A DNA stretch of 64,000 nt. Source: Sporocytophaga myxococcoides DSM 11118. GTDB taxonomy: Bacteria > Bacteroidota > Bacteroidia > Cytophagales > Cytophagaceae. The DNA lies in contig NZ_AUFX01000010.1 in NCBI RefSeq assembly GCF_000426725.1, positions 62,001 through 126,000 on the forward strand. Direction: 5' to 3'. How positions within the stretch are numbered: position 1 is the stretch's first letter; each line of letters begins with the position of its first letter. Of this stretch, positions 1 to 64,000 are shown piece after piece. Made by a program: the position numbers and the translations under genes. Under the pieces are notes generated by a model. It had not been told where the DNA came from and ran no database searches. It saw nothing but the letters and a program-made list of their open reading frames with translations.

Positions 1-2
1 AA

Positions 3-296
3 ATCATTCAAGATCATTTTGACAAAAACAAAAATTGTGGTTCACTTAGTACAAATGACATGTATGAGTTTATCTACAAGAAAGGAATAAGTAACTGGGA
101 TAAAAACAGCACAGGTAAATTCAAAGATTTTCTAAAAAAATTATCTAACAACAACGCACTGGACCTGATCCCTCAATGCAGAGCAGAAAGTACTGGCAGA
201 TCTGTTAGCTGGTATTTTGAATCTACTCCGGGGAAAGTCATTAAAGCCAGAAAGTTAGTGCCACTTTCTGAAGCAAAAAATGTAGTTGCTAACTAA
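3..296 (+). CDS. Unknown protein, 3' part only (5' end outside window)
   Basis: The reading frame is open from the first bases of the window to a TAA at 294-296, so this is the C-terminal part (97 codons visible) of a gene that starts upstream. An internal ATG at 60 exists, but the frame before it is equally open and protein-like, so that ATG need not be the start. The visible part is basic and polar (KGISNWDKNSTGKF, ESTPGKVIKARKLV) with no membrane segment and no motif I recognise. A strong hairpin terminator follows 6 bases after the stop, supporting this as a real gene end. Function unknown. Confidence 0.6.
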   Translation: MIQDHFDKNKNCGSLSTNDMYEFIYKKGISNWDKNSTGKFKDFLKKLSNNNALDLIPQCRAESTGRSVSWYFESTPGKVIKARKLVPLSEAKNVVAN

Positions 297-302
297 GAAA
301 CT

Positions 303-330
303 GAGACCTTTAATCGGGTCTCTTTTTTTT
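303..330 (+). terminator. Rho-independent terminator
   Basis: The stem GAGACC (303-308) pairs with GGTCTC (317-322) and is followed by eight T residues (323-330). It lies just after the stop of the partial gene at the window start. Confidence 0.85.
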
Positions 331-399
331 GTCTTTAATCATCTTTTTTTCAATAATTTCCGTAATATTTTTACATTTAATTAAACAAATCACTTACAT

Positions 400-987
400 A
401 TGCACCCTATTTTAAATAGAAATTTATTTTTCATCAAGGAAAAAGTCGGCATGTTTAAAGCATCTAATAACTACGACATTTTTAATCCTGAAACACAAGA
501 ATTAATTCTTACATGTACTGAAGAGAAGCTTGGCTTTTTTACTAAAATTTTCAGATTTACAAAATATAAAAGAAATACTCCATTTAATGTTGTAGTAAAA
601 ACCACCAAAGGAGAAACTGTTTTAACAGTAAAAAGAGGTGTTTCAATTTTCTTATCAAAGGTTGAAGTATTTGATGAAAAGGATAATCTGATTGGTAAGT
701 TTAAACAAAAATTCTTCTCTATCGGTGGTAAATTTGACGTGGTGGATGCCAATGACAATCTAGTTTGTACTCTTAAAGGGAAATGGACAAGCTGGGATTT
801 TAAGTTTATGAAAGAGAATCAGGAACTTGCTGAAGTGAGTAAAAAATGGAGTGGACTTGGTAAAGAATTATTCACTACTGCTGATAACTATATGCTTTGC
901 ATAAGTGAAGTGCTGCCTGAAAATGCTCCTGCAAGAATTCTTATTCTTGGGGCAGTGATGTGTATAGATATGGTTCTGAAAGAATAA
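400..987 (+). CDS. Phospholipid scramblase / LURP-one-like (tubby-type) protein
   Basis: The 195-residue protein is built of repeated short beta-strand units (YDIFNPETQELIL, VEVFDEKDNLIGKF, FDVVDANDNLVCTL), each of the form 'strand, D/N turn, G/V strand'. This is typical of the tubby C-terminal-like fold of the scramblase and LURP-one families. It ends in a hydrophobic helix (ARILILGAVMCIDMVL), the position of the buried C-terminal helix in that fold. No signal peptide is evident. Bacterial members are of unknown function, and lipid scrambling should not be assumed. The gene stands alone, converging on the coiled-coil gene at 1079, with a shared hairpin between them. The start is the first ATG in an otherwise AT-rich leader. 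Confidence 0.65.
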   Translation: MHPILNRNLFFIKEKVGMFKASNNYDIFNPETQELILTCTEEKLGFFTKIFRFTKYKRNTPFNVVVKTTKGETVLTVKRGVSIFLSKVEVFDEKDNLIGKFKQKFFSIGGKFDVVDANDNLVCTLKGKWTSWDFKFMKENQELAEVSKKWSGLGKELFTTADNYMLCISEVLPENAPARILILGAVMCIDMVLKE

Positions 988-1025
988 TATAAGCAGAAAG
1001 CTAAAAGTAAAAAGTTTTAAAAAAA

Positions 1026-1066
1026 TGCCGGTAGTAAAAGCTCGCTTTTATACCGGCAACATTTTT
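1026..1066. terminator. Bidirectional terminator hairpin
   Basis: GCCGGTA (1027-1033) pairs with TACCGGC (1051-1057), and inside it AAAAGC (1036-1041) pairs with GCTTTT (1044-1049). A and T runs flank the outside, so it can serve both convergent genes (400-987 and 1079-2032). Confidence 0.75.
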
Positions 1067-1078
1067 ATATAGCCACCT

Positions 1079-2032
1079 TTAAATTACTTGAAAACTTGTA
1101 GCTCCTGAAAGCTTTCCGTCGAGATACACCTGCATAAAGTGTTTGCCGGGTTTGTACTCACTTCCTTTTTCAAAAACAAAGTTAATATTTTTACTTCCTG
1201 AATATTCAAAATCTTTGTTTACAGTATAAGGAATTTCCTTTTCACCAACTTTCAACATACCTCCTCCCTCAAAAGGGTTGTATAAAGTTTTTCCTCCAGG
1301 TTCCACCAAACGAACAGTAACCTCTACATGACCTCTGGACGATTCCGGAAAAGCAGCCAACGCTATTCTGAATTTAAGCTTATCTTTCGGCTGTAAAGAA
1401 ATTGCGTCTGCTTTTATTTCTTTGCCATTAACAATAGCTACAATATTTATTTCTCTTACTTTCAAAGTTGTTTTGGCAGGAGCTGTTCTTGAATATGATG
1501 CATCAGAGACTTCATCGGAATTATCGGAATCAAAACCTCCGGCTGCATTGGCTTCAAATTCGACTCCCCCTTCTGCTTCTTCAGCTTTTTTAGAAATAGA
1601 ATCTTCAAATTTCACAAGCTCCTTAATCAGATACTTTACATTCGCTTCATTTCGGGCATACTCTTTATCCTTTAACTTTCGAGTTGCCTTCTGTTTTTGA
1701 ATTTCTTCAAAAATGTATTCTAGTTCAGTTTCTTTTGACCTCAATTCACCCAAAACCAAAGCAAATTTATTAGACTCTTGCTTTACCGAATCTTTCATTA
1801 CTTCATTCTCCAGTTGCAACGCAAGCAAATCAGCTTTTAATTTTTCAATTTCGCTTGATTTTTTTACAATAAGGAGACTGTCCTGTAAGATGCGGTTTCT
1901 TTGGGACATGATAATTGAATTCTTCTCAACTCCGCTATATATAAAATAAGCAAGAGCAATAGAGATTGATAAAAAAGCTATAAAAATTAGCTTTTTCAAA
2001 TCGCTTTTGGTTGAATTTTCATTAGTGGACAT
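1079..2032 (-). CDS. Membrane-anchored coiled-coil protein with C-terminal beta domain, third gene of PII-Amt operon
   Basis: The 317-residue protein has one transmembrane helix at about residues 15-35, a long charged coiled coil (about 40-150), an acidic Gly/Ser/Asp linker (about 155-190) and a C-terminal beta-rich domain (about 195-317). The C-terminal domain carries RLVEPGGKTL and KGSEYKPGK...YLDGK. The same domain and layout recur in the protein at 8855-10105, so they are paralogues. It starts 6 bases after the amt stop and therefore sits in the glnB/K-like-amt transcription unit. The family is not one I can name. The topology suggests a short cytoplasmic N-terminus with coil and beta domain outside the inner membrane. 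A link to ammonium uptake is inferred only from the operon. Confidence 0.7.
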   Translation of the reverse strand: MSTNENSTKSDLKKLIFIAFLSISIALAYFIYSGVEKNSIIMSQRNRILQDSLLIVKKSSEIEKLKADLLALQLENEVMKDSVKQESNKFALVLGELRSKETELEYIFEEIQKQKATRKLKDKEYARNEANVKYLIKELVKFEDSISKKAEEAEGGVEFEANAAGGFDSDNSDEVSDASYSRTAPAKTTLKVREINIVAIVNGKEIKADAISLQPKDKLKFRIALAAFPESSRGHVEVTVRLVEPGGKTLYNPFEGGGMLKVGEKEIPYTVNKDFEYSGSKNINFVFEKGSEYKPGKHFMQVYLDGKLSGATSFQVI

Positions 2033-2038
2033 ATAAAT

Positions 2039-3418
2039 TTATTTAGGGAGAAAATTGGGATAAGCTTCCATTCCATGCTCAAGAGCATCCAGGCCTTCAA
2101 CTTCTTCTTCTATAGTTATCCTGATACCGATGGTATATTTAAGGATCAGGAATACAATAAATGAAAAGACAAATGATGCAAAGCCTGCAGCACACATTCC
2201 TATAAGTTGGGCAAATAACTGATCCACTCCTGCTTTATTTCCAAACAAGCCCACAGCAAGTGTTCCCCACAAACCACATGAAAGGTGCACTGATAATGCT
2301 CCCACCGGATCATCTATCCTAAGTCTGTCAAAAACCATAACTGAAAACACCACTATCATCCCTGCTACAGTTCCTATGATGATGCTGTCCAGGACTCCCA
2401 TTTGATCCGCACCGGCAGTAATACCCACTAGTCCGGCAAGAATGCCATTCAAGGTCATACTCAGGTCAAATGATTTGCTAATGGAATAAATTGTAATACT
2501 TGATGCTATCCCTCCTGCACATGCCGATAAGCAAGTCATTACTAACACTCTAGACACTTCCCCTGGATCAGCAGAAAGTACCGAACCTCCGTTAAATCCA
2601 AACCAACCAAGCCATAACAAAAAAGTGCCAATAACAGCTGAAGTCATATTGTGCCCTGGTATTGGATAAATGTTATTGCCTTCATATTTGCCAAACCTGG
2701 GACCTAACAACAATACTGCTGCAAGCCCTGCCCAGCCCCCAACTGAATGCACCAGCGTGGAGCCTGCAAAGTCATAAAAACCCATTGTGTTCAGCCAACC
2801 ATAGCCCCATTTCCAGCTACCAATAATTGGATAAGCAAAACTAACAAATAGTGCAGAAAATATAATAAAACTGATCAGCTTGATTCTTTCAGCAACAACT
2901 CCGGAGACAATTGTAGCACAAGTTGCTGCAAACATTCCCTGAAATAAAAACTCTGTCCAGAATGTGTACCTGGAGCTGTAATCAATTCCTTCACCGCCCT
3001 CAGGAAGGAATATTCCAAATCCTTTAAAACCTATAAAATCATATGATACCCCTTTTTGAAAGCCAGGATACATGAGACTATAGCCTACTAATGCAAATGA
3101 AAGCAACCCAATACAAGGTATTATTACATTCTTAAATAAGATGTTGGTGGTATTTTTTGCCCTGGACAAACCTGATTCAAGTGTAGCAAAACCAAGATGC
3201 ATTATAAATACAAGACTTGTAGCGATCATCATCCAAAGGTTATTAATTACAAAACCACTTTTCTGAATTTCACTGGCTTGAGCAAGCTCAGCAGTTTTCG
3301 CTGCAGCGACAGAATCTTTTATTGTCTGAATCGCTTGCATGAGTTCCGCTCGGAGCAATTCCGACTGGTAAGAATTTGTTGCAGATCCCTGAATAGTGTC
3401 GTAAATAATATCCTGCAT
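2039..3418 (-). CDS. amt: Ammonium transporter (Amt/MEP/Rh family)
   Basis: This is a 459-residue integral membrane channel for ammonium/ammonia. After about 55 soluble residues come the typical Amt helices: WMMIATSLVFIMHLGFATLE, then FAGSTLVHSVGGWAGLAAVL with the first pore histidine, FLLWLGWFGFNGG, and DDPVGALSVHLSCGLWGT with the second pore histidine. The N-terminal extension (residues 1-55, rich in Ala, Gln and Lys) is longer than usual and looks helical. The start lies 11 bases after the stop of the PII gene upstream, the classic glnK-amtB arrangement in which PII docks on and closes the channel. The downstream coiled-coil gene is only 6 bases away. A second Amt is encoded at 12960-14381. 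Confidence 0.93.
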   Translation of the reverse strand: MQDIIYDTIQGSATNSYQSELLRAELMQAIQTIKDSVAAAKTAELAQASEIQKSGFVINNLWMMIATSLVFIMHLGFATLESGLSRAKNTTNILFKNVIIPCIGLLSFALVGYSLMYPGFQKGVSYDFIGFKGFGIFLPEGGEGIDYSSRYTFWTEFLFQGMFAATCATIVSGVVAERIKLISFIIFSALFVSFAYPIIGSWKWGYGWLNTMGFYDFAGSTLVHSVGGWAGLAAVLLLGPRFGKYEGNNIYPIPGHNMTSAVIGTFLLWLGWFGFNGGSVLSADPGEVSRVLVMTCLSACAGGIASSITIYSISKSFDLSMTLNGILAGLVGITAGADQMGVLDSIIIGTVAGMIVVFSVMVFDRLRIDDPVGALSVHLSCGLWGTLAVGLFGNKAGVDQLFAQLIGMCAAGFASFVFSFIVFLILKYTIGIRITIEEEVEGLDALEHGMEAYPNFLPK

Positions 3419-3429
3419 AAAGTAATAAT

Positions 3430-3741
3430 TTAGATTCTAACTAATTCTGCAACATCGAAAATTACAATTTTCCCATCTCCAACCTGACCTGTACTTGCTG
3501 CCAATTTTATGCTTTTAACTACTTCTTCACAATCTTCAGATGGAACTACAATTTCTATAGACCTTCTTGGCACAGAAGCATTATCAACAATAGAAGTACC
3601 CCGATAAGCACCTTTACTTTCACGATGAAAAACTGCATCCTTCACATCGTAATAGGTGAAAATCTCTATCCCCGTTTTGTGCAATGCGTTGCGCACTTCT
3701 TCAAATTTCGACGTCCTAATAAATGCCTGAATTTTTTTCAT
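3430..3741 (-). CDS. P-II family nitrogen regulatory protein
   Basis: This 103-residue PII protein (usual length about 112) should sense ATP/ADP and 2-oxoglutarate and gate the adjacent Amt channel. Seen: MKKIQAFIRTSKFEEV strand-helix start, the T-loop end AYRG with the tyrosine matching the usual uridylylation site (residue 46), SIEIVV, the TGQVGDGKI nucleotide loop and final ELVRI. Odd points: the T-loop region reads VKDAVFHRESKGAYRG rather than the canonical VKGFGRQKGHTELYRG, so the glutamine that helps bind 2-oxoglutarate is replaced. The chain also stops right after VRI, losing the last basic residues of the ATP site. It is the first gene of the operon, with amt 11 bases downstream. Confidence 0.88.
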   Translation of the reverse strand: MKKIQAFIRTSKFEEVRNALHKTGIEIFTYYDVKDAVFHRESKGAYRGTSIVDNASVPRRSIEIVVPSEDCEEVVKSIKLAASTGQVGDGKIVIFDVAELVRI

Positions 3742-3919
3742 GAAGTTAGAATAATCAAAATCTATTCGTTTTCAATTTATATAATTTTTTTTATATTCAT
3801 AAATTAGACAAGAAAATTTAAACTTGACAAATCTCCTCCTTTATATAGTCTTGACATCTTTTTATGAAATTTCAACATGAATTTGACCGTATATTTTAAC
3901 AGAAATTTAATATTTAGCC

Positions 3920-3927
3920 TACTTTTG
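3920..3927 (+). promoter_or_regulatory. Candidate -7 box (TACTTTTG) for gene at 4035
   Basis: TACTTTTG matches the Bacteroidota -7 consensus TAnnTTTG, about 108 bases before the ATG at 4035. No TTTG -33 box is seen at the usual 19-21 bp spacing, so support is weak. Confidence 0.3.
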
Positions 3928-4034
3928 CATTTACCCCCCATTGAAATTGAGCAATAAGTCCAATCTACTTTTTTGAACTAAACCAATATTAAAAATAAAA
4001 GAATAATTAAAAATAACATAAAAATAATCCTAAA

Positions 4035-4388
4035 ATGAAACAATATAAGCATCATGCAATCCTCATTACCGCAAGGGATAGAAAGCTTATGGATGAATTA
4101 AGAATAAAGGCAAAGGATTTTTTTCTGAAAGGTATGCAAGCCAAAACGGGCTATAAATTGATAGGAGAAATCATCCCAAGTATTATTGGTGAGTTTTATA
4201 CAATGGTAATTTTTCCTGATGGAAGTATAGAAGGATACGAAACTTCTGAAGAAGCTGATAAAATCCGGGCTAAGATCATTGATACCATAAAAGAAATCAA
4301 TCAAAAAAAGGGATGCCAGGAAATCAGTTACGCCGAAGTATCTTTTGGTTCAGGGACTGAACCAGCTGCCATTGAAAATACAAATTAA
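4035..4388 (+). CDS. Conserved-looking hypothetical protein
   Basis: The 117-residue soluble protein is unrecognised. It alternates strands and helices (HHAILITARDRKLMDELRIK, FYTMVIFPDGSIEGYETSEE, EISYAEVSFG), giving a compact alpha/beta pattern that could be a small ferredoxin-like fold. No catalytic motif, signal peptide or membrane helix is visible. It is divergent from the PII-Amt operon across a 293-base spacer, so it might share regulation, but nothing else links them. It converges closely (4 bases) on the membrane protein at 4393. Confidence 0.6.
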   Translation: MKQYKHHAILITARDRKLMDELRIKAKDFFLKGMQAKTGYKLIGEIIPSIIGEFYTMVIFPDGSIEGYETSEEADKIRAKIIDTIKEINQKKGCQEISYAEVSFGSGTEPAAIENTN

Positions 4389-4392
4389 ATTA

Positions 4393-4770
4393 TCAGTTTA
4401 GAATCTCTACTTCGTCAACAATATATTTGGTATCCCCTCTCCAGTCAAATTGAAAAAACTTTTCGTCATAATGTACTTTTACACGTTTCCCATTAAGCAA
4501 TGCTTGTTGCAATTTATTGTTTAGCTCATCTTCCGAACCCTTTACAGAAAATTTCCAGATATTTGCAACACTTACACCTGGCTGCTGATCATTAAGAACC
4601 ATTCCAAGATTGAGTTCGCCTTCGTACGTTTTAAACAGCACTCCTTTCTTACTGAATTTTACCATTGTTCCTGCCCTATATCCATCACTGTAATTGCCAA
4701 ATAAAAAATATCCTCCTACGCCTACTACTAACACAATAAGGATAAGCGCAATTATCTTAAGTTTTGCCAT
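4393..4770 (-). CDS. Small single-pass membrane protein, conserved in Bacteroidota
   Basis: The 125-residue protein has an N-terminal membrane helix (about residues 4-24, KIIALILIVLVVGVGGYFLF) and a soluble beta-rich domain outside. The pattern MVKFSKKGVLFKTYEGEL, then NIWKFSV, a short helix, GKRVKVHYDEKF and final YIVDEVE resembles a Bacteroidota family that databases often mislabel as 6-phosphogluconate dehydrogenase. Nothing in the sequence supports that enzymatic name: there is no Rossmann motif. Function unknown. The gene is monocistronic, convergent with 4035 and divergent from 4858. Confidence 0.6.
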   Translation of the reverse strand: MAKLKIIALILIVLVVGVGGYFLFGNYSDGYRAGTMVKFSKKGVLFKTYEGELNLGMVLNDQQPGVSVANIWKFSVKGSEDELNNKLQQALLNGKRVKVHYDEKFFQFDWRGDTKYIVDEVEILN

Positions 4771-4806
4771 GAGAACATTTAAATTCTCAGAAAAACCGCA
4801 CTGTTA

Positions 4807-4837
4807 TACTTTTGTTATTTAAAGTTGCCTACCTTTG
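4807..4837 (+). promoter_or_regulatory. Two candidate -7 boxes before the DUF3820 gene
   Basis: TACTTTTG (4807-4814) and TACCTTTG (4830-4837) both fit TAnnTTTG. The second lies 20 bases before the GTG at 4858, giving a short leader and supporting that GTG as the start. Confidence 0.45.
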
Positions 4838-4857
4838 TTCTATCAAAAACTTCTTAA

Positions 4858-5079
4858 GTGCAGCCCGATCCGGAAATTCTTATCAAAATTGTAAAAACCA
4901 AAATGCCATTTGGTAAATATAAAGGCACCTTGCTTTGCGACCTTCCGGTCTCCTATCTTGAATGGTTTCAAAAAGAAGGATTTCCTGACAACAGCCTTGG
5001 AATGATGTTAGCCACCGTCTTTGAAATTAAAATCAACGGACTCCAGGATATACTGAATAATCTGAAAAAGATGTATTGA
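4858..5079 (+). CDS. DUF3820 family small protein
   Basis: The 73-residue protein has the DUF3820 signature MPFGKYKGTLLCDLPVSYLEWF followed by a C-terminal helical segment. The first codon is GTG at 4858; an in-frame TAA lies immediately before it and the next in-frame ATG falls inside the conserved motif, so GTG is the only sensible start. The TACCTTTG box 20 bases upstream agrees. The family is widespread, sometimes labelled as a quorum-sensing-regulated factor, but its biochemical role is not established. Confidence 0.8.
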   Translation: MQPDPEILIKIVKTKMPFGKYKGTLLCDLPVSYLEWFQKEGFPDNSLGMMLATVFEIKINGLQDILNNLKKMY

Positions 5080-5113
5080 GGCTGGTCTACTCAAATCCCA
5101 ACCTATCTAAAAT

Positions 5114-6922
5114 TTAAGAAAGCTCAAACTGTAATTTATTAAGGTTCTTATACAACCCATTATTAATAAGAATTAACTCTTCATGGGTTCCGCTTTCCTT
5201 TACAAATCCCTTTTCCAGCACAACTATTTTATCTGCATTGCGAATAGTTGAAAGTCTGTGCGCTATCACAATCGAAGTACGCCCTTTCATCAAACTGTCT
5301 AGCGCTTTCTGTACCAGCTGTTCTGACTCACTATCAAGAGAACTTGTAGCCTCATCGAGAATAAGGATTGCGGGATCTTTTAATATTGCTCTTGCAATGG
5401 CCACTCTTTGTCTTTGACCACCAGAAAGCTTGACACCTCTTTCTCCCACCACTGTATTATAACCTTCAGGGAAGCTGCTAATAAAGCCATGAGCATAAGC
5501 CTTGCGGGCAGCCTCTTCAACTTCTTCTTTGGTAGCTTCAGGTTTTCCATAAGCTATGTTTTCAAAAATTGTTCCTCCGAAAAGTAACACATCCTGGGGA
5601 ACAAAAGCCATTTGTTTTCTCAATTGAGATAAAGGAAAACTTCCTGCATCTTTCCCATCAAATAATAACTCGCCTTCAGCAGGATTATAAAACCCTAGCA
5701 GCAAAGATACCAACGTACTTTTGCCCGCCCCACTGGGACCAACAATCGCAATCTGCTGACCCAGGCCAGCCTTAAAGCTTACATCTTTTAGTATCTGCAT
5801 TTCAGGACGCGATGGATAGCTGAAAGCAACATGCTTCAACTCCACTGTTCCTTCGATTCTGAAAGCATCCTGCACAGGTTCATCCTTGATGTTTACATTT
5901 TCTGTAACTTCATCAAACAGCTCTTTAACTCTTTGTGTAGCTCCCAATGTTTTCTGCAATTGAGAATACAGTTCTGCGAATCCTGCCATAGATCCGCCTA
6001 TGAATGCAGTATATACTACGAAAGCTGTAAGTTCTCCAAACTGAAGTATACTTGTACCATACCACACGACCATTACAATTGCGGCAAAGACACTGAATAT
6101 CATAACAGATATAAATACCCCTCTAAGCTGTGCACTTTTGATAGCAAGCTTCACTACCTTTTCAACACTATTGCTATAACGCTTCAGCTCATAAGCTTCA
6201 TTAGAGAACGCTTTTACATTTGCTATTCCTTGCAATGTTTCCTGAACAATTACACCAGAATCGGCAAGCTGATCCTGTGCTTCTTTAGATTCTTTTCTTA
6301 TTCTTCTGCTGAAGACCACAGCAACCACAACGATCACCGGCACTACAGAAAGCATCACCAGAGTGAGCTTCCACGACAGATAGAAAATCAATCCAATACC
6401 AATGATCAGGACAACCAGTCCTCTCAGCAACTCTGCAAGCACTGAAGAAACGGTATCCTGGATCTGAGATATATCTGCTGATAATCTATTAGATAGTTCT
6501 CCTACTCTCCTTTGAGCAAAAAACTCCATAGGCATCATGATCATCTGTTTATAAATGTCCTTTCTAAGATCAGACACAGCATGCTCCCCCACAAAAGAAA
6601 AAAGATAGACCCTTGAAAATGAAAAAAACATTTGAATGGAAAGTACTCCAAGCATCGTCAGAGCAACGAGCCCAGGAGCAATAGCATCTTCTCCAAGACT
6701 TATCTTATGTGCATTATCTATAAGCTCCTTCAGCAAATATGGAAAAGCCATTGTGGTAATTCCAGAGAGCGCTATAAACACCAGTCCAAGAATAAATCTT
6801 AATCTATACGGGATGATGTATTTAAATACCCATAAATTTTCCTTTATACTTTCTTTACTTAACTTAACCTTTGGTAATTCTTCTTTAATGGATCCGTTGC
6901 TGCTATAATTGGGTCTTGCCAT
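5114..6922 (-). CDS. ABC transporter, fused permease-ATPase (MsbA/LmrA type)
   Basis: This 602-residue half-transporter is expected to work as a homodimer or paired exporter in the inner membrane. The N-terminal six-helix permease (about residues 35-320) is followed by the nucleotide-binding domain with Walker A GPSGAGKST (395-403), signature LSGGQRQR, Walker B ILILDEATSSLD and the H-loop IAHRLST. Family members export lipids, peptides or drugs. The substrate cannot be read from sequence, and the gene has no co-transcribed partner to suggest one. Length and motifs are complete. A TAAATTTG-like -7 box lies on the minus strand at 7015-7022, about 90 bases upstream. Confidence 0.92.
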   Translation of the reverse strand: MARPNYSSNGSIKEELPKVKLSKESIKENLWVFKYIIPYRLRFILGLVFIALSGITTMAFPYLLKELIDNAHKISLGEDAIAPGLVALTMLGVLSIQMFFSFSRVYLFSFVGEHAVSDLRKDIYKQMIMMPMEFFAQRRVGELSNRLSADISQIQDTVSSVLAELLRGLVVLIIGIGLIFYLSWKLTLVMLSVVPVIVVVAVVFSRRIRKESKEAQDQLADSGVIVQETLQGIANVKAFSNEAYELKRYSNSVEKVVKLAIKSAQLRGVFISVMIFSVFAAIVMVVWYGTSILQFGELTAFVVYTAFIGGSMAGFAELYSQLQKTLGATQRVKELFDEVTENVNIKDEPVQDAFRIEGTVELKHVAFSYPSRPEMQILKDVSFKAGLGQQIAIVGPSGAGKSTLVSLLLGFYNPAEGELLFDGKDAGSFPLSQLRKQMAFVPQDVLLFGGTIFENIAYGKPEATKEEVEEAARKAYAHGFISSFPEGYNTVVGERGVKLSGGQRQRVAIARAILKDPAILILDEATSSLDSESEQLVQKALDSLMKGRTSIVIAHRLSTIRNADKIVVLEKGFVKESGTHEELILINNGLYKNLNKLQFELS

Positions 6923-7122
6923 TTTTTTAATTCTGATTTCTCTCTTTTCTAAAAGAAAAGACGATTAAATGGTATAAATATTTTAAAGAAAAGAAAACTA
7001 ATGTACCTGAAATACAAATTTATAAAAACATTCTGAACACATCCTGTACTTAATATAAACATCTTTCCTCAAAGGCCTAAAATTCAGGACACTTTAGTCA
7101 GATGAATAATGCATATTGAAAT

Positions 7123-7758
7123 TTAAAATTTATATTTATCGGAGAAGATTCCTTCAGGATAATGCTGTTCATATAAGTCAATCAGATTGAGCAGGAACCG
7201 GAGGCCTACATCCAACATTTCCTTTATCATGTAATCACTTATTGTAATTGGGCCATTGTTTTCAGGATCAATATGATTATCAACTGCTAGTGTAAGCTTG
7301 GTTTTTAATGTAGTATTTCCTGGAACAATAGAATTATGATGCACTATTATATTTCTTATTTCTCTATATATAACTAGCCTTGCCCAGTCCTCTGAAATAA
7401 CTGAGGCGCTTACAGGAAGAATATTCGCAACCAACGAATGATATTGATAAACCTTATCCATATCAGACAACTTCCTTTTAAAGCCAGTATGCTCAGTCAC
7501 TATAATTTCACAATATTTCCTGAATGAATATTCAAAGAATGAATAAGCTGTAACCAAAAAAGAATTTTTTATAATTGAAGATGTGAAAGAATAAAAATGA
7601 ACTTCTCCAAGAGCATGAGTGTTTACTTCATTATTTATTAAAAATCCGTCTTTTAAATCGGAGAGCGCCATGCCAGCATCAATTGCCACTAGTATAGACT
7701 TTTTACAATTACTGAATTGAGTTTCTAAAACTTGGCTAAATTGTTGCTTGTAATTCAT
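7123..7758 (-). CDS. Hypothetical helical protein with HEPN-like RNxxxH motif
   Basis: The 211-residue protein is mostly alpha-helical with no signal peptide. Helix FLVTAYSFFEYSFRKYCEII is followed about 50 residues later by YREIRNIIVHH, in which R135-N136 and H140 form the R-(N/D/H)-x3-H pattern of HEPN ribonuclease domains. That arrangement, an amphipathic helix and later an RNxxxH helix, is typical of stand-alone HEPN proteins such as the RiboL-PSP and MAE_28990 groups. No nucleotidyltransferase or antitoxin partner is adjacent: neighbours are an ABC exporter and a small unknown. RNase activity is an inference; a structural role is possible. Confidence 0.55.
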   Translation of the reverse strand: MNYKQQFSQVLETQFSNCKKSILVAIDAGMALSDLKDGFLINNEVNTHALGEVHFYSFTSSIIKNSFLVTAYSFFEYSFRKYCEIIVTEHTGFKRKLSDMDKVYQYHSLVANILPVSASVISEDWARLVIYREIRNIIVHHNSIVPGNTTLKTKLTLAVDNHIDPENNGPITISDYMIKEMLDVGLRFLLNLIDLYEQHYPEGIFSDKYKF

Positions 7759-7958
7759 ACAAAAATTTTATCACAGATTTCCATTTAACATAATGGAATT
7801 GAAAGTTGCTAAATTAAATAAAGCAATCTTATTTAATGAAAGGCGAAATGATTATGTGGATAAATTAAAACCCTTCAAATACAATATTTACCCACATCTA
7901 CTATTATCGTCATAACATTACGAACATAAAGCCGTATAATTATTAAAATTTAAAAGTT

Positions 7959-8246
7959 ATGAGCTCAGCATTAGAAACGATAGCAAAGGAAAAACTTAGC
8001 GAAATTCACTTTACTAAAGATGACGTTCTAAGTGATCCGGCAAAGAAAAGGCTTAGAAACATTTACCTAAAAAAAGCAGAGCTTCTTGGAAATGCGTACA
8101 AAGGAAAGGTAAAGATGTTTTTCAAAACACTTGAAGGAAATGTGCTTTGTGTTGAAACTACCATTTGGGAAGCAAATGAAGAATATATAACGCTTAAAGG
8201 TGGCATTAATATTCCAACCAAGTCAATTCTCGAAATCGAATTTTAA
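7959..8246 (+). CDS. Small conserved hypothetical protein
   Basis: The 95-residue soluble protein is unrecognised. A helical, charged N-terminal half (residues 1-45) is followed by four predicted strands (GKVKMFFKTL, NVLCVETTIW, EYITLKGG, NIPTKSILEIEF) that look like a small SH3/Sm-type barrel. The ATG start follows an AT-rich leader, and a clean terminator lies 25 bases after the stop, supporting a genuine monocistronic gene. No function can be assigned. Confidence 0.65.
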   Translation: MSSALETIAKEKLSEIHFTKDDVLSDPAKKRLRNIYLKKAELLGNAYKGKVKMFFKTLEGNVLCVETTIWEANEEYITLKGGINIPTKSILEIEF

Positions 8247-8271
8247 TCTGCATCTTAAAAGAAATATAAAC

Positions 8272-8295
8272 AGCCTCCGACAAGAGGCTTTTTTT
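8272..8295 (+). terminator. Rho-independent terminator
   Basis: AGCCTC (8272-8277) pairs with GAGGCT (8284-8289) around a six-base loop, followed by a T run ending at 8295. Confidence 0.85.
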
Positions 8296-8377
8296 ATTTC
8301 TCAACAGATTGGCCTTTGACAATAATTAAAGCGCTGCAATCATTAACCTTTATAGAATCGAACCTATGAGGATAAAT

Positions 8378-8761
8378 TTATTCTCCTTCATAAAAATCTT
8401 GCAAAGCGCCAAAATATATCTCATTCCAACCTTCTACAATATCACTATAATCTTCATCCGGAATATTTGTATGCCTCAATTCTGCAGAGGTTCCTTTTTT
8501 ATCCTGATGTAATATTATAGTTACAATTGATTGAGCTTCCTGATCTCCGAAAAACCATTCCTGCACAATCTTTTTACCTTCTGCAAACTCAATATTCCTT
8601 CCGGAAATACTTCCATCCCAAAGAGAAAATTCAGATCCTGGAACAGTTGACATCTCTGCAGGTTCTCCTGACCATAGCTGAATGGTTGCAGGGTTTGTCA
8701 ATGCGGCAAATACCTCCTCTGGCTCAGCCGGAATAATATAGTACTTTTTGTAATCTTTCAC
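8378..8761 (-). CDS. SRPBCC / AHSA1-like domain protein
   Basis: The 127-residue protein is a single START-like (helix-grip) domain. It opens with YYIIPAEPEEVFAALTNPAT, the usual AHSA1 start, followed by LWSGEP, FSLWDGSISGRNIEF, KIVQEWFF, alternating strands and the C-terminal helix VEGWNEIYFGALQDFYEG. Such proteins bind hydrophobic ligands or act as Hsp90-ATPase-activator-like domains; the ligand is unknown. The length fits a complete single domain. It lies alone on the minus strand, downstream of the coiled-coil gene but separated from it by a strong hairpin. Confidence 0.82.
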   Translation of the reverse strand: MKDYKKYYIIPAEPEEVFAALTNPATIQLWSGEPAEMSTVPGSEFSLWDGSISGRNIEFAEGKKIVQEWFFGDQEAQSIVTIILHQDKKGTSAELRHTNIPDEDYSDIVEGWNEIYFGALQDFYEGE

Positions 8762-8800
8762 TTCTTATAAACTTTTATTATTGATCAATATAAAACTTAA

Positions 8801-8830
8801 AAAGCATGTCTGAAAGATCAGACATGCTTT
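8801..8830 (-). terminator. Strong terminator hairpin for the 8855-10105 gene
   Basis: A 13-bp perfect stem, AAAGCATGTCTGA (8801-8813) against TCAGACATGCTTT (8818-8830), has a four-base loop and a U run when read on the minus strand. Confidence 0.85.
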
Positions 8831-8854
8831 TAATATTTTCAGTATCAGTAATAC

Positions 8855-10105
8855 TTATTTAGATAATGTTAAAGCACTTACACCGATTTTTTTACCATCG
8901 CAGTAAAATTCGATAGTATATTTACCTGGCTTATATCTGCTACCTTTCATATAAAGGAAACCAGTTGAGTGGGAAGACTCAAGATCCAAAGTCTGCTTAT
9001 CTGTATAGAATGTCTTTTTACCATTAACAAGGAAAGTTTTATCTCCTTCAAAAAGAGTTGCTCCTCCTGGCTCAATAAAGCGCATGTAGATCTCTTTTTT
9101 ACCTTGTGCCAGATCATTCTGAGCAAGAGATATAGACATTTTAACCTGCTGAACAATCATTGCTTTGTAAGTAGCAGCTTGCTTAAGTTCCTTACCTCCA
9201 TGGCCTAAAGCTGTGATATGGATAGACTCAGCTTTTAAGGCTGCAGCTACGGATACCTTCTCAGACAATTCTACTTTTTCAGTTACAAGAGCTTTGATAG
9301 AATCATCTTTCTCCTGAAGCTGCTTGTAAAGCGTTTCCTTCTCATACTGCAAGTGCTTATTTTCAGCAGATAATGACTGAAGGCTTGCACTTGCCATGAT
9401 ATAATCCTTTTTGAAGTGGGATAGCTTTTTGTTCAATTGATTAATTGAAACTTGTTTGTTCTGAATCTGTGATTTTAAATCATCAAGTTCAGCAAGTTTA
9501 GCTCTCTCTTCACTAAGCTCTAAACCAAGTTTTTGCTTTTCTGCAATAACAATCTTAAGGCTGTCCTGAAGTCTTGTAATCTCTGCTAACTTGCCGTTAA
9601 TGTCAGATTTAAAAGTTTCTGTAGTGCTTTGTAGCTCGGCTTCAGCAATTTTTGCCTGATCTGCTTTGCTGTAGACAAAAAATGCAAGTGCTCCTAATAA
9701 CAATACGTTTGTAATCAAACTGGCAATTTTTACAAAATCAGTACCTCCTCCATTCGATTTTGGTCTGGATTCTTTTGGAGCTCTCTCAGGTTTTGATTTC
9801 ACTTCCGGCTTTGTTTCCTTAGGCTCTGGTTTAACTATTGCCTTCACCTCTGATTTTGCCTCAACTTTAGGAGTTTCAACTTTAGGTTCTTGCTTAGGTT
9901 CAACTTTTTCCAAAGGTTTTGATTCTGATTGTACAACCGGAGCTGAATCAAACTTTATCTCGTCAGTTTTTTTTGACTCAATCTTGGTCTCCTTTTTAAC
10001 ATCAGAACTAGCTGCCTGATTTTTTGTGTCATTCGGATCAGCAGGTTTCTTCTTGACTGGTCTCATGATCGGTCTGGGACCATTCATTCTAGGTTCTGGG
10101 CTCAT
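8855..10105 (-). CDS. Coiled-coil membrane protein with Pro/Lys/Glu-rich cytoplasmic tail (paralogue of 1079-2032)
   Basis: The 416-residue protein has a long disordered N-terminus (1-125) full of PKxE, EPK and KPE repeats, one membrane helix (about 128-148, ASLITNVLLLGALAFFVYS), a coiled coil (about 150-290) and a C-terminal beta domain (about 300-416). The C-terminal domain carries RFIEPGGATL and KGSRYKPGKYTIEFYCDGK, the same signatures as the operon protein at 1079-2032, so they are paralogues differing mainly in the N-terminal tail. The coil could oligomerise and hold the beta domain away from the membrane. It is monocistronic with its own terminator. Unnamed family; role unknown. Confidence 0.7.
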   Translation of the reverse strand: MSPEPRMNGPRPIMRPVKKKPADPNDTKNQAASSDVKKETKIESKKTDEIKFDSAPVVQSESKPLEKVEPKQEPKVETPKVEAKSEVKAIVKPEPKETKPEVKSKPERAPKESRPKSNGGGTDFVKIASLITNVLLLGALAFFVYSKADQAKIAEAELQSTTETFKSDINGKLAEITRLQDSLKIVIAEKQKLGLELSEERAKLAELDDLKSQIQNKQVSINQLNKKLSHFKKDYIMASASLQSLSAENKHLQYEKETLYKQLQEKDDSIKALVTEKVELSEKVSVAAALKAESIHITALGHGGKELKQAATYKAMIVQQVKMSISLAQNDLAQGKKEIYMRFIEPGGATLFEGDKTFLVNGKKTFYTDKQTLDLESSHSTGFLYMKGSRYKPGKYTIEFYCDGKKIGVSALTLSK

Positions 10106-10251
10106 GAATTATAAAGCTTTTGTTAATTGTACTAAAATGTGATTTTTTATAAAAAGATTGACAATTTACATAAACTATGAAACATCTACAATGTTTTTTA
10201 AGTATAAATCTTTTTTTTTGATTAAGCAGATTTTTACCAGGCCAAATGCAT

Positions 10252-10276
10252 AAAACGGCTCTATTAAAGTCGTTTT
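10252..10276 (-). terminator. Probable terminator after prfH
   Basis: AAAACGGCT (10252-10260) pairs with AGTCGTTTT (10268-10276) with one G-U pair. It lies 18 bases beyond the prfH stop. Confidence 0.55.
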
Positions 10277-10294
10277 TAAAATTTAATTTGACTT

Positions 10295-10909
10295 TTATAA
10301 CCTTTCATTGAATGTCCTGACAGGGTTTCCGCGCTCCAGACAGTTATGCTGATTCCATTGACTTTGTGTTTTCTTTGCTGCTTCCTCAGCATTCCAACCT
10401 AAAACCTTAGCTTTCAACCTTTCCAAAGCTTCGGCTTTATTTTGAAATTGAGACCTTCTTTCTGAGGCAACTACTGAAATTCCTGACGGCAAATGTTTTG
10501 CGCGAATGGCTGACTCAGTTTTATTAACGTGCTGGCCGCCTGGACCAGAAGCTCTGAGACTTTCAAATACAACCTCTTTGTCTTGCCAGACAAAAAAATC
10601 AGCTACATCATATGCTTTTATTCCCACAAACCAATTTTTCCTTTTATTAAATTTCCTGTATGGACTTGGTGAAATCCACAAAATAGAGCCTTCCCAGTTT
10701 GTTAAAAACTCTTTTACTTTTATGCCCTTTACCAATACAGAGACTGACAATAAGGTACCATTTAATGGTCCAATCTCTTTATCCGTGATATTAACCTGCA
10801 GACCTTCTGTTTTCGCCTCTTTAAGGAAGATTTCAAGCACCTTTGCCACCACCTTCCAGCATTCCTCCGGACCACGTCCGGAGGAAATTTGTACTAAATA
10901 TTCATTCAT
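10295..10909 (-). CDS. prfH: Peptide chain release factor H homologue
   Basis: The 204-residue, class-I release-factor-like protein lacks the codon-recognition domain of RF1/RF2 but keeps the peptidyl-tRNA hydrolysis loop ASGPGGQHVNKTESAIRA (GGQ at 124-126) and the C-terminal basic tail QSQWNQHNCLERGNPVRTF. Proteins of this type act on ribosomes whose decoding centre has been damaged, releasing the stalled peptide so that the RNA break can be sealed. The partner ligase gene rtcB ends one base before this start codon, so the two are translationally coupled. The length is typical and all key residues are present. Confidence 0.93.
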   Translation of the reverse strand: MNEYLVQISSGRGPEECWKVVAKVLEIFLKEAKTEGLQVNITDKEIGPLNGTLLSVSVLVKGIKVKEFLTNWEGSILWISPSPYRKFNKRKNWFVGIKAYDVADFFVWQDKEVVFESLRASGPGGQHVNKTESAIRAKHLPSGISVVASERRSQFQNKAEALERLKAKVLGWNAEEAAKKTQSQWNQHNCLERGNPVRTFNERL

Positions 10910-10910
10910 C

Positions 10911-12314
10911 TTATTCCTTATTCATTCTTACAATTTTTGGAAAAAACTTTCCATGAACATCCACGAGTGATTGCTGAGTTGCCATTACTTTTTCTATATC
11001 CTTATAAGCCTGAGGTGTCTCTTCCACAGTACCTCCGAGAAGGGTTACTCCTGCAGAAGAAAGCTGTTTCTTTAATGCTGACATGGTAAAGGTTTCACGG
11101 GCCCCACCTCTTGATAACCGCCTACCAGCACCGTGAGATGCTGAATTCAAAGAATCTTTGTTGCCCTTACCGACAACCAGGTAACCAGGCGAGATCATAT
11201 TGCCAGGAATAATACCCAATTCACCTTTACTGGCAGGGGTTGCACCTTTTCTGTGGACTATTACTTTTTTGTCATTGTGCCATTCTTCCCATGCAAAATT
11301 GTGATGGTTTTCAACTCTTGCTATTGGCTTTTCTCCGATTGCTTTAGCCAGATTATAATGAATTCGGTCATGACAAGCACTTGCATAATCGCCAGCAAGG
11401 TTCATGCTCTGCCAATATTCCTGCCCTGCTGCACTATTGAGCGACAACCAGGCCAAATGCTGGGCTTCTCTTGGCAGTTTACAAGTATCCATTGCAATTT
11501 TCATATAATACTTAGCAACCTCAGCTCCTAAGCCACGTGAACCTGAATGAGAAAGAACTGCAAGATATCTTCCATCAGGAAGGTCAAGAATATTACCTGC
11601 AATCAGCTCTATCAGGCCAAACTCCACAAAGTGATTTCCACCTCCGGAAGATCCAAGTTGCTTCACGGCCTTCCCATGAAGCTTTTTCAGCAAGTCAGTA
11701 TACCCGAATTCAGGCCTCTCAAGAATTTCATGATCCTGAGCAAATTCAAGCCCGCCATCCATACCAAAATGAGTGAATTCTCCCAATGCCTTCTTTAAGC
11801 TATAGGCATTCATTTGCAGGTATTTTTCAGAAAGATCAAATACTGATAGCGCCATCCTACAGCCGATATCAATACCTACTGCATATGGAATGACTGCATT
11901 ATCAGCCGACAATACCCCTCCGACAGGCAAACCATACCCCGTGTGTGCATCTGGCATCAGAGCACCCTGTAGCGATATGGGTAAACGCATGGCAAGATCC
12001 ATCTGCCTTTTCGCATTCCCATCAATATCTTTTCCTCCAATAACTTTATATGCTGCAGGCTTTTCAAGCAACTCATAAGATTCAAATGTCTGCACTTTTA
12101 CTTTAGTCACAAATGTGTTTGCTAATGGTCCCAATTGCTCATCGTTTAAGTATTCGTCAGGATTATCTTTTAAAAGAGACAGCATATTCAATATTTCTTC
12201 TTTGGCAATGTGCTTAAAATGACGCATTACTACAGCCATTGCCACGCTGCGGGATACATCGTTATGATAACCTATTTTAGTCAGGTCTTTCGTTTTAATA
12301 GTTTGTCTTCCCAT
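10911..12314 (-). CDS. rtcB: RNA ligase RtcB (PrfH-linked type)
   Basis: The 467-residue, Mn- and GTP-dependent RNA ligase joins 2',3'-cyclic phosphate or 3'-phosphate ends to 5'-OH ends. Seen: MPDAHTGYGLPVGGV (about 120-134), GIDIGCRM with the metal-binding Asp and Cys (about 147-154), GGGNHFVEFG, LSHSGSRGLG, VENHHNFAW with metal histidines, HRKGATPA with the region that takes GMP, and ASHGAGRRLSR containing the guanylylated histidine. It is the first gene of the rtcB-prfH pair. In the known system this type repairs 16S rRNA cut in the decoding centre by ribotoxins, with PrfH preparing the damaged ribosome. Confidence 0.94.
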   Translation of the reverse strand: MGRQTIKTKDLTKIGYHNDVSRSVAMAVVMRHFKHIAKEEILNMLSLLKDNPDEYLNDEQLGPLANTFVTKVKVQTFESYELLEKPAAYKVIGGKDIDGNAKRQMDLAMRLPISLQGALMPDAHTGYGLPVGGVLSADNAVIPYAVGIDIGCRMALSVFDLSEKYLQMNAYSLKKALGEFTHFGMDGGLEFAQDHEILERPEFGYTDLLKKLHGKAVKQLGSSGGGNHFVEFGLIELIAGNILDLPDGRYLAVLSHSGSRGLGAEVAKYYMKIAMDTCKLPREAQHLAWLSLNSAAGQEYWQSMNLAGDYASACHDRIHYNLAKAIGEKPIARVENHHNFAWEEWHNDKKVIVHRKGATPASKGELGIIPGNMISPGYLVVGKGNKDSLNSASHGAGRRLSRGGARETFTMSALKKQLSSAGVTLLGGTVEETPQAYKDIEKVMATQQSLVDVHGKFFPKIVRMNKE

Positions 12315-12951
12315 ATGGGTATTGACTTTTTATAATATTTGAAATAAAAATCTATTTGGCTCCTGTATGTACAAGGAGAATATTCTGAAGTCTCTGAGAC
12401 TAATTCAGAAAAAGTACTAAACACCAACATAAAACTTTGGATTTAAAACAGTTAATTATTTAACAATACTGTAGTTTCAATTTCAGAAGGCACAAAAATA
12501 TACCACCCTTCCCGAAGGAAGTATCTGAAAACAACTTAAGAGGTAAGGAAAACAGGACAAAAACAGGAAATTAATACCGGTAAAAAAACGATATTAAATA
12601 CTCTCGTAAAATCATTCTTTAATAAAGTGTACAACAAGACCATACAGAATATGGCTTCTCTGCAATACCTTCTATTTGATTTTCTTATAATAAATTAAAT
12701 GAAGTCCTGAACTTAAAACTAAGCTGTCAGTTGAATGGGTGATATGTATAATGAGGTTTGCAACATAATGTCCTCCTTTTCAAAAAATCTTGGGAGATCT
12801 GCTCTGCAAAGATAAACGTTTTTTTCCAAAACACATTAAATGATCCATATTATTTTACACAATGATCACTTAAAAAAACTTCAGCTTCAAATTATGGCCA
12901 ACTTGTAAGAAATATCCGGTTATTCCCCTATAAATACATCGTAATTTTACC
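12315..12951. other. Non-coding spacer, about 640 bp
   Basis: The spacer lies between the divergent rtcB and amt genes. Stops occur in all frames and no ORF looks protein-like. Local small hairpins exist (for example GTCTCTGAGAC near 12390), but I see no RNA gene, repeat family or riboswitch. Confidence 0.5.
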
Positions 12952-12959
12952 TAAATTTG
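12952..12959 (+). promoter_or_regulatory. Candidate -7 box (TAAATTTG) abutting the amt start
   Basis: TAAATTTG fits TAnnTTTG but ends one base before the ATG at 12960. If it is the true promoter, transcription begins a few bases inside that ATG and translation would start at the in-frame ATG at 13008 instead. No -33 TTTG is seen. Confidence 0.3.
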
Positions 12960-14381
12960 ATGCGTTTTTTTACGAAACCTAACCAGGTAACTCAAAAAAT
13001 TAACCAAATGACCAGAAAATTATCAATTATTCCATTTATCGTTTTAATTGGCATTGCCCTAATCACTTTATTAATAACAGGTATTCCGAGTGTAAATACA
13101 ATTGACTATTGGACGAAATACAAAGACCAGTTAAGTGCAGGAGATACAGCCTGGATGCTCACAGCTGCTGCTCTGGTTTTATTGATGACGCCAGGGCTCG
13201 CATTTTTCTATGGGGGAATGGTTAACCCTAGAAACGTAATTTCTACGATGCTTCAGAGCTTCATTTGTATGGCGGTCATTTCTGTCTTATGGATAGTTGT
13301 AGGCTTTAGCCTTTCTTTCGGAGAAAGTATCGACGGATGGATCGGCAATCCTTTTACTTATTTCTTTCTTGATGGAGTAGCTGAAGGTAAACCATGGGTA
13401 AACGCTCCTACTATTCCACTTCTGTTATTTGCTCTTTATCAGCTGAAATTCGCTATCATCACACCTGCATTAATTACAGGTGCTTTTGCTGAGCGTATTC
13501 GTTTTACTTCATATATTCTGTTCATTTGTCTTTTTTGCATTTTCATTTATACCCCGCTTGCCCACTGGACATGGCATCCTGAAGGTATTTTATATAACCT
13601 TGGAGTTCTAGACTTTGCAGGAGGAACTGTTGTTCATATGTCTGCGGGTTGGGCTGCTCTGGCTTCTGCCCTTTATTTGCATCAGAGGAAAGAAGCAGAA
13701 CATAATCCAGCCAACATACCATTAGTTATGCTGGGAACAGGATTATTATGGTTTGGATGGTTTGGATTCAACGCTGGATCTGCACTTGGTGCTAATCAAC
13801 TTGCAGTATCTGCTGCCATGACGACAACAGGTGCTTCTGCAGCTGCAGCCCTTGCCTGGATTTTCTTTGACACTGTCAAAGGTAAAAAACCAAGCGCACT
13901 GGGAATGTGTATCGGGGCAGTAGTAGGACTTGTGGCAATTACCCCTGCTGCAGGGTTTGTTACAATACCTCATTCTATTTTCATAGGTGTTATTGCAAGT
14001 CTTATCTCTAACAAACTAGTTGACTGGAGAACCAGCAAAACTACACTTGATGATACACTCGACGTGTTCCCCTGCCATGGTGTAGGAGGAATGGTAGGAA
14101 TGGTTTTAACTGGAGTATTCGCTACTAGTGCTGTAAACCCTATTATACCTGATGGTGACAATGGCCTATTCTTTGGAGAAACAAAACTATTCCTTCATCA
14201 TTTGGCTGCACTCATTGGCGTTTCTGTATTCGCATTCGGTGGATCTTACCTTCTGTTAATGTTTACTAACTGGATTTCTCCGCTAAGAGTTAATGAAGAC
14301 GATGAAAAAGCTGGCTTAGATTCCAGTCAACACGGAGAAGGTTATTTATCCTGGGTAAAAAATGACCTTGAGCATTCATAG
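12960..14381 (+). CDS. amt: Ammonium transporter (second Amt, not PII-linked)
   Basis: The channel has about 473 residues. An N-terminal hydrophobic helix (IIPFIVLIGIALITLLITGI) that could be a signal or extra membrane segment is followed by the Amt core: GDTAWMLTAAALVLLMTPGL, FFYGGMV, DFAGGTVVHMSAGWAALASA with the first pore histidine, LLWFGWFGFNAGSA, and DVFPCHGVGGMVGMVLTG with the second. It is only distantly similar to the Amt at 2039-3418: it has the canonical AGDTAW/FYGG N-terminus, whereas the other has a helical extension. No PII gene is adjacent. The start is uncertain: ATG 12960 is used here, but ATG 13008 is a good alternative because a -7-like box sits at 12952-12959. Confidence 0.92.
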   Translation: MRFFTKPNQVTQKINQMTRKLSIIPFIVLIGIALITLLITGIPSVNTIDYWTKYKDQLSAGDTAWMLTAAALVLLMTPGLAFFYGGMVNPRNVISTMLQSFICMAVISVLWIVVGFSLSFGESIDGWIGNPFTYFFLDGVAEGKPWVNAPTIPLLLFALYQLKFAIITPALITGAFAERIRFTSYILFICLFCIFIYTPLAHWTWHPEGILYNLGVLDFAGGTVVHMSAGWAALASALYLHQRKEAEHNPANIPLVMLGTGLLWFGWFGFNAGSALGANQLAVSAAMTTTGASAAAALAWIFFDTVKGKKPSALGMCIGAVVGLVAITPAAGFVTIPHSIFIGVIASLISNKLVDWRTSKTTLDDTLDVFPCHGVGGMVGMVLTGVFATSAVNPIIPDGDNGLFFGETKLFLHHLAALIGVSVFAFGGSYLLLMFTNWISPLRVNEDDEKAGLDSSQHGEGYLSWVKNDLEHS

Positions 14382-14412
14382 AACATTAACCAACCTTATA
14401 AGATAATTAAAT

Positions 14413-14447
14413 AAAAAGGGCAAAAGAATTTATCTTCTGCCCTTTTT
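14413..14447. terminator. Bidirectional terminator
   Basis: AAAAAGGGCA (14413-14422) pairs with TGCCCTTTTT (14438-14447). A-rich and T-rich flanks let it work for both the amt gene and the convergent S4-domain gene. Confidence 0.85.
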
Positions 14448-14463
14448 ATCTTTTAGGTAAAAA

Positions 14464-14682
14464 CTAATACGCCTTTTTTATCTTCACTTTCTCACCCTGG
14501 AATTCTACCACATCCCCATCTCTCAATTTTTTTCTTTTCTGAGTTTCAACTGCACCATTTACAATCACTTCTCCATCAACAATAAACGTATTAGCCTCAC
14601 CGCCAGTACCGGTGAGACCGGTAATTTTAAGCAACTTATTTAATTCAATAAATTCGTAGCCTTCTAATTCAAATTCAGTCAT
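14464..14682 (-). CDS. S4-domain RNA-binding protein (YbcJ/YaaA type)
   Basis: The 72-residue protein is essentially one S4 domain: FIELNKLLKITGLTGTGGEA, then the strand FIVDGEVIVNGAVET with the invariant Gly turn, and RKKLRDGDVVEF. The S4 fold binds structured RNA, often rRNA. Stand-alone small S4 proteins of this type have no settled role. I start at ATG 14682; an upstream TTG at 14706 would overlap a TACCTTTG promoter box on the same strand, so the longer form is unlikely. Confidence 0.85.
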   Translation of the reverse strand: MTEFELEGYEFIELNKLLKITGLTGTGGEANTFIVDGEVIVNGAVETQKRKKLRDGDVVEFQGEKVKIKKAY

Positions 14683-14703
14683 TATTATTTTAATTAAGGA
14701 ACC

Positions 14704-14711
14704 CAAAGGTA
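14704..14711 (-). promoter_or_regulatory. -7 box (TACCTTTG on minus strand) for the S4 gene
   Basis: CAAAGGTA on the plus strand reads TACCTTTG on the minus strand, 21 bases before ATG 14682. It decides the start codon of the S4 gene. Confidence 0.5.
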
Positions 14712-15035
14712 GTAATAATTAAATAACATATCTATACCAAATGCCACAATGGCTTACACTTGTTCAACAACTACTTATTACCCTCAATAAAATTTGATTG
14801 CATTGAGAATTTAAAAGTTCTCCGATAAAACATTTTGCTTCCATCTTTAATCCACAACCCATAGAAAAAATTCCGAAAAACTGTATCGGAAAACAAAAGC
14901 ACTTATCAAACCAGTAATATACAGTATAACAGAAAGCCTATTTAATCTGATATTCTTTTCATTGGGAATAGATATTATCGAACCTGTACGATAAATTTAA
15001 ACTGAATACCGATAAACGAAGATTACTATATATTC
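14712..15035. other. Non-coding spacer, about 320 bp
   Basis: This AT-rich DNA upstream of the S4 gene and downstream of the Lrp-type gene has no open frame of note. A weak pairing of CCGATA near 15009 with TATCGG near 15040 may end the regulator transcript. I see nothing else. Confidence 0.4.
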
Positions 15036-15497
15036 TTATATCGGCAGCTCAGTCGAATTCTTAATCTCCCCCATCACGAATACACTATGAGTACTTCCTA
15101 TATTCTCAATGGAAGCCAGTTTATTCATTATGAAATTTTGATATTCAGGCATGTCCTTTACCATCACCTTCAACATAAAATCATATTGTCCTGAGACGTT
15201 ATAGCACTCTGTCACTTCTTTTAGTGAAACTATATCATTTACAAACTTTTTCCCTATACCTTTTTCATGCTGCTTTAAGGTCACATTGCAAAAGACAACC
15301 AGTCCTTTATTCAATTTATGGTTATCTAATAAAGCAACATATTTCTTAATATAACCATCACGCTCCAATCGCTTGATCCGCTCGTGAACCGGTGTTGGGG
15401 TAAGATTAAGCTTATTTGCCAACTCCTTTGTAGTGAGTGTTGAATCCTTTTGAAGCAATTTCAACAGTCTGATATCCAAATCATCTAATTCAGTCAT
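15036..15497 (-). CDS. Lrp/AsnC family transcriptional regulator
   Basis: The 153-residue regulator has an N-terminal winged helix-turn-helix (DLDIRLLKLLQKDSTLTTKE, then LNLTPTPVHERIKRLERDGY) and a C-terminal ligand-binding RAM domain (VTECYNVSGQYDFMLKVMVK). Lrp-type proteins form octamers or hexadecamers that sense amino acids. It is divergently transcribed from metE across a 157-base spacer with good promoter boxes in both directions, so control of metE, probably in response to methionine or another amino acid, and of itself is the natural inference. The length is complete. Confidence 0.93.
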   Translation of the reverse strand: MTELDDLDIRLLKLLQKDSTLTTKELANKLNLTPTPVHERIKRLERDGYIKKYVALLDNHKLNKGLVVFCNVTLKQHEKGIGKKFVNDIVSLKEVTECYNVSGQYDFMLKVMVKDMPEYQNFIMNKLASIENIGSTHSVFVMGEIKNSTELPI

Positions 15498-15552
15498 AGA
15501 TAAATTTTCTTTTTAAGATCCTTTCGAACCACAAATACAGATTTTTATTCCA

Positions 15553-15583
15553 CAAAAATAAACACAAAAGATATTTATTTCAA
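15553..15583 (-). promoter_or_regulatory. Promoter of the Lrp-type gene
   Basis: On the minus strand TTG (15581-15583) is followed after 20 bases by TATTTTTG (15553-15560), matching the Bacteroidota TTG-N19/21-TAnnTTTG promoter. It is about 55 bases upstream of the start. Confidence 0.55.
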
Positions 15584-15620
15584 TTTTTAACCAAAATTAT
15601 AGTATTAAGATCTACCAACA

Positions 15621-15649
15621 TAGATTTGTAAAGAATTTATATCTACAAA
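15621..15649 (+). promoter_or_regulatory. metE -7 box with overlapping inverted repeat (candidate operator)
   Basis: TAGATTTG (15621-15628) fits TAnnTTTG and would start a leader of about 20 bases. It overlaps the perfect inverted repeat TTTGTA (15625-15630) / TACAAA (15644-15649). A repressor bound there would cover both the promoter and the start region, so it is a candidate site for the divergent Lrp-type regulator. Confidence 0.4.
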
Positions 15650-15654
15650 CAACT

Positions 15655-17991
15655 ATGCTAACACAAAATTTAGGATACCCGAGAATTGGAGCTTTCAGAG
15701 AGCTTAAAAAAGCTTCAGAGCAATACTGGTCAGGCAAAGAGAGCCTTCAGAATCTTTTAACCACTGGAAAGAAAATCAGAGAGGCGAACTGGACACTTCA
15801 AAAAAATGCACAGATTGACCTTATCCCGTCTAATGACTTTTCCTTTTATGATCAGGTATTAGACATGTCTCTCATTGTAAATGCCATCCCTGAGCGCTAT
15901 CATGAGATAGCAGAAGACAGAAATAACACAGAGAATGACTTGTATTTTGCAATGGCCAGAGGCTATCAGAAAGATGGAAAAGATATCATAGCAATGGAGA
16001 TGACAAAATGGTTTGATACTAACTACCACTACATCGTTCCTGAGTTCCATAAAAATCAAAAGTTCAGCCTGTTTTCAAATAAGATTACCAATGAATACCA
16101 GGAGGCTAAAGTGTTAGGAATAGAAACCAAACCAGTGATCATCGGTCCAGTATCTTATCTGCTGCTTGGAAAAGAGAAAGAAGATGGATTTCACAGAATT
16201 GAACTGATCAAAAACCTTCTGCCTGTCTATATAGAAATCATTGAAAAGCTTGAGAAAATGGGGGCTCAGTGGATTCAGCTGGATGAGCCATTCCTAACAA
16301 TGGACTTGAGTGACGAAGAAAAGAAAGCCTACCATCTTGTATATGATCAGCTAAGAAAGAAATTCCCTTACCTGAAAATTATGGTTGCTACTTACTTTGA
16401 CTGCACCGGAGACAATCTGGGACTTGCAGTAGTACTTCCTATAGATGCCTTGCATGTTGATCTTGTAAGATGCCCTTCTCAGCTTAATGACATACTACAG
16501 ACCTCGTTCATACTTTCCAAAACCTGCCTTTCCCTCGGAGTTGTAGATGGCAGAAATATCTGGATCAATGATTTTGAAAAGTCTTTATCATTTATTCAAA
16601 AGGCTGTTGAAATATTAGGAGAAGATAGAGTGATGATCGCTCCTTCATGCTCATTGCTGCACACTCCGTGCGATCTAGACAATGAAAAAGATGAAACAGT
16701 TCTAACTGCCGAAATCAAACAATGGATGGCTTTTGCAAAGCAAAAGATTGAAGAAGTTGGTGCTTTGAAAAAACTGGCATCTGTCAAGGATCCTCAAGAG
16801 CTTGCAGCTGCAATTAAACCAAACAAAGATATCATCGAAAGCAGGAAGAAATCAACACTGATTCATAAACCACAAGTAAAAGAACGAGTAAAGAACATAA
16901 CTGATGCGGATAGCAGAAGGGCAAGCACATTTGATATAAGACAAAAGAAACAGGAAAAAGCATTAAATCTTCCTTTATTCCCGACTACTACAATCGGGTC
17001 ATTTCCACAAACTGATGAAATTCGACAGCTCAGAGCTAAATTAAAGAATGGAACATTAACTCAAGCAGATTATGAGGAAAAAGTAAAATCAGAAATTGAT
17101 CGTTCGATTGTGTGGCAGGAGGAAATTGGTATAGATGTGTTGGTACATGGAGAATTTGAGCGCAATGACATGGTGGAATATTTTGGCGAACAACTGGACG
17201 GCTATGTATTTTCTCAGAATGGCTGGGTACAAAGCTATGGCTCAAGATGTGTTAAACCTCCCATCATTTATGGAGATATTGAAAGAAGCAAACCTATGAC
17301 AGTAAAATGGTCTCAGTATGCACAATCAAAAACCAATCATTATATGAAAGGTATGCTTACCGGTCCTGTTACGATCTTGCAATGGTCATTCGTACGTGAC
17401 GATCAGCCGAGATCAGAAACTACCATGCAAATAGCTCTAGCTATAAGAGATGAGGTGACAGACCTTGAAAAAGCAGGCATAAAAATTATCCAGATAGATG
17501 AGCCTGCAATCAGAGAAGGCCTACCACTACATAAAGTGGATTGGGATAGGTATCTGAACTGGGCAGTAACTGCATTCAGAATAAGTGCATCTGGAGTAAA
17601 GGATGAAACGCAGATCCATACACATATGTGTTATTCCGAATTTAACGATATCATCTCACACATTGCAGATATGGATGCTGATGTAATCACTATAGAAACT
17701 TCAAGATCTCAGATGGAATTGCTGGATGCTTTTGCAGACTTCAACTATCCAAATGAAATAGGTCCCGGAGTATATGACATTCACTCTCCTAGAGTACCAG
17801 GAGTTTCAGAAATAGAGCATTTACTTGAAAAAGCTTTAGCTGTAATTCCGGCAAGGAATCTATGGGTGAATCCTGATTGTGGGTTAAAGACAAGAAAATG
17901 GGCTGAAACAGAGCTTGCATTAAAGAACATGATGATCGCCACCAAGAAACTCAGGCAAAGAGTAAATGAAACATCCGGAATTGAAGCTTAA
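15655..17991 (+). CDS. metE: Cobalamin-independent methionine synthase
   Basis: The 778-residue enzyme transfers the methyl group of 5-methyltetrahydropteroyl-triglutamate to homocysteine, the last step of methionine synthesis. The N-terminal barrel begins NLGYPRIGAFRELKKA; the catalytic barrel begins FPTTTIGSFPQTDEIR (about 440). Zinc and substrate residues are visible in QIHTHMCYSEFND (His and Cys), DVITIETSRS and WVNPDCGLKTR (the second Cys). The length matches the family (about 750-780). No cobalamin riboswitch precedes it; control is more likely by the divergent Lrp-type regulator. A short leader and TAGATTTG box precede the ATG. Confidence 0.97.
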   Translation: MLTQNLGYPRIGAFRELKKASEQYWSGKESLQNLLTTGKKIREANWTLQKNAQIDLIPSNDFSFYDQVLDMSLIVNAIPERYHEIAEDRNNTENDLYFAMARGYQKDGKDIIAMEMTKWFDTNYHYIVPEFHKNQKFSLFSNKITNEYQEAKVLGIETKPVIIGPVSYLLLGKEKEDGFHRIELIKNLLPVYIEIIEKLEKMGAQWIQLDEPFLTMDLSDEEKKAYHLVYDQLRKKFPYLKIMVATYFDCTGDNLGLAVVLPIDALHVDLVRCPSQLNDILQTSFILSKTCLSLGVVDGRNIWINDFEKSLSFIQKAVEILGEDRVMIAPSCSLLHTPCDLDNEKDETVLTAEIKQWMAFAKQKIEEVGALKKLASVKDPQELAAAIKPNKDIIESRKKSTLIHKPQVKERVKNITDADSRRASTFDIRQKKQEKALNLPLFPTTTIGSFPQTDEIRQLRAKLKNGTLTQADYEEKVKSEIDRSIVWQEEIGIDVLVHGEFERNDMVEYFGEQLDGYVFSQNGWVQSYGSRCVKPPIIYGDIERSKPMTVKWSQYAQSKTNHYMKGMLTGPVTILQWSFVRDDQPRSETTMQIALAIRDEVTDLEKAGIKIIQIDEPAIREGLPLHKVDWDRYLNWAVTAFRISASGVKDETQIHTHMCYSEFNDIISHIADMDADVITIETSRSQMELLDAFADFNYPNEIGPGVYDIHSPRVPGVSEIEHLLEKALAVIPARNLWVNPDCGLKTRKWAETELALKNMMIATKKLRQRVNETSGIEA

Positions 17992-18311
17992 CCTTGCAAT
18001 GATACTCCAGGAAAAGCCCTCTTCTAAATCATTTTTCCATAGGAAAAAAAATTAATTCACATAGTTTTGGTGCTGTTCATATGTATTGTGAGTTGCTGTA
18101 AAATCTTCACCGATCTTCAGCAATTCACACATATATTATTATTACATATTTCATATAATCCTCTGTACAACTCTGCATCTCCTCTGTGTACCTCTTTGTC
18201 ATTATATTCTTTCAAAAATAGGCTATCCATTATCCTCATAAACCCAAATACTTTTCCACATACAACAACACTTTTTCTAAACAGTCGTATGTTTCGAAAA
18301 ATTACAGCAAT
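17992..18311 (+). other. Spacer of about 320 bp after metE
   Basis: The hairpin TTTTTCC-ATA-GGAAAAA near 18033-18050 may end the metE transcript. The rest is AT-rich without a convincing gene; a pyrimidine-rich open frame (18067-18315) overlaps the next start and has biased, non-protein-like composition. Confidence 0.4.
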
Positions 18312-18575
18312 ATGAGAAATCGTTTTTTATTTACTTCAGCTTTTATTATTCTGTTTGCAATACTAAGCCAGTTTGCAAAAGCTCAGACAGTATACGTTAC
18401 AGAGAAAGGTAAAAAATATCACAAAAAGAACTGCTCCGTTGTAAGCGAAGGCAAAAAAGGACAGGAACTTGCTGCGGCCCAAAAAAATGGCTATGAGCCT
18501 TGTTCTGTTTGCAAGCCAGACGAAGCTAAGAAACAAGAAGCCACAGACCCCAAGAAAAAAGTAACCCTAAAATAA
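18312..18575 (+). CDS. Small secreted protein with His/Cys metal-binding-like motif
   Basis: The 87-residue protein has a signal peptide (residues 1-24, cleavage after AKA) and a mature part carrying VYVTEKGKKYHKKNC and GYEPCSVCKPDE. The pattern Y-H-x3-C ... G-Y-x-P-C-x2-C-x-P occurs as a small zinc-binding-like module in many secreted bacterial proteins, often at the end of nucleases or hydrolases. Here it stands alone with a lysine-rich tail. It is probably periplasmic or extracellular. Function unknown. Flanked by a perfect terminator immediately after the stop. Confidence 0.75.
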   Translation: MRNRFLFTSAFIILFAILSQFAKAQTVYVTEKGKKYHKKNCSVVSEGKKGQELAAAQKNGYEPCSVCKPDEAKKQEATDPKKKVTLK

Positions 18576-18577
18576 CC

Positions 18578-18610
18578 AGAGGCCGGAGCTGCAAAGTTCC
18601 GGCCTCTTTT
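18578..18610 (+). terminator. Rho-independent terminator
   Basis: The perfect 10-bp stem AGAGGCCGGA (18578-18587) / TCCGGCCTCT (18598-18607) is followed by T residues. Confidence 0.9.
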
Positions 18611-18632
18611 AGTTTTATACTTTCAATAAATT

Positions 18633-20075
18633 TCATTCCACAATAATCGGAGCTGATCTTCTACCTGCTTGGTTGTTTACTTCCAGAATATACATACCAG
18701 CCTCTACTCCGGATATAGAAAGTGTATTCTGAGATCCATCAAACAACTTAACTACCCTACCTGACAAATCCATTATACTTATAGCATCGCCAGCCAGAAG
18801 GCCCTCTACTGATATAAATTCCTTCGCAGGATTAGGATAAACATTAATTTTACCTGCAGCTAACTTTTGCAAAGACGTAATCACATTTTCTACTTCCAGC
18901 AAATTAGAACCTAGAGACAGATCTTCTGAAGTGCGTGCAGACGGGAAGCAACTTACCCAGTGCATTTCAATCTGATAAAACAATTTTTCAGATGCAGGAG
19001 GATTGATATCGGTAAATGAATAAATACCTTCAGAAACTGTAGTAACTAATTCCAGAGCATCTTTGGAAGCACCTCTGTAGATCGCGTATTCAGCTATACC
19101 TGCACCTTCATAAGCATTCCAGGTAATTGTAATTGCACTTTCCTGTTTATCCTGCGATAGCAAAACAGTTTTATGCGACTGAGACAATGGAGTCATATTA
19201 CCATTAACATCCTTCACTGCAATGCTATATGAATAAGAAGTTAGTTCAGGATGTGAACTGTTATCTTTAAATATACTGAATTCAATTCCTCCAAGACGGC
19301 CGATCTGCTTACCATCTCTGAAAATCCTGACACTGTCTACCGCAGGATAATCTTCTGATTTTTCGAATATAACCAGATTTTTTCCAGAGGTCTTATCAAA
19401 AGTTGCCATGCACATAGATGGCTGATAAACAGTAAGACTAGCCGGAGCTGATGAAATGCTGCTTCCGCAACTTGATAATAATTCACAAACAAAATTCAAA
19501 CCATTCAGGTCAGTAGTTACATTATTTAATATTAACTTTGATGAATTCGCTCCATCTATGTATTCAGGCCCGGAACCTCTGTCTGTAAGCCAGGCATAAG
19601 ATATTCCTCCTCCGGATGCAGTGACCTCAAAAACTGCTTTTCCATTTTCCCATACAGAAACAGACTCTGGGTCTGAAAGGATAATAGGGTTCTCATTTAC
19701 AGTTAGCTTTGCTGATTCGGAATAAATTTTAACTTCGCTCTCATCTGTTAAAACGCACCTGTAAAGACTTCCATTCATTTCTTTTTCTACTGGCGGCGAC
19801 TGATAAGAACTAGATTCTGCACCATTTATATCTACATATGCAAAGCCTGTATATACCTGCCACTGATAAGATAAATTTTCACCTTCAGCTTGAATAGAAA
19901 AAAGTGCTCCAGTACCAACACATACAGCTACATCTTCCGGATGCTTCGCTATCTGGATTTCATTGATTTCCTGAATATGATGCACTAAGGATTTGATCGG
20001 CTCGGCTATTGCAAAAGAGGACAAAGAAGTGAAAGAAGCTGAAATCAGCAGAGATAAAAGTAGTTGTTTTTTCAT
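18633..20075 (-). CDS. T9SS-secreted protein with Ig-like domains
   Basis: The 480-residue protein has a signal peptide (1-25), two Ig-like domains (about 35-125 and 130-215, each with Trp and paired Cys such as YQWQV...LYRCVLT), a fibronectin-like region (about 220-385, ITITWNAYEGAGIAEYAIYRG) and a type A sorting domain at the end (INVYPNPAKEFISVEG, then SGVEAGMYILEVNN). The sorting domain directs export through the type IX system and attachment or release at the cell surface. No catalytic domain is present, so an adhesive or structural role is likely. A full TTTG-N19-TATTTTTG promoter precedes it. Confidence 0.88.
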   Translation of the reverse strand: MKKQLLLSLLISASFTSLSSFAIAEPIKSLVHHIQEINEIQIAKHPEDVAVCVGTGALFSIQAEGENLSYQWQVYTGFAYVDINGAESSSYQSPPVEKEMNGSLYRCVLTDESEVKIYSESAKLTVNENPIILSDPESVSVWENGKAVFEVTASGGGISYAWLTDRGSGPEYIDGANSSKLILNNVTTDLNGLNFVCELLSSCGSSISSAPASLTVYQPSMCMATFDKTSGKNLVIFEKSEDYPAVDSVRIFRDGKQIGRLGGIEFSIFKDNSSHPELTSYSYSIAVKDVNGNMTPLSQSHKTVLLSQDKQESAITITWNAYEGAGIAEYAIYRGASKDALELVTTVSEGIYSFTDINPPASEKLFYQIEMHWVSCFPSARTSEDLSLGSNLLEVENVITSLQKLAAGKINVYPNPAKEFISVEGLLAGDAISIMDLSGRVVKLFDGSQNTLSISGVEAGMYILEVNNQAGRRSAPIIVE

Positions 20076-20110
20076 CTAAGAATACAATAATTAGTAGTGT
20101 TTACCATTTA

Positions 20111-20141
20111 CAAAAATAAGCTTAACTTTCTAATTATCAAA
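20111..20141 (-). promoter_or_regulatory. Near-consensus Bacteroidota promoter
   Basis: On the minus strand TTTG (20138-20141) is followed by 19 bases and TATTTTTG (20111-20118), an exact fit to TTTG-N19-TAnnTTTG. The expected leader to ATG 20075 is about 30 bases. Confidence 0.7.
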
Positions 20142-20299
20142 GTGAATTACTTACTCCCAATATCCTAAAACTACAATAATTAAAATTCTAAAATAGGATT
20201 TGATAAATATTCCTATCAACATATAAACCTGGTGGATAAATGTCGTGAAATAAATCATTAGATTTTTTTTCCACCTGTCAGACTTTCTCTAATCCTTGA

Positions 20300-20307
20300 T
20301 TACCTTT
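20300..20307 (+). promoter_or_regulatory. Candidate -7 box (TACCTTTG) that decides the helicase start
   Basis: TACCTTTG fits TAnnTTTG. It lies inside the most upstream possible reading frame (TTG 20296), so transcription would start near 20314 and translation at the in-frame TTG 20332. Confidence 0.4.
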
Positions 20308-20331
20308 GCTTTTTCAAAAAAACATAATCAC

Positions 20332-22485
20332 TTGTCATTTAATCCATTATCAATAGACCTTCCTGTAAGGGAAATTATTCCTGCTGTACAGGAACACTTA
20401 AGCAAATCAAATACACTTATTGTAAATGCCCCTCCGGGAGCGGGAAAAAGTACCTTATTACCACTGGCAATTTTTAATGAACCATGGCTTGAAGGTAAAA
20501 AAGTGCTGATGCTAGAACCGAGAAGACTGGCTGCCAAGACAATAGCTGAGCGTATGTCTTCTCTGCTTGGTGAAGATGTTGGGCAAAGCATTGGTTATAG
20601 GATAAGGTTTGAAAATAAAGTCAGCAATAAAACAAGAATTGAAGTTCTGACCGAAGGTATTTTAACCCGCTTCATACACAACGACAACAGCCTTGAAGGT
20701 GTAGGACTTGTAATCTTTGATGAGTTCCATGAGCGCAGCATCCATGCTGATGTTGCAATGGCTTTGTGTAGAGAAGCTCAACAAAGACTGCGTCCGGACC
20801 TCCGCATTATGGTGATGTCGGCAACACTTGATATGCCTCAACTGACTAAGATCCTCAAAGCTCCTGTTGCACAGAGTCAGGGCAAACAATATCCTGTAGA
20901 AATCAAATATACAGGAGAAGCTGATCAGTTCCTGCTTCCGGAGATGACAGCGAAAGTCGTCATTAAGGCTGTAAAAGAAAAAGATGGAGATACCCTTGTA
21001 TTCCTTCCGGGAGAAGCTGATATCAAACAATGCGAAGGCATTCTTAAAAAAGAGCTAAAGGGCTTTGTCATTCATCCTTTGTATGGCATGTTGCCACCAG
21101 GAAAACAATATAGTGCCATTATGCCTGACAAGACTGGAAAGCGTAAGGTTGTACTTGCCACTTCTATTGCAGAAACAAGCTTAACAATAGAAGGCATTAA
21201 AATAGTTGTTGACTCTGGTTTTGGAAAGACCTCTAAGTTCGATCCCCAATCAGGATTATCAAGGCTTGTAACTCAAAGAATTTCTAAAGACTCTGCAGAC
21301 CAGCGTGCTGGCCGGGCAGGAAGACTTAGTCCTGGAACATGCTACAGAATGTGGTCAGAAAGCATCCAGGAAAATATGACAGAGCACAGGATTCCTGAAA
21401 TTATGGAGGCTGACTTATCTTCATTGGTGCTGGATATGGCTCAATGGGGAATAGTTGATCCTCACCAGCTTACCTGGCTTTCTCCTCCGCCTAAAGCTAC
21501 TCTTGCTCAAGCTGTAGAAACTTTGCATCAGTTGAATGCTTTGGAAAATGGCCGTATTACGGAACATGGAAAGAAAATTCACTCGCTTCCATGTCACCCG
21601 AGAATTGCGCATATGCTTCTGATGGCAGAAGAAGAAAACAGACTTCCGCTTGCTACTGACCTTGCTGCTCTTCTGGAAGAGCGAGATCCATTGAAAAGAG
21701 AAACTGGGATTGACATTAACGTCCGAATTGAAGCACTAAGAAGGTATCGTAAGGAAAAGGGTCAGGGTAAACAATTGGGAAGGATTGAAAAGGTTGCCGC
21801 TTCTTACAGAAAGCTTTTTGATATAAAGGAAGATAATGGTCAGCAAGATCCGTACGAAACAGGTGTTTTATTAGCACATTGTCATCCGGAACGAATTGCC
21901 TTTGCCAGACCTGGCAATAATGCTCAGTTTCAGCTTGCCAATGGTAAATATGCTTCCGCAAGCCATAAAGATGAACTGGCACATGAATCATGGCTTGCCA
22001 TTGCCAACCTTGATGCCAGAGAGGGTATGGGTAAAATTTTCTTAGCCTCTCCTTTAAATCCAAAAGATCTCGCACCATTGGTAAAAGAGCAGGAAGTCAT
22101 TTCATGGGATACTGAAGACGGTACATTAAAAGCTTCTAAAGATTTAAGAATCGGAAGCATCATACTTAAATCAAAACCATTGCCAGCACCTAACGATAAA
22201 TTCAGAATTAAAGCTATTTCGGATGCGATTAAAAAAGAAGGAGACTTCTTACTTCCGTTTACCGAAGAAGTAAAAGAATGGCAGGAAAGGATATTACAAT
22301 TAAAAAAATCTGAGCCTCAGGCAGGATGGCCGGATGTAAGTACCTCTACGCTATTACTTACAAACTATGAATGGCTGACTCCCCATCTTACAGACATCGA
22401 ACACCCTGATGACCTATATGAGCTGGACCTGCTGGATATCCTTCAGAAATTTCTGACGAAGGAACAAAAAGAGAGGTTGTTATAA
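20332..22485 (+). CDS. hrpB: ATP-dependent helicase HrpB-like, C-terminally short
   Basis: This is a DEAH-type helicase of about 717 residues. Seen near the N-terminus: LPVREIIPAVQEHL, Walker A NAPPGAGKST, MLEPRRLAAKT, the DEFHER box, MSATLDMP, then VLATSIAETSLTIEGIK and DQRAGRAGRLSPGTCYRMWS, followed by the HA2-like region and part of the HrpB-specific domain (LLLTNYEWLTPHL). Typical HrpB proteins continue for roughly another 100 residues; here the stop comes soon after that motif with no remaining coding sequence before the next gene. No ATG fits the start; TTG 20332 is preferred because a promoter-like box overlaps the earlier TTG 20296. The cellular role of HrpB is unclear, probably RNA remodelling. 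Confidence 0.85.
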   Translation: MSFNPLSIDLPVREIIPAVQEHLSKSNTLIVNAPPGAGKSTLLPLAIFNEPWLEGKKVLMLEPRRLAAKTIAERMSSLLGEDVGQSIGYRIRFENKVSNKTRIEVLTEGILTRFIHNDNSLEGVGLVIFDEFHERSIHADVAMALCREAQQRLRPDLRIMVMSATLDMPQLTKILKAPVAQSQGKQYPVEIKYTGEADQFLLPEMTAKVVIKAVKEKDGDTLVFLPGEADIKQCEGILKKELKGFVIHPLYGMLPPGKQYSAIMPDKTGKRKVVLATSIAETSLTIEGIKIVVDSGFGKTSKFDPQSGLSRLVTQRISKDSADQRAGRAGRLSPGTCYRMWSESIQENMTEHRIPEIMEADLSSLVLDMAQWGIVDPHQLTWLSPPPKATLAQAVETLHQLNALENGRITEHGKKIHSLPCHPRIAHMLLMAEEENRLPLATDLAALLEERDPLKRETGIDINVRIEALRRYRKEKGQGKQLGRIEKVAASYRKLFDIKEDNGQQDPYETGVLLAHCHPERIAFARPGNNAQFQLANGKYASASHKDELAHESWLAIANLDAREGMGKIFLASPLNPKDLAPLVKEQEVISWDTEDGTLKASKDLRIGSIILKSKPLPAPNDKFRIKAISDAIKKEGDFLLPFTEEVKEWQERILQLKKSEPQAGWPDVSTSTLLLTNYEWLTPHLTDIEHPDDLYELDLLDILQKFLTKEQKERLL

Positions 22486-22495
22486 ATCTACACAT

Positions 22496-22529
22496 CAGTC
22501 TTCAGAATCAGGCATGATTCCGAAGACTG
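22496..22529. terminator. Hairpin between convergent genes
   Basis: CAGTCTTC and GAATCA (22496-22510) pair with TGATTC and GAAGACTG (22515-22529), with one mismatch between the two segments. There is no T run, so terminator function is only probable. Confidence 0.5.
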
Positions 22530-22541
22530 TGGATATGATTT

Positions 22542-23336
22542 CTACAATAATGATTTTATCACCCCTCCCTCAACTCTTATAGAAGCTCCATTGGTAGCTG
22601 ACGCAAGAGGACTAACAAAATAAGCAACAGTATCTGCGATTTCCTCAACAGTTGCAAATCTCTGAATGAGAGAAGTTGGCCGTATGTTTTTAAAGAAATC
22701 AGCTTCTACTTCATCTACTGAAATATTCTTAGATCTGGAAAGATCTTCTATAAACCCTCCTACTCCTTTGGACTTTGTAGGCCCTGGCAATATTGAATTT
22801 ACAGTAACATTCGTTCCTTTTGTCAACTCAGCAAGACCTCTCGAAATTGCCAACTGAGCTGTCTTCGTCATGCCATAATGGATCATTTCTTCAGGAATAA
22901 AAACAGCTGACTCACTGGAGATAAAAATAATTCTGCCCCAATTATTAGACAACATTTTTGGAAAACAGTATCTGGCAAGTCTGATACCACTCATAACATT
23001 TACTTCAAAAAAGCGAAACCAGTCTTCATCGGTAATTTCTATAAAAGTCCTGGGTTCAAAGATACCGGCATTATTAATTAGAATATCTATAGAAGGCAAT
23101 GAAGCTATCAGTTTGTTTACTCCTTCTGCATTTGAAAGATCAGCTTCAATCCCTGTAATATTAGAATTTCCGGATATTGACTTTAGTTCAGCTATAGCCT
23201 TTTCTACACTTCCCTTTGTTCTGCCGTTGATAATAACTTCCGCTCCCTCAATCAGCAATCTGCTGGCAATGGCAAATCCGATCCCGGCAGTAGAACCTGT
23301 AATAAATGCTTTCTTACCTTTAAGCTTTAAATCCAT
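22542..23336 (-). CDS. Short-chain dehydrogenase/reductase
   Basis: The 264-residue SDR oxidoreductase is complete: nucleotide loop TGSTAGIG (about 14-21), the arginine in NGRTKGS favouring NADP, INNAG (about 88), catalytic Ser in FISSESAVF, catalytic YGMTK, and SILPGPTKS. The C-terminal GASIRVEGGV is typical of FabG-like classical SDRs. The substrate is unknown. It stands alone and converges with the helicase gene. Confidence 0.9.
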   Translation of the reverse strand: MDLKLKGKKAFITGSTAGIGFAIASRLLIEGAEVIINGRTKGSVEKAIAELKSISGNSNITGIEADLSNAEGVNKLIASLPSIDILINNAGIFEPRTFIEITDEDWFRFFEVNVMSGIRLARYCFPKMLSNNWGRIIFISSESAVFIPEEMIHYGMTKTAQLAISRGLAELTKGTNVTVNSILPGPTKSKGVGGFIEDLSRSKNISVDEVEADFFKNIRPTSLIQRFATVEEIADTVAYFVSPLASATNGASIRVEGGVIKSLL

Positions 23337-23408
23337 ATTTTTTTTATTTGATAAATGAAATATCTTTTCTTCTTAAATTGTTATTTTATAAGTGTAAATC
23401 ACAACTTA

Positions 23409-24515
23409 TCAATCAGTATTTAGCATTCCATTTAATTTTTCTCTGTCAGAAATACTAAGATACTGGCAAGCTATTCTATCTTCAGGATTTCTGTCAACGG
23501 TATAAAGCACTATTGTAAATAAAAACTCCAGAGGCTTCATCAGAATAAAAATAAGATCCGAAACTAATTTATTATTGAATATATCATAATACCTGTGAAT
23601 AAAAACCCCTACTCTGTTATAATTTGACCTAACTGCTTTATGTATCTTAGGAAAATTCTGTTCTATAAGTTCTTCAAATGCATTTGCTACTAATAGCTGT
23701 CTATTGCAGATGATTTTATTTCCCATTCTTTCCCCATATCTGACAGGCCTGACAATAACCTTGTGACCGTTTGCTGCTACTGAACATAAAAAATGTCCTC
23801 CACACTCAACATTTGCACACTCATAGTCCAGTTGAGAAAAACCATGCTTATATGTATCGGTGAACACTCTTATCAATGAATCCGGTTTCTGCCCGAAAAG
23901 CAGTAATAAACTACTGATCACTGATAACACAGGTAAAAATACTATTAATAAAACAGGAATCTTAAAGAACATATTAAGCTCTAATATTCTCCATGCAATT
24001 TTTTCAAAAAAATTACCATTACTATAATCCCTGTTTTTATTAGTCTTAAGAAATATTTTATGGTTCTTCACCAATTGAAAAGTAAACAGAATGATAATAG
24101 GAATATTCCCCAACATTGCTAAAAGAGGATGAATCTGAATGCCTATAAAGACATTTAAGATAATACCACCCAATAACATTGAATTGATTAAAACTTCTAC
24201 CACAGGGCTTGCTATTCTTTTTTTCAAAGCAGAATAGAAATATGCACCAATACTGATCAGAATAAAGATATATATGGTCAGTTTATGTTCTGGTGAAAAG
24301 GTAGCCGACTCCTGACAACAATCGTTCTTTGTTTCATCTATCAGAAAAAAGTAAAAGAGAGGATATATCACTATAAATACAAAGTCCAGCACCTTGACAA
24401 GACCAAGATCCAGATCTCCTTTGCTAAGAAATCGCTTTCCATTAAAAAGATAAACTACAAAATCCAGAAGAACTAAAAGTAATGGAAGAGCAAAAAAGGC
24501 AATAATAATAAACAT
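23409..24515 (-). CDS. Multi-pass membrane protein, DUF6688-like
   Basis: The 368-residue protein has about five to seven hydrophobic helices (for example IIIAFFALPLLLVLLDFVVY, LVKVLDFVFIVIYPLFYFFL, IPIIILFTFQLV). The motifs NDCCQESATFSPEHKLTIYI and YECANVECGGHFLCSVAANG are rich in conserved Cys and Asn. This pattern matches my recollection of the DUF6688 family, which is of unknown function. The cysteine pairs may bind metal or form disulfides. A small soluble gene (24533-24982) lies 17 bases upstream on the same strand, so the two are probably co-transcribed. Confidence 0.7.
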   Translation of the reverse strand: MFIIIAFFALPLLLVLLDFVVYLFNGKRFLSKGDLDLGLVKVLDFVFIVIYPLFYFFLIDETKNDCCQESATFSPEHKLTIYIFILISIGAYFYSALKKRIASPVVEVLINSMLLGGIILNVFIGIQIHPLLAMLGNIPIIILFTFQLVKNHKIFLKTNKNRDYSNGNFFEKIAWRILELNMFFKIPVLLIVFLPVLSVISSLLLLFGQKPDSLIRVFTDTYKHGFSQLDYECANVECGGHFLCSVAANGHKVIVRPVRYGERMGNKIICNRQLLVANAFEELIEQNFPKIHKAVRSNYNRVGVFIHRYYDIFNNKLVSDLIFILMKPLEFLFTIVLYTVDRNPEDRIACQYLSISDREKLNGMLNTD

Positions 24516-24532
24516 ATTTCTTTTTTATATTA

Positions 24533-24982
24533 TCAATTCAGTTGAGTCATTACAAAACTACCATTTCCAGTTGATATAAACATTGGTATAATTCCTTTCC
24601 AAAAAACTAACCTTTTCTTAAACTTCCAGCTACCTGTTATATTCCTTTTATTCTGCGAAAACAGGCCTTCATATATCAGAACAGGGTGCTTCTTATTGTG
24701 ATCAATATGATGTTCTCCATTTCTCTTTATAAAGCCATATACCGGCATAAACTTTTCAAAATAAATATGAGTATCGGTACATCTACCCTTTATCTTTCCT
24801 ATACCTGGCGTGCCTCCCATCTCAATATTATCTTCTACAGTTCCTTCAAACTCAGACCTCTTAACTGAGAGAATTGTTATTACAAAGTCCACATGACCCA
24901 CTTCAATATCTGAAATTTCTTTCGGAATATTATAGTAGTATGTTCCTTTCCATTTACCTTGTATTTCTATTGCACCTTCCAT
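24533..24982 (-). CDS. Hypothetical protein upstream of the DUF6688-like gene
   Basis: The 149-residue soluble protein is rich in predicted beta strands (IEIQGKWKGTYYYNIP, VDFVITILSVKRSEFEGTVE, KGRCTDTHIYFEKF, GSWKFKK). The repeated G-x-W and x-G-T-V-E turns suggest a lipocalin-like or other small beta barrel. I start at ATG 24982, which opens directly into the first strand; an ATG at 25018 in frame would add 12 residues without structure. It is followed after 17 bases by the membrane protein, suggesting a shared transcript and perhaps a shared role. Function unknown. Confidence 0.6.
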   Translation of the reverse strand: MEGAIEIQGKWKGTYYYNIPKEISDIEVGHVDFVITILSVKRSEFEGTVEDNIEMGGTPGIGKIKGRCTDTHIYFEKFMPVYGFIKRNGEHHIDHNKKHPVLIYEGLFSQNKRNITGSWKFKKRLVFWKGIIPMFISTGNGSFVMTQLN

Positions 24983-25018
24983 GGTTAAATGATCTTCTAA
25001 AAATGAACAATTGTACAA

Positions 25019-25331
25019 CTAACATTAAAAATTATCTTGGTATTTTCCTCTTACTAACTTTTATGTCTTTATTTCCAATAAAAGATTATTAAGAGCAATT
25101 GAGTTATAAATTTAGTCTTATTATTTATCAAAAGCCAAATGAACAGTAGCAATATGTACGTATTAAAGAATGGACTCAAAATGTGACCGGCTTTGCTTCT
25201 CTTATTAGCTAGCTCTAGTGTATAGAAAGAAATTTCAATTCCAGACAGCACAAAAAGATAAAACTATCTGATAGTATGAAAGTTAACTTTAAATATTATA
25301 TTTAATTAACAAACCATACTCATTTTATGAT
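25019..25331. other. AT-rich spacer, about 310 bp
   Basis: The spacer is divergent between the beta-barrel-like gene and doxX. No convincing gene or repeat is present; a 60-codon open frame on the minus strand (25069-25251) is hydrophobic by base composition and has no start context. Confidence 0.4.
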
Positions 25332-25700
25332 ATGAACAAGGTAACTTTAATTGCAAGAATTCTGCTAGGCATCACCTTTGTTACATTTGGGTTAAATGGG
25401 TTTTATACTTTTATACCAGTCCCAAAGTTCCATCCCTTCATGGAAATATTGGTTTCAAGCGGTTTTATATATTTTGAAAAAGGTCTTGAAGTTATAGCTG
25501 GTGCACTTCTATTATTCAACAGATATATCTTGGCAGCGCTGTTAATATTAGGCCCTATTGTCATCAATATATTTTTGTACCATATCCTGTTAGATTACAG
25601 AAACTGGCCAGTATCTATTATCATCTTACTACTGTATGCCATTTTAATAAAAAAGCATTGGTCATACTTTAAGATCTTTACAAAAGCAAAAGTTGATTAA
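25332..25700 (+). CDS. DoxX-like membrane protein
   Basis: The 122-residue protein has four transmembrane helices: IARILLGITFVTFGLNGFYTF, FEKGLEVIAGALLLFNRYI, ALLILGPIVINIFLYHILLD and WPVSIIILLLYAILI. The first helix with RxLLGxxFxxFGLNGF and the following FMEILVSSGFIYFEKGLEVIAG are typical of the DoxX family, in which similar proteins associate with oxidoreductases or respiratory components. The role here is unknown. No operon partner lies within 300 bp on either side. Confidence 0.8.
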   Translation: MNKVTLIARILLGITFVTFGLNGFYTFIPVPKFHPFMEILVSSGFIYFEKGLEVIAGALLLFNRYILAALLILGPIVINIFLYHILLDYRNWPVSIIILLLYAILIKKHWSYFKIFTKAKVD

Positions 25701-26105
25701 GTGAAAATAAAGCTTCAGTTACCAACCTTCGTCTTTACATCTTTTGCTTTTCTTCTCAAATGCATAGAGAAATAAGCAATTTGATTTAAAGAACCTGGAC
25801 AGAACACTCCAGTTATGAAAAGATTAACTTATAAATAAATCTTTATAAACTTTAAAAAGATCCTAGGACAAACTTTATTTAAATGATAATATTGTTTATC
25901 TCAAGTAGATACAATTATTTGTCACCTTAGTATTCTACACCATAATTCTCAATATAATTTGAATTTAATATGGGTCAGCAGAATAAATGAAACGTCATAC
26001 TACCTATCCAAAAGATAAGAAGTATCATTACTTTCAAAAAATCACAACAGTTCTCCGTCCAAGGAGTTATCTCTTTATTCCTAGTTTTTACCTCTTAATG
26101 TAGCT
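25701..26105. other. Spacer, about 400 bp
   Basis: AT-rich with stops in every frame. I see no RNA gene, repeat or strong hairpin. Confidence 0.4.
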
Positions 26106-27023
26106 ATGAAAAATCTTAATTTAAGCATTCTTCTTTATACACTGATTCTACTCAGCGTGAAAGTCCCTTCAAAAGCCGGAATTGACAATAACGAACAAAA
26201 AGAAAGTTACTGGTCAAAATGGAGCAAAGGGAAAAAATCAAATAGATTAAATAGAGATAGCACAAAAACTTATCCTAAACCATTCCTGACTATTCACCTT
26301 GGTGTTGCACATACTACAAATTTCGGAAATGTCCGGCTTAATTCTGAACAAGCCCAAGGCACTAAGATAAGTTTACGTAATGATCTGGGATTTCCCACAA
26401 CCACAATCTCGCCAAGGTTAAATTTCATTTTTAATTACGGAAACCTTTTCAACCTCGCTTTTGATATGTACAGTGCAAACAGGAAAGAAACAGAAGTGAT
26501 CAGTAAAGATATTAAGTACGGTAATGCTACCTTCCTTGCAGGAAGTGAAATCCAAACTACCCTACGCTTAACTTATGCAAGTTTATGCTATTCCAATTTT
26601 TTCTATGATAATGGAAGAGCCAGGATAGCCGCTCTTGCCGGTGTTGCAGGAATTTTTTATCACTTAAATATCAAAAGCACTACCGATCCTGATTTAATTC
26701 AAAAAAAGAGTCTTTTTGTTCCACTCCCTACGATTGGATTAAATGGATCAATTTATCTGACGAGGAATCTATTTTTAAGAACGATGGTAAAGTACTCAGC
26801 ATGGTGGTCTAAAAATTACAACTGCAATGTTGTAGAGGTTATACCCTATATTGAATATTATATTTTCAAAAACTTCGGGATTGGAATGAGATATAACTTC
26901 GGTTATACTGGCTTTAAAAATCTTCCTGACAAAAAATTTAATGGCAGCATGGAGAATACATTTAATGCCATCTCAGGAGTATTTGTATACAGATTCATTA
27001 AGAAAAGAGACAGAAAGTATTGA
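26106..27023 (+). CDS. Probable outer-membrane beta-barrel protein
   Basis: The 305-residue protein has a signal peptide (1-24) and a charged linker rich in Lys, Ser and Asn (about 25-55). It continues into alternating amphipathic strands to the end (FLTIHLGVAHTTNFGNVRL, FNLAFDMYSANRKETEV, LRLTYASLCYSNFFY, FGIGMRYNFGYTGF). The pattern fits an OmpA/OprF-like eight-strand or larger porin-type barrel. The final residues (FRFIKKRDRKY-like) are basic rather than ending in a single aromatic, which is a little unusual. No homologue is recognised by eye and function is unknown. Monocistronic. Confidence 0.65.
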   Translation: MKNLNLSILLYTLILLSVKVPSKAGIDNNEQKESYWSKWSKGKKSNRLNRDSTKTYPKPFLTIHLGVAHTTNFGNVRLNSEQAQGTKISLRNDLGFPTTTISPRLNFIFNYGNLFNLAFDMYSANRKETEVISKDIKYGNATFLAGSEIQTTLRLTYASLCYSNFFYDNGRARIAALAGVAGIFYHLNIKSTTDPDLIQKKSLFVPLPTIGLNGSIYLTRNLFLRTMVKYSAWWSKNYNCNVVEVIPYIEYYIFKNFGIGMRYNFGYTGFKNLPDKKFNGSMENTFNAISGVFVYRFIKKRDRKY

Positions 27024-27372
27024 TAATGCTTGGGGAGTTGGTAGGCTATGAGCTAGAGCAGAAACAAGACATATAGAAAATATTTATTTACTGTCGGTCA
27101 GTTAATACTCCTCTCTTAAGGATAAAACTTAAGTTGACAACCATGTCTTCAGGAAGAATGATTTAGAATTTTCAGTGAAAAAAATCTGAAGTTCCAATCT
27201 TTACTATTTGCTTTATTCTCCTGCAAAGGGCCTTTGCTGCATCGGATAATAGTCAGCATTATTACGGTAAAAACCAAAAGGTACAAGTACATTTTCCATG
27301 TTTTCATTTTTTCGGGTCTTGTTCCTTTATAACATAGTACTAATTCATCTTCCCTTTACACGTCATTTGATT
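27024..27372. other. Spacer, about 350 bp
   Basis: Between convergent genes. No clear gene, terminator or repeat is visible; the open frame starting at 27298 is antisense to the next gene. Confidence 0.4.
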
Positions 27373-28002
27373 TTAATAAAAAGCAGGCTTATCAGCATCG
27401 GTATCTGGTTTATTCACACCAAGGCTCCTTTTGATTGCAGATTCCGGATGTTGGATAAGTTTTACGATCAACTCTGCAACACTTTTTCGGGAAACCTCGG
27501 TCCCCTTAAAATCCTCACCCTTTTGAGTTGTTTCATAATCTATTTCGTCATAGTCCGTTAACCATGCTGGCCTTATTATGGTATAATCAAGTCCGGAATT
27601 CTCTATAATCTCTGCAGCTTTTCCATATGGCCCAAGGTATTGGCTAATCATACTTTTATTCCACTTACCGAAAGCTCCTGGAACTTCATCATAAATACCA
27701 AGTGAAGTAATAAAGATAAGTCGTTTCACACCTGCTTCCCTCATAACATCAACTATGACCTTAGCCATTTTATCTACTTCTCCTGCAAGGTTTGCATATA
27801 CAATATCCTGCCCTGACATAGCACCTTTTAACTTCAGGTGATCAAGGACATCACCATCAATCACGACTGAGGAGTCTGTCTTTCCGATTCTGCTGGCATT
27901 TCTCAGAAACAAAGTCAGCTCAACATCTTTTTCTTCTAATAATTGATCTATCACGTGCTTAGCAATACGGCCACCTGCTCCTAAAATTAATACTTTAGTC
28001 AT
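27373..28002 (-). CDS. NAD(P)H-binding atypical SDR (NmrA/YwnB-like)
   Basis: The 209-residue Rossmann-fold protein has N-terminal nucleotide loop VLILGAGGRIAKHVID (GxGGxxA), a charged FLRNASRIG after strand 2, VIDGDVLD, DIVYANLAGE, and the FITSLGIYDEVPG and YTIIRPAWLTD segments typical of atypical short-chain dehydrogenases related to NmrA and flavin reductase. It may bind NADPH as a reductase or as a redox sensor. A cupin gene lies about 100 bases upstream on the same strand, so the two may be co-expressed. Confidence 0.85.
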   Translation of the reverse strand: MTKVLILGAGGRIAKHVIDQLLEEKDVELTLFLRNASRIGKTDSSVVIDGDVLDHLKLKGAMSGQDIVYANLAGEVDKMAKVIVDVMREAGVKRLIFITSLGIYDEVPGAFGKWNKSMISQYLGPYGKAAEIIENSGLDYTIIRPAWLTDYDEIDYETTQKGEDFKGTEVSRKSVAELIVKLIQHPESAIKRSLGVNKPDTDADKPAFY

Positions 28003-28103
28003 TATGTAAATCCTTTGTTATAGCTATTTAACCCCTCTTCAGTATTATTAAAGTATCGAAAGATGAGACGGAATACAATTTGCTCGTCTTTCCTTAGATG
28101 CTA

Positions 28104-28523
28104 CTAATTACCATTGACAGACTGATTATATTCTTCATCAGTAACGCTCTCCATCCATACCACAATTCCATTCTGGGTATTGGTGTTAATTGCAATATGT
28201 GTACATTCATTACCTGGTGATGCTCCATGCCAATGTTCCACATCTGGGGGAATATGAACCACTTCACCCTGTTGGATTATCCGTATTGGTTGGCCTCTCT
28301 CCTGAAAATAGCCGATACCTTCTGTTACAATCAGTATTTGTCCTCCCGGATGCGTATGCCAGTTGTTTCTAGCCCCTGGCTCAAATATTACATTGCTTAC
28401 CTGGCAATGCAACATACCATCATTTGGGACTAACAATTTTACCCAGGCATTACCCGTAAAATTATCAGCCGGTGCTTTTCCACCTTTCGGAAAAATTTGG
28501 GTTTGAAATCCCGTTATAGTCAT
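28104..28523 (-). CDS. Cupin-domain protein
   Basis: The 139-residue single-domain cupin has motif 1 NNWHTHPGGQILIVTEGIG and motif 2 GEVVHIPPDVEHWHGA, which provide the His residues and nearby ligands for a divalent metal. Proteins of this size are often annotated as cupin or carboxymuconolactone-decarboxylase-like; the substrate is unknown. It lies upstream of the NAD(P)-binding gene on the same strand with about 100 bases between, so a common transcript is possible. Confidence 0.87.
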   Translation of the reverse strand: MTITGFQTQIFPKGGKAPADNFTGNAWVKLLVPNDGMLHCQVSNVIFEPGARNNWHTHPGGQILIVTEGIGYFQERGQPIRIIQQGEVVHIPPDVEHWHGASPGNECTHIAINTNTQNGIVVWMESVTDEEYNQSVNGN

Positions 28524-28646
28524 AGTCCCTTATTTTTATTCAGTTAAATACCAGAAAGGAGACTATTTGTTAAAAACTTTTACTAACAATTGAATTCCAA
28601 CCACATACAAAAAAAAGGATAAAATCTAAGCCCAGTACACTTAACC

Positions 28647-29426
28647 TTATTTTAGATAATTCTCCTCAATAAATCGATGCCATTGAATTTCAAAATCTTG
28701 TTGCTCTATTCCAAAGGATGCCTTTATGTTTCCGTTATTTATAATCAATATTCTCAATCCATTATATGACCATCTGCTTATTATAAATTCACTAATGCAA
28801 TATCCCAACGGGTATATCCTTTGTACAGAGCCTTGTTCCTTACTAAGCTCATCCAATGTAGGATATTCTCCATTCACTATGTAAGAGAGTTTTTTGAGAT
28901 CTGTTTTTTCACCACATTCATATTGTGCAACGGATTCCCAAAACCACCTTGGATTGTTAGCAAAGCTTTCCGAAATATATAATGTAACAGCATGAGTAAA
29001 TTCATGAACAGCTCCCCTAAGCATTCCCGGTGCACCTGTATATAACAGTCGAACTTCTTCTTTGCTAAAAATATAACCTGCGGCACCAGGAGCCCAACCA
29101 CCCATATCTTTTTCAAATTGATCCTTATCAGACCATATAGCGATTTTAATTTTGGGCATGGCTCCCGGTTTCAGATGATTTATGATAGAATCATAACTGG
29201 CCTCCAATGCTGCCTCTATTGAACTTGCTTTCGAAACATCTAATCCATCATCATAGTAGAATATAAAATGAGCGCTTTCACTTTTTTTATTGAAGTAAAG
29301 AGCTTTGGCAAAAGGTTCCGTTTCTTTATCTTTTTTGCACATCATCATGCTGAAAGCCAGAAAAGGCAATAATAATATTAGGAGGTAGGGACGATGTCCC
29401 AATGACAATTTTCTGTTATGAAGCAT
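28647..29426 (-). CDS. Lipoprotein with gluzincin-type HExxH peptidase motif
   Basis: The protein has about 259 residues. The start chosen is ATG 29426, which gives a clean lipoprotein signal (YLLILLLPFLAFSMMMC followed by KKDKE); a longer frame from 29510 would place the signal internally. The body contains GAVHEFTHAVTLY (HExxH zinc site) and, about 20 residues later, WFWESVAQYE with the third-ligand glutamate, the arrangement of the peptidase MA / M1-like gluzincin families. It is probably anchored in the outer membrane or periplasmic face and acts on peptides or proteins. No inhibitor or partner gene is adjacent. Confidence 0.75.
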   Translation of the reverse strand: MLHNRKLSLGHRPYLLILLLPFLAFSMMMCKKDKETEPFAKALYFNKKSESAHFIFYYDDGLDVSKASSIEAALEASYDSIINHLKPGAMPKIKIAIWSDKDQFEKDMGGWAPGAAGYIFSKEEVRLLYTGAPGMLRGAVHEFTHAVTLYISESFANNPRWFWESVAQYECGEKTDLKKLSYIVNGEYPTLDELSKEQGSVQRIYPLGYCISEFIISRWSYNGLRILIINNGNIKASFGIEQQDFEIQWHRFIEENYLK

Positions 29427-29559
29427 AGCTATGGTAGTATATGAAGGTTGTAATTTAAAAAATAAAGTGCTGATTTTCAACCTCAATATATGCATAAATA
29501 AGCCATTCACTCATACAATCAAATTCAGTATCACTCACTACTTTTCTATGCCAAAAAAT

Positions 29560-29585
29560 AAAGCCTATTATTCTTAATAGGCTTT
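29560..29585 (-). terminator. Terminator of the small gene at 29602
   Basis: The perfect 11-bp stem AAAGCCTATTA (29560-29570) / TAATAGGCTTT (29575-29585) is followed on the minus strand by a U-rich stretch. Confidence 0.85.
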
Positions 29586-29601
29586 GTATATCTTTTAGTT
29601 A

Positions 29602-29763
29602 TTAATGACCTTTTTCTTTCTCTTTATTTTCCTCATGAGGTTCATGTTGTGCAAGTACACTGCCTGCTAATGATTTAGCCCTCTTGCTGGAGTTATCATC
29701 CAGAAGCACTCTGGACGCCATGGTCGCTAGTTTATCACTGGATGCTTTATGTATCCTTTTCAT
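29602..29763 (-). CDS. Small conserved-looking protein, 53 residues
   Basis: This short frame starts at ATG 29763; an in-frame ATG at 29775 would add 4 residues. It encodes a basic, Ser/Ala-rich peptide with KASSDKLATMASRVLLDD and SSKRAKSLAGSVLAQHE, ending in a Lys/Glu tail. Its own strong terminator begins 16 bases after the stop. I recall widespread small bacterial proteins with 'MASKVLRD..S..AKSLAGSALAQ', and this looks like one, but I cannot name the family. No membrane segment. Function unknown; the terminator and composition make it a good real-gene candidate. Confidence 0.65.
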   Translation of the reverse strand: MKRIHKASSDKLATMASRVLLDDNSSKRAKSLAGSVLAQHEPHEENKEKEKGH

Positions 29764-29937
29764 TTCAAATACCATTTTTATTGTTCCTTACCATACAGGG
29801 TGGAACTATACCTGCTTGCCGTTAGAATGCTTTGAGTTATTAAATCTTTTTAAGCATTCAAGCCCTTTATAAAGCAACAATGGTATATTTTGATAAGTTG
29901 CAATGATTGAATCATTTTATTAAAGGATTCGTTTGCA

Positions 29938-29959
29938 GAGACGCCATGCATAATGTCTC
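29938..29959. repeat. Decayed copy of the GAGACGCCA palindrome
   Basis: GAGACGCCATGCA followed by TAATGTCTC is a degraded version of the GAGACGCCA-N3-TGGCGTCTC palindrome arrayed at 43186-43560. A second relic (ATGCCATGCATGGCG) lies around 30694-30708. Confidence 0.5.
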
Positions 29960-30007
29960 CAGACAATGAATATGATTATTAAAAATTGGTAAGGCAAAAA
30001 AAATTGA

Positions 30008-30499
30008 CTATTCGATAGAAGATAGTTTTTGATGGTTATTAATTAGCTTAATCTTTGAATAAACTTTTACATTAAAGGCTAAATAATCAACAAAGTCCAC
30101 ATATTGATTATTCTTAATAATGTCCTCCAGTGGGTATGAACTTTTTTTGCCACTATGTTCGATCTTTAGAACAATCCCCTTTCTGCTTGAAGCGTAAATA
30201 CACAATCCTCCTAACAAAACAGGAAGCACAGGAACCATTAATTCTTCTATATATATCCTATTAATGGAAGGATCATTAAAAACATCTATAAGTCCAAAAG
30301 CATAATAAATACTGAATGCTATCAAGCTTATTCCAAAAATGAAAACAAAAATCCAGTTTCTGATTAGCTTACCTCTGACTATCTCCAATGATGTGATATC
30401 ATTAAAATTTATGGTACTGTAGTTAAAATTGCTTCTTAACAAATGAATTCCAGTATCTGATATACCAAACTCTCTGGTAGAGAACTTATAATGCTTCAT
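30008..30499 (-). CDS. Hypothetical two-helix membrane protein
   Basis: The 163-residue protein has a soluble N-terminal part with a PH-like strand pattern (YSTINFNDITSLEIVRGKL), two membrane helices (NWIFVFIFGISLIAFSIYYAF and LMVPVLPVLLGGLCIYA), then a soluble strand-rich C-terminus (GIVLKIEHSGKKSSYPLEDI). The layout resembles bacterial PH-like/YcxB-type membrane proteins, a guess from pattern only. It is monocistronic in a region with palindrome relics on both sides. Confidence 0.55.
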   Translation of the reverse strand: MKHYKFSTREFGISDTGIHLLRSNFNYSTINFNDITSLEIVRGKLIRNWIFVFIFGISLIAFSIYYAFGLIDVFNDPSINRIYIEELMVPVLPVLLGGLCIYASSRKGIVLKIEHSGKKSSYPLEDIIKNNQYVDFVDYLAFNVKVYSKIKLINNHQKLSSIE

Positions 30500-30711
30500 A
30501 GTATAAAAATGCTAATTCTGTTCTATAAATATACATAAAAAACAGAAGGCTATAAAGTATAAATGAAGTTATCAGGATAAATACTGACCATTAGAAATAA
30601 AGGCCAGTATTTAATTACTCTCGATAATTCAAGCGTCATACTTCAATTAAAAATTTTACAATTGATTTATTATCTGCACATGCAGAGAGGAAGATGCCAT
30701 GCATGGCGCCG

Positions 30712-31953
30712 CTAAGCTTTCATCAACCTGTATAGATGAATTAACTTATCAATCTCCTTCTGAATGCTGGTCACGATATTATCAGCAGATATTTCCGCAT
30801 CATTAGCAGCATAATTCCTGCCTATAATAAAATTATATTGTATTGCATCAGCATTTGTATAACTCCATAAAGCTTGTTCATCTTCAAATGAATCTGACTG
30901 CTTCTTCTCTCCTGCAACCTCTATCCAGCAATCTTTTCCTAAGCTCTTTAACAGATCAAAGAATTTTTTCCTATACTCTTCATTATTCATTTCTTTGCGG
31001 AAATACTCACGATCTTCGGTTCCGGTGTTAGGTTTTCCTAACGATAAACAAATCTCAAATTCCTGAGGCTTCAGCAATAATTGAATATTGATAAGATCCC
31101 ATAGCTTTGCTTTATATACATCCAATTCCTTTTTACTTCTGCCATAAGCAAGCCACATAGCCTTTACTTTATGTTCATAGTGAAACATTGGATCAAGGCT
31201 GCTTACAATTTGCTCTGCATCATCATTTTCATGTAGCTTAAGTTTATTCAGATATGGTTTCAATTGCTCATGAAGCTCCAGCATCTTATTCTGAAGCATC
31301 ACCCTTTCATGATGAACCAATTGAGAGCTTAACGCGGCTTTGCTGTTATCAAGTGTAGCATAATCTTCTGCTTTAAAATATTGCTTGGAGAAATTAATAC
31401 CTGTCAGGCTGAAGCGTCCTGTAATGACGTCCGTCAATTGCTTCATATCTTCTTTCGTAGCATTATCCCTAGCTACTATTGAAGGATATAGCATTTCATA
31501 CTCTCTAATTATTTTATCAGAAAGATCTACTCCAAAATCAAAATAGGACCTGAACCAGGCTTTTAAATCTTCTACACTTCTCTCTACATCTATTTTATAA
31601 GAAAGTTCTTCATGATCCTTTAGCCCTCCAAGGGTAAGGCTTCCGGAGCCAACAAACGCTACCCTTTTCCTGAAAGGTAAATCAAAAATATACAGATTGG
31701 AATGAAAGACATTCTTTGTAAATATTCTAAATGTTACCCGACCAGGATATTGCTTGAGAATTTTCCATAGCACATTAGGATGAGTTGGCAAATCAAACCC
31801 GGTAACAATATCAACATTGCAGTGACGTGGCAAATTGCTCATCAGAAGATCAAAAGCAGGCTCTGAAATAGATCCAGAGGCTATATAGCAATGTTCTGCT
31901 TCTTTAAGGATTTTATTGTTTACTAAAGGAGCTAGTAATTTCTTTATGATCAT
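30712..31953 (-). CDS. Phospholipase D-like domain protein, altered HKD motif
   Basis: The 413-residue protein has an N-terminal PLD-like domain: FHSNLYIFDLPF (84-95) followed by VGSGSLTLGGLKDHEE (about 101-116), which matches the 'HxK...GSxNxT' layout of PLD nucleases except that the motif lysine is Asn (H84-S-N86). The remainder (about 170-413) is helical and charged and unlike anything I recognise. Single-HKD PLD domains fused to other regions occur in restriction and defence nucleases and normally dimerise to complete the site. Whether this one is active is doubtful given the substitution. Monocistronic. Confidence 0.65.
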   Translation of the reverse strand: MIIKKLLAPLVNNKILKEAEHCYIASGSISEPAFDLLMSNLPRHCNVDIVTGFDLPTHPNVLWKILKQYPGRVTFRIFTKNVFHSNLYIFDLPFRKRVAFVGSGSLTLGGLKDHEELSYKIDVERSVEDLKAWFRSYFDFGVDLSDKIIREYEMLYPSIVARDNATKEDMKQLTDVITGRFSLTGINFSKQYFKAEDYATLDNSKAALSSQLVHHERVMLQNKMLELHEQLKPYLNKLKLHENDDAEQIVSSLDPMFHYEHKVKAMWLAYGRSKKELDVYKAKLWDLINIQLLLKPQEFEICLSLGKPNTGTEDREYFRKEMNNEEYRKKFFDLLKSLGKDCWIEVAGEKKQSDSFEDEQALWSYTNADAIQYNFIIGRNYAANDAEISADNIVTSIQKEIDKLIHLYRLMKA

Positions 31954-32233
31954 AATAAATATTTTAACTGCTTATTCATTCACTACCAATGCTTTCCAAA
32001 TATGAAAGCTTTGCAATCCCCATGGAAAAGACAAAGATAAAAATCTATTTTACCAACTTGTTAAGTGAAGACTGGATAATCCAAATACCCATTGGAACAA
32101 ATATAATTAAAAGAGCTGATTCAATTCCAGTTAATCCAAACAGCCCTGTGACTTCACCTAATCAAACCTACAAATAAGTTCAAGGAACAATGGCTAAGCA
32201 GCCTCTGTTTTTATAAGAGAAAAACAAGAAGAC

Positions 32234-32509
32234 ATGATGGAAAGCGTTGGAACATTCATAAATGATATCAAAACTAAAATTAATAGTGAAGATTTCAGAG
32301 AGGGAAAAATTGCAAAGTTTATTGAAACACAAACTGCAAAATTACCTTCTGATGTGTATTTATGGGCAGCTATAGGATCTATGGCAGCTTCTTTAACATT
32401 GAAGCTAACCAGGAGAGATAAAGATGCTCTGTTTGTAGGGCAATGGGCGGCTCCGTTTCTGCTCTTTGGAGTTTATAATAAACTTGTAAAAACTCACGGT
32501 CACGATTGA
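32234..32509 (+). CDS. Small conserved membrane protein
   Basis: The 91-residue protein has an amphipathic N-terminal half (TFINDIKTKINSEDFREGKI, FIETQTAKLPSDVY) followed by two short hydrophobic segments, WAAIGSMAASLTLKL and VGQWAAPFLLFGVYNKLV, separated by the charged loop TRRDKDAL. Similar small proteins are common in Bacteroidota as unknowns. It has a strong terminator of its own. The previous 270 bases (31954-32233) hold only weak short frames. Confidence 0.65.
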   Translation: MMESVGTFINDIKTKINSEDFREGKIAKFIETQTAKLPSDVYLWAAIGSMAASLTLKLTRRDKDALFVGQWAAPFLLFGVYNKLVKTHGHD

Positions 32510-32552
32510 TTTCTTCAACAGAAAAAATCTAAACCTATTATTACCTAAATCA

Positions 32553-32594
32553 AACTAAAAATAGTAGCCGGTTCTATGGCTACTATTTTTAGTT
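32553..32594 (+). terminator. Terminator with 17-bp perfect stem
   Basis: The arms 32553-32569 and 32578-32594 are perfectly complementary (AACTAAAAATAGTAGCC and its complement) with an eight-base loop; the right arm carries the T run. Confidence 0.85.
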
Positions 32595-32687
32595 CGTAGA
32601 TTTTTGAAACAGCACCAGGTTAAGCAAGTGCAAGAGTTCCAAAACCTTTGCAACTATCTGATGTTAAGCATTAAACTTTCAATCACT

Positions 32688-33533
32688 ATGAAGAAGGAAC
32701 AATTGCATCAGAGCAAGGATAACAAGTCCATACCTGTAACATCCGTGTCTAGCGGAAAAGGAAGGCAGGTCAGGCAAGATATTTATTACTATACCGATCA
32801 GATTGTAAATTTTATTCTCTTTGGTAAACCGGAAGATAATCAATGGATACTGATAGACACAGGCATGCCTCACTCTTCTTCAGTTGTCTTATCTGCTGTT
32901 AAAGAAAGGTTTGGAGAAAACAGTAAACCATCTGCCATACTTTTAACTCATGGACATTTCGACCATGTGGGAGGTGTGGTAGATCTTATCAAAGAATGGA
33001 ATGTTCCCGTCTATGCGCATCCTCTTGAATTCCCCTACCTGACTGGTGAGAAAAGTTATCCGGCTCCTGATCCCACTGTAGAAGGTGGTTTATTGGCAAA
33101 GGTTTCATTTATTGATCCTGTAGAACCTATAAATATTAAAGCGGTGCTCAAACCTTTACCTAATGATCATTCTGTGCCAGGAATGCCCGGATGGCAATGG
33201 ATACACACTCCGGGACATTCACCGGGACATGTATCTTTCTTTCGTGACGAAGATAAAGCTCTTATCGCCGGAGATGCTTTTGTCACTGTAAGACAAGACT
33301 CTTTGTACAAAGTAATTATGCAAAAGGCTGAAGTAAATGGCCCTCCAAGATATCTAACCACAGACTGGAAAGCAGCTTGGGATTCAGTAAAGAAACTGGA
33401 AGCACTTCATCCTGAAATTGTAGTATCAGGACATGGAACGGCCATGGAAGGAAAAGAGCTAACCCAAGGCCTTCTCAAACTTACCCTGGAGTTCGACACC
33501 ATTGCTATTCCCGAACACGGAAAATATGTATAG
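32688..33533 (+). CDS. Metallo-beta-lactamase-fold hydrolase
   Basis: The 281-residue hydrolase has the zinc motif LTHGHFDHVGGVVDL (HxHxDH), followed by VYAHPLE, the metal histidine in HTPGHSPGHVSFF, the bridging aspartate in LIAGDAF, and the final VVSGHGTAM. These are all the expected metal ligands of a glyoxalase-II-like MBL protein. The substrate is unknown. I start at ATG 32688; a TTG at 32604 would extend the frame backwards into the previous terminator region and is unlikely. No signal peptide, so it is cytoplasmic. Confidence 0.9.
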   Translation: MKKEQLHQSKDNKSIPVTSVSSGKGRQVRQDIYYYTDQIVNFILFGKPEDNQWILIDTGMPHSSSVVLSAVKERFGENSKPSAILLTHGHFDHVGGVVDLIKEWNVPVYAHPLEFPYLTGEKSYPAPDPTVEGGLLAKVSFIDPVEPINIKAVLKPLPNDHSVPGMPGWQWIHTPGHSPGHVSFFRDEDKALIAGDAFVTVRQDSLYKVIMQKAEVNGPPRYLTTDWKAAWDSVKKLEALHPEIVVSGHGTAMEGKELTQGLLKLTLEFDTIAIPEHGKYV

Positions 33534-33932
33534 AAGTAAAATATTTTTCCAGCTCAGAGCATTTCTCCCTTCAGAGAAATGCTCTGAGTCTCGGAAAGTT
33601 ACAATATAGAACCTGAAAACTTTCAATTTATTTCGATCAAAATACATTGCCAGCAATGGATATACACAACTAAAGTTATCAATAACCGTATCTTATTTTA
33701 CCTTAACTTTTAATCTTAAACTTTTAATAAATTAACTTTCAAGTACAGCTTTATATGAAATTAAATTATTACCAATCAATACTTCACGAAAGAATCCTTT
33801 CCCCTGCTAATTCAATCTAATACAATTAAATCAAAAGTCAGAATAGTAATTCAGGTTTGAATATCAATAATTTTTTATTTAATAAAGACTATTGAAATCC
33901 ATATATAATCCTGGGTTTAAATTATATATCAT
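33534..33932. other. Spacer of about 400 bp with long hairpin
   Basis: A perfect 15-bp stem, CTCAGAGCATTTCTC (33553-33567) with its complement (33574-33588), lies 20 bases after the MBL stop and is probably its terminator, although no T run follows. The rest is AT-rich and empty of genes that I can support. Confidence 0.55.
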
Positions 33933-34271
33933 ATGTTAGGAAATAATACTTCAGAAAGACAAAAAGCAATCATCAATCTAATTTCAAGAATACAGGAAAA
34001 TTACGCTGAATTAGGAGATTATAAATCACATAGTGAAAATAGTATAGGTGCACAGATCGAATTGACAAATGGTAAAATTTTTATACCCCATATTGCAATA
34101 GCAGATACTGAATTTGCGTTTGAAATACCTGATTTTATTGCTCATCTAAGAGGTTCATTCGTACCTTTTAATACTTATACATACACGCCACACAAACAAC
34201 CATTTTGGAAAAAGATCTATAACGTGATAAAAATTAATGATAAGAGCACTGGTAAATATATATTAGAATAA
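33933..34271 (+). CDS. Hypothetical protein
   Basis: The 112-residue soluble protein is unrecognised. A helical start (SERQKAIINLISRIQENYAEL) leads into strands (GAQIELTNGKIFIPHIAIAD, FAFEIPDF) and a C-terminal basic strand (FWKKIYNVIKIND). No signal peptide, membrane segment or motif can be named. The start ATG is preceded by AT-rich DNA without a clear promoter box. Composition is like the neighbouring genes, so it is probably a real native gene. Confidence 0.5.
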   Translation: MLGNNTSERQKAIINLISRIQENYAELGDYKSHSENSIGAQIELTNGKIFIPHIAIADTEFAFEIPDFIAHLRGSFVPFNTYTYTPHKQPFWKKIYNVIKINDKSTGKYILE

Positions 34272-34293
34272 TAGTTTCAATTCAATCAGCAAA

Positions 34294-34428
34294 ATGAAGT
34301 TAACAAGTCCGGCTGTTTATAATGGAACTTTTAACCAATATTTCAAAGAAGCAGATATATCATTCACAAGTTATAACAGCAATAAAAAAGATTTAGACTG
34401 CTATAAAGGCATTTTTCATATATGCTGA
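34294..34428 (+). CDS. Possible 44-residue small ORF
   Basis: ATG 34294 to TGA 34428 encodes MKLTSPAVYNGTFNQYFKEA followed by a polar tail with one Cys-Tyr-Lys segment near the end. It begins 22 bases after the hypothetical gene at 33933. The composition is protein-like, but no homology is recognised and chance is not excluded. Confidence 0.25.
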   Translation: MKLTSPAVYNGTFNQYFKEADISFTSYNSNKKDLDCYKGIFHIC

Positions 34429-34447
34429 TGGAACTTAAATTTAACAA

Positions 34448-34846
34448 TTAAAAACCTCTATAACGCTTCTTATCTCCTCTGAATGTCCAGAAAACAACCA
34501 GCCAGCTGATCAAAATTAAAATTTCTGCAAAAGCATCTGCAAGATAAATTTCAGCAATAACATTTTTAAGGACATACAACACATCTATAAATAAAAGGCC
34601 GAGAGCAGACCCGAAAGCTATAATCATTATCGGAACATCAGCTTTTCTCAAAATAGCAGAAGCTAGTAAACCCAGAGAAATTGCGGTAATCAAAACACCT
34701 ACAGTCTTCACCAGCCAAATATCATATTTAGGTCCGCTGACAACCATAAAGGAATAGATATGAACTAAAGGCCAGACTCCGGTTATAAAAAAATAACCTC
34801 CCTGCATCCACAATAACAACATTAAATACTTATTATTTCCATTCAT
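34448..34846 (-). CDS. Four-helix membrane protein, unknown
   Basis: The 132-residue protein has four hydrophobic helices (YLMLLLWMQGGYFFITGVWP, LVKTVGVLITAISLGLLASA, VPIMIIAFGSALGLLFIDVL, AFAEILILISWLVVFWTF) and a basic C-terminus (RGDKKRYRGF). The size and helix count are like DoxX or DUF-type small membrane proteins, but no diagnostic motif is present. I start at ATG 34846; the frame also has a GTG at 34864, which is less likely. Monocistronic, function unknown. Confidence 0.6.
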   Translation of the reverse strand: MNGNNKYLMLLLWMQGGYFFITGVWPLVHIYSFMVVSGPKYDIWLVKTVGVLITAISLGLLASAILRKADVPIMIIAFGSALGLLFIDVLYVLKNVIAEIYLADAFAEILILISWLVVFWTFRGDKKRYRGF

Positions 34847-35038
34847 GTAAGCTTTGTTAAGCACTGTGAATTGGGAAAACTATAACTTTTCCATATATGT
34901 TATGAAGACTGATAAAATATATTATTGAGAGGGATGATAAATTAATGAATACGGGTAAAAGAAACAGGTTCCTTTACCCTGTATGATACAATGATGATCC
35001 TTTTCTAATTATCATAATATTAATTAAATGTTGAAGGT

Positions 35039-35602
35039 ATGTTGAGGAGTTTGTATAAAAAATCAAAGATGGCATTAAAACTATTTAAAGTATATAAGAA
35101 TAATAAAACATTGGTACGGACAGCTGTGGACGCGACGAACTACATGACCTTATATATGAAAATTGTATCCGAAATTTCAAAGAAGCAAATGAGGGTAATA
35201 AGAATCCTGGGCAGACTACTTACCAACAAAACACATAATGAAAAAGGGATAATATCAAATACTCAAATAAAAGCATCAGGCACTTTCATACATTATTCTA
35301 TAGGAATACTCTTTCTATACATCTATCACCTTTTATGGAAAAACAGAATCACAAAACCTAACCTTACAGGAGGTTTAACTTTGGGCTTTGCCAATGGATT
35401 AATAGGCATTGCAGCCTGGTATCTGTATATGAACAAACATCCTCATCCTCCTAAAATTGACAGAAAGAGCTATCTTATAAACCTGGTCATTGCACATATA
35501 ATTTACGGAACTGTAGCAGCATTCGAATACAATAGGAGATTACACCTATCTGAAGGAAAGTCAGCTTACAATTCTCATGCAGGTCTTCAATTCCTGTCAT
35601 AG
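35039..35602 (+). CDS. Hypothetical membrane protein
   Basis: The 187-residue protein has a basic soluble N-terminal third (SLYKKSKMALKLFKVYKNNK), then three hydrophobic segments: GTFIHYSIGILFLYIYHLLW, GGLTLGFANGLIGIAAWYLY and NLVIAHIIYGTVAAFEY. HPHPPKIDRK lies in a loop between the last two. The helix pattern with conserved small and aromatic residues resembles DUF2938/DUF1440-like small membrane proteins, but I cannot assign it. An SDR gene follows 72 bases downstream on the same strand and may share its promoter. Confidence 0.55.
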   Translation: MLRSLYKKSKMALKLFKVYKNNKTLVRTAVDATNYMTLYMKIVSEISKKQMRVIRILGRLLTNKTHNEKGIISNTQIKASGTFIHYSIGILFLYIYHLLWKNRITKPNLTGGLTLGFANGLIGIAAWYLYMNKHPHPPKIDRKSYLINLVIAHIIYGTVAAFEYNRRLHLSEGKSAYNSHAGLQFLS

Positions 35603-35674
35603 AGCATGTATATACTCTTTCAAACATTTCTAACATTGTGGTCTTATACTTAAAGCAGCTAAAAAACTGAAACA

Positions 35675-36535
35675 ATGGAATATAAACCATCATCATTACC
35701 GGCAGAACATCTGAATGAGCAGCCGGGCTCTGAAGCAGAAATGCAGCTTAAACCTGAGTTTATCCGGAATGATTATAAAGGCAGTGATAAGCTTAAAGGT
35801 AAAATTGCTTTGATTACAGGTGGAGACAGTGGAATCGGAAGATCCATAGCAGTTCATTTTGCTAAAGAAGGAGCAGATGTTTCAATTGTATATTTAAAGG
35901 AACATACAGACGCAGAACAAACAAAAAAAATGGTCGAACAGGAAGGACGCAAATGCCTTCTTATTTCAGGAGATATTGGTGACCAGAACTTTTGCAACAA
36001 AGCAGTAGAAGAAACCTGCAAGCAATTGGGTGGTTTGAATATTCTTATCAACAACGCTGCAGAACAGCATGTAAAAGGATCCCTGGAGGAAATTACAGCA
36101 GAACAACTGGAAAGAACTTTCCGCACCAATATCTATTCTATGTTTTATCTTGCGCAAGAAGCTTTAAAGCAAATGAAAGAAGGTGATTGCATCATCAATA
36201 CAAGCTCTGTAACTGCTTATCGGGGAAAAGAATCTCTGCTCGATTATTCATCCACTAAAGGAGCTATTGTATCCTTTACAAGATCCTTAGCAAGCAGTCT
36301 TGCAAAAAAAGGGATAAGAGTAAATGCTGTAGCTCCAGGCCCCATATGGACTCCATTAATTCCTGCTACTTTCCCTCCGGATAAAGTAACAAGCTTCGGA
36401 AAACAAGTACCACTGGGCAGGCCAGGACAGCCTTCTGAAGTTGGCCCTGCATATGTATTCCTTGCATCCAAAGATGCCTCTTACATAACAGGTCAGGTCA
36501 TTCATCCTAATGGAGGGGAACCTGTAGAAAGCTAA
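35675..36535 (+). CDS. SDR family oxidoreductase (YghA / general-stress-protein-39 type)
   Basis: The 286-residue SDR has the long N-terminal extension typical of this subgroup (EYKPSSLPAEHLNEQPGSE, LKPEFIRNDYKGSDKLKGK), then ALITGGDSGIGRSIA (nucleotide loop), INNAAEQH, catalytic Ser in INTSSVTAY, YSSTKGA (Tyr and Lys) and NAVAPGPIWTPLIP. The C-terminal YITGQVIHPNGGEPV is also typical. Members reduce aldehydes or ketones and are often stress-induced. Terminated by a strong hairpin. Confidence 0.93.
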   Translation: MEYKPSSLPAEHLNEQPGSEAEMQLKPEFIRNDYKGSDKLKGKIALITGGDSGIGRSIAVHFAKEGADVSIVYLKEHTDAEQTKKMVEQEGRKCLLISGDIGDQNFCNKAVEETCKQLGGLNILINNAAEQHVKGSLEEITAEQLERTFRTNIYSMFYLAQEALKQMKEGDCIINTSSVTAYRGKESLLDYSSTKGAIVSFTRSLASSLAKKGIRVNAVAPGPIWTPLIPATFPPDKVTSFGKQVPLGRPGQPSEVGPAYVFLASKDASYITGQVIHPNGGEPVES

Positions 36536-36544
36536 CTGAACAAG

Positions 36545-36590
36545 CAGCATACTTAAACATGATAGGGTTTGAGTATGCTGTTTTATTTTT
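36545..36590 (+). terminator. Rho-independent terminator
   Basis: CAGCATACTTAAAC (36545-36558) pairs with GTTTGAGTATGCTG (36567-36580) apart from one mismatch and is followed by a T-rich run. Confidence 0.85.
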
Positions 36591-36696
36591 CTATTTATAC
36601 CACTACCATTTTTATTTACAAGAACTTCCAGATGGATTTTATGAGAACAAACAAGAAAATTAATTAAATATTAATTATCAAATATAAAAAATTAAC

Positions 36697-37620
36697 TTAT
36701 CTCAATTTAACTATCTTTTCCTGATATGCTTCAAAAAAACCTAAACCACCGTTTATGTTTGAATAATAATCGTAATAAATAGGTTCGGTAAATAAAGGTT
36801 CTTTTGAAAAATCAGTGCTGTCATACGAATAAAGAGGCTCAACAGAAACTGGTCTTTCAGATAATGAATTACTGAAATTATAACCTTTCAACTTTTCATT
36901 AAAACTGAATAATCTAAGGTAGTCATATGTAATATAATATATTTGCTCAGCACTATTTTTATTATAATAATAATCCATAGTGGCAGATTGATTAGATGGA
37001 ATATATTCCATAAACAGAATGCTTTGTTTGGAATAATCACGTACGGTATCATTCCAAGATTTAACTCTTACATAGCAGCGCGTATAATAATCATAAACTC
37101 CTAATATATACTTTGAATTTGATGATCTGTTAAAGCAATTATAACCGTAAATCCAATGATGATCTATAAAAATGGAATCTGATTTTGTTATTATTACATC
37201 AATGGTATCAGGAACGGTAGTAATTGCGTCAACATGCCTTCCATCAGGGAGATCGACGTTGAGATATAATTTTTGACCAGGTCTAAAATCAAAAGGGGAT
37301 ATGGAGGTATGTCCATAAAAGGAGATTTCATTATCATTTAGATTTTGATGGAACAACCTGACTGTATCTTTCCCATCAGAAACAGTTACCTTAGCATCTG
37401 TTATATATTGCTCTTCAAAAGAGTATCCGTTTTTATTGAAGAATGGTAAGGTTTGACTTATTGCAACCTTTGCCTCAATAGGGCTCACAAATCCTCTCAC
37501 AACAATTTTCATATCTTTCATTGAAGTGGAAACTTTCACTTCATCGGCTTCTTTTATACATGAAGTTAAGAAAGGTATTGATATAAGGATCAAAAATATA
37601 TTTAAGTAAAAACGTATCAT
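36697..37620 (-). CDS. DUF4249 lipoprotein, partner of the TonB receptor
   Basis: The 307-residue lipoprotein has signal MIRFYLNIFLILISIPFLTSC with lipobox LTSC (Cys 21). The body is strand-rich with the DUF4249 order: IVVRGFVSPIEAKVAISQTL, then ITDAKVTVSDGKDTV, then GQKLYLNVDLPDGRHVDAIT and VPDTIDVIITK. DUF4249 proteins are encoded next to TonB-dependent receptors and probably cap the extracellular side of the channel like a SusD-type partner. The ATG overlaps the receptor stop codon (TGATG), so translation is coupled. It is the last gene of the pair. The ligand is unknown. Confidence 0.88.
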   Translation of the reverse strand: MIRFYLNIFLILISIPFLTSCIKEADEVKVSTSMKDMKIVVRGFVSPIEAKVAISQTLPFFNKNGYSFEEQYITDAKVTVSDGKDTVRLFHQNLNDNEISFYGHTSISPFDFRPGQKLYLNVDLPDGRHVDAITTVPDTIDVIITKSDSIFIDHHWIYGYNCFNRSSNSKYILGVYDYYTRCYVRVKSWNDTVRDYSKQSILFMEYIPSNQSATMDYYYNKNSAEQIYYITYDYLRLFSFNEKLKGYNFSNSLSERPVSVEPLYSYDSTDFSKEPLFTEPIYYDYYSNINGGLGFFEAYQEKIVKLR

Positions 37621-39842
37621 CAGAAAATCAGTCTATATGAAACAGAAGGTATGATGGGAAATAAAACAATCTTTTTCATTTTGTATTTGGCATATCTCCT
37701 ATCTTGTCCTGAATACCCATCTTTTGCAAGGAAATAGTAATAAGGATTTTCCCGGTTATATACATTGTATATACTGACATCCCATACTCTTGAAATATTT
37801 CTTTTTAATTTTTTCTGAAATTGGGCTCCAAGATCTAACCTGTGATATGCAGGCATTCTATAACTGTTTTTAGGAGCATAAACAGTATAGTATTTACCAG
37901 AAGAATTGCCCCATGGACCTCCAATGGGTGTACCATTTAATGTTCGGGCAATACTTGTAGGAATTGTATAAGCATTACCTGACGAGTATACCCAGGTTAC
38001 TGATAACGAAAACTTTTCATTCGGTTTATATATCAACACAACAGATGCATCATGCCTGTGATCATATTTGGCAGGATATTTTTTGCCAAGATTGATCTCC
38101 TGGAATTGCATCCAGTTCCATGAAAGTGTATAAGCCATCCATCCGGAAATCCTGCCTGTTTTTTTATGAAGCATAAACTCACTTCCATAAGCCCAGCCCT
38201 TTCCCTGGGTTACCTGATCTTCCCAGGTATAATACTGATTAAAGTTGTCAACGTCTTTGACAAGAAAACTTGCCCCTTCTTTATAATCAACCAGGTTAGA
38301 GCTTCTTTTATAATAACCTTCTGCTGTAAAAGAAACGCTATGATTAAAATCTTTGGCAATGCCTAATGCCATTTGTTTAGAATTCTGGGGTGTGATTTTA
38401 TCAGTTGCCGGTACCCACAAATCCAAAGGAGGACCTAATATAGACTGAGCAAGCATTAGGGAATATTGGTTCATCTCCGCATAAGATGTTTTGATCGCAA
38501 ATTTCTTAGTTAAATGAAAAGCCATTGAAACCCTGGGTTCAGGCTTGATATAAACTTTATTTCTAACACTATATCTTGTAAGTCTCCCTCCAATGTTATA
38601 AGAAAAAAAGGGAGAAAGCCTCCCGGTCTCTTCAACATACAAAGACATCTCTTGAGAATCAACAGGCTGATCAGATCGATCCGCTGCCTTCCCATCTGAT
38701 TTTTCAATATATGCTCCGGGCACATAATGGTGAAAGATCATCTGCACACCACCGTTTACAGTATGTTTTTCATGTGGTTCATATATTATTTGGTACTTAA
38801 GAGTAATATCCTTAATAGAAGAATTATAGGCATACTCATAAGGAGTAGAATCATCAAACATATATTGTTTGGTCATTAAATAGAATTTACTGGCCCCCAC
38901 GGAAATCTTTGATGACAGCTTATCTGAAATAATGTTATCCCAGACCAGATTGCCAAGTAAATTATTCCAATTCAAGTTAACTTTATTCGCAAAATCAAAG
39001 TCCTTATAATTACTTTTAAAATTATCCTTACCATTATAAAAGCTCAGACTGATCTTATTTCTTCGATTGATATCCCAATTCACTTTGGCATTGATATCAT
39101 AAAAGTAATAAGAAGCCTTCATCGTATCAGGAAGAAACGGACTCACCAGGAGATCCATATAACTCCTTCTTGCTCCTATGATAAAGAAACACTTATCTTT
39201 CTTGATAGGTCCTTCAAGCATGAGCTTGGAAGAAAGAATTCCTATCCCCGCCTCTCCGTGATATTCTTTTTTGTTACCCTCTTTCATGGTCATATCCAAC
39301 ACAGAAGACAGTTTGCCTCCATACCTCGCTGGAAAAGCTCCTTTGGTAAATTCTACATTCTGAAGCACATCTGAATTAAAAAGAGAAAAGAACCCGTATA
39401 AATGCGAAGCATTATAAAAAAGCATACCATCCAACATAATAAGATTCTGATCAGGACCGCCTCCCCGGACGTACATGGCAGTATTCCCTTCTCTTCCCTT
39501 TTGCACGCCGGGCATCAGTTGCAGTACTTTGATCACATCTCTTTCTCCGAACAATGACGGAACACTGTTCACCTGTTTCATCGACAGGTTAATTTTACTC
39601 ATTTGTACATCACTGCTTAAATAACTTGTATCTTCTCCAAGGATGGTAATCTCTTTCAAAAGGTTATGTTCTGAAACAAGTTTGATATCAAGTACCTGAG
39701 AATCCCAGACCATTAATTTCTGTGTATTATATCCATGCATCAGAAAGACAACTTCCAGTGTATCGCTTGTCTCAAAACTAAGAGAATAAAATCCTGAAGT
39801 ATCTGAAGCTGTTGTCAGATTGATTGCAGGTATGCTCACCAC
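37620..39842 (-). CDS. TonB-dependent receptor, main part (frameshifted from its N-terminus)
   Basis: This is a 740-residue outer-membrane receptor body: the end of a carboxypeptidase-regulatory-like domain (INLTTASDTSGFYSLSFE), plug (VNSVPSLFGERDVIKVLQLM, PGVQKGREG, MYVRGGGPDQNLIMLDG) and a long barrel ending in VSYRLIF. The apparent start at 39842 is a GTG inside the regulatory-like domain and is not a true start. The signal peptide and first strand lie in a different frame just upstream (39836-39985), joined by a one-base loss near 39843-39850. The gene overlaps the DUF4249 partner. The substrate is unknown; the SusC-like arrangement suggests uptake of an oligomer or metal complex. Confidence 0.85.
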   Translation of the reverse strand: MVSIPAINLTTASDTSGFYSLSFETSDTLEVVFLMHGYNTQKLMVWDSQVLDIKLVSEHNLLKEITILGEDTSYLSSDVQMSKINLSMKQVNSVPSLFGERDVIKVLQLMPGVQKGREGNTAMYVRGGGPDQNLIMLDGMLFYNASHLYGFFSLFNSDVLQNVEFTKGAFPARYGGKLSSVLDMTMKEGNKKEYHGEAGIGILSSKLMLEGPIKKDKCFFIIGARRSYMDLLVSPFLPDTMKASYYFYDINAKVNWDINRRNKISLSFYNGKDNFKSNYKDFDFANKVNLNWNNLLGNLVWDNIISDKLSSKISVGASKFYLMTKQYMFDDSTPYEYAYNSSIKDITLKYQIIYEPHEKHTVNGGVQMIFHHYVPGAYIEKSDGKAADRSDQPVDSQEMSLYVEETGRLSPFFSYNIGGRLTRYSVRNKVYIKPEPRVSMAFHLTKKFAIKTSYAEMNQYSLMLAQSILGPPLDLWVPATDKITPQNSKQMALGIAKDFNHSVSFTAEGYYKRSSNLVDYKEGASFLVKDVDNFNQYYTWEDQVTQGKGWAYGSEFMLHKKTGRISGWMAYTLSWNWMQFQEINLGKKYPAKYDHRHDASVVLIYKPNEKFSLSVTWVYSSGNAYTIPTSIARTLNGTPIGGPWGNSSGKYYTVYAPKNSYRMPAYHRLDLGAQFQKKLKRNISRVWDVSIYNVYNRENPYYYFLAKDGYSGQDRRYAKYKMKKIVLFPIIPSVSYRLIF

Positions 39843-39985
39843 CGCCCTACAATTGGCTCATTGCTTGCAGATTCTTTAATATGACCTTTAATTGAAACAT
39901 TGCCGGAATTAACCTGAGCTGACAACTCTTGATAAGAAACTGTAATGAATAGTAAAAAGAAAATTAGCTTGCTGAAAAAGTGCAT
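39836..39985 (-). pseudogene. N-terminal fragment of the TonB receptor in a different frame
   Basis: ATG 39985 opens MHFFSKLIFFLLFITVSYQE with cleavage near LSAQ, then VSIKGHIKESASNEPIVG, exactly the signal peptide and first strand that the downstream receptor lacks. It then hits TGA at 39836-39838. Loss of one base in the G-rich stretch GTAGGGCGGTGG (about 39840-39851, minus strand) explains the break: adding one base restores PIVG(A)VVSIPAINLTT. Either a real disabling mutation, a reversible frame switch or a sequencing error. Confidence 0.8.
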
Positions 39986-40419
39986 TTAGAAAAATAAACT
40001 TACTGTAAAATCAAATTGAACACATTATATAAATTTAAGAAATTCTGCTGTATTATCTAATACGTTATTAGGGCCATATCAGGTTATGTTTTTAATAAAT
40101 TCGTGATTTAAAATATCTTTCATATGATTATCAAATATTTGTCTAATATTTAAACTTACGACCCATGATTTTGATAATAAATACTTAAAACTGATAAATT
40201 GTAATTTGGAAAAGTAATTTACATATTCTGTCGTGAAATTTTCCTAGCGAATACCATAGCTATCAAAATAAGGTAACATTAGAAAGATGTATTATCGATC
40301 TGTCATTCAAAGGAATAATAAACTCTTGTCAACAACTGCAATTTCGTACGTGCCCCTTCTTTCTTATATTACATAAAAAATTATTATTGAGTAAACCCAA
40401 ACCGGCTATTGACTTTTAT
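39986..40419. other. Spacer of about 430 bp
   Basis: It lies between the HelD-like gene (its 3' side) and the receptor start. AT-rich, no protein-like frame, no repeat of the window's families and no clear terminator. Confidence 0.4.
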
Positions 40420-42468
40420 TTATTCCAATAAAAATCCTGTTACCTCCCCTGCATAAGTAATTGTCAACTTGTGCATCGTACGTGTACATGCTATATACAA
40501 CATGCTTTTATCTGCCTCCGTTTTATAATTACTTGCTGTCACAAATGGAACAATCACTTCATCAAATTCAAGACCTTTAGCCAAATGAGCAGAACTAATG
40601 TTGACACCTTCTTTAAAAGCGATAGACTCATCTGTAAGCAAATTAACTCCTTCAGCTTTTAAAGCATCATAAGCTTTCTCTGCCTGTTGTTTTGTCTTGC
40701 ATATAATTCCAAGAGATTGATTTCCTGAATTTCTGAAAATAGCGATCATCTTTTTAATAGCCTCCAGCTCCTCTTCATTGCTATTGAAACGGGAAACAAC
40801 AGGCTCCTGGCCATGCCTTTCCATTGGGATGATATCAGGATTAGGCACGATACGCTGAGCAAAGGCAGTAATCTCCCATGTAGATCTGTAACTTCTATTA
40901 AGCTTTACAATATCCGCTGATGGGAATACCCGTTCTATAGTTTCTGCTGACGAAGCGCTGTATGGGTTAACCGTCTGACTGATATCTCCCAGAATGGTCA
41001 TTCTGCATGGAAACAATCTTGACAATACCGCATATTGAACAGGAGTGTAATCCTGCATCTCATCAATCAGCAGGTGTTTCACGCGATCAAAAGTACTGAT
41101 CCCTTCCAGACGTAAACGGAAATATATTAAAGGAAAGACATCAGCATATTCTAACCCCATGTTTTGGTCTGTTTTGAATAGGTCCGGCCTACTGATCCAT
41201 TGATAAAAATCCTTGTAGAGGTCAAACACGTTGTTAAACTTAAACATACGTGGTATAGCTTCCCATATCCTTGCCTTATCTCTTCCTGTAAGCTTCTGCC
41301 CTTTTGCCTCTCTGACAAATGTCTGGATATCTTTCACCACAAGCTCAAACCTTTTTAACATTGGCATACGATGATATCCCTTAAATTTCTGAAGAATGAA
41401 ATGACCGGGAACTACCGTTTGACCGATCCTAAGATCTGTAGATTTAAAGTAATTATTCTCTACATGGAGAAGGTATTGATTCAGCTTGCTGAGAAATTCA
41501 AACGATGATTTAAACTTAATACGCTCAATAAAAGCAGGATCGTGGGCATCCAATAAACTAGATACCTGCTCGAAGAATGTCTGGAACTTATATTTCTTTT
41601 CAAGTAAGTCTGTAGCGAGCTCTTCCATGACCATCTCCGGAATATGCTCTTCACCAAGCTCAGGCAAGACGTTTGAAATGTAATCGGCAAAGACTTTATT
41701 GGGTGAAATGATCAATATATCTTTTGCAGCGATGCTATCCCGGAAGCGATATAGCAAGAATGCAATTCTATGCAAAGCAATAGAGGTCTTTCCCGATCCT
41801 GCCACTCCCTGGATAACCATAATACGGGAAGTGTCATTCCTGATAACAGCATTCTGATCACGCTGGATGGTAGCCACAATGTTCTTCATCTTATCATCAG
41901 AGGACTTGGCAAGCTCTTTCTGAAGAACATCGTCATGTATATTCACCTCGTTTTCGATCATGAACTCCATACGTCCATCTCTGATCTTATATTGTCGCTT
42001 TAATACAATCTTACCATGAACGGTTCCCGAAGGTGTTGCATAGAATGCTTCACCTAGTTCAAAATCATAGAACATGGAGGATATCGGTGCACGCCAGTCA
42101 TAGATAAGGTTAATACGCTTTTCCATGTCTGCAAAGGAATAAATGCCTATGTATACAGGTACTCTTTCGTTATCATTGCCAACAAAATCTATTCGTCCAA
42201 AATATGGAGATTGACCAAGCTTGATCAGTTTACGTTTTCTTTCAACTGCTGCTCCTCCTGTAAAGGCCATTCTATTAATTGATTGGTCGGCAGCCACCAT
42301 TTCAGCTTCGTCCATGCCCGATTTTTGTTCATGGATATACTGCTTTTTCTGCCTCATCTCTTCTGAGTATCGCTTTACAGTATCATCTATGTGCTTAATA
42401 GCCAGCGTAAGTTTTTCCTTAATCTCTTCAAGGTACTCTCTTTCTTCTTGCTCTGTCGCGTTAATCAT
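40420..42468 (-). CDS. helD: HelD-like UvrD/Rep-type helicase
   Basis: The 682-residue protein has a helical N-terminal arm (EEREYLEEIKEKLTLAIKHI) that in HelD enters the RNA polymerase channel, the HelD-specific segment YFGRIDF and IYDWRAPISSMFYDF, Walker A VIQGVAGSGKTSIALHRIAF, motif II LLIDEMQDYTPVQY, motif III TILGDISQTVN, motif IV LNRSYRSTWEI and C-terminal motifs SSAHLAKGLEFDEVIVPF. HelD removes stalled RNA polymerase from nucleic acid using ATP. All helicase motifs are intact. Monocistronic, with a TATCTTTG box 26 bases upstream. Confidence 0.9.
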   Translation of the reverse strand: MINATEQEEREYLEEIKEKLTLAIKHIDDTVKRYSEEMRQKKQYIHEQKSGMDEAEMVAADQSINRMAFTGGAAVERKRKLIKLGQSPYFGRIDFVGNDNERVPVYIGIYSFADMEKRINLIYDWRAPISSMFYDFELGEAFYATPSGTVHGKIVLKRQYKIRDGRMEFMIENEVNIHDDVLQKELAKSSDDKMKNIVATIQRDQNAVIRNDTSRIMVIQGVAGSGKTSIALHRIAFLLYRFRDSIAAKDILIISPNKVFADYISNVLPELGEEHIPEMVMEELATDLLEKKYKFQTFFEQVSSLLDAHDPAFIERIKFKSSFEFLSKLNQYLLHVENNYFKSTDLRIGQTVVPGHFILQKFKGYHRMPMLKRFELVVKDIQTFVREAKGQKLTGRDKARIWEAIPRMFKFNNVFDLYKDFYQWISRPDLFKTDQNMGLEYADVFPLIYFRLRLEGISTFDRVKHLLIDEMQDYTPVQYAVLSRLFPCRMTILGDISQTVNPYSASSAETIERVFPSADIVKLNRSYRSTWEITAFAQRIVPNPDIIPMERHGQEPVVSRFNSNEEELEAIKKMIAIFRNSGNQSLGIICKTKQQAEKAYDALKAEGVNLLTDESIAFKEGVNISSAHLAKGLEFDEVIVPFVTASNYKTEADKSMLYIACTRTMHKLTITYAGEVTGFLLE

Positions 42469-42493
42469 TGGCTAGTTTTATAAAAGTGGGCCT

Positions 42494-42501
42494 CAAAGAT
42501 A
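42494..42501 (-). promoter_or_regulatory. -7 box (TATCTTTG) for helD
   Basis: CAAAGATA on the plus strand reads TATCTTTG on the minus strand, 26 bases before ATG 42468. Confidence 0.45.
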
Positions 42502-42697
42502 ATATGAAAATCGATACAATCCTGCTAATTTTAAAATCCTTTACTCCCGATTCGGACAACCTCGAAGTAATTGAATTGGCTTACTAATTTTAAACTCTGT
42601 ACATAAGATACTCTTGGTCTTACAATTCATTTGTCTGTAATATAAAATGCTATTATATTGATATGGAAAGTGAGATACCAATCATCTTATTTGGCAC

Positions 42698-42941
42698 ATG
42701 AATAGACCCTCAGAATTATTATTACTTTTTTTTAATTACTGTTTCCTGCAAAGACAGCACTGATAAAGAAATCCCGGAGACTGATCTTTCCTATATTGAA
42801 ACTACATTTCATAGTTCCATTGACGTGACAACTATCAATTCCCCCTTAAAGAAAGTTGAGGAAATCACCAAAGAAAGCATTTACAAATTGACTTATTATC
42901 TTTATTCTAAACCAATGGAGGTTAACGTCAAAAACAGATAG
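42698..42941 (+). pseudogene. Small lipoprotein gene broken in a T8 tract
   Basis: ATG 42698 opens MNRPSELLLLFF and then leaves frame at an eight-T run (42726-42733). Removing one T gives the continuous lipoprotein start MNRPSELLLLFLITVSCKD, with lipobox TVSC, followed by about 60 polar residues (STDKEIPETDLSYIET ... NVKNR) to TAG 42941. No full-length relative is recognised. A short trailing frame (43026-43103) may belong to the same decayed locus. Decay, slippage or sequencing error are the options. Confidence 0.55.
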
Positions 42942-43025
42942 CATAAACGCCTTGCTTGACGCGCTCAAAATATTGATATTGGAGGACCATAAGTTTTTAA
43001 AAATGAATTAAAATTACTGTAGCAT

Positions 43026-43103
43026 ATGTACTTCGTCTGGATACTTTTTTTAGCTTTTTACATTTACTGGCTGGTAAAGAAAAAACCATACAAAAGAAAA
43101 TAG
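43026..43103 (+). CDS. Possible 25-residue membrane peptide
   Basis: ATG 43026 to TAG 43103 encodes one hydrophobic helix MYFVWILFLAFYIYW and a basic tail KKKPYKRK. The inside-positive anchor design is plausible for a small membrane peptide, but it may be a leftover end of a decayed gene near 42698-42941. Confidence 0.3.
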   Translation: MYFVWILFLAFYIYWLVKKKPYKRK

Positions 43104-43159
43104 ATTTATAGGTTTCCATTGTTCCAATTTTCTGTTAACCCAGAAAATGAGGTAGAGTT

Positions 43160-43570
43160 CAATGCAGTATTTGAAATTATCCGTAGAGACGCCATGCTGG
43201 CGTCTCTTTATCCTCTGGCACTGCACCTTAAATTATCAGGACACAGCAATAGGTAAACATTAGTCTCTGCACATATCCATCTCTGTCCATTACCAAAGCT
43301 TTTGAGACGCCAACATGGCGTCTCTACGGTCTGGCACAACATCTTAAATTATCAGAACATTATAATTGGCAAACATTAGTTTCTCCAATATATCGATCGT
43401 AATTCATTACCAAGCCTGTAGAGACGCCATACTGGCGTCTCTTTATCCTCTAGCACTGCACCTTAAATTATCAGAACATTATAACTGGTAAACATTGGTT
43501 ACTCCAATATATCCATTATAATTCATTACCAAAGCTTTTGAGACGCCAACATGGCGTCTCTACGATTGGG
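43160..43570. repeat. Tandem array of four palindromes, period about 118 bp, two alternating types
   Basis: Perfect palindromes GAGACGCCA-N3-TGGCGTCTC lie at 43186-43206, 43304-43324, 43421-43441 and 43540-43560 (steps 118, 117, 119). Units 1 and 3 read GTAGAGACGCC...CTCTTTATCCTC, while units 2 and 4 read TTGAGACGCCAACA...CTCTACG. The spacers are also repeated (CACCTTAAATTATCAG, GGTAAACATTAGT, TTCATTACCAAAGC and variants). This suggests duplication of a two-palindrome block of about 235 bp. Relics are at 29938 and near 30694. Confidence 0.9.
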
Positions 43571-43700
43571 CTCTGGAAATCCGACCAAACCTTAAAAATA
43601 AATTGGTTACAGTTACAATTTTCCGACATCCTGATAACCAACCTAATACATTTCACAAATTTTCATTTCCTACACTTCCCTATTTATGAGCCCAAATTCG

Positions 43701-43708
43701 TATTTTTG
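43701..43708 (+). promoter_or_regulatory. -7 box (TATTTTTG) for gene at 43732
   Basis: TATTTTTG fits TAnnTTTG, 23 bases before ATG 43732. The -33 element is not clear. Confidence 0.45.
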
Positions 43709-43731
43709 TAAAATTAAAATTTACTTACAAC

Positions 43732-44145
43732 ATGAAATCCTTTATTTTACTTTCATCTTTTTGGGTTTTATTTTATACTCATTCAATAGCAGGTGATACT
43801 GACAGATCCACTGCTCCTTTGAGAAAAAAAACAGACCTGTCTTTGTCACTTCCTAAAAAACCGCGTGAAACATTTATTTACGTGGCAACTCCTCAGCAAG
43901 ACAAATACACTCATCCTCTGAAAAAAGTAGGAAAGATTTTAACTTTTTCCGGGTTGCCCCTGGTTCTCGCTGGCACAATGATGGTAGCCAATGCAGATGC
44001 ATTATACTATAACTGCAATAACGGATACTGTGAAGGAGATCCAATGGGAGGATTTGGAGTTGTAATCCTGGCTGCCGGAATAGGTGTAACAACAACAGGC
44101 GCGATCTTATGGGGAATCGGTGCGTCAAAATCATCTAATGATTAA
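43732..44145 (+). CDS. Secreted or membrane-associated hypothetical protein
   Basis: The 137-residue protein has a signal peptide (1-20, FILLSSFWVLFYTHSIAG), a basic linker (about 22-65) and two hydrophobic helices near the C-terminus (ILTFSGLPLVLAGTMMVANA and MGGFGVVILAAGIGVTTTGAILWGI) separated by a Cys/Asn loop (YYNCNNGYCEGDP). The pair of glycine-rich helices is common in small Bacteroidota envelope proteins. A WG-repeat gene follows on the same strand, 81 bases after the stop, so the two may be co-transcribed. Function unknown. Confidence 0.6.
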   Translation: MKSFILLSSFWVLFYTHSIAGDTDRSTAPLRKKTDLSLSLPKKPRETFIYVATPQQDKYTHPLKKVGKILTFSGLPLVLAGTMMVANADALYYNCNNGYCEGDPMGGFGVVILAAGIGVTTTGAILWGIGASKSSND

Positions 44146-44226
44146 TAAGTGCTAAGAATACTTAGTTGTTTATATCGTTTTATGATTTACACATTCATAA
44201 ATTTAATTAACTCCGCTTTAAACTAT

Positions 44227-45276
44227 ATGAAAAAACTGAATCTGTTGTTCTTGTTACTAACATGTGGGTCCACATATGCCCAGACATTCATCACCCAGAT
44301 AAAGACATTTGAAACGGGCAAATGGGGGTACATGAACAGTAAAGGTGAAATGATTATTCAACCTCAATATAGCAGGTGCGACGAATTTACAGAAGAAGGC
44401 TTTGCCGGAATCGAAGAAAATGGATTCTGGTTTATCGACACCAAAAACCAGGTACTAAAAACAGAGGTTGAAATCGAATTCAGAGACGCGCCTTTTTTTA
44501 CAGATGTTCACGGTTTTTCGGAGGGACTTGCTCAGGTGATTGTTAAAGATGCCGGCAGATGGGGATATATAGACACCAAAGGAAAACTTGTGATACCCGC
44601 CATCTATAAGTTTACCACAGACTTTCACGGTGGATTTGCCATTGCCCAAAAAGCAGGAAATAACTACTATGTGTTGGATAAGACTGGAAAGGAAACTCAT
44701 ATACCCATTGAGAGGATTGAGCATTTCAAATCCTTTTCCGAAGGACTTGCAGAGTTCAAGACTAAAGACGGATTCTACGGTTTCATTGATCCAACAGGAA
44801 AAATCGCTATCCAACCTGAATATACAGAAGTAAGTAAATTCCGCGGAGGCCTTGCTGCCGTGAGGTTAAAGGGTGGTAGAAATTGGGGCTATATTAATCA
44901 TAAAGGAGAATTGGTGATTCCAGCAAAGTACGATGTCGCTAAGAATTTCGATCCCGTAAGTGGTATTGCACGCACCAGGACCAACAATGGATGGGCATAT
45001 ATCAATCAGAAAGGTGAAGAAACAAAGATCTCCGATACTGAAACCTTCGATGATTTTCGTGATGGTTTATGTAAAGGAAGAAAAGGCGAGAAATTCGGCT
45101 TTTATGACAACACAGGCAAGTGGGTGATCGAACCTAAATTCGATGGAGCAAGAGACTTTAAAAACGGCTATGCAGCTGTCAAAGAAAACGGTAAGTGGGG
45201 AATGATAGACAGAGCAGGCAATTGGGTTATAAAGCCTCTATATGCGGGAATAAGAGATATGGAATTGGTGAAGTAA
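44227..45276 (+). CDS. WG-repeat secreted protein
   Basis: The protein has about 349 residues. Start ATG 44227 gives a signal peptide (KKLNLLFLLLTCGSTYAQ); the frame is open further upstream to 44149 but without a signal. The mature part is made of about seven WG/KWG repeats, for example TGKWGYMNSKGEMIIQPQY, RWGYIDTKGKLVIPAIY, NWGYINHKGELVIPAKY and KWGMIDRAGNWVIKPLY, each about 45-50 residues. WG repeats form beta-rich scaffolds on the cell surface, with roles suggested in binding. Strong terminator after the stop. Confidence 0.88.
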   Translation: MKKLNLLFLLLTCGSTYAQTFITQIKTFETGKWGYMNSKGEMIIQPQYSRCDEFTEEGFAGIEENGFWFIDTKNQVLKTEVEIEFRDAPFFTDVHGFSEGLAQVIVKDAGRWGYIDTKGKLVIPAIYKFTTDFHGGFAIAQKAGNNYYVLDKTGKETHIPIERIEHFKSFSEGLAEFKTKDGFYGFIDPTGKIAIQPEYTEVSKFRGGLAAVRLKGGRNWGYINHKGELVIPAKYDVAKNFDPVSGIARTRTNNGWAYINQKGEETKISDTETFDDFRDGLCKGRKGEKFGFYDNTGKWVIEPKFDGARDFKNGYAAVKENGKWGMIDRAGNWVIKPLYAGIRDMELVK

Positions 45277-45304
45277 GACGTTTGATTACAGCTTAACAAA
45301 GCAG

Positions 45305-45335
45305 AAAAGCCCCCGAAAATCGGGGGCTTTTTTAT
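45305..45335 (+). terminator. Rho-independent terminator
   Basis: AAAAGCCCCCGA (45305-45316) pairs with TCGGGGGCTTTT (45320-45331), followed by more T residues. Confidence 0.92.
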
Positions 45336-45433
45336 TGTAATCTCATGTTGGCTAGTCTGAATCAGGATTTACAAGATTAATAGATTAACGGGATAAAATT
45401 AAAAAACACTATGCTAAAACTCTAAAGACGCAT

Positions 45434-45566
45434 AAATGTCTGAACCACTGATTTAAAAGTGATTATTTTGATTTACATGATTCTTTGACTTGCGATTTCA
45501 GAAATATTTGATTTCCTGAATTGCCTTCATCATATTAATCATTTCAATCACAAAAATCAGCGGTAC
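45434..45566. repeat. GxxExxY-associated palindromic repeat, copy A
   Basis: The unit of about 133 bp begins AAATGTCTGAACCACTGATT and ends AAAAATCAGCGGTAC. Its two halves (TGATT-rich left, AATCA-rich right) are imperfect inverted repeats of about 40 bp each. The right end overlaps the last three codons and stop of the GxxExxY gene. Confidence 0.85.
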
Positions 45567-45946
45567 TTATTACTAATGATACGCTTAAATTCTAAACTCT
45601 TTGCTCCAAAGTTTATCAATAACCCTACTTCAAGATTATAGGCTTCCAGATAATTAAGGGCTTGAGCTAAATGTACAGGTTCCAGTCTGCTCACTGCTTT
45701 TAATTCTACTGATATTATTCCTTCCACTAAAAAATCTACTCTTCGTGTTCCTATATGTTTTCTCTTATAGTATATAGGCATTTCATGTTCTCTGGAAAAT
45801 TTAATTCCCCGCTCCTCCATCTCAATCTCCAATGCTCTCTGATAAATAAACTCCTGAAATCCGTTACCTAATGATGAATGGACTTCCATGGCACATCCTA
45901 TCACTTTTGATGTTTCATGAGAATACTTATATTCTTGTTTGATCAT
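45557..45946 (-). CDS. GxxExxY family protein (putative PD-(D/E)XK nuclease)
   Basis: The 129-residue protein has the defining motif NGFQEFIYQRAL (G29, E32, Y35) and a nuclease-like core RRVDFLVEGIISVELKAV (D71, E81, K83). The following EPVHLAQALNYLEAYNLEVG helix and GLLINFG strand complete the fold. GxxExxY proteins occur in many copies in Bacteroidota and other genomes; their biological role is not established. Here the start codon lies directly at the edge of one repeat (45947 onward) and the stop codon TGA lies inside another (copy A), so gene and repeats appear to form one unit. Confidence 0.9.
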   Translation of the reverse strand: MIKQEYKYSHETSKVIGCAMEVHSSLGNGFQEFIYQRALEIEMEERGIKFSREHEMPIYYKRKHIGTRRVDFLVEGIISVELKAVSRLEPVHLAQALNYLEAYNLEVGLLINFGAKSLEFKRIISNKYR

Positions 45947-46266
45947 AGTAAAAATGTCTGAACCACTGATTTAATATGATTAATTTGATTTATATGATTT
46001 TTTGACCACTGATGTAAAAAGGATTATTTTGATTTACTTGATGATTGTCTGAGCCCATGATTCTATAAAAATTTGATTGCTTTTATGACATCATAATAAT
46101 ACATCATTCAATACCAAATACCCTCCGACCACCACTCATTTAATATGATTAATTTGATTTACATCATTTCATGAGCTTGCGATTGAAGAATAATATGATT
46201 TCCAAGATGAATTAATCATAAAAATCATTCCAATCACAAAAAATCAGTGGTTCAGACATTTTTACT
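45947..46266. repeat. GxxExxY-associated repeats, copies B and C, bounded by 26-bp perfect inverted termini
   Basis: The segment starts at 45947-45972 and ends at 46241-46266 with a perfect 26-bp inverted repeat (AGTAAAAATGTCTG followed by AACCACTGATTT at the left). Inside are a partial unit (copy B, to about 46110, with an internal duplicate of ACCACTGAT near 46015) and a full unit (copy C, 46131-46266). This resembles a MITE, and the left edge abuts the GxxExxY start codon. Confidence 0.85.
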
Positions 46267-46518
46267 TTAAACGCACACTCAAAAATCCTAGCTGGTTTTA
46301 CATCTGGGTGAACTGTTGCAAGATTAAAATTTTAGAATTAAAAAAGCAATAGCACCTAGGCAGAGTAAATCTCAAAGGGGGGTGAGGTATGAAAAGTTCT
46401 TTGAAAGATTATATAAACCGGTTGGTTAAAAAAGTATTTTGAAAGAAGAAGATATAAAATTTCACCTCAATGACAAGTCCCTTACAAAACCACCAGCATA
46501 GCAAAGGTAGCACCTCTG

Positions 46519-46640
46519 CCAATGATTTAAACTGATTACTTTAATTGACATCATTTCCAAAGCATGCGATTTGAGTTAATTTGAATTCCCAAGATAAATT
46601 AATCATAATAATCATTCCAATCACAAAAAATCAGCGGTAC
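46519..46640. repeat. GxxExxY-associated palindromic repeat, copy D (solo)
   Basis: Same layout as copy A (AATGATTTAAACTGATTACTT ... AATCATTCCAATCACAAAAA-ATCAGCGGTACTT), here with no nuclease gene. It ends 11 bases before the greB stop. The shared end AAGTACCGCTGATTTTT (minus strand) is the 3' end of the GxxExxY gene, so copy D looks like a solo element or the scar of a lost gene copy. The 250 bases between copies C and D hold nothing I can name. Confidence 0.8.
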
Positions 46641-46651
46641 TTGCACGGAAA

Positions 46652-47128
46652 TTACTTCTGATACTCTATTCTTGTAATACGCCAGATAAATTCCCCCGCA
46701 CCTGTTTTCACTACTACTTCATCACCCACTTCTTTTTTCATCAGGGCGACTGCCATAGGTGAGTCTATAGAGATGTAGTCTTTGGTGGTATCAAAGATCT
46801 CATCATACCCCACTATACGAAAACGTTTTTGTTCACCTCTGTCATTTTGAATCTCTACCCACGCACCAAACATTACTTTGCCTTCCTGGAAAGGTGTATA
46901 ATTCACGACTTTCAAGTCAGTAATACGTTTCCGTAAATAAAGCACCCTCCTGTCGATTTCCCGCAAACGCTTCTTATTGTAATGATAATCTGCATTTTCT
47001 GAACGATCTCCAAGACTTGCTGCCCAGGCTACCTTCTGCGTAGTGTCCGGCCGTTCAACACGCCATAAATGATCCAATTCAGCTTTTAATTTTTCTAAAC
47101 CTTCTGGAGTAATTAGGAGCGTTTTCAT
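46652..47128 (-). CDS. greB: Transcription elongation factor GreB-type
   Basis: The 158-residue factor has an N-terminal coiled coil (TPEGLEKLKAELDHLWRVER) with the acidic tip motif GDRSENADYHYNKKRLREID that reaches into the RNA polymerase secondary channel to stimulate cleavage of backtracked RNA. A C-terminal FKBP-like domain follows (FGAWVEIQN ... YISIDSPMAVALMKKEVGDE). The YHYNKKRLREIDRRVLYL stretch is more GreB than GreA. Complete. It sits between the repeat cluster and the nuclease genes, 87 bases downstream of the 623-residue gene. Confidence 0.92.
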   Translation of the reverse strand: MKTLLITPEGLEKLKAELDHLWRVERPDTTQKVAWAASLGDRSENADYHYNKKRLREIDRRVLYLRKRITDLKVVNYTPFQEGKVMFGAWVEIQNDRGEQKRFRIVGYDEIFDTTKDYISIDSPMAVALMKKEVGDEVVVKTGAGEFIWRITRIEYQK

Positions 47129-47215
47129 GTTGACTTGTTCAAAGAGTAATGCATGTACTTACTATGAGGATATTATTATGGCCTGTCAGGAGACCAAGGA
47201 GCAAAAATCAAAAAC

Positions 47216-49087
47216 TTATAATTCCTCCAAAATCTTTTCCTCCTTCTCACAAAAGTGAATATAAGAAACAGGGATTTTTATTATTGAATTAAGATGCTTT
47301 AAATAGCATTTAAATTCTTCATCAGGCTTTCTATTACTTACTAATACAAGTTTAGTTGCATTTATGACATTGGGATAAAAAGCATATTCTAAAAGTTGCC
47401 CTAATGCTACTCTTAATCCTGTCAATAATTGTGAATAAGTTTTAATCTCATAGAAAATATAATCATTACCATCTTGTCTGACCAAATCTATTCGGTTAAA
47501 ACCAAAGGCCCTACACTCCTTTTTAACCTTATCTTTACCATATTGCTTTTGAAGTACCTTAAGAAGTTTATCTTGAATTTCACTGTGCGTCTGTTCAATT
47601 TCTATTTCCCGCTTAACAGGCCTTCTGATTATCACACCCGATTTATTAGATACTATTGAGGTTCCAGAATCATCAAAAGAAAATCCTTTAATTGCATCAC
47701 TTTTTATTTTTTCAAGTTTTGATGAATCAATGTTTAAAAGATTATATCTACTTGAAGTAATTAACTTATCGTCCTTATCAACAGGTACAAGAAAAGTTGG
47801 TAAACAATCAATTTCCTTGCAGGAAAATCGGACATTGAATAATGCCCAAGGCCTTTCATCTACCCAACTTAACAATCCTTTTTCATCTCCCCCTACAGCT
47901 TTAATTTGCTGAATCATTTCATTAAACCAACCATTGGCTTTATATATTTCAAAAGCACGTTCTGACTCCTCTTTTGTTATTACTTCAACATTTTCAAGAG
48001 TTCCGACCCAAAATCTTTGCTTCTTACTTCCATCTATAGTAAATAACGATATATCAAGAATCCTACCTTCATATTTAGAATAATATTTAAATACAGGTTC
48101 CAAAAAACCATAATGATAACCATCTATTAACTTTGTTTTATCAAACAGCCATTCTTCATGTCCATATCCATAATAGTTTTCGTGACTTTGGTTAATAGAT
48201 TTCCCCTCTCTTCCAGAAGGCTTAATCCATCCATTCGAATTCCAGGTAATCCTTGCCAGTTTTTGTTTAGGCTTCCACACTCTATCCAATATATCATGAT
48301 ATATTTCTATAGTAGATTCTATATATTCAGCTGTCTCATTAATCAAGCTTTCCCAAGTATAAGAATCTATTTTACTAAATGGAATTTTATGAACTTTAAG
48401 ATTATACTCTTGAAACATCTTATGAAAGGTTTCCTGTTGCTCCTTAGATAATTCATTGCTCCCAGAAAACTGACAATCTATTTTATATTCTAAAGAATCA
48501 GACTCTGCTAACATCCCTACTGTAAAAAACACACCTCTCCCCTTATCTGCTTCATCAAAAATTCTTACCCATGTATATTCTTTAAATCTTGCAACTCTTT
48601 GCTTGCGTTCTTCAATTTCATCCCACCCTCTTTCCAACCAGTTCTTTCTTCCTTCGAAATATAGGTCTGTCTTCTCTGCAACTTTATCTGCCCAATAAAG
48701 TGTTTTATGCCAAATAGTATTAATAAGTTTTTCTGCAGCTTTTAGATGATCAGGATTATCTTTATCGTATACCACTCGTGCATACTTTTTAAAATGATCA
48801 AAATCATCCTTGTTAAAAAAACTAACTTCATCCGGATAATAACATAGCTCAAACCCCAAATCCATTACGTATTTCCGATATGATTCATTATTATGAAAAT
48901 CTATTTTAGTATCATCTAAGTTTCCATTTGCATATTTATCTGCTACTAATACAGTCAGCTTAAAAGGATATTCTTTGCCATCATTTCTAATCCAATATTG
49001 ATTCCATAAACTTGACCAGTAGCCTTTTGAATCTATCTCTTGAAAGGCTTTGAAAAAATGTGATTTGTTAAGATGTGAAAGTTTCAT
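47216..49087 (-). CDS. Large putative defence nuclease with C-terminal PD-(D/E)XK domain
   Basis: The 623-residue protein has a charged, Trp- and Tyr-rich N-terminal region (1-270), a middle domain with ITWNSNGWIKPSGREGKS and GYGHEEWLFDKTKLIDGYHY (about 285-330), a fold I associate with restriction-linked genes though I cannot name it, and a C-terminal nuclease core FNRIDLVRQD, then YIFYEIKTYSQ (D534, E547, K549) with the helix LRVALGQLLEY. The HEEWLF-type region may recognise modified or foreign nucleic acid; this is inference. It lies 103 bases downstream of the PDDEXK_4-like gene on the same strand, at the edge of the type I system. Confidence 0.6.
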   Translation of the reverse strand: MKLSHLNKSHFFKAFQEIDSKGYWSSLWNQYWIRNDGKEYPFKLTVLVADKYANGNLDDTKIDFHNNESYRKYVMDLGFELCYYPDEVSFFNKDDFDHFKKYARVVYDKDNPDHLKAAEKLINTIWHKTLYWADKVAEKTDLYFEGRKNWLERGWDEIEERKQRVARFKEYTWVRIFDEADKGRGVFFTVGMLAESDSLEYKIDCQFSGSNELSKEQQETFHKMFQEYNLKVHKIPFSKIDSYTWESLINETAEYIESTIEIYHDILDRVWKPKQKLARITWNSNGWIKPSGREGKSINQSHENYYGYGHEEWLFDKTKLIDGYHYGFLEPVFKYYSKYEGRILDISLFTIDGSKKQRFWVGTLENVEVITKEESERAFEIYKANGWFNEMIQQIKAVGGDEKGLLSWVDERPWALFNVRFSCKEIDCLPTFLVPVDKDDKLITSSRYNLLNIDSSKLEKIKSDAIKGFSFDDSGTSIVSNKSGVIIRRPVKREIEIEQTHSEIQDKLLKVLQKQYGKDKVKKECRAFGFNRIDLVRQDGNDYIFYEIKTYSQLLTGLRVALGQLLEYAFYPNVINATKLVLVSNRKPDEEFKCYLKHLNSIIKIPVSYIHFCEKEEKILEEL

Positions 49088-49189
49088 TATACAGTTTACA
49101 ACTAAAAAAAGAAATAACTCCTAAAATTTAATTATCAATTTAGCTCTTATTGTAGCATCCATTAGTCAGTTCTTCATTATATGTTTTGT

Positions 49190-50386
49190 TTACACCATAT
49201 AGTAGTGGCTAACCTTATTCAGGAATTCCGGAATAAAATTATAGAACTCATCTTCCTGAGAGGGAAAATCAAAAAGCTTCTCTCTTCTATCTCCGTTTTG
49301 TTTAAATTCTTTTATAAATCCAGATGATTCAAGAAATGGCAGGATAGGATCATCACCTTTTTTATCTGAATTCAGGTACTTCCTTTCTATAAATTGAAAT
49401 CTGTAAAGGTCTGATTCAGAAATTATATCTATAGCAAAATGCATATTATCTTTAAAAAAATTATCAAGAACAGCATAATTAATACTCCATCCATAAACCT
49501 TGGTAAAAGGACGACAGTTCTTCCGACAAGAATCTAGCACTTTCTCTCTCCTATAAGAAATAAGATCAGTTAGCATTGCGCTCAAAGATGAAGCGGTTTT
49601 ATAGTTATCTCCTATAAGCATAACTTTAAGAAATTCATCCATTAATGGTTTGTTCATATTAACACCTCCTATAAAAGCAATTAAGTTGTTATATTGTCTC
49701 AGTAAAAATAATACATCTACATTTTGAGCCAAACGCTCACACCTGGTCAACCAGCCATTAAACAAGTCATTTGTCGTTTCATCGTAAGTATTGACGATTA
49801 TCATTTTGGGACCAATAACTTTCCGATCTTCTTCCGTCCAATCTCCCGTATCAGGTTGTTTGTTATTGTTCAATGAAAGATAAACAACAGCTTCCACTTC
49901 ATACCCTTGACTTACAAGACTGTCATAATACCTTGGAATTTGCCTGGCCTGGTCTGGGGCATTATTAATCTTGTTTTCTATAATGATAGCCTTCTTTGAC
50001 AAGTTGTCTTTGATGGAAATATCGATCCGACCAATTTCTTTATCTACTTTACTATTTCTATAATCAGAAACAGTTATTTTACGACCTTTTTCAAACCCTG
50101 AGAGGTATTTAATAAAAGCCTCAAGAAATTTATATCCTTCTTTATGGGCACCTTCCGGATCAAGTATCGAATGAAGGATATCACTATGAAAGTTTTCTCT
50201 CTGATATTTATCTGAGACTAATATAAAAGGATTAAAGCCAGGATAAATAATCCTGATCTTATGAGAATCATAATCTCTTGTAAGAGTTTGAAGTTTATTA
50301 TCAGAAACAACTTTGCTTATTGCATTAATCTGCTCTTGAAGAAGCTGGCTGACTGTCTCAAGCAGATTTATTTCGAGATCTGACAT
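49190..50386 (-). CDS. PD-(D/E)XK nuclease family protein (PDDEXK_4-like)
   Basis: The 398-residue protein opens with the typical PDDEXK_4 lead-in: FHSDILHSILDPEGAHKEGY and FLEAFIKYL (about residues 66-95). The nuclease core follows: GRIDISIKD (D122) and KKAIIIENKINNAPDQARQI (E137-N-K139). The remaining C-terminal 250 residues are unnamed, with KKAIIIENK followed by a helix and strands (VEAVVYLSLNNN). Such proteins often sit beside restriction or DNA-modification genes. It follows hsdM after 84 bases on the same strand and is probably read from the same direction of transcription. Confidence 0.78.
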   Translation of the reverse strand: MSDLEINLLETVSQLLQEQINAISKVVSDNKLQTLTRDYDSHKIRIIYPGFNPFILVSDKYQRENFHSDILHSILDPEGAHKEGYKFLEAFIKYLSGFEKGRKITVSDYRNSKVDKEIGRIDISIKDNLSKKAIIIENKINNAPDQARQIPRYYDSLVSQGYEVEAVVYLSLNNNKQPDTGDWTEEDRKVIGPKMIIVNTYDETTNDLFNGWLTRCERLAQNVDVLFLLRQYNNLIAFIGGVNMNKPLMDEFLKVMLIGDNYKTASSLSAMLTDLISYRREKVLDSCRKNCRPFTKVYGWSINYAVLDNFFKDNMHFAIDIISESDLYRFQFIERKYLNSDKKGDDPILPFLESSGFIKEFKQNGDRREKLFDFPSQEDEFYNFIPEFLNKVSHYYMV

Positions 50387-50470
50387 AGAATCTTAATTCA
50401 ATGAATTTATTAATTTTTAGGAAATGCTTTTCTAACTAGGCTTCGATTTGCACTTATAGTCCCGTTAAGA

Positions 50471-52117
50471 TTATATTGGCGGCAACCCCAACTCTTTCAA
50501 AAACTCATTGTGTTTGTCTGTATTCGTTTTTATGTTCTTGTTTATTTCAGTCAATTTTTTATTTACATCTTTCAAATCAATTTGCACTTCGTCTACAGAT
50601 GTGCTTACATAACGAGAAATATTCAAATTATAACCGTTCTTTTCAATTTCTTCCATTGAAACCTTACGTGAATAACGGTCTATATCGCTACGGTGCTGAT
50701 AAGTCTCAATAATTTTTTGAATATCGTTAGGTTCTCCGTTTTCGCCTTCTCTGAGGGTGTTTTGTCTTTTGCCTTTTTCAAAATGCTCACTGGCATTAAT
50801 GAAAAGTACATCATCTTCCTTTTTGCATTTTTTCAAAACCAAAATACAAACCGGAATACCTGTAGAGTAAAACAAATTGGATGGTAACCCAATTACGGTG
50901 TCAATATTATTATCTTTTAATAACTTGGTACGAATTCTTTCTTCTGCACCTCCACGGAATAAAACTCCGTGAGGTAATATAATAGCCATTGTTCCTTCTT
51001 TACCTAGGAAGTGAAAGCCGTGCAACAAAAAAGCAAAGTCAGCCGCAGACTTAGGTGCCAGACCGTAACTTTTGAAACGAAAATCGTCTGCTAAGATGTC
51101 GTTGGGTTCCCAGCGCAAACTAAAAGGAGGATTGGCTACTATGGCATCAAACTCAATCTTTTTAGCAGGATTCATTTCGTTGAGCAATGGCCATTGATTT
51201 TCTAAAGTATCTCCGTGGAATATCTCAAACTCGGTGTCTTTCATACCGTGCAAAAGCATATTCATTCGGGCAAGGTTATAAGTAGTAATGTTTTTTTCCT
51301 GCCCGTATATTTTTCCTACACTACCCCCATTTTCCTTTACACGTTTGCGCACATTTAATAATAATGAACCCGAACCGCAAGCAAAATCAAGCACTTTGTT
51401 AAACTTCTTTCTTTTACCGCTAGTAGGGTCCTGGCTATCCAAAGCTACAATTTCAGATAAAATAGTTGAGATCTGTTGTGGTGTATAAAACTCACCTGCC
51501 TTTTTACCGGAACCTGCTGCAAACTGACCAATCAAATACTCATAAGCATCACCAAGCGTATCTGAATCTGTTGAAAAATCTGCAATGCCTTCTGCAATTT
51601 TTTGAATGATGGTGCATAGCTTTTTGTTTCTTTCTGCTGAAGTTTTACCCAGTTTTTCAGAATTCAAATTAATTTCTGAAAACAACCCATGAAAAGAATT
51701 ATCGAATGATTCATTCTCAATGTATCTAAAACCTGCCTCAAGTGTTACCAATAATTCTCCATCTTGTGTACGAGCCAATTCGGTAATATTGCTCCACAAA
51801 TGTTTCGGTTTAATAACATAGTGAACCTTTCTGCGCATTTGCTTTTCAAAGTCTTCAACCTCCTTTGGGTTTTCATTATACCAAATTTCCAAAGGTGTGT
51901 TAACTTTAAGTTTGGACATAACATCCTTTGGGGTATTACCAGGATAATCTTTACCTAATTCCTTTTTTGCAGATTCTTCATAGTTGTGGGATAAATACCT
52001 AAGAAAGAGAAACGAAAGCATGTAATCGCGAAAATCATCTGCATTCATGGCTCCTCTTAAGTTATCCGCTATATTCCAAAGGGTTTTACCCAGTTGTTGT
52101 TGTTCTTTTTGTGTCAT
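50471..52117 (-). CDS. hsdM: Type I restriction-modification system, methylase subunit
   Basis: The 548-residue HsdM methylates adenine in the recognition site and partners HsdS. Visible: the N-terminal helical HsdM_N region (LGKTLWNIADNLRGAMNADD, FLFLRYLSHNYE), SAM motif I KVLDFACGSGSLLLNV (about 241-256), catalytic NPPF (329-332) and a C-terminal helical tail that contacts HsdS. All key residues are intact. It is the last gene of the hsd operon, 17 bases after the PrrC-like gene. Confidence 0.95.
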   Translation of the reverse strand: MTQKEQQQLGKTLWNIADNLRGAMNADDFRDYMLSFLFLRYLSHNYEESAKKELGKDYPGNTPKDVMSKLKVNTPLEIWYNENPKEVEDFEKQMRRKVHYVIKPKHLWSNITELARTQDGELLVTLEAGFRYIENESFDNSFHGLFSEINLNSEKLGKTSAERNKKLCTIIQKIAEGIADFSTDSDTLGDAYEYLIGQFAAGSGKKAGEFYTPQQISTILSEIVALDSQDPTSGKRKKFNKVLDFACGSGSLLLNVRKRVKENGGSVGKIYGQEKNITTYNLARMNMLLHGMKDTEFEIFHGDTLENQWPLLNEMNPAKKIEFDAIVANPPFSLRWEPNDILADDFRFKSYGLAPKSAADFAFLLHGFHFLGKEGTMAIILPHGVLFRGGAEERIRTKLLKDNNIDTVIGLPSNLFYSTGIPVCILVLKKCKKEDDVLFINASEHFEKGKRQNTLREGENGEPNDIQKIIETYQHRSDIDRYSRKVSMEEIEKNGYNLNISRYVSTSVDEVQIDLKDVNKKLTEINKNIKTNTDKHNEFLKELGLPPI

Positions 52118-52134
52118 TGACTTTACTTTTTCAC

Positions 52135-53262
52135 CTACTCAAATATTTCAGGCAATTGGAATTCGTATTTCTTTAAAAACGCTTTTAATATTCTATTAAA
52201 TAATTCTTTGTTATCCTTATTCATTTCTACAGGCTGGTATATTGAATATTTTCCGTGACTTAATAAGTTTAGCGCACGGGAAAAAAGGACTTCATCTTCT
52301 ATTCCATTGATGCAATTTGAAAAATCATCATAACCAAAAAATGTTGATGTTTTTTCCAGAATGCTTCGCAACATATTAAAATGATAAGTGTTGATTTTAT
52401 CAGTATCTGATGCTAGTCTTAATTCGCTTAGCAAAGCAACGTGGTGAAAAAATGGTGTATCATCTGTTGCTCTTAACACATAGCCATCTGTGCCATTCTT
52501 GTGTAAAAAATGACTTTTGTGTTCTATTTTTTTGAGCTCGTTGTACATCACATTGTAGAACAAAGAATGATGTGAGGAGACAACAATTTTTACTTTATCC
52601 TTTCCTTTTTTCAGAAGTTTTGCCAGGTCGGTGGCTACAGCTATTGCATTATTATCATCCAATGAAGAAATGGGATCGTCAATGTAAATGAATTTTACCC
52701 AATTATAAGGTCCTGTACCATCATCATCTATTACCAGTTCGGCTATTGCCAGAAAGATGCACCAGATAAAAATATTTTCTTCTCCTCTTGATACTTTAAT
52801 ATAATCCTGAATAATAAATTCAGGTTCTTCCGTGTTCGGTCTATGTCTAGGATTATTTACTTGTTTACTAAAAACTATCTTCCATTCATCATAATTAATT
52901 TTGAAATTAAAATCAGAATAGCGTTCCAGATAACTAAAAATTTTCTCTTCTAATGCCAGCTCTCTGAAACCATTGAAAAATTTAGAATTGCCATTAATGA
53001 TTAAATATCTCTCCGTATCATTATCAAGGTCATTGTTCCAGTGAAAAAGGTCTTCAGTGAATGCATTGTAATAGAGTGTATCAGATTCAGGGTTATTCTT
53101 CCGCTTCTTACTTCTGTCTTTAAACTCCATTGAAAGGCGGGTTTTTCCTGTTCCATTATAGGCATATAATAGAACAAAATAATGGTCGTTTAAATCATCT
53201 CTGAGTCTAACCGCAACATTAGTTAATGTCTTGTACTTATAATTTTTAACCTTATCGCCCAT
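52135..53262 (-). CDS. PrrC-like AAA/ABC-type ATPase, candidate anticodon nuclease
   Basis: The 375-residue protein has an ABC-like ATPase half: P-loop AYNGTGKTRL (G37-T41), signature VSRGEEN (157-163), Walker B FIYIDDPISSLDDNN (191-205) and switch SSHHSLF (229-235). The C-terminal part carries HFNMLRSILEKTSTFFG (R299, E303) and SRALNLLSHGK (R329, H336). R299-x3-E303 and a His 33 residues later reproduce the Arg-Glu-His layout of the PrrC/RloC HEPN tRNA-cleaving domain, where the spacing in PrrC is 4 and 32. PrrC is also about this long and encoded inside a type I operon. It lies between hsdS and hsdM, 3 and 17 bases from them. Confidence 0.75.
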   Translation of the reverse strand: MGDKVKNYKYKTLTNVAVRLRDDLNDHYFVLLYAYNGTGKTRLSMEFKDRSKKRKNNPESDTLYYNAFTEDLFHWNNDLDNDTERYLIINGNSKFFNGFRELALEEKIFSYLERYSDFNFKINYDEWKIVFSKQVNNPRHRPNTEEPEFIIQDYIKVSRGEENIFIWCIFLAIAELVIDDDGTGPYNWVKFIYIDDPISSLDDNNAIAVATDLAKLLKKGKDKVKIVVSSHHSLFYNVMYNELKKIEHKSHFLHKNGTDGYVLRATDDTPFFHHVALLSELRLASDTDKINTYHFNMLRSILEKTSTFFGYDDFSNCINGIEDEVLFSRALNLLSHGKYSIYQPVEMNKDNKELFNRILKAFLKKYEFQLPEIFE

Positions 53263-53265
53263 TTT

Positions 53266-54600
53266 TTAATCTATTACTTTCGGGAACAAGCCCTGCGTCA
53301 ATGCTATTTTATGTTGTTCCAATTGTTCTACTTTCTCAACTTGTGTCGTGATTAATGCATCTAACGATGAAAGACAGGTGGCAATTTTTTGTTGTTCTTG
53401 ATATTGTGGTGCTAAAAATCTGATCCTTTTAACATCATCTTTATAAAGTGCTCCAATAGTTGAAGATGAATTCAGTTTTTTAAGTGATTGATTGCCTTGA
53501 AAACTTCTGAAATAATAATAAAAGTATTTTGGAAATGCCTTTTCATTCATCTTTAGCAAGTACAAATTTGGACCAACTGTTGCAGGCTTATCATTTCGAT
53601 CAAAAAAATAAACCTTGCCAATTTCCCCCCTTTTTGTAATCAAAAGCTCCCCACCGAACAAAGATGTTTTACGAAGAAAACCATAGCTTTTCTGATCAAC
53701 GAATTTTAATTTTTCAATTGAACTATTATTCTCTAAATCAGTTGCACGAACGTACCAAGCAAAATTTGGTTCATCATAAACGGTTACGTTAGATTTAACG
53801 TCAGCGAAACTTCCATTTGCTTCAAAATCAGTTAGCATCTCTAAATAAAAATTCAACTCTCGTTCCACCCACTTCGCATTACTCACGAACTCCGGAAAAC
53901 GATATCTAGGAACAGTTTCCCCTTCTTGCGGGAAAAGGTTTTGCATCAAGCCTTTTTTATGATCTTTGAGTAGCTCCAACTTTTGGTTGTGGGCTGCAAT
54001 CACTTCATCTAAGGAAGAAAGGAAGGAAGCAATTTTTTGTTGTTCTTCAATCTTATTTGGGTATAATATTTCGAGCTTTTGTTGTTCCGTTATACCTACA
54101 TATGCTCTTGTGCCTCCTCCCGATACCTTTAACAAACTTTTCTGAAATAAATCTGAATGGAAAAAAGCTGCCAAATATGTATTTGACATTTTAGATTTGT
54201 CCTTTACCCGATAATAAGTAACCTGGGGTGTTAGCATTATATAGGGGAATTCTATATCTTCTAACAACGCCACTTCTCCAACTGTACCTTTATGAGATAG
54301 CAAAACATCACCACTTTCTGAAAATCCTTTCTGTAATGAATCAGCTTGTGCTTTTTTTATATAGGTACATTTTGAAAAATCAATTTTTCCATTTTGCAAG
54401 TCACTTGCCATTATAAAAGGAATTCCTGATTTAACATAGTCAGATGATTTTGGATGTATATTACCATGATTGCCATCCTTTGGGGCGAATAGAATATTTT
54501 CTTGAATTAATTTTTCTACCATTTTTTTTTCCCACTCCCCCAAATTCTCAAACTCCGGAAAACGTAATTCTGGTATTAATTTACTTTGATCTTTACTCAT
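53266..54600 (-). CDS. hsdS: Type I restriction-modification system, specificity subunit
   Basis: The protein has about 444 residues. Start ATG 54600 (MSKDQSKLIPELRFPEF); a TTG three codons upstream is unlikely. There are two target recognition domains, each preceded by RFPEF and followed by the central and C-terminal helices EEQQKIASFLSSLDEVIAAH / LLKDHKKGLMQNLFP and QEQQKIATCLSSLDALITTQ / QLEQHKIALTQGLFP. The paired repeats are the HsdS spacers that set the distance between half-sites. The complete protein defines the DNA sequence bound by HsdM and HsdR. It follows a short ORF by 5 bases and precedes the PrrC-like gene by 3. Confidence 0.95.
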   Translation of the reverse strand: MSKDQSKLIPELRFPEFENLGEWEKKMVEKLIQENILFAPKDGNHGNIHPKSSDYVKSGIPFIMASDLQNGKIDFSKCTYIKKAQADSLQKGFSESGDVLLSHKGTVGEVALLEDIEFPYIMLTPQVTYYRVKDKSKMSNTYLAAFFHSDLFQKSLLKVSGGGTRAYVGITEQQKLEILYPNKIEEQQKIASFLSSLDEVIAAHNQKLELLKDHKKGLMQNLFPQEGETVPRYRFPEFVSNAKWVERELNFYLEMLTDFEANGSFADVKSNVTVYDEPNFAWYVRATDLENNSSIEKLKFVDQKSYGFLRKTSLFGGELLITKRGEIGKVYFFDRNDKPATVGPNLYLLKMNEKAFPKYFYYYFRSFQGNQSLKKLNSSSTIGALYKDDVKRIRFLAPQYQEQQKIATCLSSLDALITTQVEKVEQLEQHKIALTQGLFPKVID

Positions 54601-54605
54601 TTGTC

Positions 54606-54713
54606 TCAATTTAATATAGGGCTTAGCCCTGAAATCTTCACCTCACACTCCTTCGCAAACTCCATTAAACGTAATTCTTGTATGCTGCCTGCGCTATGAT
54701 TTTGGAGCTTCAT
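54606..54713 (-). CDS. 35-residue ORF directly upstream of hsdS
   Basis: ATG 54713 to TGA 54606-54608 encodes MKLQNHSAGSIQELRLMEFA followed by KECEVKISGLSPILN. A stop lies immediately before the ATG in frame, so it is a stand-alone reading frame. Its stop is only 5 bases before the hsdS ATG, compatible with translational coupling. It could be a leader peptide, a small antitoxin-like regulator, or a leftover. No homologue recognised. Confidence 0.35.
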   Translation of the reverse strand: MKLQNHSAGSIQELRLMEFAKECEVKISGLSPILN

Positions 54714-54852
54714 TTATTGGCTTTGATTATTTCCTAAATTTTATTTGATATTGCACTTTAATATTTATTCTCCGGAATTATCGTACTCATTCCAATAAAA
54801 ATTTGCTTTATAATTGTTTTCTCGTTCATTTTTTAACTCATAATTGATTTAC

Positions 54853-55892
54853 TCACCCCTCCTCTTTCGTACTTGCCTTTATTTCGTTTACAACCAAGGT
54901 TTGCAATTCCTCTTTGGAAAGCAGCAACTGATACTCGGCTACTCCTATGGGTTTGTTTATATCTTGCAGGGCTATTTCCACATCCAAATGATCTTTATCA
55001 GCACAAAGAATGATTCCAATAGACTGATTTTCGTTTTCACCTCTTTCAAAGCGATCAAGCAGGGATAGATACAGGTTCATTTTGCCTGCATATTCGGCTT
55101 TGAAACTTCCGATTTTTAATTCAATGGCTACCAAAGACCGTAATCCTCTATGAAAGAAAAGCATGTCCACAAAGTACTCTTTGCCATTGTATTGTATTCT
55201 AGTCTGTATTGATTTCCTATAAAACTAAAACCTCTGCCCAATTCTAATACAAAATCTCTGATTTTGGCTATCAGCCTGTTTTCTAATTCTAACTCTTTGA
55301 CAGGTTCCGTAACACCTAAAAAGCCCAGGTTGTAGGAACTTTTAAGCACTTCATTTGCATAATCTACATTGAATTCCGGAAGTGTCTTTTCAAAGTTATT
55401 AGATTTAATTTGCTTTTGTGCCTGGCTATAGCTGTCCATTTTTATTGCATTGAGCAGTAAATCTCTTGACCAACCTTTTGTCAATGCTTCAATTGCATAA
55501 AATTCGACCTCATCAGACGATTGTATTTTGTCAAGTAAAAGTAAGTTGTGCCCCCACGGTAAAACTGCCACAGCCTGTAGCAGTTTTGTATCTTCCTGAT
55601 AATAACGTTCATAATAACGTTTCATATTCCATAAATTACGGGGTTACAACCCCATATCAGGAAATGCATTTTTCAGGTCAGCAGATAATTGCTTCACAAC
55701 TCCACTGCCATACCCTTCCTCCAACTGTTTTTCAAAAAGTAATTTTCCTAAGTTCCAATAAACGGATTGAGTGGTGGTGTTTACTTGCTTAGCAATCAAA
55801 GTACGGGCAACACGGATTTGATTTACAGCTTGTCTTAATATTTCACCATACTCAGCCTCGTTGATGCTCAGTTTATTTGTGTCTTTATTCAT
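54853..55892 (-). pseudogene. Broken YhcG/DUF1016 family nuclease gene
   Basis: Three collinear pieces make one DUF1016 protein: N-terminal helical domain (55892-55644, EAEYGEILRQAVNQIRVART), middle (to about 55180, KRYYERYYQEDTKLLQAVAV) and C-terminal PD-(D/E)XK part (to 54853, FVDMLFFHRGLRSLVAIELK). A TAA at 55644-55646 replaces a serine codon (MGL*PRNLWNMKRYYE, in frame throughout). Further on a one-base loss near 55195 shifts GNQYRLE(I)QYNGKEYFVDML. Two disabling changes indicate true decay rather than one sequencing error. YhcG-type proteins accompany type I systems; this one is likely dead. Confidence 0.88.
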
Positions 55893-55982
55893 TTGTCATT
55901 GACTGTGAATTATTTGATCTCCGAATTATCCTGAATGTTTTCAACTGATGGCTTCATCACAAAAATCATAACGCAGACAACT

Positions 55983-58900
55983 TTACTCATAGGCAGCCAA
56001 TCCACTGATTTCACGTCCCTGGGCCATCTTTTTTAATTGCGGCACTAAGTCTTCCATCAATGCCAATTCTTTTACCCTGCGTTCTTTCCAGCTCAAATCC
56101 AAAGGTTCTAAAAGATCAGTGAGTTTCTCACCGTCAAAAATCATTCGGCTTATAATTTTATCGGCAAAGGCTTTCAGGTTTGCTGTTTCCAAACCATGTT
56201 TGCTGGCTACTGCTGCCAGTTCCTTTTCGTTGTTCTCTATTTTAAATTTTTCGTAGCCCTTGCGTAAAGTGTTTACATCTTGTCCGCTGTTCCAGTCAAG
56301 ACCATTAATGTATTCGGTTAAATCTTCCTGCTCGTCCATCAGGTTGGCATTGGAGCTCAGCAAGCTAATCACCTGTGCTTTGGTCATTTTTTGGTTAGCA
56401 GGTTTCTTTTGCGTACTATCGGCAATGAGGTTCATGATATAGTCGTAATCAATTACAGCAGAAGCAAAGAGTACAAATTCAAAATCCAGCTGTTGAATTT
56501 CAGGTGGTGCTTCATCACCTTCTTTTTGCTGTATTTCTTTCAGCTGCTTCGCAGTCTCCAAATACGAACTCCTGAACGATTGTAAGGTTTCCTTAGGCAA
56601 TATTGCCTCGATTTGGACTTTCTGCGTTTCATCCAGGTCCGTGTATTGGTCTAATTGAGTTTTTAAGCGTTGTACTTCTTTGAAGTTTTTAACAAATGCT
56701 ATGCGTGCAGCATCACCTTTTAGGTTATATACCTCTTGGGGTTCGTTTACCAAATTGTGCTGCTTCATAAAATTACCCAATGCTTCTACTGCCTTCTGGT
56801 AGTTCTCAATAACCACCGGAGCAGGATCAACTAGCCAGATTTTTTTAGCTCGTCCGTTATCCTCACCTGAAAAAAGCGTGATGGCTTGGTTTACGGCCTC
56901 TTGTTGTGAACGAAAATCTAAAATATTGCCACACGGTTTGGTATCGTTCAGCACACGGTTGGTACGTGAAAATGCCTGAATTAATCCATGGTATTTCAAG
57001 TTTTTGTCCACATACAAAGTGTTCAGGTATTTGGAATCAAATCCTGTGAGTAACATATCCACCACTATGGTAATGTCAATTTTGTTTTTGTGCGGATAAT
57101 CCTTGTTGCTGTATTTCTGGTCTTTGATACGCCTTTGCACATCCTGATAATACAAATCAAACTCGTTGATGCTATGATTTGTAGCATACAGCCTATTATA
57201 GTCAGCAATAATTTCGGTGAGCGCCTTTTTCTTTTCTTCAGGATTAGTTTGGTTATCCAGTTTCTCTTGTTGCAGATCTTCTTGTAATTGTTTCACATCT
57301 GCTGCATTTTTTTGACTTTGCTGGTCGCCTTCCTTAGCAATTAGTTGAGAAGGAGGAGAAAATACACAAGCAATATTGAGTGGCACATAATGAGGGTTTT
57401 CGTCCTGCTTCTTCTTTTGAATTTCCTTGAAAAGCTGATAATATTCAATAGCATTGTTAATAGAAGCTGTTGCAAGAACAGCATTGAATCGCTTTGAATT
57501 GGTGGCAGCATTATGTTTATCAAGAATGGCTTCCACTACTGCTTGTTGTGCAATAGGTTCACCGGGTTTAGGTTTTTGGGTGCCTTTACCTTTGAAATAA
57601 TCAATATGAAAACGAAGTACATTTTTATCATCTATGGCATGCGTAATAGTGTATGCGTGCAACTGCTTCTCAAAAATATTTTCGGTGGTTTTGTAAGATC
57701 CGTATTCACCTTCACGGATGCTGTAAGTAGCGTTTTCATCAAAAATAGGTGTACCTGTAAAACCAAAGAGTTGAGCATTTGGGAAAAACTCTTTAATCGC
57801 AGTGTGGTTGTCTCCAAACTGCGAACGATGGCACTCATCAAATATGAAAACCATACGCTTTTTGCTCAATGGAGCCAGTCGATCTTTATAGTTTTTCTTG
57901 TAATTACCATCTAATGCCAAACCCAGTTTCTGAATGGTGGTAACAATAACCTTGTCTGCATAGTCAGTAGAAAGCAAACGTCTTACTAAAGTTTCGGTAT
58001 TGGTATTTTCTTCCACACTACCTTCCTGAAATTTATTGAACTCTTCACGAGTTTGGCGATCAAGGTCTTTACGGTCAACAACGAAAAGACATTTTTCGAT
58101 GTCGTGGTTATCTTTCAGCAATGTAGATGCTTTGAACGAAGTCAGGGTTTTACCGCTTCCCGTAGTATGCCAGATATAGCCGTTACCTCTGTTTTGTTGA
58201 ATGCAATCTACAATTGCTTTTACTGCATAAATCTGATAAGGGCGCATTACGAGCAATTTCTGTTCGCTTTCCACGAGCACCATGTACTTGCTAATCATTT
58301 CGCCAAGTGTGCATTTGGTTAGAAATTTTTCAGCGAACAACTCAAGGTGAGTGATTTTTTTATTGTTTTCGTCTGCGAGTTGATAAATGGGCAAAAACTG
58401 TTCGTCAGCATTAAAAGCAAAATGCTGATTTTTATTATTCGCAAAATAGTACGTGTTTGTTTTATTGCTTACAATGAACAATTGCATGAAACACATCAAC
58501 GAATTGCCATAACCGTTACCAGGTTCATTTTTATAATCCACAATCTGCTGCATTGCTTTTCGTGGGGAAATGTCCAGTTTCTTCAGTTCAATTTGGACCA
58601 AAGGCAAACCGTTAATAAGCAAAATGATATCGTAACGGTGATTACTGTTTTCAGTATTGATGCGTAATTGACTAATAACCTCAAAGTCATTTTTACACCA
58701 GTCTTTGATATTTACTAAAGTGTAATGTAAGGGAGTACCATCTTCCCGTTGAAAGTAGTTTCTTTCTCGCAATAGTTTTGATGCAGCAAATACATCAGGG
58801 TTGATGATTTCTTCACGTAGGCGCAAAAATTCACTTTCCGTCAGGTGAACCCTATTTAGACTTTCAAATTTAGATTTGAAGTTCTGTTCAAGCGTTTTTC

Positions 58901-58985
58901 TATCAACAATATCAGGTCGTTGGAGATATTTAAGCTCCTTTAGTTGCTCGATTAGGCTTTCTTCTATTTGGTTTTCTTTGCTCAT
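55983..58985 (-). CDS. hsdR: Type I restriction-modification system, endonuclease/translocase subunit
   Basis: The 1000-residue HsdR has an N-terminal nuclease domain with RYDIILLINGLPLVQIELKK (D119, E133-L-K135), superfamily 2 translocase motifs YIWHTTGSGKTLTSFKA (273-280 for the loop), FIFDECHRSQFG (DECH 383-386), FGFTGTPIF, DMLLTGFDSKYLNTLY and AFSRTNRVLN, and a C-terminal helical region that joins HsdM. All expected motifs are intact, so restriction should be functional. It is the first gene of the operon (hsdR, yhcG', ORF, hsdS, prrC-like, hsdM), starting 45 bases after the nucleotidyltransferase-HEPN gene. Confidence 0.95.
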   Translation of the reverse strand: MSKENQIEESLIEQLKELKYLQRPDIVDRKTLEQNFKSKFESLNRVHLTESEFLRLREEIINPDVFAASKLLRERNYFQREDGTPLHYTLVNIKDWCKNDFEVISQLRINTENSNHRYDIILLINGLPLVQIELKKLDISPRKAMQQIVDYKNEPGNGYGNSLMCFMQLFIVSNKTNTYYFANNKNQHFAFNADEQFLPIYQLADENNKKITHLELFAEKFLTKCTLGEMISKYMVLVESEQKLLVMRPYQIYAVKAIVDCIQQNRGNGYIWHTTGSGKTLTSFKASTLLKDNHDIEKCLFVVDRKDLDRQTREEFNKFQEGSVEENTNTETLVRRLLSTDYADKVIVTTIQKLGLALDGNYKKNYKDRLAPLSKKRMVFIFDECHRSQFGDNHTAIKEFFPNAQLFGFTGTPIFDENATYSIREGEYGSYKTTENIFEKQLHAYTITHAIDDKNVLRFHIDYFKGKGTQKPKPGEPIAQQAVVEAILDKHNAATNSKRFNAVLATASINNAIEYYQLFKEIQKKKQDENPHYVPLNIACVFSPPSQLIAKEGDQQSQKNAADVKQLQEDLQQEKLDNQTNPEEKKKALTEIIADYNRLYATNHSINEFDLYYQDVQRRIKDQKYSNKDYPHKNKIDITIVVDMLLTGFDSKYLNTLYVDKNLKYHGLIQAFSRTNRVLNDTKPCGNILDFRSQQEAVNQAITLFSGEDNGRAKKIWLVDPAPVVIENYQKAVEALGNFMKQHNLVNEPQEVYNLKGDAARIAFVKNFKEVQRLKTQLDQYTDLDETQKVQIEAILPKETLQSFRSSYLETAKQLKEIQQKEGDEAPPEIQQLDFEFVLFASAVIDYDYIMNLIADSTQKKPANQKMTKAQVISLLSSNANLMDEQEDLTEYINGLDWNSGQDVNTLRKGYEKFKIENNEKELAAVASKHGLETANLKAFADKIISRMIFDGEKLTDLLEPLDLSWKERRVKELALMEDLVPQLKKMAQGREISGLAAYE

Positions 58986-59030
58986 CCAAACTTGTTGAAA
59001 AATTCGTTCAAATTTTAAGTAATAAGTCGA

Positions 59031-59891
59031 TTAATCATTATTTCCCAACCTCTCCTCACAAACCCTCTTCACCAATTCCTTCAACACCTCAATCCTCCCA
59101 CTCAAATATTCCAAATCCTCTTTCGTAATAGTATACCCCTTCTTATACCTCGCATCAATGTAAGCCTTCTTCAACAGCTCATACCGATCAATCTGTTCTT
59201 TGGTATCTTTAGGAAATACAGTTCTGAATTCTTTATTGATTACAGCAGCAGTTTTACCCAATTCATCAAGATCATGATTCTTGCCTTTGTAGTGAGTGAA
59301 GACTAAGTTCACAGCAGAGTAAAAGCTTTCAGTGGCTTGGTGAAGGTTAAATGCCGCAAGATTATAATCAGGTTTGTTAAAGCAATAACCATAAACATCA
59401 ATGAAACTCTTCCCCTTGCCAATCCAGTATTCATACTCGTCTTTAGCTCTTTTAAGCACAGCATCCGGATTTACCTTTCCCGGAGTTGCAAGCGTTACCT
59501 CTCCGGAATCGTATAATACAATCCCCTCACGGATCACATCAGTGAAAAAATAACTTCCGGCTTTGAGTTCTTTGTTGATGAATTCGGCACTATGGTGAAT
59601 GGCGGTAACTGTTGTAGACAACTCCAGCTTCTTCAGCTTTTGCTTGGTCTTGCGCCATCTACTGGAGGATGTATTGCCCAATTCCTCAGGAGTAATCACC
59701 AGAATATCATAATCACTCTTGAAAATCAGCCTGATGCCCTCCTCTACCTTTTCTTCCTCTGCCCAGGTATTCCGTGCATAACTTCCGAAAAGCAGCAGCT
59801 TAGCAGGCTTCATCTTTTCCACAATGAGATCTGTGATAAGCTTCAGCTCCTCCTGTTTGTATTCCGGCAAAAAATCTAAACTGGCAATCAA
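59031..59891 (-). CDS. Nucleotidyltransferase-HEPN fusion protein, copy 1
   Basis: The 286-residue protein has an N-terminal minimal nucleotidyltransferase with LLLFGSYARNTW (G36-S37) and SDYDILVI (D60, D62), and a C-terminal HEPN domain with AAFNLHQATESFYSAVNLVF and KGKNHDLDELGKTAA (about 178-215) ending in ITKEDLEYLSGRIEVLKELV. In two-gene systems the MNT partner AMPylates or neutralises a HEPN RNase; here both are on one chain. A near-identical gene lies at 62717-63571, differing sharply only at residues about 157-178. Upstream 45 bases are also nearly identical. Role not established; defence or toxin-antitoxin control is possible. Confidence 0.85.
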   Translation of the reverse strand: MIASLDFLPEYKQEELKLITDLIVEKMKPAKLLLFGSYARNTWAEEEKVEEGIRLIFKSDYDILVITPEELGNTSSSRWRKTKQKLKKLELSTTVTAIHHSAEFINKELKAGSYFFTDVIREGIVLYDSGEVTLATPGKVNPDAVLKRAKDEYEYWIGKGKSFIDVYGYCFNKPDYNLAAFNLHQATESFYSAVNLVFTHYKGKNHDLDELGKTAAVINKEFRTVFPKDTKEQIDRYELLKKAYIDARYKKGYTITKEDLEYLSGRIEVLKELVKRVCEERLGNND

Positions 59892-60031
59892 TGAGTTAAA
59901 ATATCTTTTCCTAAATCTCTAAGTTAGAAAAAATCGGGCATAAAATGGCAAAAAATCATTTGTAATTACGGCCTATTGAGCAGCCACTGACATTCAATAA
60001 TTTATTCATTACGCCTACCCCCACAAAAAAA

Positions 60032-60064
60032 TAACCCTCCAAATCATAAAGACCTGAAGGGTTA
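60032..60064 (-). terminator. Terminator of the 60090-60803 gene
   Basis: TAACCCT (60032-60038) pairs with AGGGTTA (60058-60064); an A run on the plus side (U run on the minus strand) follows. Confidence 0.65.
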
Positions 60065-60089
60065 AACAAATAACAAACAGCAATTCTTA

Positions 60090-60803
60090 TTACACTGCTA
60101 CCTGTCTTGTAACAGTGATGTTAACAATGTTGGAGAACTCTCCTACCTGCTCGTCGTGCAGCCTGTAGATCCCTTTGTAAGACCAGATGGCCGTATCCTT
60201 TTCCCCGGAAGGAAGTGAAAACGTGTCAATATAGTCCGGAGTGGAATCATTGGCGAGGAATACAAATCCTTTGCCATCATTGCGGTCCACGTAGATGTCA
60301 ATGGAATCAGCCACACCTTTTTTCCACTTGATAAGCGGACGGTGCGCATCCAGAGCACCGCTGATCTGAGGTTGAAGAGTCATTCTGTCAAAAGACGACT
60401 CAGCCCCGATAATACCTAAATCCTTACCAATGGATTCATTGTAGTTTGGGTGATTTTTGATCCTCTGTACCAGTTTCGGAATTCTCTTAAAGATCCCCGC
60501 TTTTAAAGCTACTGTTGGCTGTGTAACGTTGAGCGTAAGAGATGGATAAGAAAGCGGAATCGATTCCTCTCCTTCTGCAAGAATGTTCTTGAATGCCACT
60601 TTCTGAGCAGAATCCTTTTTGGCATTTTCCACCAGTTCGATGGTGTACATAAATGCACTGGCATCATTGGAAATAGAGATCACCTCATCCGGAGATAATC
60701 CTACAGTTCCTGCATGATTAGATAGTTTAACCGAGAAATTTTTAAGCCAAATAGCTTTGTCTTTATCCGCCCTTGGCAGATATCCACTGTTGTTGGTTGT
60801 CAT
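60090..60803 (-). CDS. Hypothetical protein, possible Bacteroidota surface or phage-derived type
   Basis: The 237-residue soluble protein has no signal peptide. The N-terminal half is helical (FSVKLSNHAGTVGLSPDEVI, FMYTIELVENAKKDSAQKVA), and the C-terminal half is strand-rich (PLIKWKKGVADSIDIYVDRN, FVFLANDSTPDYIDTFSLP, EVGEFSNIVNITVTR-like). The pattern 'R.DKDKAIWLKNFSVKL' with a later fibronectin-like end matches unnamed Bacteroidota proteins I have seen near repeats, but I cannot assign a family. It sits between the two MNT-HEPN copies and next to a 21-bp repeat array. Confidence 0.55.
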   Translation of the reverse strand: MTTNNSGYLPRADKDKAIWLKNFSVKLSNHAGTVGLSPDEVISISNDASAFMYTIELVENAKKDSAQKVAFKNILAEGEESIPLSYPSLTLNVTQPTVALKAGIFKRIPKLVQRIKNHPNYNESIGKDLGIIGAESSFDRMTLQPQISGALDAHRPLIKWKKGVADSIDIYVDRNDGKGFVFLANDSTPDYIDTFSLPSGEKDTAIWSYKGIYRLHDEQVGEFSNIVNITVTRQVAV

Positions 60804-60893
60804 AGTTGGTGAAAATTTGAAGTTTAAAAATATATAATTACCTCAATGTTAATATCTTAAAATATTCTATGCAAGTATTTTTTCTAAAAACAA

Positions 60894-61206
60894 CCCCACG
60901 ATTCATCCGTGGGGCCCCACGGAAGTTCCGGATGTTCCCACGGACGTTCCGTGGGGCTATACAGAACTCTCGTGGGAGGTTTTAAGCGTCCGAATGGCCC
61001 CACAGAATGTCCTGAAGCTCGCATGGAACAGTCGGATGATCCCACAGAGTTATCGTGGTATCCCACAGAGATTCCGTGGGAATAACCAAAGGCCTGAATG
61101 AACCCACGGGACTTTCGTGGGGCACCACGGAGGCATGGTTTAGAAGCTTTGAATTTATACCTGGAAATACAAAAGTCTTAAGTGATTCCACAGAAGTTTC
61201 AGGAGG
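60894..61206. repeat. Degenerate 21-bp tandem array, each unit itself a palindrome
   Basis: About thirteen units of 20-22 bp with consensus CCCACRGA-N2-TTCCGTGGG plus two variable bases run from 60895 to about 61160, with a decayed unit near 61186. Clear units include CCCACGGACGTTCCGTGGGG (60937-60956), CCCACAGAGATTCCGTGGG (61062-61080) and CCCACGGGACTTTCGTGGGG (61103-61122). It is much more GC-rich than the surroundings. Short open frames on the minus strand show a matching seven-residue periodicity. Confidence 0.85.
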
Positions 61207-61231
61207 AGTTATAAAGAAATTGTGGGGGTAA

Positions 61232-61318
61232 CCAATAGTCCGCGCTTGATTTACTTCTTATTTAGCTAGTAAAAAAAAGATTAACCAGGATTCACGAGAA
61301 TAGCGATCGCATGGCTAT
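61232..61318. repeat. Decayed copy of the hairpin pair element
   Basis: ACCAATAGTCCGCGCTTG (61231-61248) and GAGAATAGCGATCGCATGGC (61296-61315) parallel CCAATAGTCCTCGCTTG and GAGAATAGCGATTGCATCGC of the intact element at 61655-61712, but both hairpins have lost pairing. Confidence 0.6.
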
Positions 61319-61471
61319 AAATGTCCAAGTTGTGTCAAGTCTTTCGGACCTGACACTTTTTAAAAGTCCAGGAATACATCAAACTTCTAATTCTATTGAA
61401 CAATGTGTCGGATCGAAAGAGCCAACTCCCCGGCCCATGTCGGCACCAAAGTCAATTAAAGAATCTTTGCT

Positions 61472-61602
61472 TTGTCATGCTGAACTTGTGAAGCATCTGA
61501 ACTTTCAAAATGACTAAAATTAAGCTATCTGGCAGAATGGTGATTTAAATAGCAAATTATTTTGTGGCTATCAGATCCTTCGCAGGGCTCAGGATGACAA
61601 AT
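61472..61602. repeat. REP/MITE-like palindromic element
   Basis: It begins TTTGTCATGCTGAACTTGTG and ends CCTTCGCAGGGCTCAGGATG-ACAAA; the terminal parts (TTTGTCAT...CTGA and TCAG...GATGACAAA) are inverted repeats. Elements with these ends are scattered in many bacterial genomes, especially Bacteroidota. The short open frame at 61311-61517 lies largely over the adjoining DNA and is not a gene. Confidence 0.65.
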
Positions 61603-61654
61603 AGCTGACTGTGGTTTATTAAACAATGTTAGGTTGAGGGCTATGGTGTCGGCC

Positions 61655-61712
61655 CCAATAGTCCTCGCTTGCAGCGAGGATTTCCGAGAATAGCGATTGC
61701 ATCGCTATTCTC
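61655..61712. repeat. Pair of perfect hairpins (REP-like)
   Basis: TCCTCGCT-TGC-AGCGAGGA (61662-61680) is followed after five bases by GAGAATAGCGAT-TGC-ATCGCTATTCTC (61686-61712). Two tandem perfect hairpins with the same TGC loop suggest one structured element; a decayed copy is at 61232-61318. It lies just after the end of the endonuclease-like gene (minus strand) and may also end its transcript. Confidence 0.8.
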
Positions 61713-61730
61713 ATATAGAATCAAGAACAA

Positions 61731-62633
61731 TCACAACTCAATACTCATCGCCACCGGACAATGATCTGATGCTGTTACTTTATCAGTGATCATATCAAAC
61801 CTTTTACCAGTATATAATTTGGCCTTTTTTGACAAGCCTTTTCTGATGACTCGGGGAATTGATTCTTTATTATCAGTGGCAAGTTTTTTGGACAATAGAA
61901 TGTAATCAATCTGTCGGTATTCTTTTTTCTTATCATAGAAATGCGTCCATCGTTCATTTTCAGGAAGCCTTTCCAATACATCAACCATCCATTTATTTTC
62001 AAAGAAGATATCAAGAGCTGGAGACGGCTTGTAGTCATTCATATCTCCAAGGACAATCCAGTTATGATTTCCAGGATTGCTTCCGTATTTCTTCTTTAAA
62101 ATATCGATTACAGCTTCCGCCTGAACTCTTCTTCTTTGAGACGTGACCTCTCTTCCCTCCATCATTGATTTAAGATGATTTACAAAAAGCGTCAAAGGTT
62201 TGCTTTCAATATTGAATTCAACTTCAAGACAGTCCCGTGAAAAAATATAACTCTTGTTATTCGAAGTTCTTAGAAACTGATGCGTCCTGATTGCATCAAA
62301 TGGCACCTTGCTTAAAATCGCCACATCAATAAATCTGGGATCATTTCCATCAATAACAGCTTTATACTTATAACCAGCCTTACTGAGAAACTGATTGTTA
62401 AATTGCTTCAAAGCATCCATGTTTTCAATTTCCTGAAGAGCGATGATATCCGCCTTGGTTTCCTTTATTGCAGCAGCAGTTGCAGCCCTTTCAGCATCAA
62501 TGATAATATCAAACTTCTTTGGGTCAATAATAAATCCCTCTGTTTTGGTTGTTGCAGAATTAACTCCTTTATCAAACTTAAATCGTCTGAAAAGATTCTC
62601 GCAATTAAAGGTTGCGATAGTAATTTGTGTCAT
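61731..62633 (-). CDS. Endonuclease/exonuclease/phosphatase family protein
   Basis: The 300-residue protein has the DNase-I-like fold. ITIATFNCENLFRRF carries the first Asn, IIALQEIENMDAL the metal-binding Glu, LFVNHLKSM the His, WIVLGDMNDYKPS the Asp and Asn, and SDHCPVAM the final Asp-His pair. These are all the catalytic residues of the EEP superfamily. No signal peptide, so it is cytoplasmic; the substrate could be nucleic acid or a phosphoester. It sits between the two MNT-HEPN copies. Confidence 0.9.
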   Translation of the reverse strand: MTQITIATFNCENLFRRFKFDKGVNSATTKTEGFIIDPKKFDIIIDAERAATAAAIKETKADIIALQEIENMDALKQFNNQFLSKAGYKYKAVIDGNDPRFIDVAILSKVPFDAIRTHQFLRTSNNKSYIFSRDCLEVEFNIESKPLTLFVNHLKSMMEGREVTSQRRRVQAEAVIDILKKKYGSNPGNHNWIVLGDMNDYKPSPALDIFFENKWMVDVLERLPENERWTHFYDKKKEYRQIDYILLSKKLATDNKESIPRVIRKGLSKKAKLYTGKRFDMITDKVTASDHCPVAMSIEL

Positions 62634-62655
62634 AGCTAAAAATGGTTGATTGTAA

Positions 62656-62663
62656 CAAAGCTA
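62656..62663 (-). promoter_or_regulatory. -7 box (TAGCTTTG) for the EEP gene
   Basis: CAAAGCTA on the plus strand reads TAGCTTTG on the minus strand, 23 bases before ATG 62633. Confidence 0.45.
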
Positions 62664-62716
62664 AAAATTAAATAGAATAAGTTGTAAAAAATATAATAAA
62701 ACTTGGCAAGGTGTAT

Positions 62717-63571
62717 TTATTGCATTAACCTCTCCCCACAAATCCTCCTCACCAACTCCTTCAACACCTCAATCCTCCCACTCAAATACTCCAGATCCTC
62801 TTTCGTAATCTTATACCCCTTCTTATACCTCGCATCAATATAAGCCTTCTTCAACAGCTCGTAATGATCAATCTGTTCCTGGGTTTCTTTTGGAAATATA
62901 GCTCTGAATTCTTTGTTAATCACAGCAGCCGTCTTACCCAATTCATCCAGGTCATGGTTCTTGCCTTTGTAGTGCGTGAAGACTAAGGCAACAGCAGAGT
63001 AAAAGCTCTCAGTGGCTTGATGAAGCATGAATGCAGCTTTATTCCAACTTTCGCTAGAAAAATAAAACCTATACCCATCTAAAAATTCACCACCACTCTT
63101 AAACCAGTATTCATACTCCTCTTTAGCTCTTCTAAGCACAGCATCCGGATTTACCTTTCCCGGAGTTGCAAGCGTTACTTCACCGGAATCGTATAATACA
63201 ATCCCCTCACGGATTACATCAGTGAAAAAATAACTTCCGGCTTTGAGTTCTTTATTGATGAATTCAGCGCTATGATGAATGGCGGTAACCGTTGTAGATA
63301 GCTCAAGCTTCTTCAGCTTTTGCTTGGTCTTGCGCCATCTGCTGGAGGATGTATTACCCAGTTCCTCAGGAGTAATCACCAGAATATCATAATCACTCTT
63401 GAAAATCAGCCGGATTCCCTCCTCTACCTTTTCTTCCTCCGCCCAGGTATTCCTTGCATAACTTCCGAAAAGCAGCAGTTTAGCAGGCTTCATCTTTTCC
63501 ACAATGAGATCTGTGATAAGCTTCAGCTCCTCCTGTTTGTATTCCGGCAAAAAATCTAAACTGGCAATCAA
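62717..63571 (-). CDS. Nucleotidyltransferase-HEPN fusion protein, copy 2
   Basis: The 284-residue near twin of 59031-59891 is identical through the nucleotidyltransferase (LLLFGSYARNTW, SDYDILVI) and most of the HEPN part (AVALVFTHYKGKNHDLDELG). It differs at about residues 157-178 (FKSGGEFLDGYRFYFSSE in place of IGKGKSFIDVYGYCFNKP) and in scattered positions toward the C-terminus. DNA of the flanks and of the first 150 codons is close to identical, while the central block (63030-63100) is barely alignable. This argues for duplication followed by replacement or diversification of one block. The two copies are direct repeats flanking 2.8 kb. Confidence 0.85.
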   Translation of the reverse strand: MIASLDFLPEYKQEELKLITDLIVEKMKPAKLLLFGSYARNTWAEEEKVEEGIRLIFKSDYDILVITPEELGNTSSSRWRKTKQKLKKLELSTTVTAIHHSAEFINKELKAGSYFFTDVIREGIVLYDSGEVTLATPGKVNPDAVLRRAKEEYEYWFKSGGEFLDGYRFYFSSESWNKAAFMLHQATESFYSAVALVFTHYKGKNHDLDELGKTAAVINKEFRAIFPKETQEQIDHYELLKKAYIDARYKKGYKITKEDLEYLSGRIEVLKELVRRICGERLMQ

Positions 63572-63742
63572 TGAGTTAAAATTATTTTTCCTAAATCTCT
63601 AAGTTAGAAAAAATCGGTTAGATTATGAAAAACATTGTTTAAGCTTTGCAAGACTTGCAAGAAGACCTAACAGCTATAATCAATTAAAACTCACCACATA
63701 TACTGTTATGTCATTTGTCTTAATATACTCCAAAACAAAAAA

Positions 63743-63773
63743 AAACCTCCAAGTCTTAAATTCCTGGAGGTTT
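63743..63773 (-). terminator. Terminator for the truncated T9SS gene
   Basis: AAACCTCCA (63743-63751) pairs with TGGAGGTTT (63765-63773); on the minus strand a run of U follows. Confidence 0.8.
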
Positions 63774-63910
63774 ATTAAAGTACTGTAAATTCATATTAGC
63801 AACAATGGTGTCAAAACTACAACTTTGTTTTATGTAAATGTATTCTACTCGAATACCACAATGAAGCAAGTACCGGGAGACGAGACATCATGCTGCCAAC
63901 TGCATGTAAA

Positions 63911-64000
63911 TTACTTTTTTATTATTTTACCACTTCCTAAAATATTACCATCACTGCCAGAAATCAAGAAAAAGTATATGCCATTGGATAATGAAAATAA
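63911..64000 (-). CDS. C-terminal end of a T9SS-sorted protein (rest outside window)
   Basis: Read from the window end on the minus strand, the frame gives LSNGIYFFLISGSDGNILGS followed by GKIIKK and a TAA at 63911-63913. 'L(S/P)NGIY...I.G.DG..I..GKIIKK' is the end of a type A secretion-system-IX sorting domain. The start and main domains lie beyond 64000. Ends about 140 bases before a terminator. Confidence 0.8.
   Translation of the reverse strand, partial: LFSLSNGIYFFLISGSDGNILGSGKIIKK

Follow-up and report, generated by a model that had tools for sequence, protein, structure and literature searches.

REP-RAYT systems are described, in the excerpts of the literature considered here, as a gene placed between inverted palindromes, with solo palindromes in excess and coevolution of repeats and protein (PMC2817692, PMC3116915, PMC3733652). 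The 23S rRNA intervening sequences that carry an S23p ORF are presented as having inverted ends and an unclear function, and have been called selfish (PMC4990558). MITEs are given as 70-300 bp in length with inverted ends and no coding capacity (PMC3733652), and the TAACTGA direct repeats are heptamers scattered between Bacteroidetes genes (PMC4679880).

We compared these systems, as the cited excerpts portray them, with a locus from Sporocytophaga myxococcoides DSM 11118, located within a 64,000-nucleotide stretch of DNA that was analysed as a whole (the window). Like REP-RAYT (REPtron) and REPIN arrangements, the locus has inverted palindromic repeats on both sides of a gene of nuclease type, with solo copies in excess, and like the 23S rRNA intervening sequences it contains a short ORF between inverted ends and probably inside a transcription unit (PMC4990558). 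Unlike the RAYT, which is an HUH tyrosine (Y1) transposase, the GxxExxY enzyme is of the PD-(D/E)XK kind, and its arms, which often overlap the reading frame, have GTCTGAAC ends and consist of GATT-like units repeated about every 9 bp, whereas REPs are 20-40 bp long and GTAG-tagged. Unlike the 23S rRNA intervening sequences, the element lies between protein genes and encodes a PF13366 and not a PF05635 product. Its solo copies are MITE-like in being small, with inverted ends and no coding capacity. They differ from the MITEs so described in that no insertion sequence encoding a known transposase was identified as their parent, a role that would fall to the GxxExxY element. Since the enzyme comes from another superfamily, we did not assign the element to REP-RAYT, and by analogy the best reading may be one in which it works like REP-RAYT with a PD-(D/E)XK enzyme replacing the HUH transposase.

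The GxxExxY gene and its palindromes in the window

The GxxExxY gene (45557-45946, minus strand) encodes 129 aa, including D71, E81, K83, Q95 and Y99, and its product matched the profiles PF13366 (PDDEXK_3; E 4.1e-39, 134 bits, cut-off 22) and TIGR04256 (GxxExxY; E 8.6e-42, 142 bits, cut-off 35). These were the sole family matches of the product, with no HUH or Y1 family among them, and in a profile search of the 6.34-Mb genome the gene was the sole PF13366 match. The start codon occupies 45944-45946 and the 5'-side palindromic block (45947-46266) starts at the next base, bounded by 26-bp perfect inverted termini (45947-45972 and 46241-46266), in agreement with an earlier sequence-only reading that had placed the gene within one base of such a block. 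Inner copies were located at 46005-46042 and 46131-46258, the latter being a palindrome whose right arm is in common with the right end of the block. The 3'-side palindrome (45438-45568) has its outer end, GTCTGAACC, at 45438, an arm of GATT units extending to approximately 45482, and an opposite arm at approximately 45530-45566 that contains the last codons and the stop codon (45557-45559), where the same reading had put them. It had further reported a gene-less copy near greB with the same 3' junction, and this too was recovered: AAAAATCAGCGGTACTT, the reverse complement of AAGTACCGCTGATTTTT, is present at 45552-45568 and again at 46626-46642, the latter as the AAGTACCGCTGATTTTT junction of a solo copy (46518-46642) found 9 bp from greB (46652-47128; a protein gene adjoining the element, named as in that reading). 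The GTACC[AG]CTGATT form of the junction was absent from 23 stretches of the same genus, and is thus a local detail.

The repeats had been described as long palindromes, and palindromes they are, but imperfect ones and in differing states. Folded as single-stranded DNA, block 45947-46266 gave a z of -6.36 with none of 100 shuffles as good, and copy 45434-45570 folded mildly better than shuffles (z -2.23). Neither the inner copy taken alone (46128-46262, z -0.22) nor the greB-side copy (46515-46640, z +0.79) folded better than shuffles, and because of the latter value the greB-side copy looks decayed. A one-armed end of a second type (GTCTGAATCAGGATTTACAAGATTAATAGATTAACGGGAT) was observed at 45355-45399 on the plus strand, with similar copies in the genus. 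Elsewhere in the window, a further palindromic repeat family occupies 43181-43564, with copies 116-119 bp apart and GAGACGCCANCATGGCGTCTC-like hairpins in alternating direction, and two pairs of direct repeats of 300 bp, one at 89% and the other at 94% identity and each with a spacing of 3680 bp, were observed between 59047-59720 and 62727-63400.

Among 45 aligned GxxExxY sequences, G27, E32, Y35, D71, K83, Q95 and Y99 were invariant and E81 was present in at least 90%. In the PD-(D/E)XK superfamily D71, E81 and K83 have a catalytic role, with Q95 and Y99. No solved structure matched the protein by sequence at E values up to 1. An AlphaFold2 model (pLDDT 91.6) matched 4ic1 SSO0001, which we take to be a Cas4 protein (TM-score by query 0.59), LHK-Exo 3syy (0.49) and lambda exonuclease 1avq (0.54), each with a Foldseek probability of 1.00; these best alignments had a large rmsd of 12-14 A and modest TM-scores of 0.49-0.59. 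Matches of lower Foldseek probability included the Holliday junction resolvase 2eo0 (0.84), the R2 retrotransposon protein 8iby (0.66) and Cas4 of the type I-C complex 8d3l (0.63), and archaeal splicing endonucleases were among the weak fold matches. The model points to a predicted nuclease of PD-(D/E)XK fold, resembling Cas4 and lambda exonuclease. A nuclease of this kind and hairpin ends would suit one another, and we infer that the ends may be cut by it.

Repeats flanking GxxExxY genes in other genomes

GxxExxY proteins are widespread, with at least 569 relatives confirmed in one scan of public species genomes, the best 80 of which were analysed. Identity to the window protein was 64-77% in the 44 of these that were aligned, and the rates reported below may be lower in distant genes. 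Several of the scan contigs are metagenome-assembled genomes labelled outside Bacteroidota (Cyanobacteria, Dojkabacteria, Nitrospirae and others), in which mis-binning is possible. In the family of the window, PF13366 was detected in 16 of 19 genomes, the window's own genome included, with 39 match rows.

How often repeat ends border these genes compared with chance, a count proposed by the sequence-only reading, was determined with a loose pattern (a GTCTGAAC-like end followed by two GATT-like units) and with a strict one. At the 74 gene loci available from the best 80 of at least 569 relatives, the loose pattern was found as a left end in 61, a right end in 53, and on both sides in 45, so that GTCTGAAC-type ends with spaced GATT units enclosed the gene in 45 of 74 loci. 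The same pattern at other ORFs of these loci gave two left ends, two right ends and none on both sides (n = 60), and shuffles gave one, zero and zero (n = 74). The strict pattern, applied to the same loci from the best 80, was found at 35 left ends, 28 right ends and 21 on both sides of 74, against 1, 1 and 0 of 60 other ORFs and 0, 0 and 0 of 74 shuffles. A gene-spanning inverted repeat at z > 3 was observed in 52 of the 76 loci with enough flank (again among the best 80 of at least 569 relatives). Of 61 other ORFs in these loci, 5 had one, and at least two of these five positive controls (L126, L130) carry the same repeat kind by eye. About one third of the GxxExxY loci had no gene-spanning inverted repeat at z > 3. 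When loci of the window's family were turned to the gene strand, dropping three with too little flank (a procedure applied to the GxxExxY, S23 and ParE sets of family and phylum), 20 of 30 GxxExxY loci and 0 of 16 ParE loci passed z > 3 in the family. A plasmid search returned eight records, and of these eight loci L347, L350, L351 and L352 exceeded z 3. Palindromes flanking GxxExxY genes are a common arrangement, not a local accident.

The repeats also extend into the gene. The frequent left end approximates GTCTGAACTATGATTTnTnTGATTAAATGATnnnnTATGATTAA, in which ATGATT is the gene start, and in 19 of 61 loci a distance of 35-39 nt separated the left end from the start codon, while the right end was at most 25 nt past the stop in 29 of 53 loci (both counts from the best 80 of at least 569 relatives). 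On the latter count, a stop codon inside the repeat is a common trait of GxxExxY loci.

Within the 34 loci in which both ends were readable, the left and right arms of one locus were more alike at variable positions than were arms taken from different loci (0.686 vs 0.502, p 0.0002; further comparisons 0.544 vs 0.385, p 0.0008, and 0.539 vs 0.415, p 0.003). Homogenisation of the units within one arm was considered and rejected as not significant (p 0.31, 0.25). As described for REP-RAYT, repeats and protein change together: arm similarity tracked protein similarity (Mantel rho 0.264, p 0.001, n = 61), a figure that still includes shared ancestry. This correlation shows inheritance as a unit and not, by itself, mutual adaptation.

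Solo copies and occupied or empty sites

Searching related genomes for the repeat ends, another step proposed with the initial reading, gave 194 matches of the exact end pattern in 19 genomes with solos in excess, and the reversed pattern gave 0. The thought that these are generic intergenic palindromes beside a gene that is merely intergenic could draw on the palindromic repeats of another kind nearby (43181-43564); with both ends present at none of the 60 other ORFs and in none of the 74 shuffles, and no reversed match, we consider it hardly credible and rejected it as far as the ORF, shuffle, ParE and reversed-pattern controls go.

Solo copies were observed on both strands. Of the 194 ends, 145 from nine genomes were used to measure distance to the gene (leaving out the ends of G016-G018, one of G000, the window's own genome, and five of G005, G006, G010 and G011), and 20 of these were within 900 bp of a PF13366 match while 125 were beyond. 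The number of ends per genome correlated with the number of PF13366 matches (Spearman 0.62, p 0.004, 19 genomes, kinship not removed), which may parallel the link between copy number and gene in REP-RAYT, although solos in G000 are mostly non-cognate; both this result and the Mantel result also reflect shared ancestry. Ends were present without any PF13366 gene in G017 (6 ends) and G011 (2 ends). In 40 stretches picked for containing ends or genes, we found 22 copies with two ends and a length of 93-190 bp, along with gene-bearing copies and ends spaced further apart. All three of the short two-ended copies from G002 and G004 that were folded did better than shuffles (z -5.76, -6.45, -2.86). 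Solos in G002 and G004 matched the arms of the resident genes, and 14 of 18 rows favoured the arm type of their own genome, a result driven by two genomes. Most solo ends in G000 were of other types than the arms of its one gene, so not every solo there has a living partner gene. Four loci of G000 (L271, L275, L277, L278) hold one-armed copies with the frequent GxxExxY left-arm layout, ending at TATGAT with no gene behind.

The comparison of occupied and empty sites, also envisaged at the outset, yielded two cases. A 234-bp solo in G000 (L279 1212-1445) had no counterpart in G017 or G016, in which the two flanks adjoin each other at that position, and G018 had a differing copy at this site. 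At this best site pair there was no clear target-site duplication; CTGTCCAAACA, an 11-bp duplicate 15 and 10 nt outside the ends, was found on both sides of the solo and once in the empty sites. Because no clear duplication was found, we did not assign the element to the insertion sequences. The second case is a site in Mucilaginibacter between a ruvX-like gene, presumably ruvX from its sequence, and the next gene, starting MEILPH. The element was present in G080, G081 and G082, and in G083 with the gene inverted, while G079 had neither the gene nor recognisable arms there and its site did not fold better than shuffles (z -0.91). By eye, the element end encodes the C-terminal residues of the ruvX product in the occupied genomes. 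Such presence and absence could also reflect loss instead of gain. No clean empty state was found at site B, C or D, with other palindromes or remnants at B and C, and the window's own site had no empty counterpart, the contigs of G017 ending there. At site C (L251, L305) a GATT-type palindrome in G002 corresponds to a 7-bp-period palindrome by eye in G003, and at L304 of G004 a short palindrome of another kind (AACGTCGTCGAGGTTTAAAACCTCAACGACGTT) stands where G002 has a GATT-type solo. With flanking above controls, solo copies, and occupied and empty sites all observed, the sequence-only reading of repeats and gene as one unit with solo derivatives, comparable to REP-RAYT, is supported.

Annotated records place the gene as fabD-GxxExxY-fabG in Sphingomonas, radA-GxxExxY in Bacteroides and ade-GxxExxY in Bernardetia. 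Where both neighbours were co-directed, the gene shared their direction in 55 of 57 loci. An excess of co-direction over the local background was rejected (GxxExxY 52/65 vs other ORFs 45/58), and the orientation speaks for insertion only under a random-orientation null. At L111 the element lies between two large genes that resemble type I restriction and modification genes by eye.

The agreement in direction with both neighbours (55/57) would also suit an element acting at the RNA level, in which the arms of the transcript pair around the ORF, RNase III trims them, and the protein serves the RNA as in 23S rRNA intervening sequences. The co-varying arms and the archaeal splicing endonucleases among the weak fold matches would be in keeping with this, as would the layout of inverted ends around an ORF that the intervening sequences share in the cited excerpt (PMC4990558). 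We regard it as unlikely: the proteins closest in fold are DNA exonucleases and one that we assume to be Cas4 (4ic1), solos are found on both strands, the gene is inverted in G083, and scattering would still require movement of DNA.

A proposed palindromic element and the spacing of its units

We favour as probable a family of small mobile elements whose coding members are the GxxExxY genes, with a nuclease that would act on its own palindromic arms. The element would be a palindrome whose two arms start with GTCTGAAC or a genome-specific variant and have a short gene between them, and in each arm three to four GATT-like units would recur at intervals of about 9 bp. The reading frame would often run into the arms, the start codon forming the last left-arm unit and the last codons and stop lying in the right arm, and the gene-less copies (93-190 bp) may be non-autonomous derivatives. 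As suggested by the fold, the Cas4/lambda-exonuclease-like PD-(D/E)XK protein most likely recognises arms extruded as a hairpin or cruciform and would cut there, with repair then copying the element to new intergenic places, such that the nuclease would drive the spread. The results above show the unit, the coupling of its arms with each other and with the protein, the solos, and presence or absence at sites; cutting of the arms by the nuclease, and its part in the spread, are inferred. The gene is probably read from the promoters of its neighbours, since it usually lies between co-directed genes and in their direction.

Under this proposal the palindromic arms would be the defined partner of the GxxExxY proteins, whose function becomes directly testable. 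Like REP-RAYT, the element would pair a repeat with a dedicated enzyme, here a Cas4-like nuclease, and to our knowledge there is no other such system, nor was one found in searches of the open PMC literature. In those searches, with most subscription journals and all bioRxiv preprints outside their scope, GxxExxY was mentioned in passing only, and neither GxxExxY nor S23 was linked to such repeats.

Self-matching in the flanks of the best 80 of at least 569 GxxExxY genes peaked at lag 9, with mean z values of 1.35 and 1.55 in the two window sizes used, and also at 18. Flanks of 30 S23 (PF05635) genes from the window's phylum peaked at lag 7 (mean z 2.80 and 3.05), and also at 14. No lag mean exceeded 0.52 in 86 control ORFs, of which 14 had a best lag of 7 or 14 in the shorter window, which agrees with the presence of heptamer repeats in other parts of these genomes. 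The same lag peaks were observed in the window's family, with loci not turned to the gene strand. Ten single divergent loci (with CACAGAG, TCTGCG, CGCGAAGG and other arms) gave mixed best lags, often 8-10, with a clear lag 9 at z > 3 only at L347 (both sides) and L348 (one side), and for this reason we state the GxxExxY period as about 9. Inverted repeats spanned the S23 gene in 19 of 29 loci of the family and 18 of 29 of the phylum. The period thus differs between the intergenic S23 copies (7 bp) and the GxxExxY element (about 9 bp).

Cyanobacterial STRR are short-period repeats scattered between genes. The repeats described here resemble both these and the TAACTGA heptamers, as far as the latter's cited text describes them, in being short-period and intergenic, and the period of 7 belongs here to the S23 set. 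A word search of the main text of the TAACTGA report (PMC4679880) returned no 'S23', 'four helix', 'intervening sequence' or 'palindrom'. There may be a wider class of palindromic elements with a period rule, in which each element protein is tied to a fixed arm spacing whatever the sequence (about 9 bp for GxxExxY, 7 bp for S23), the spacing and not the sequence being read or written by the protein, and to which S23 intervening sequences and heptamer repeats would belong; we hold the case for such a class to be evenly balanced. Two old puzzles, the S23 intervening sequences and the heptamer repeats dispersed between genes, might thereby share one explanation.

That S23 genes, of unrelated fold, are found in similar palindromes is also what might be expected if the palindromes were moved by a Y1 or other transposase or by repeat recombination, with the nuclease gene captured as a passenger, and the same may be said of G017 and G011, which have ends and no PF13366 gene. 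The arms, however, track the GxxExxY protein and overlap its reading frame, and the different periods of the two protein families are hard to square with one shared mover, and we therefore consider a captured passenger quite improbable and retain the element with its own nuclease as the preferred reading.

Genes for S23/IVP four-helix-bundle proteins (PF05635) were observed in all 19 genomes of the window's family and in 45 of 61 of its phylum. The S23 loci L064-L093 and L315-L344 showed inverted repeats with a 7-bp period in several sequences (GTTAGTT, AAGTTGT, CTCTGTA and others). In one case, judged by eye, palindromes of unrelated families were found at the same intergenic site in sister species.
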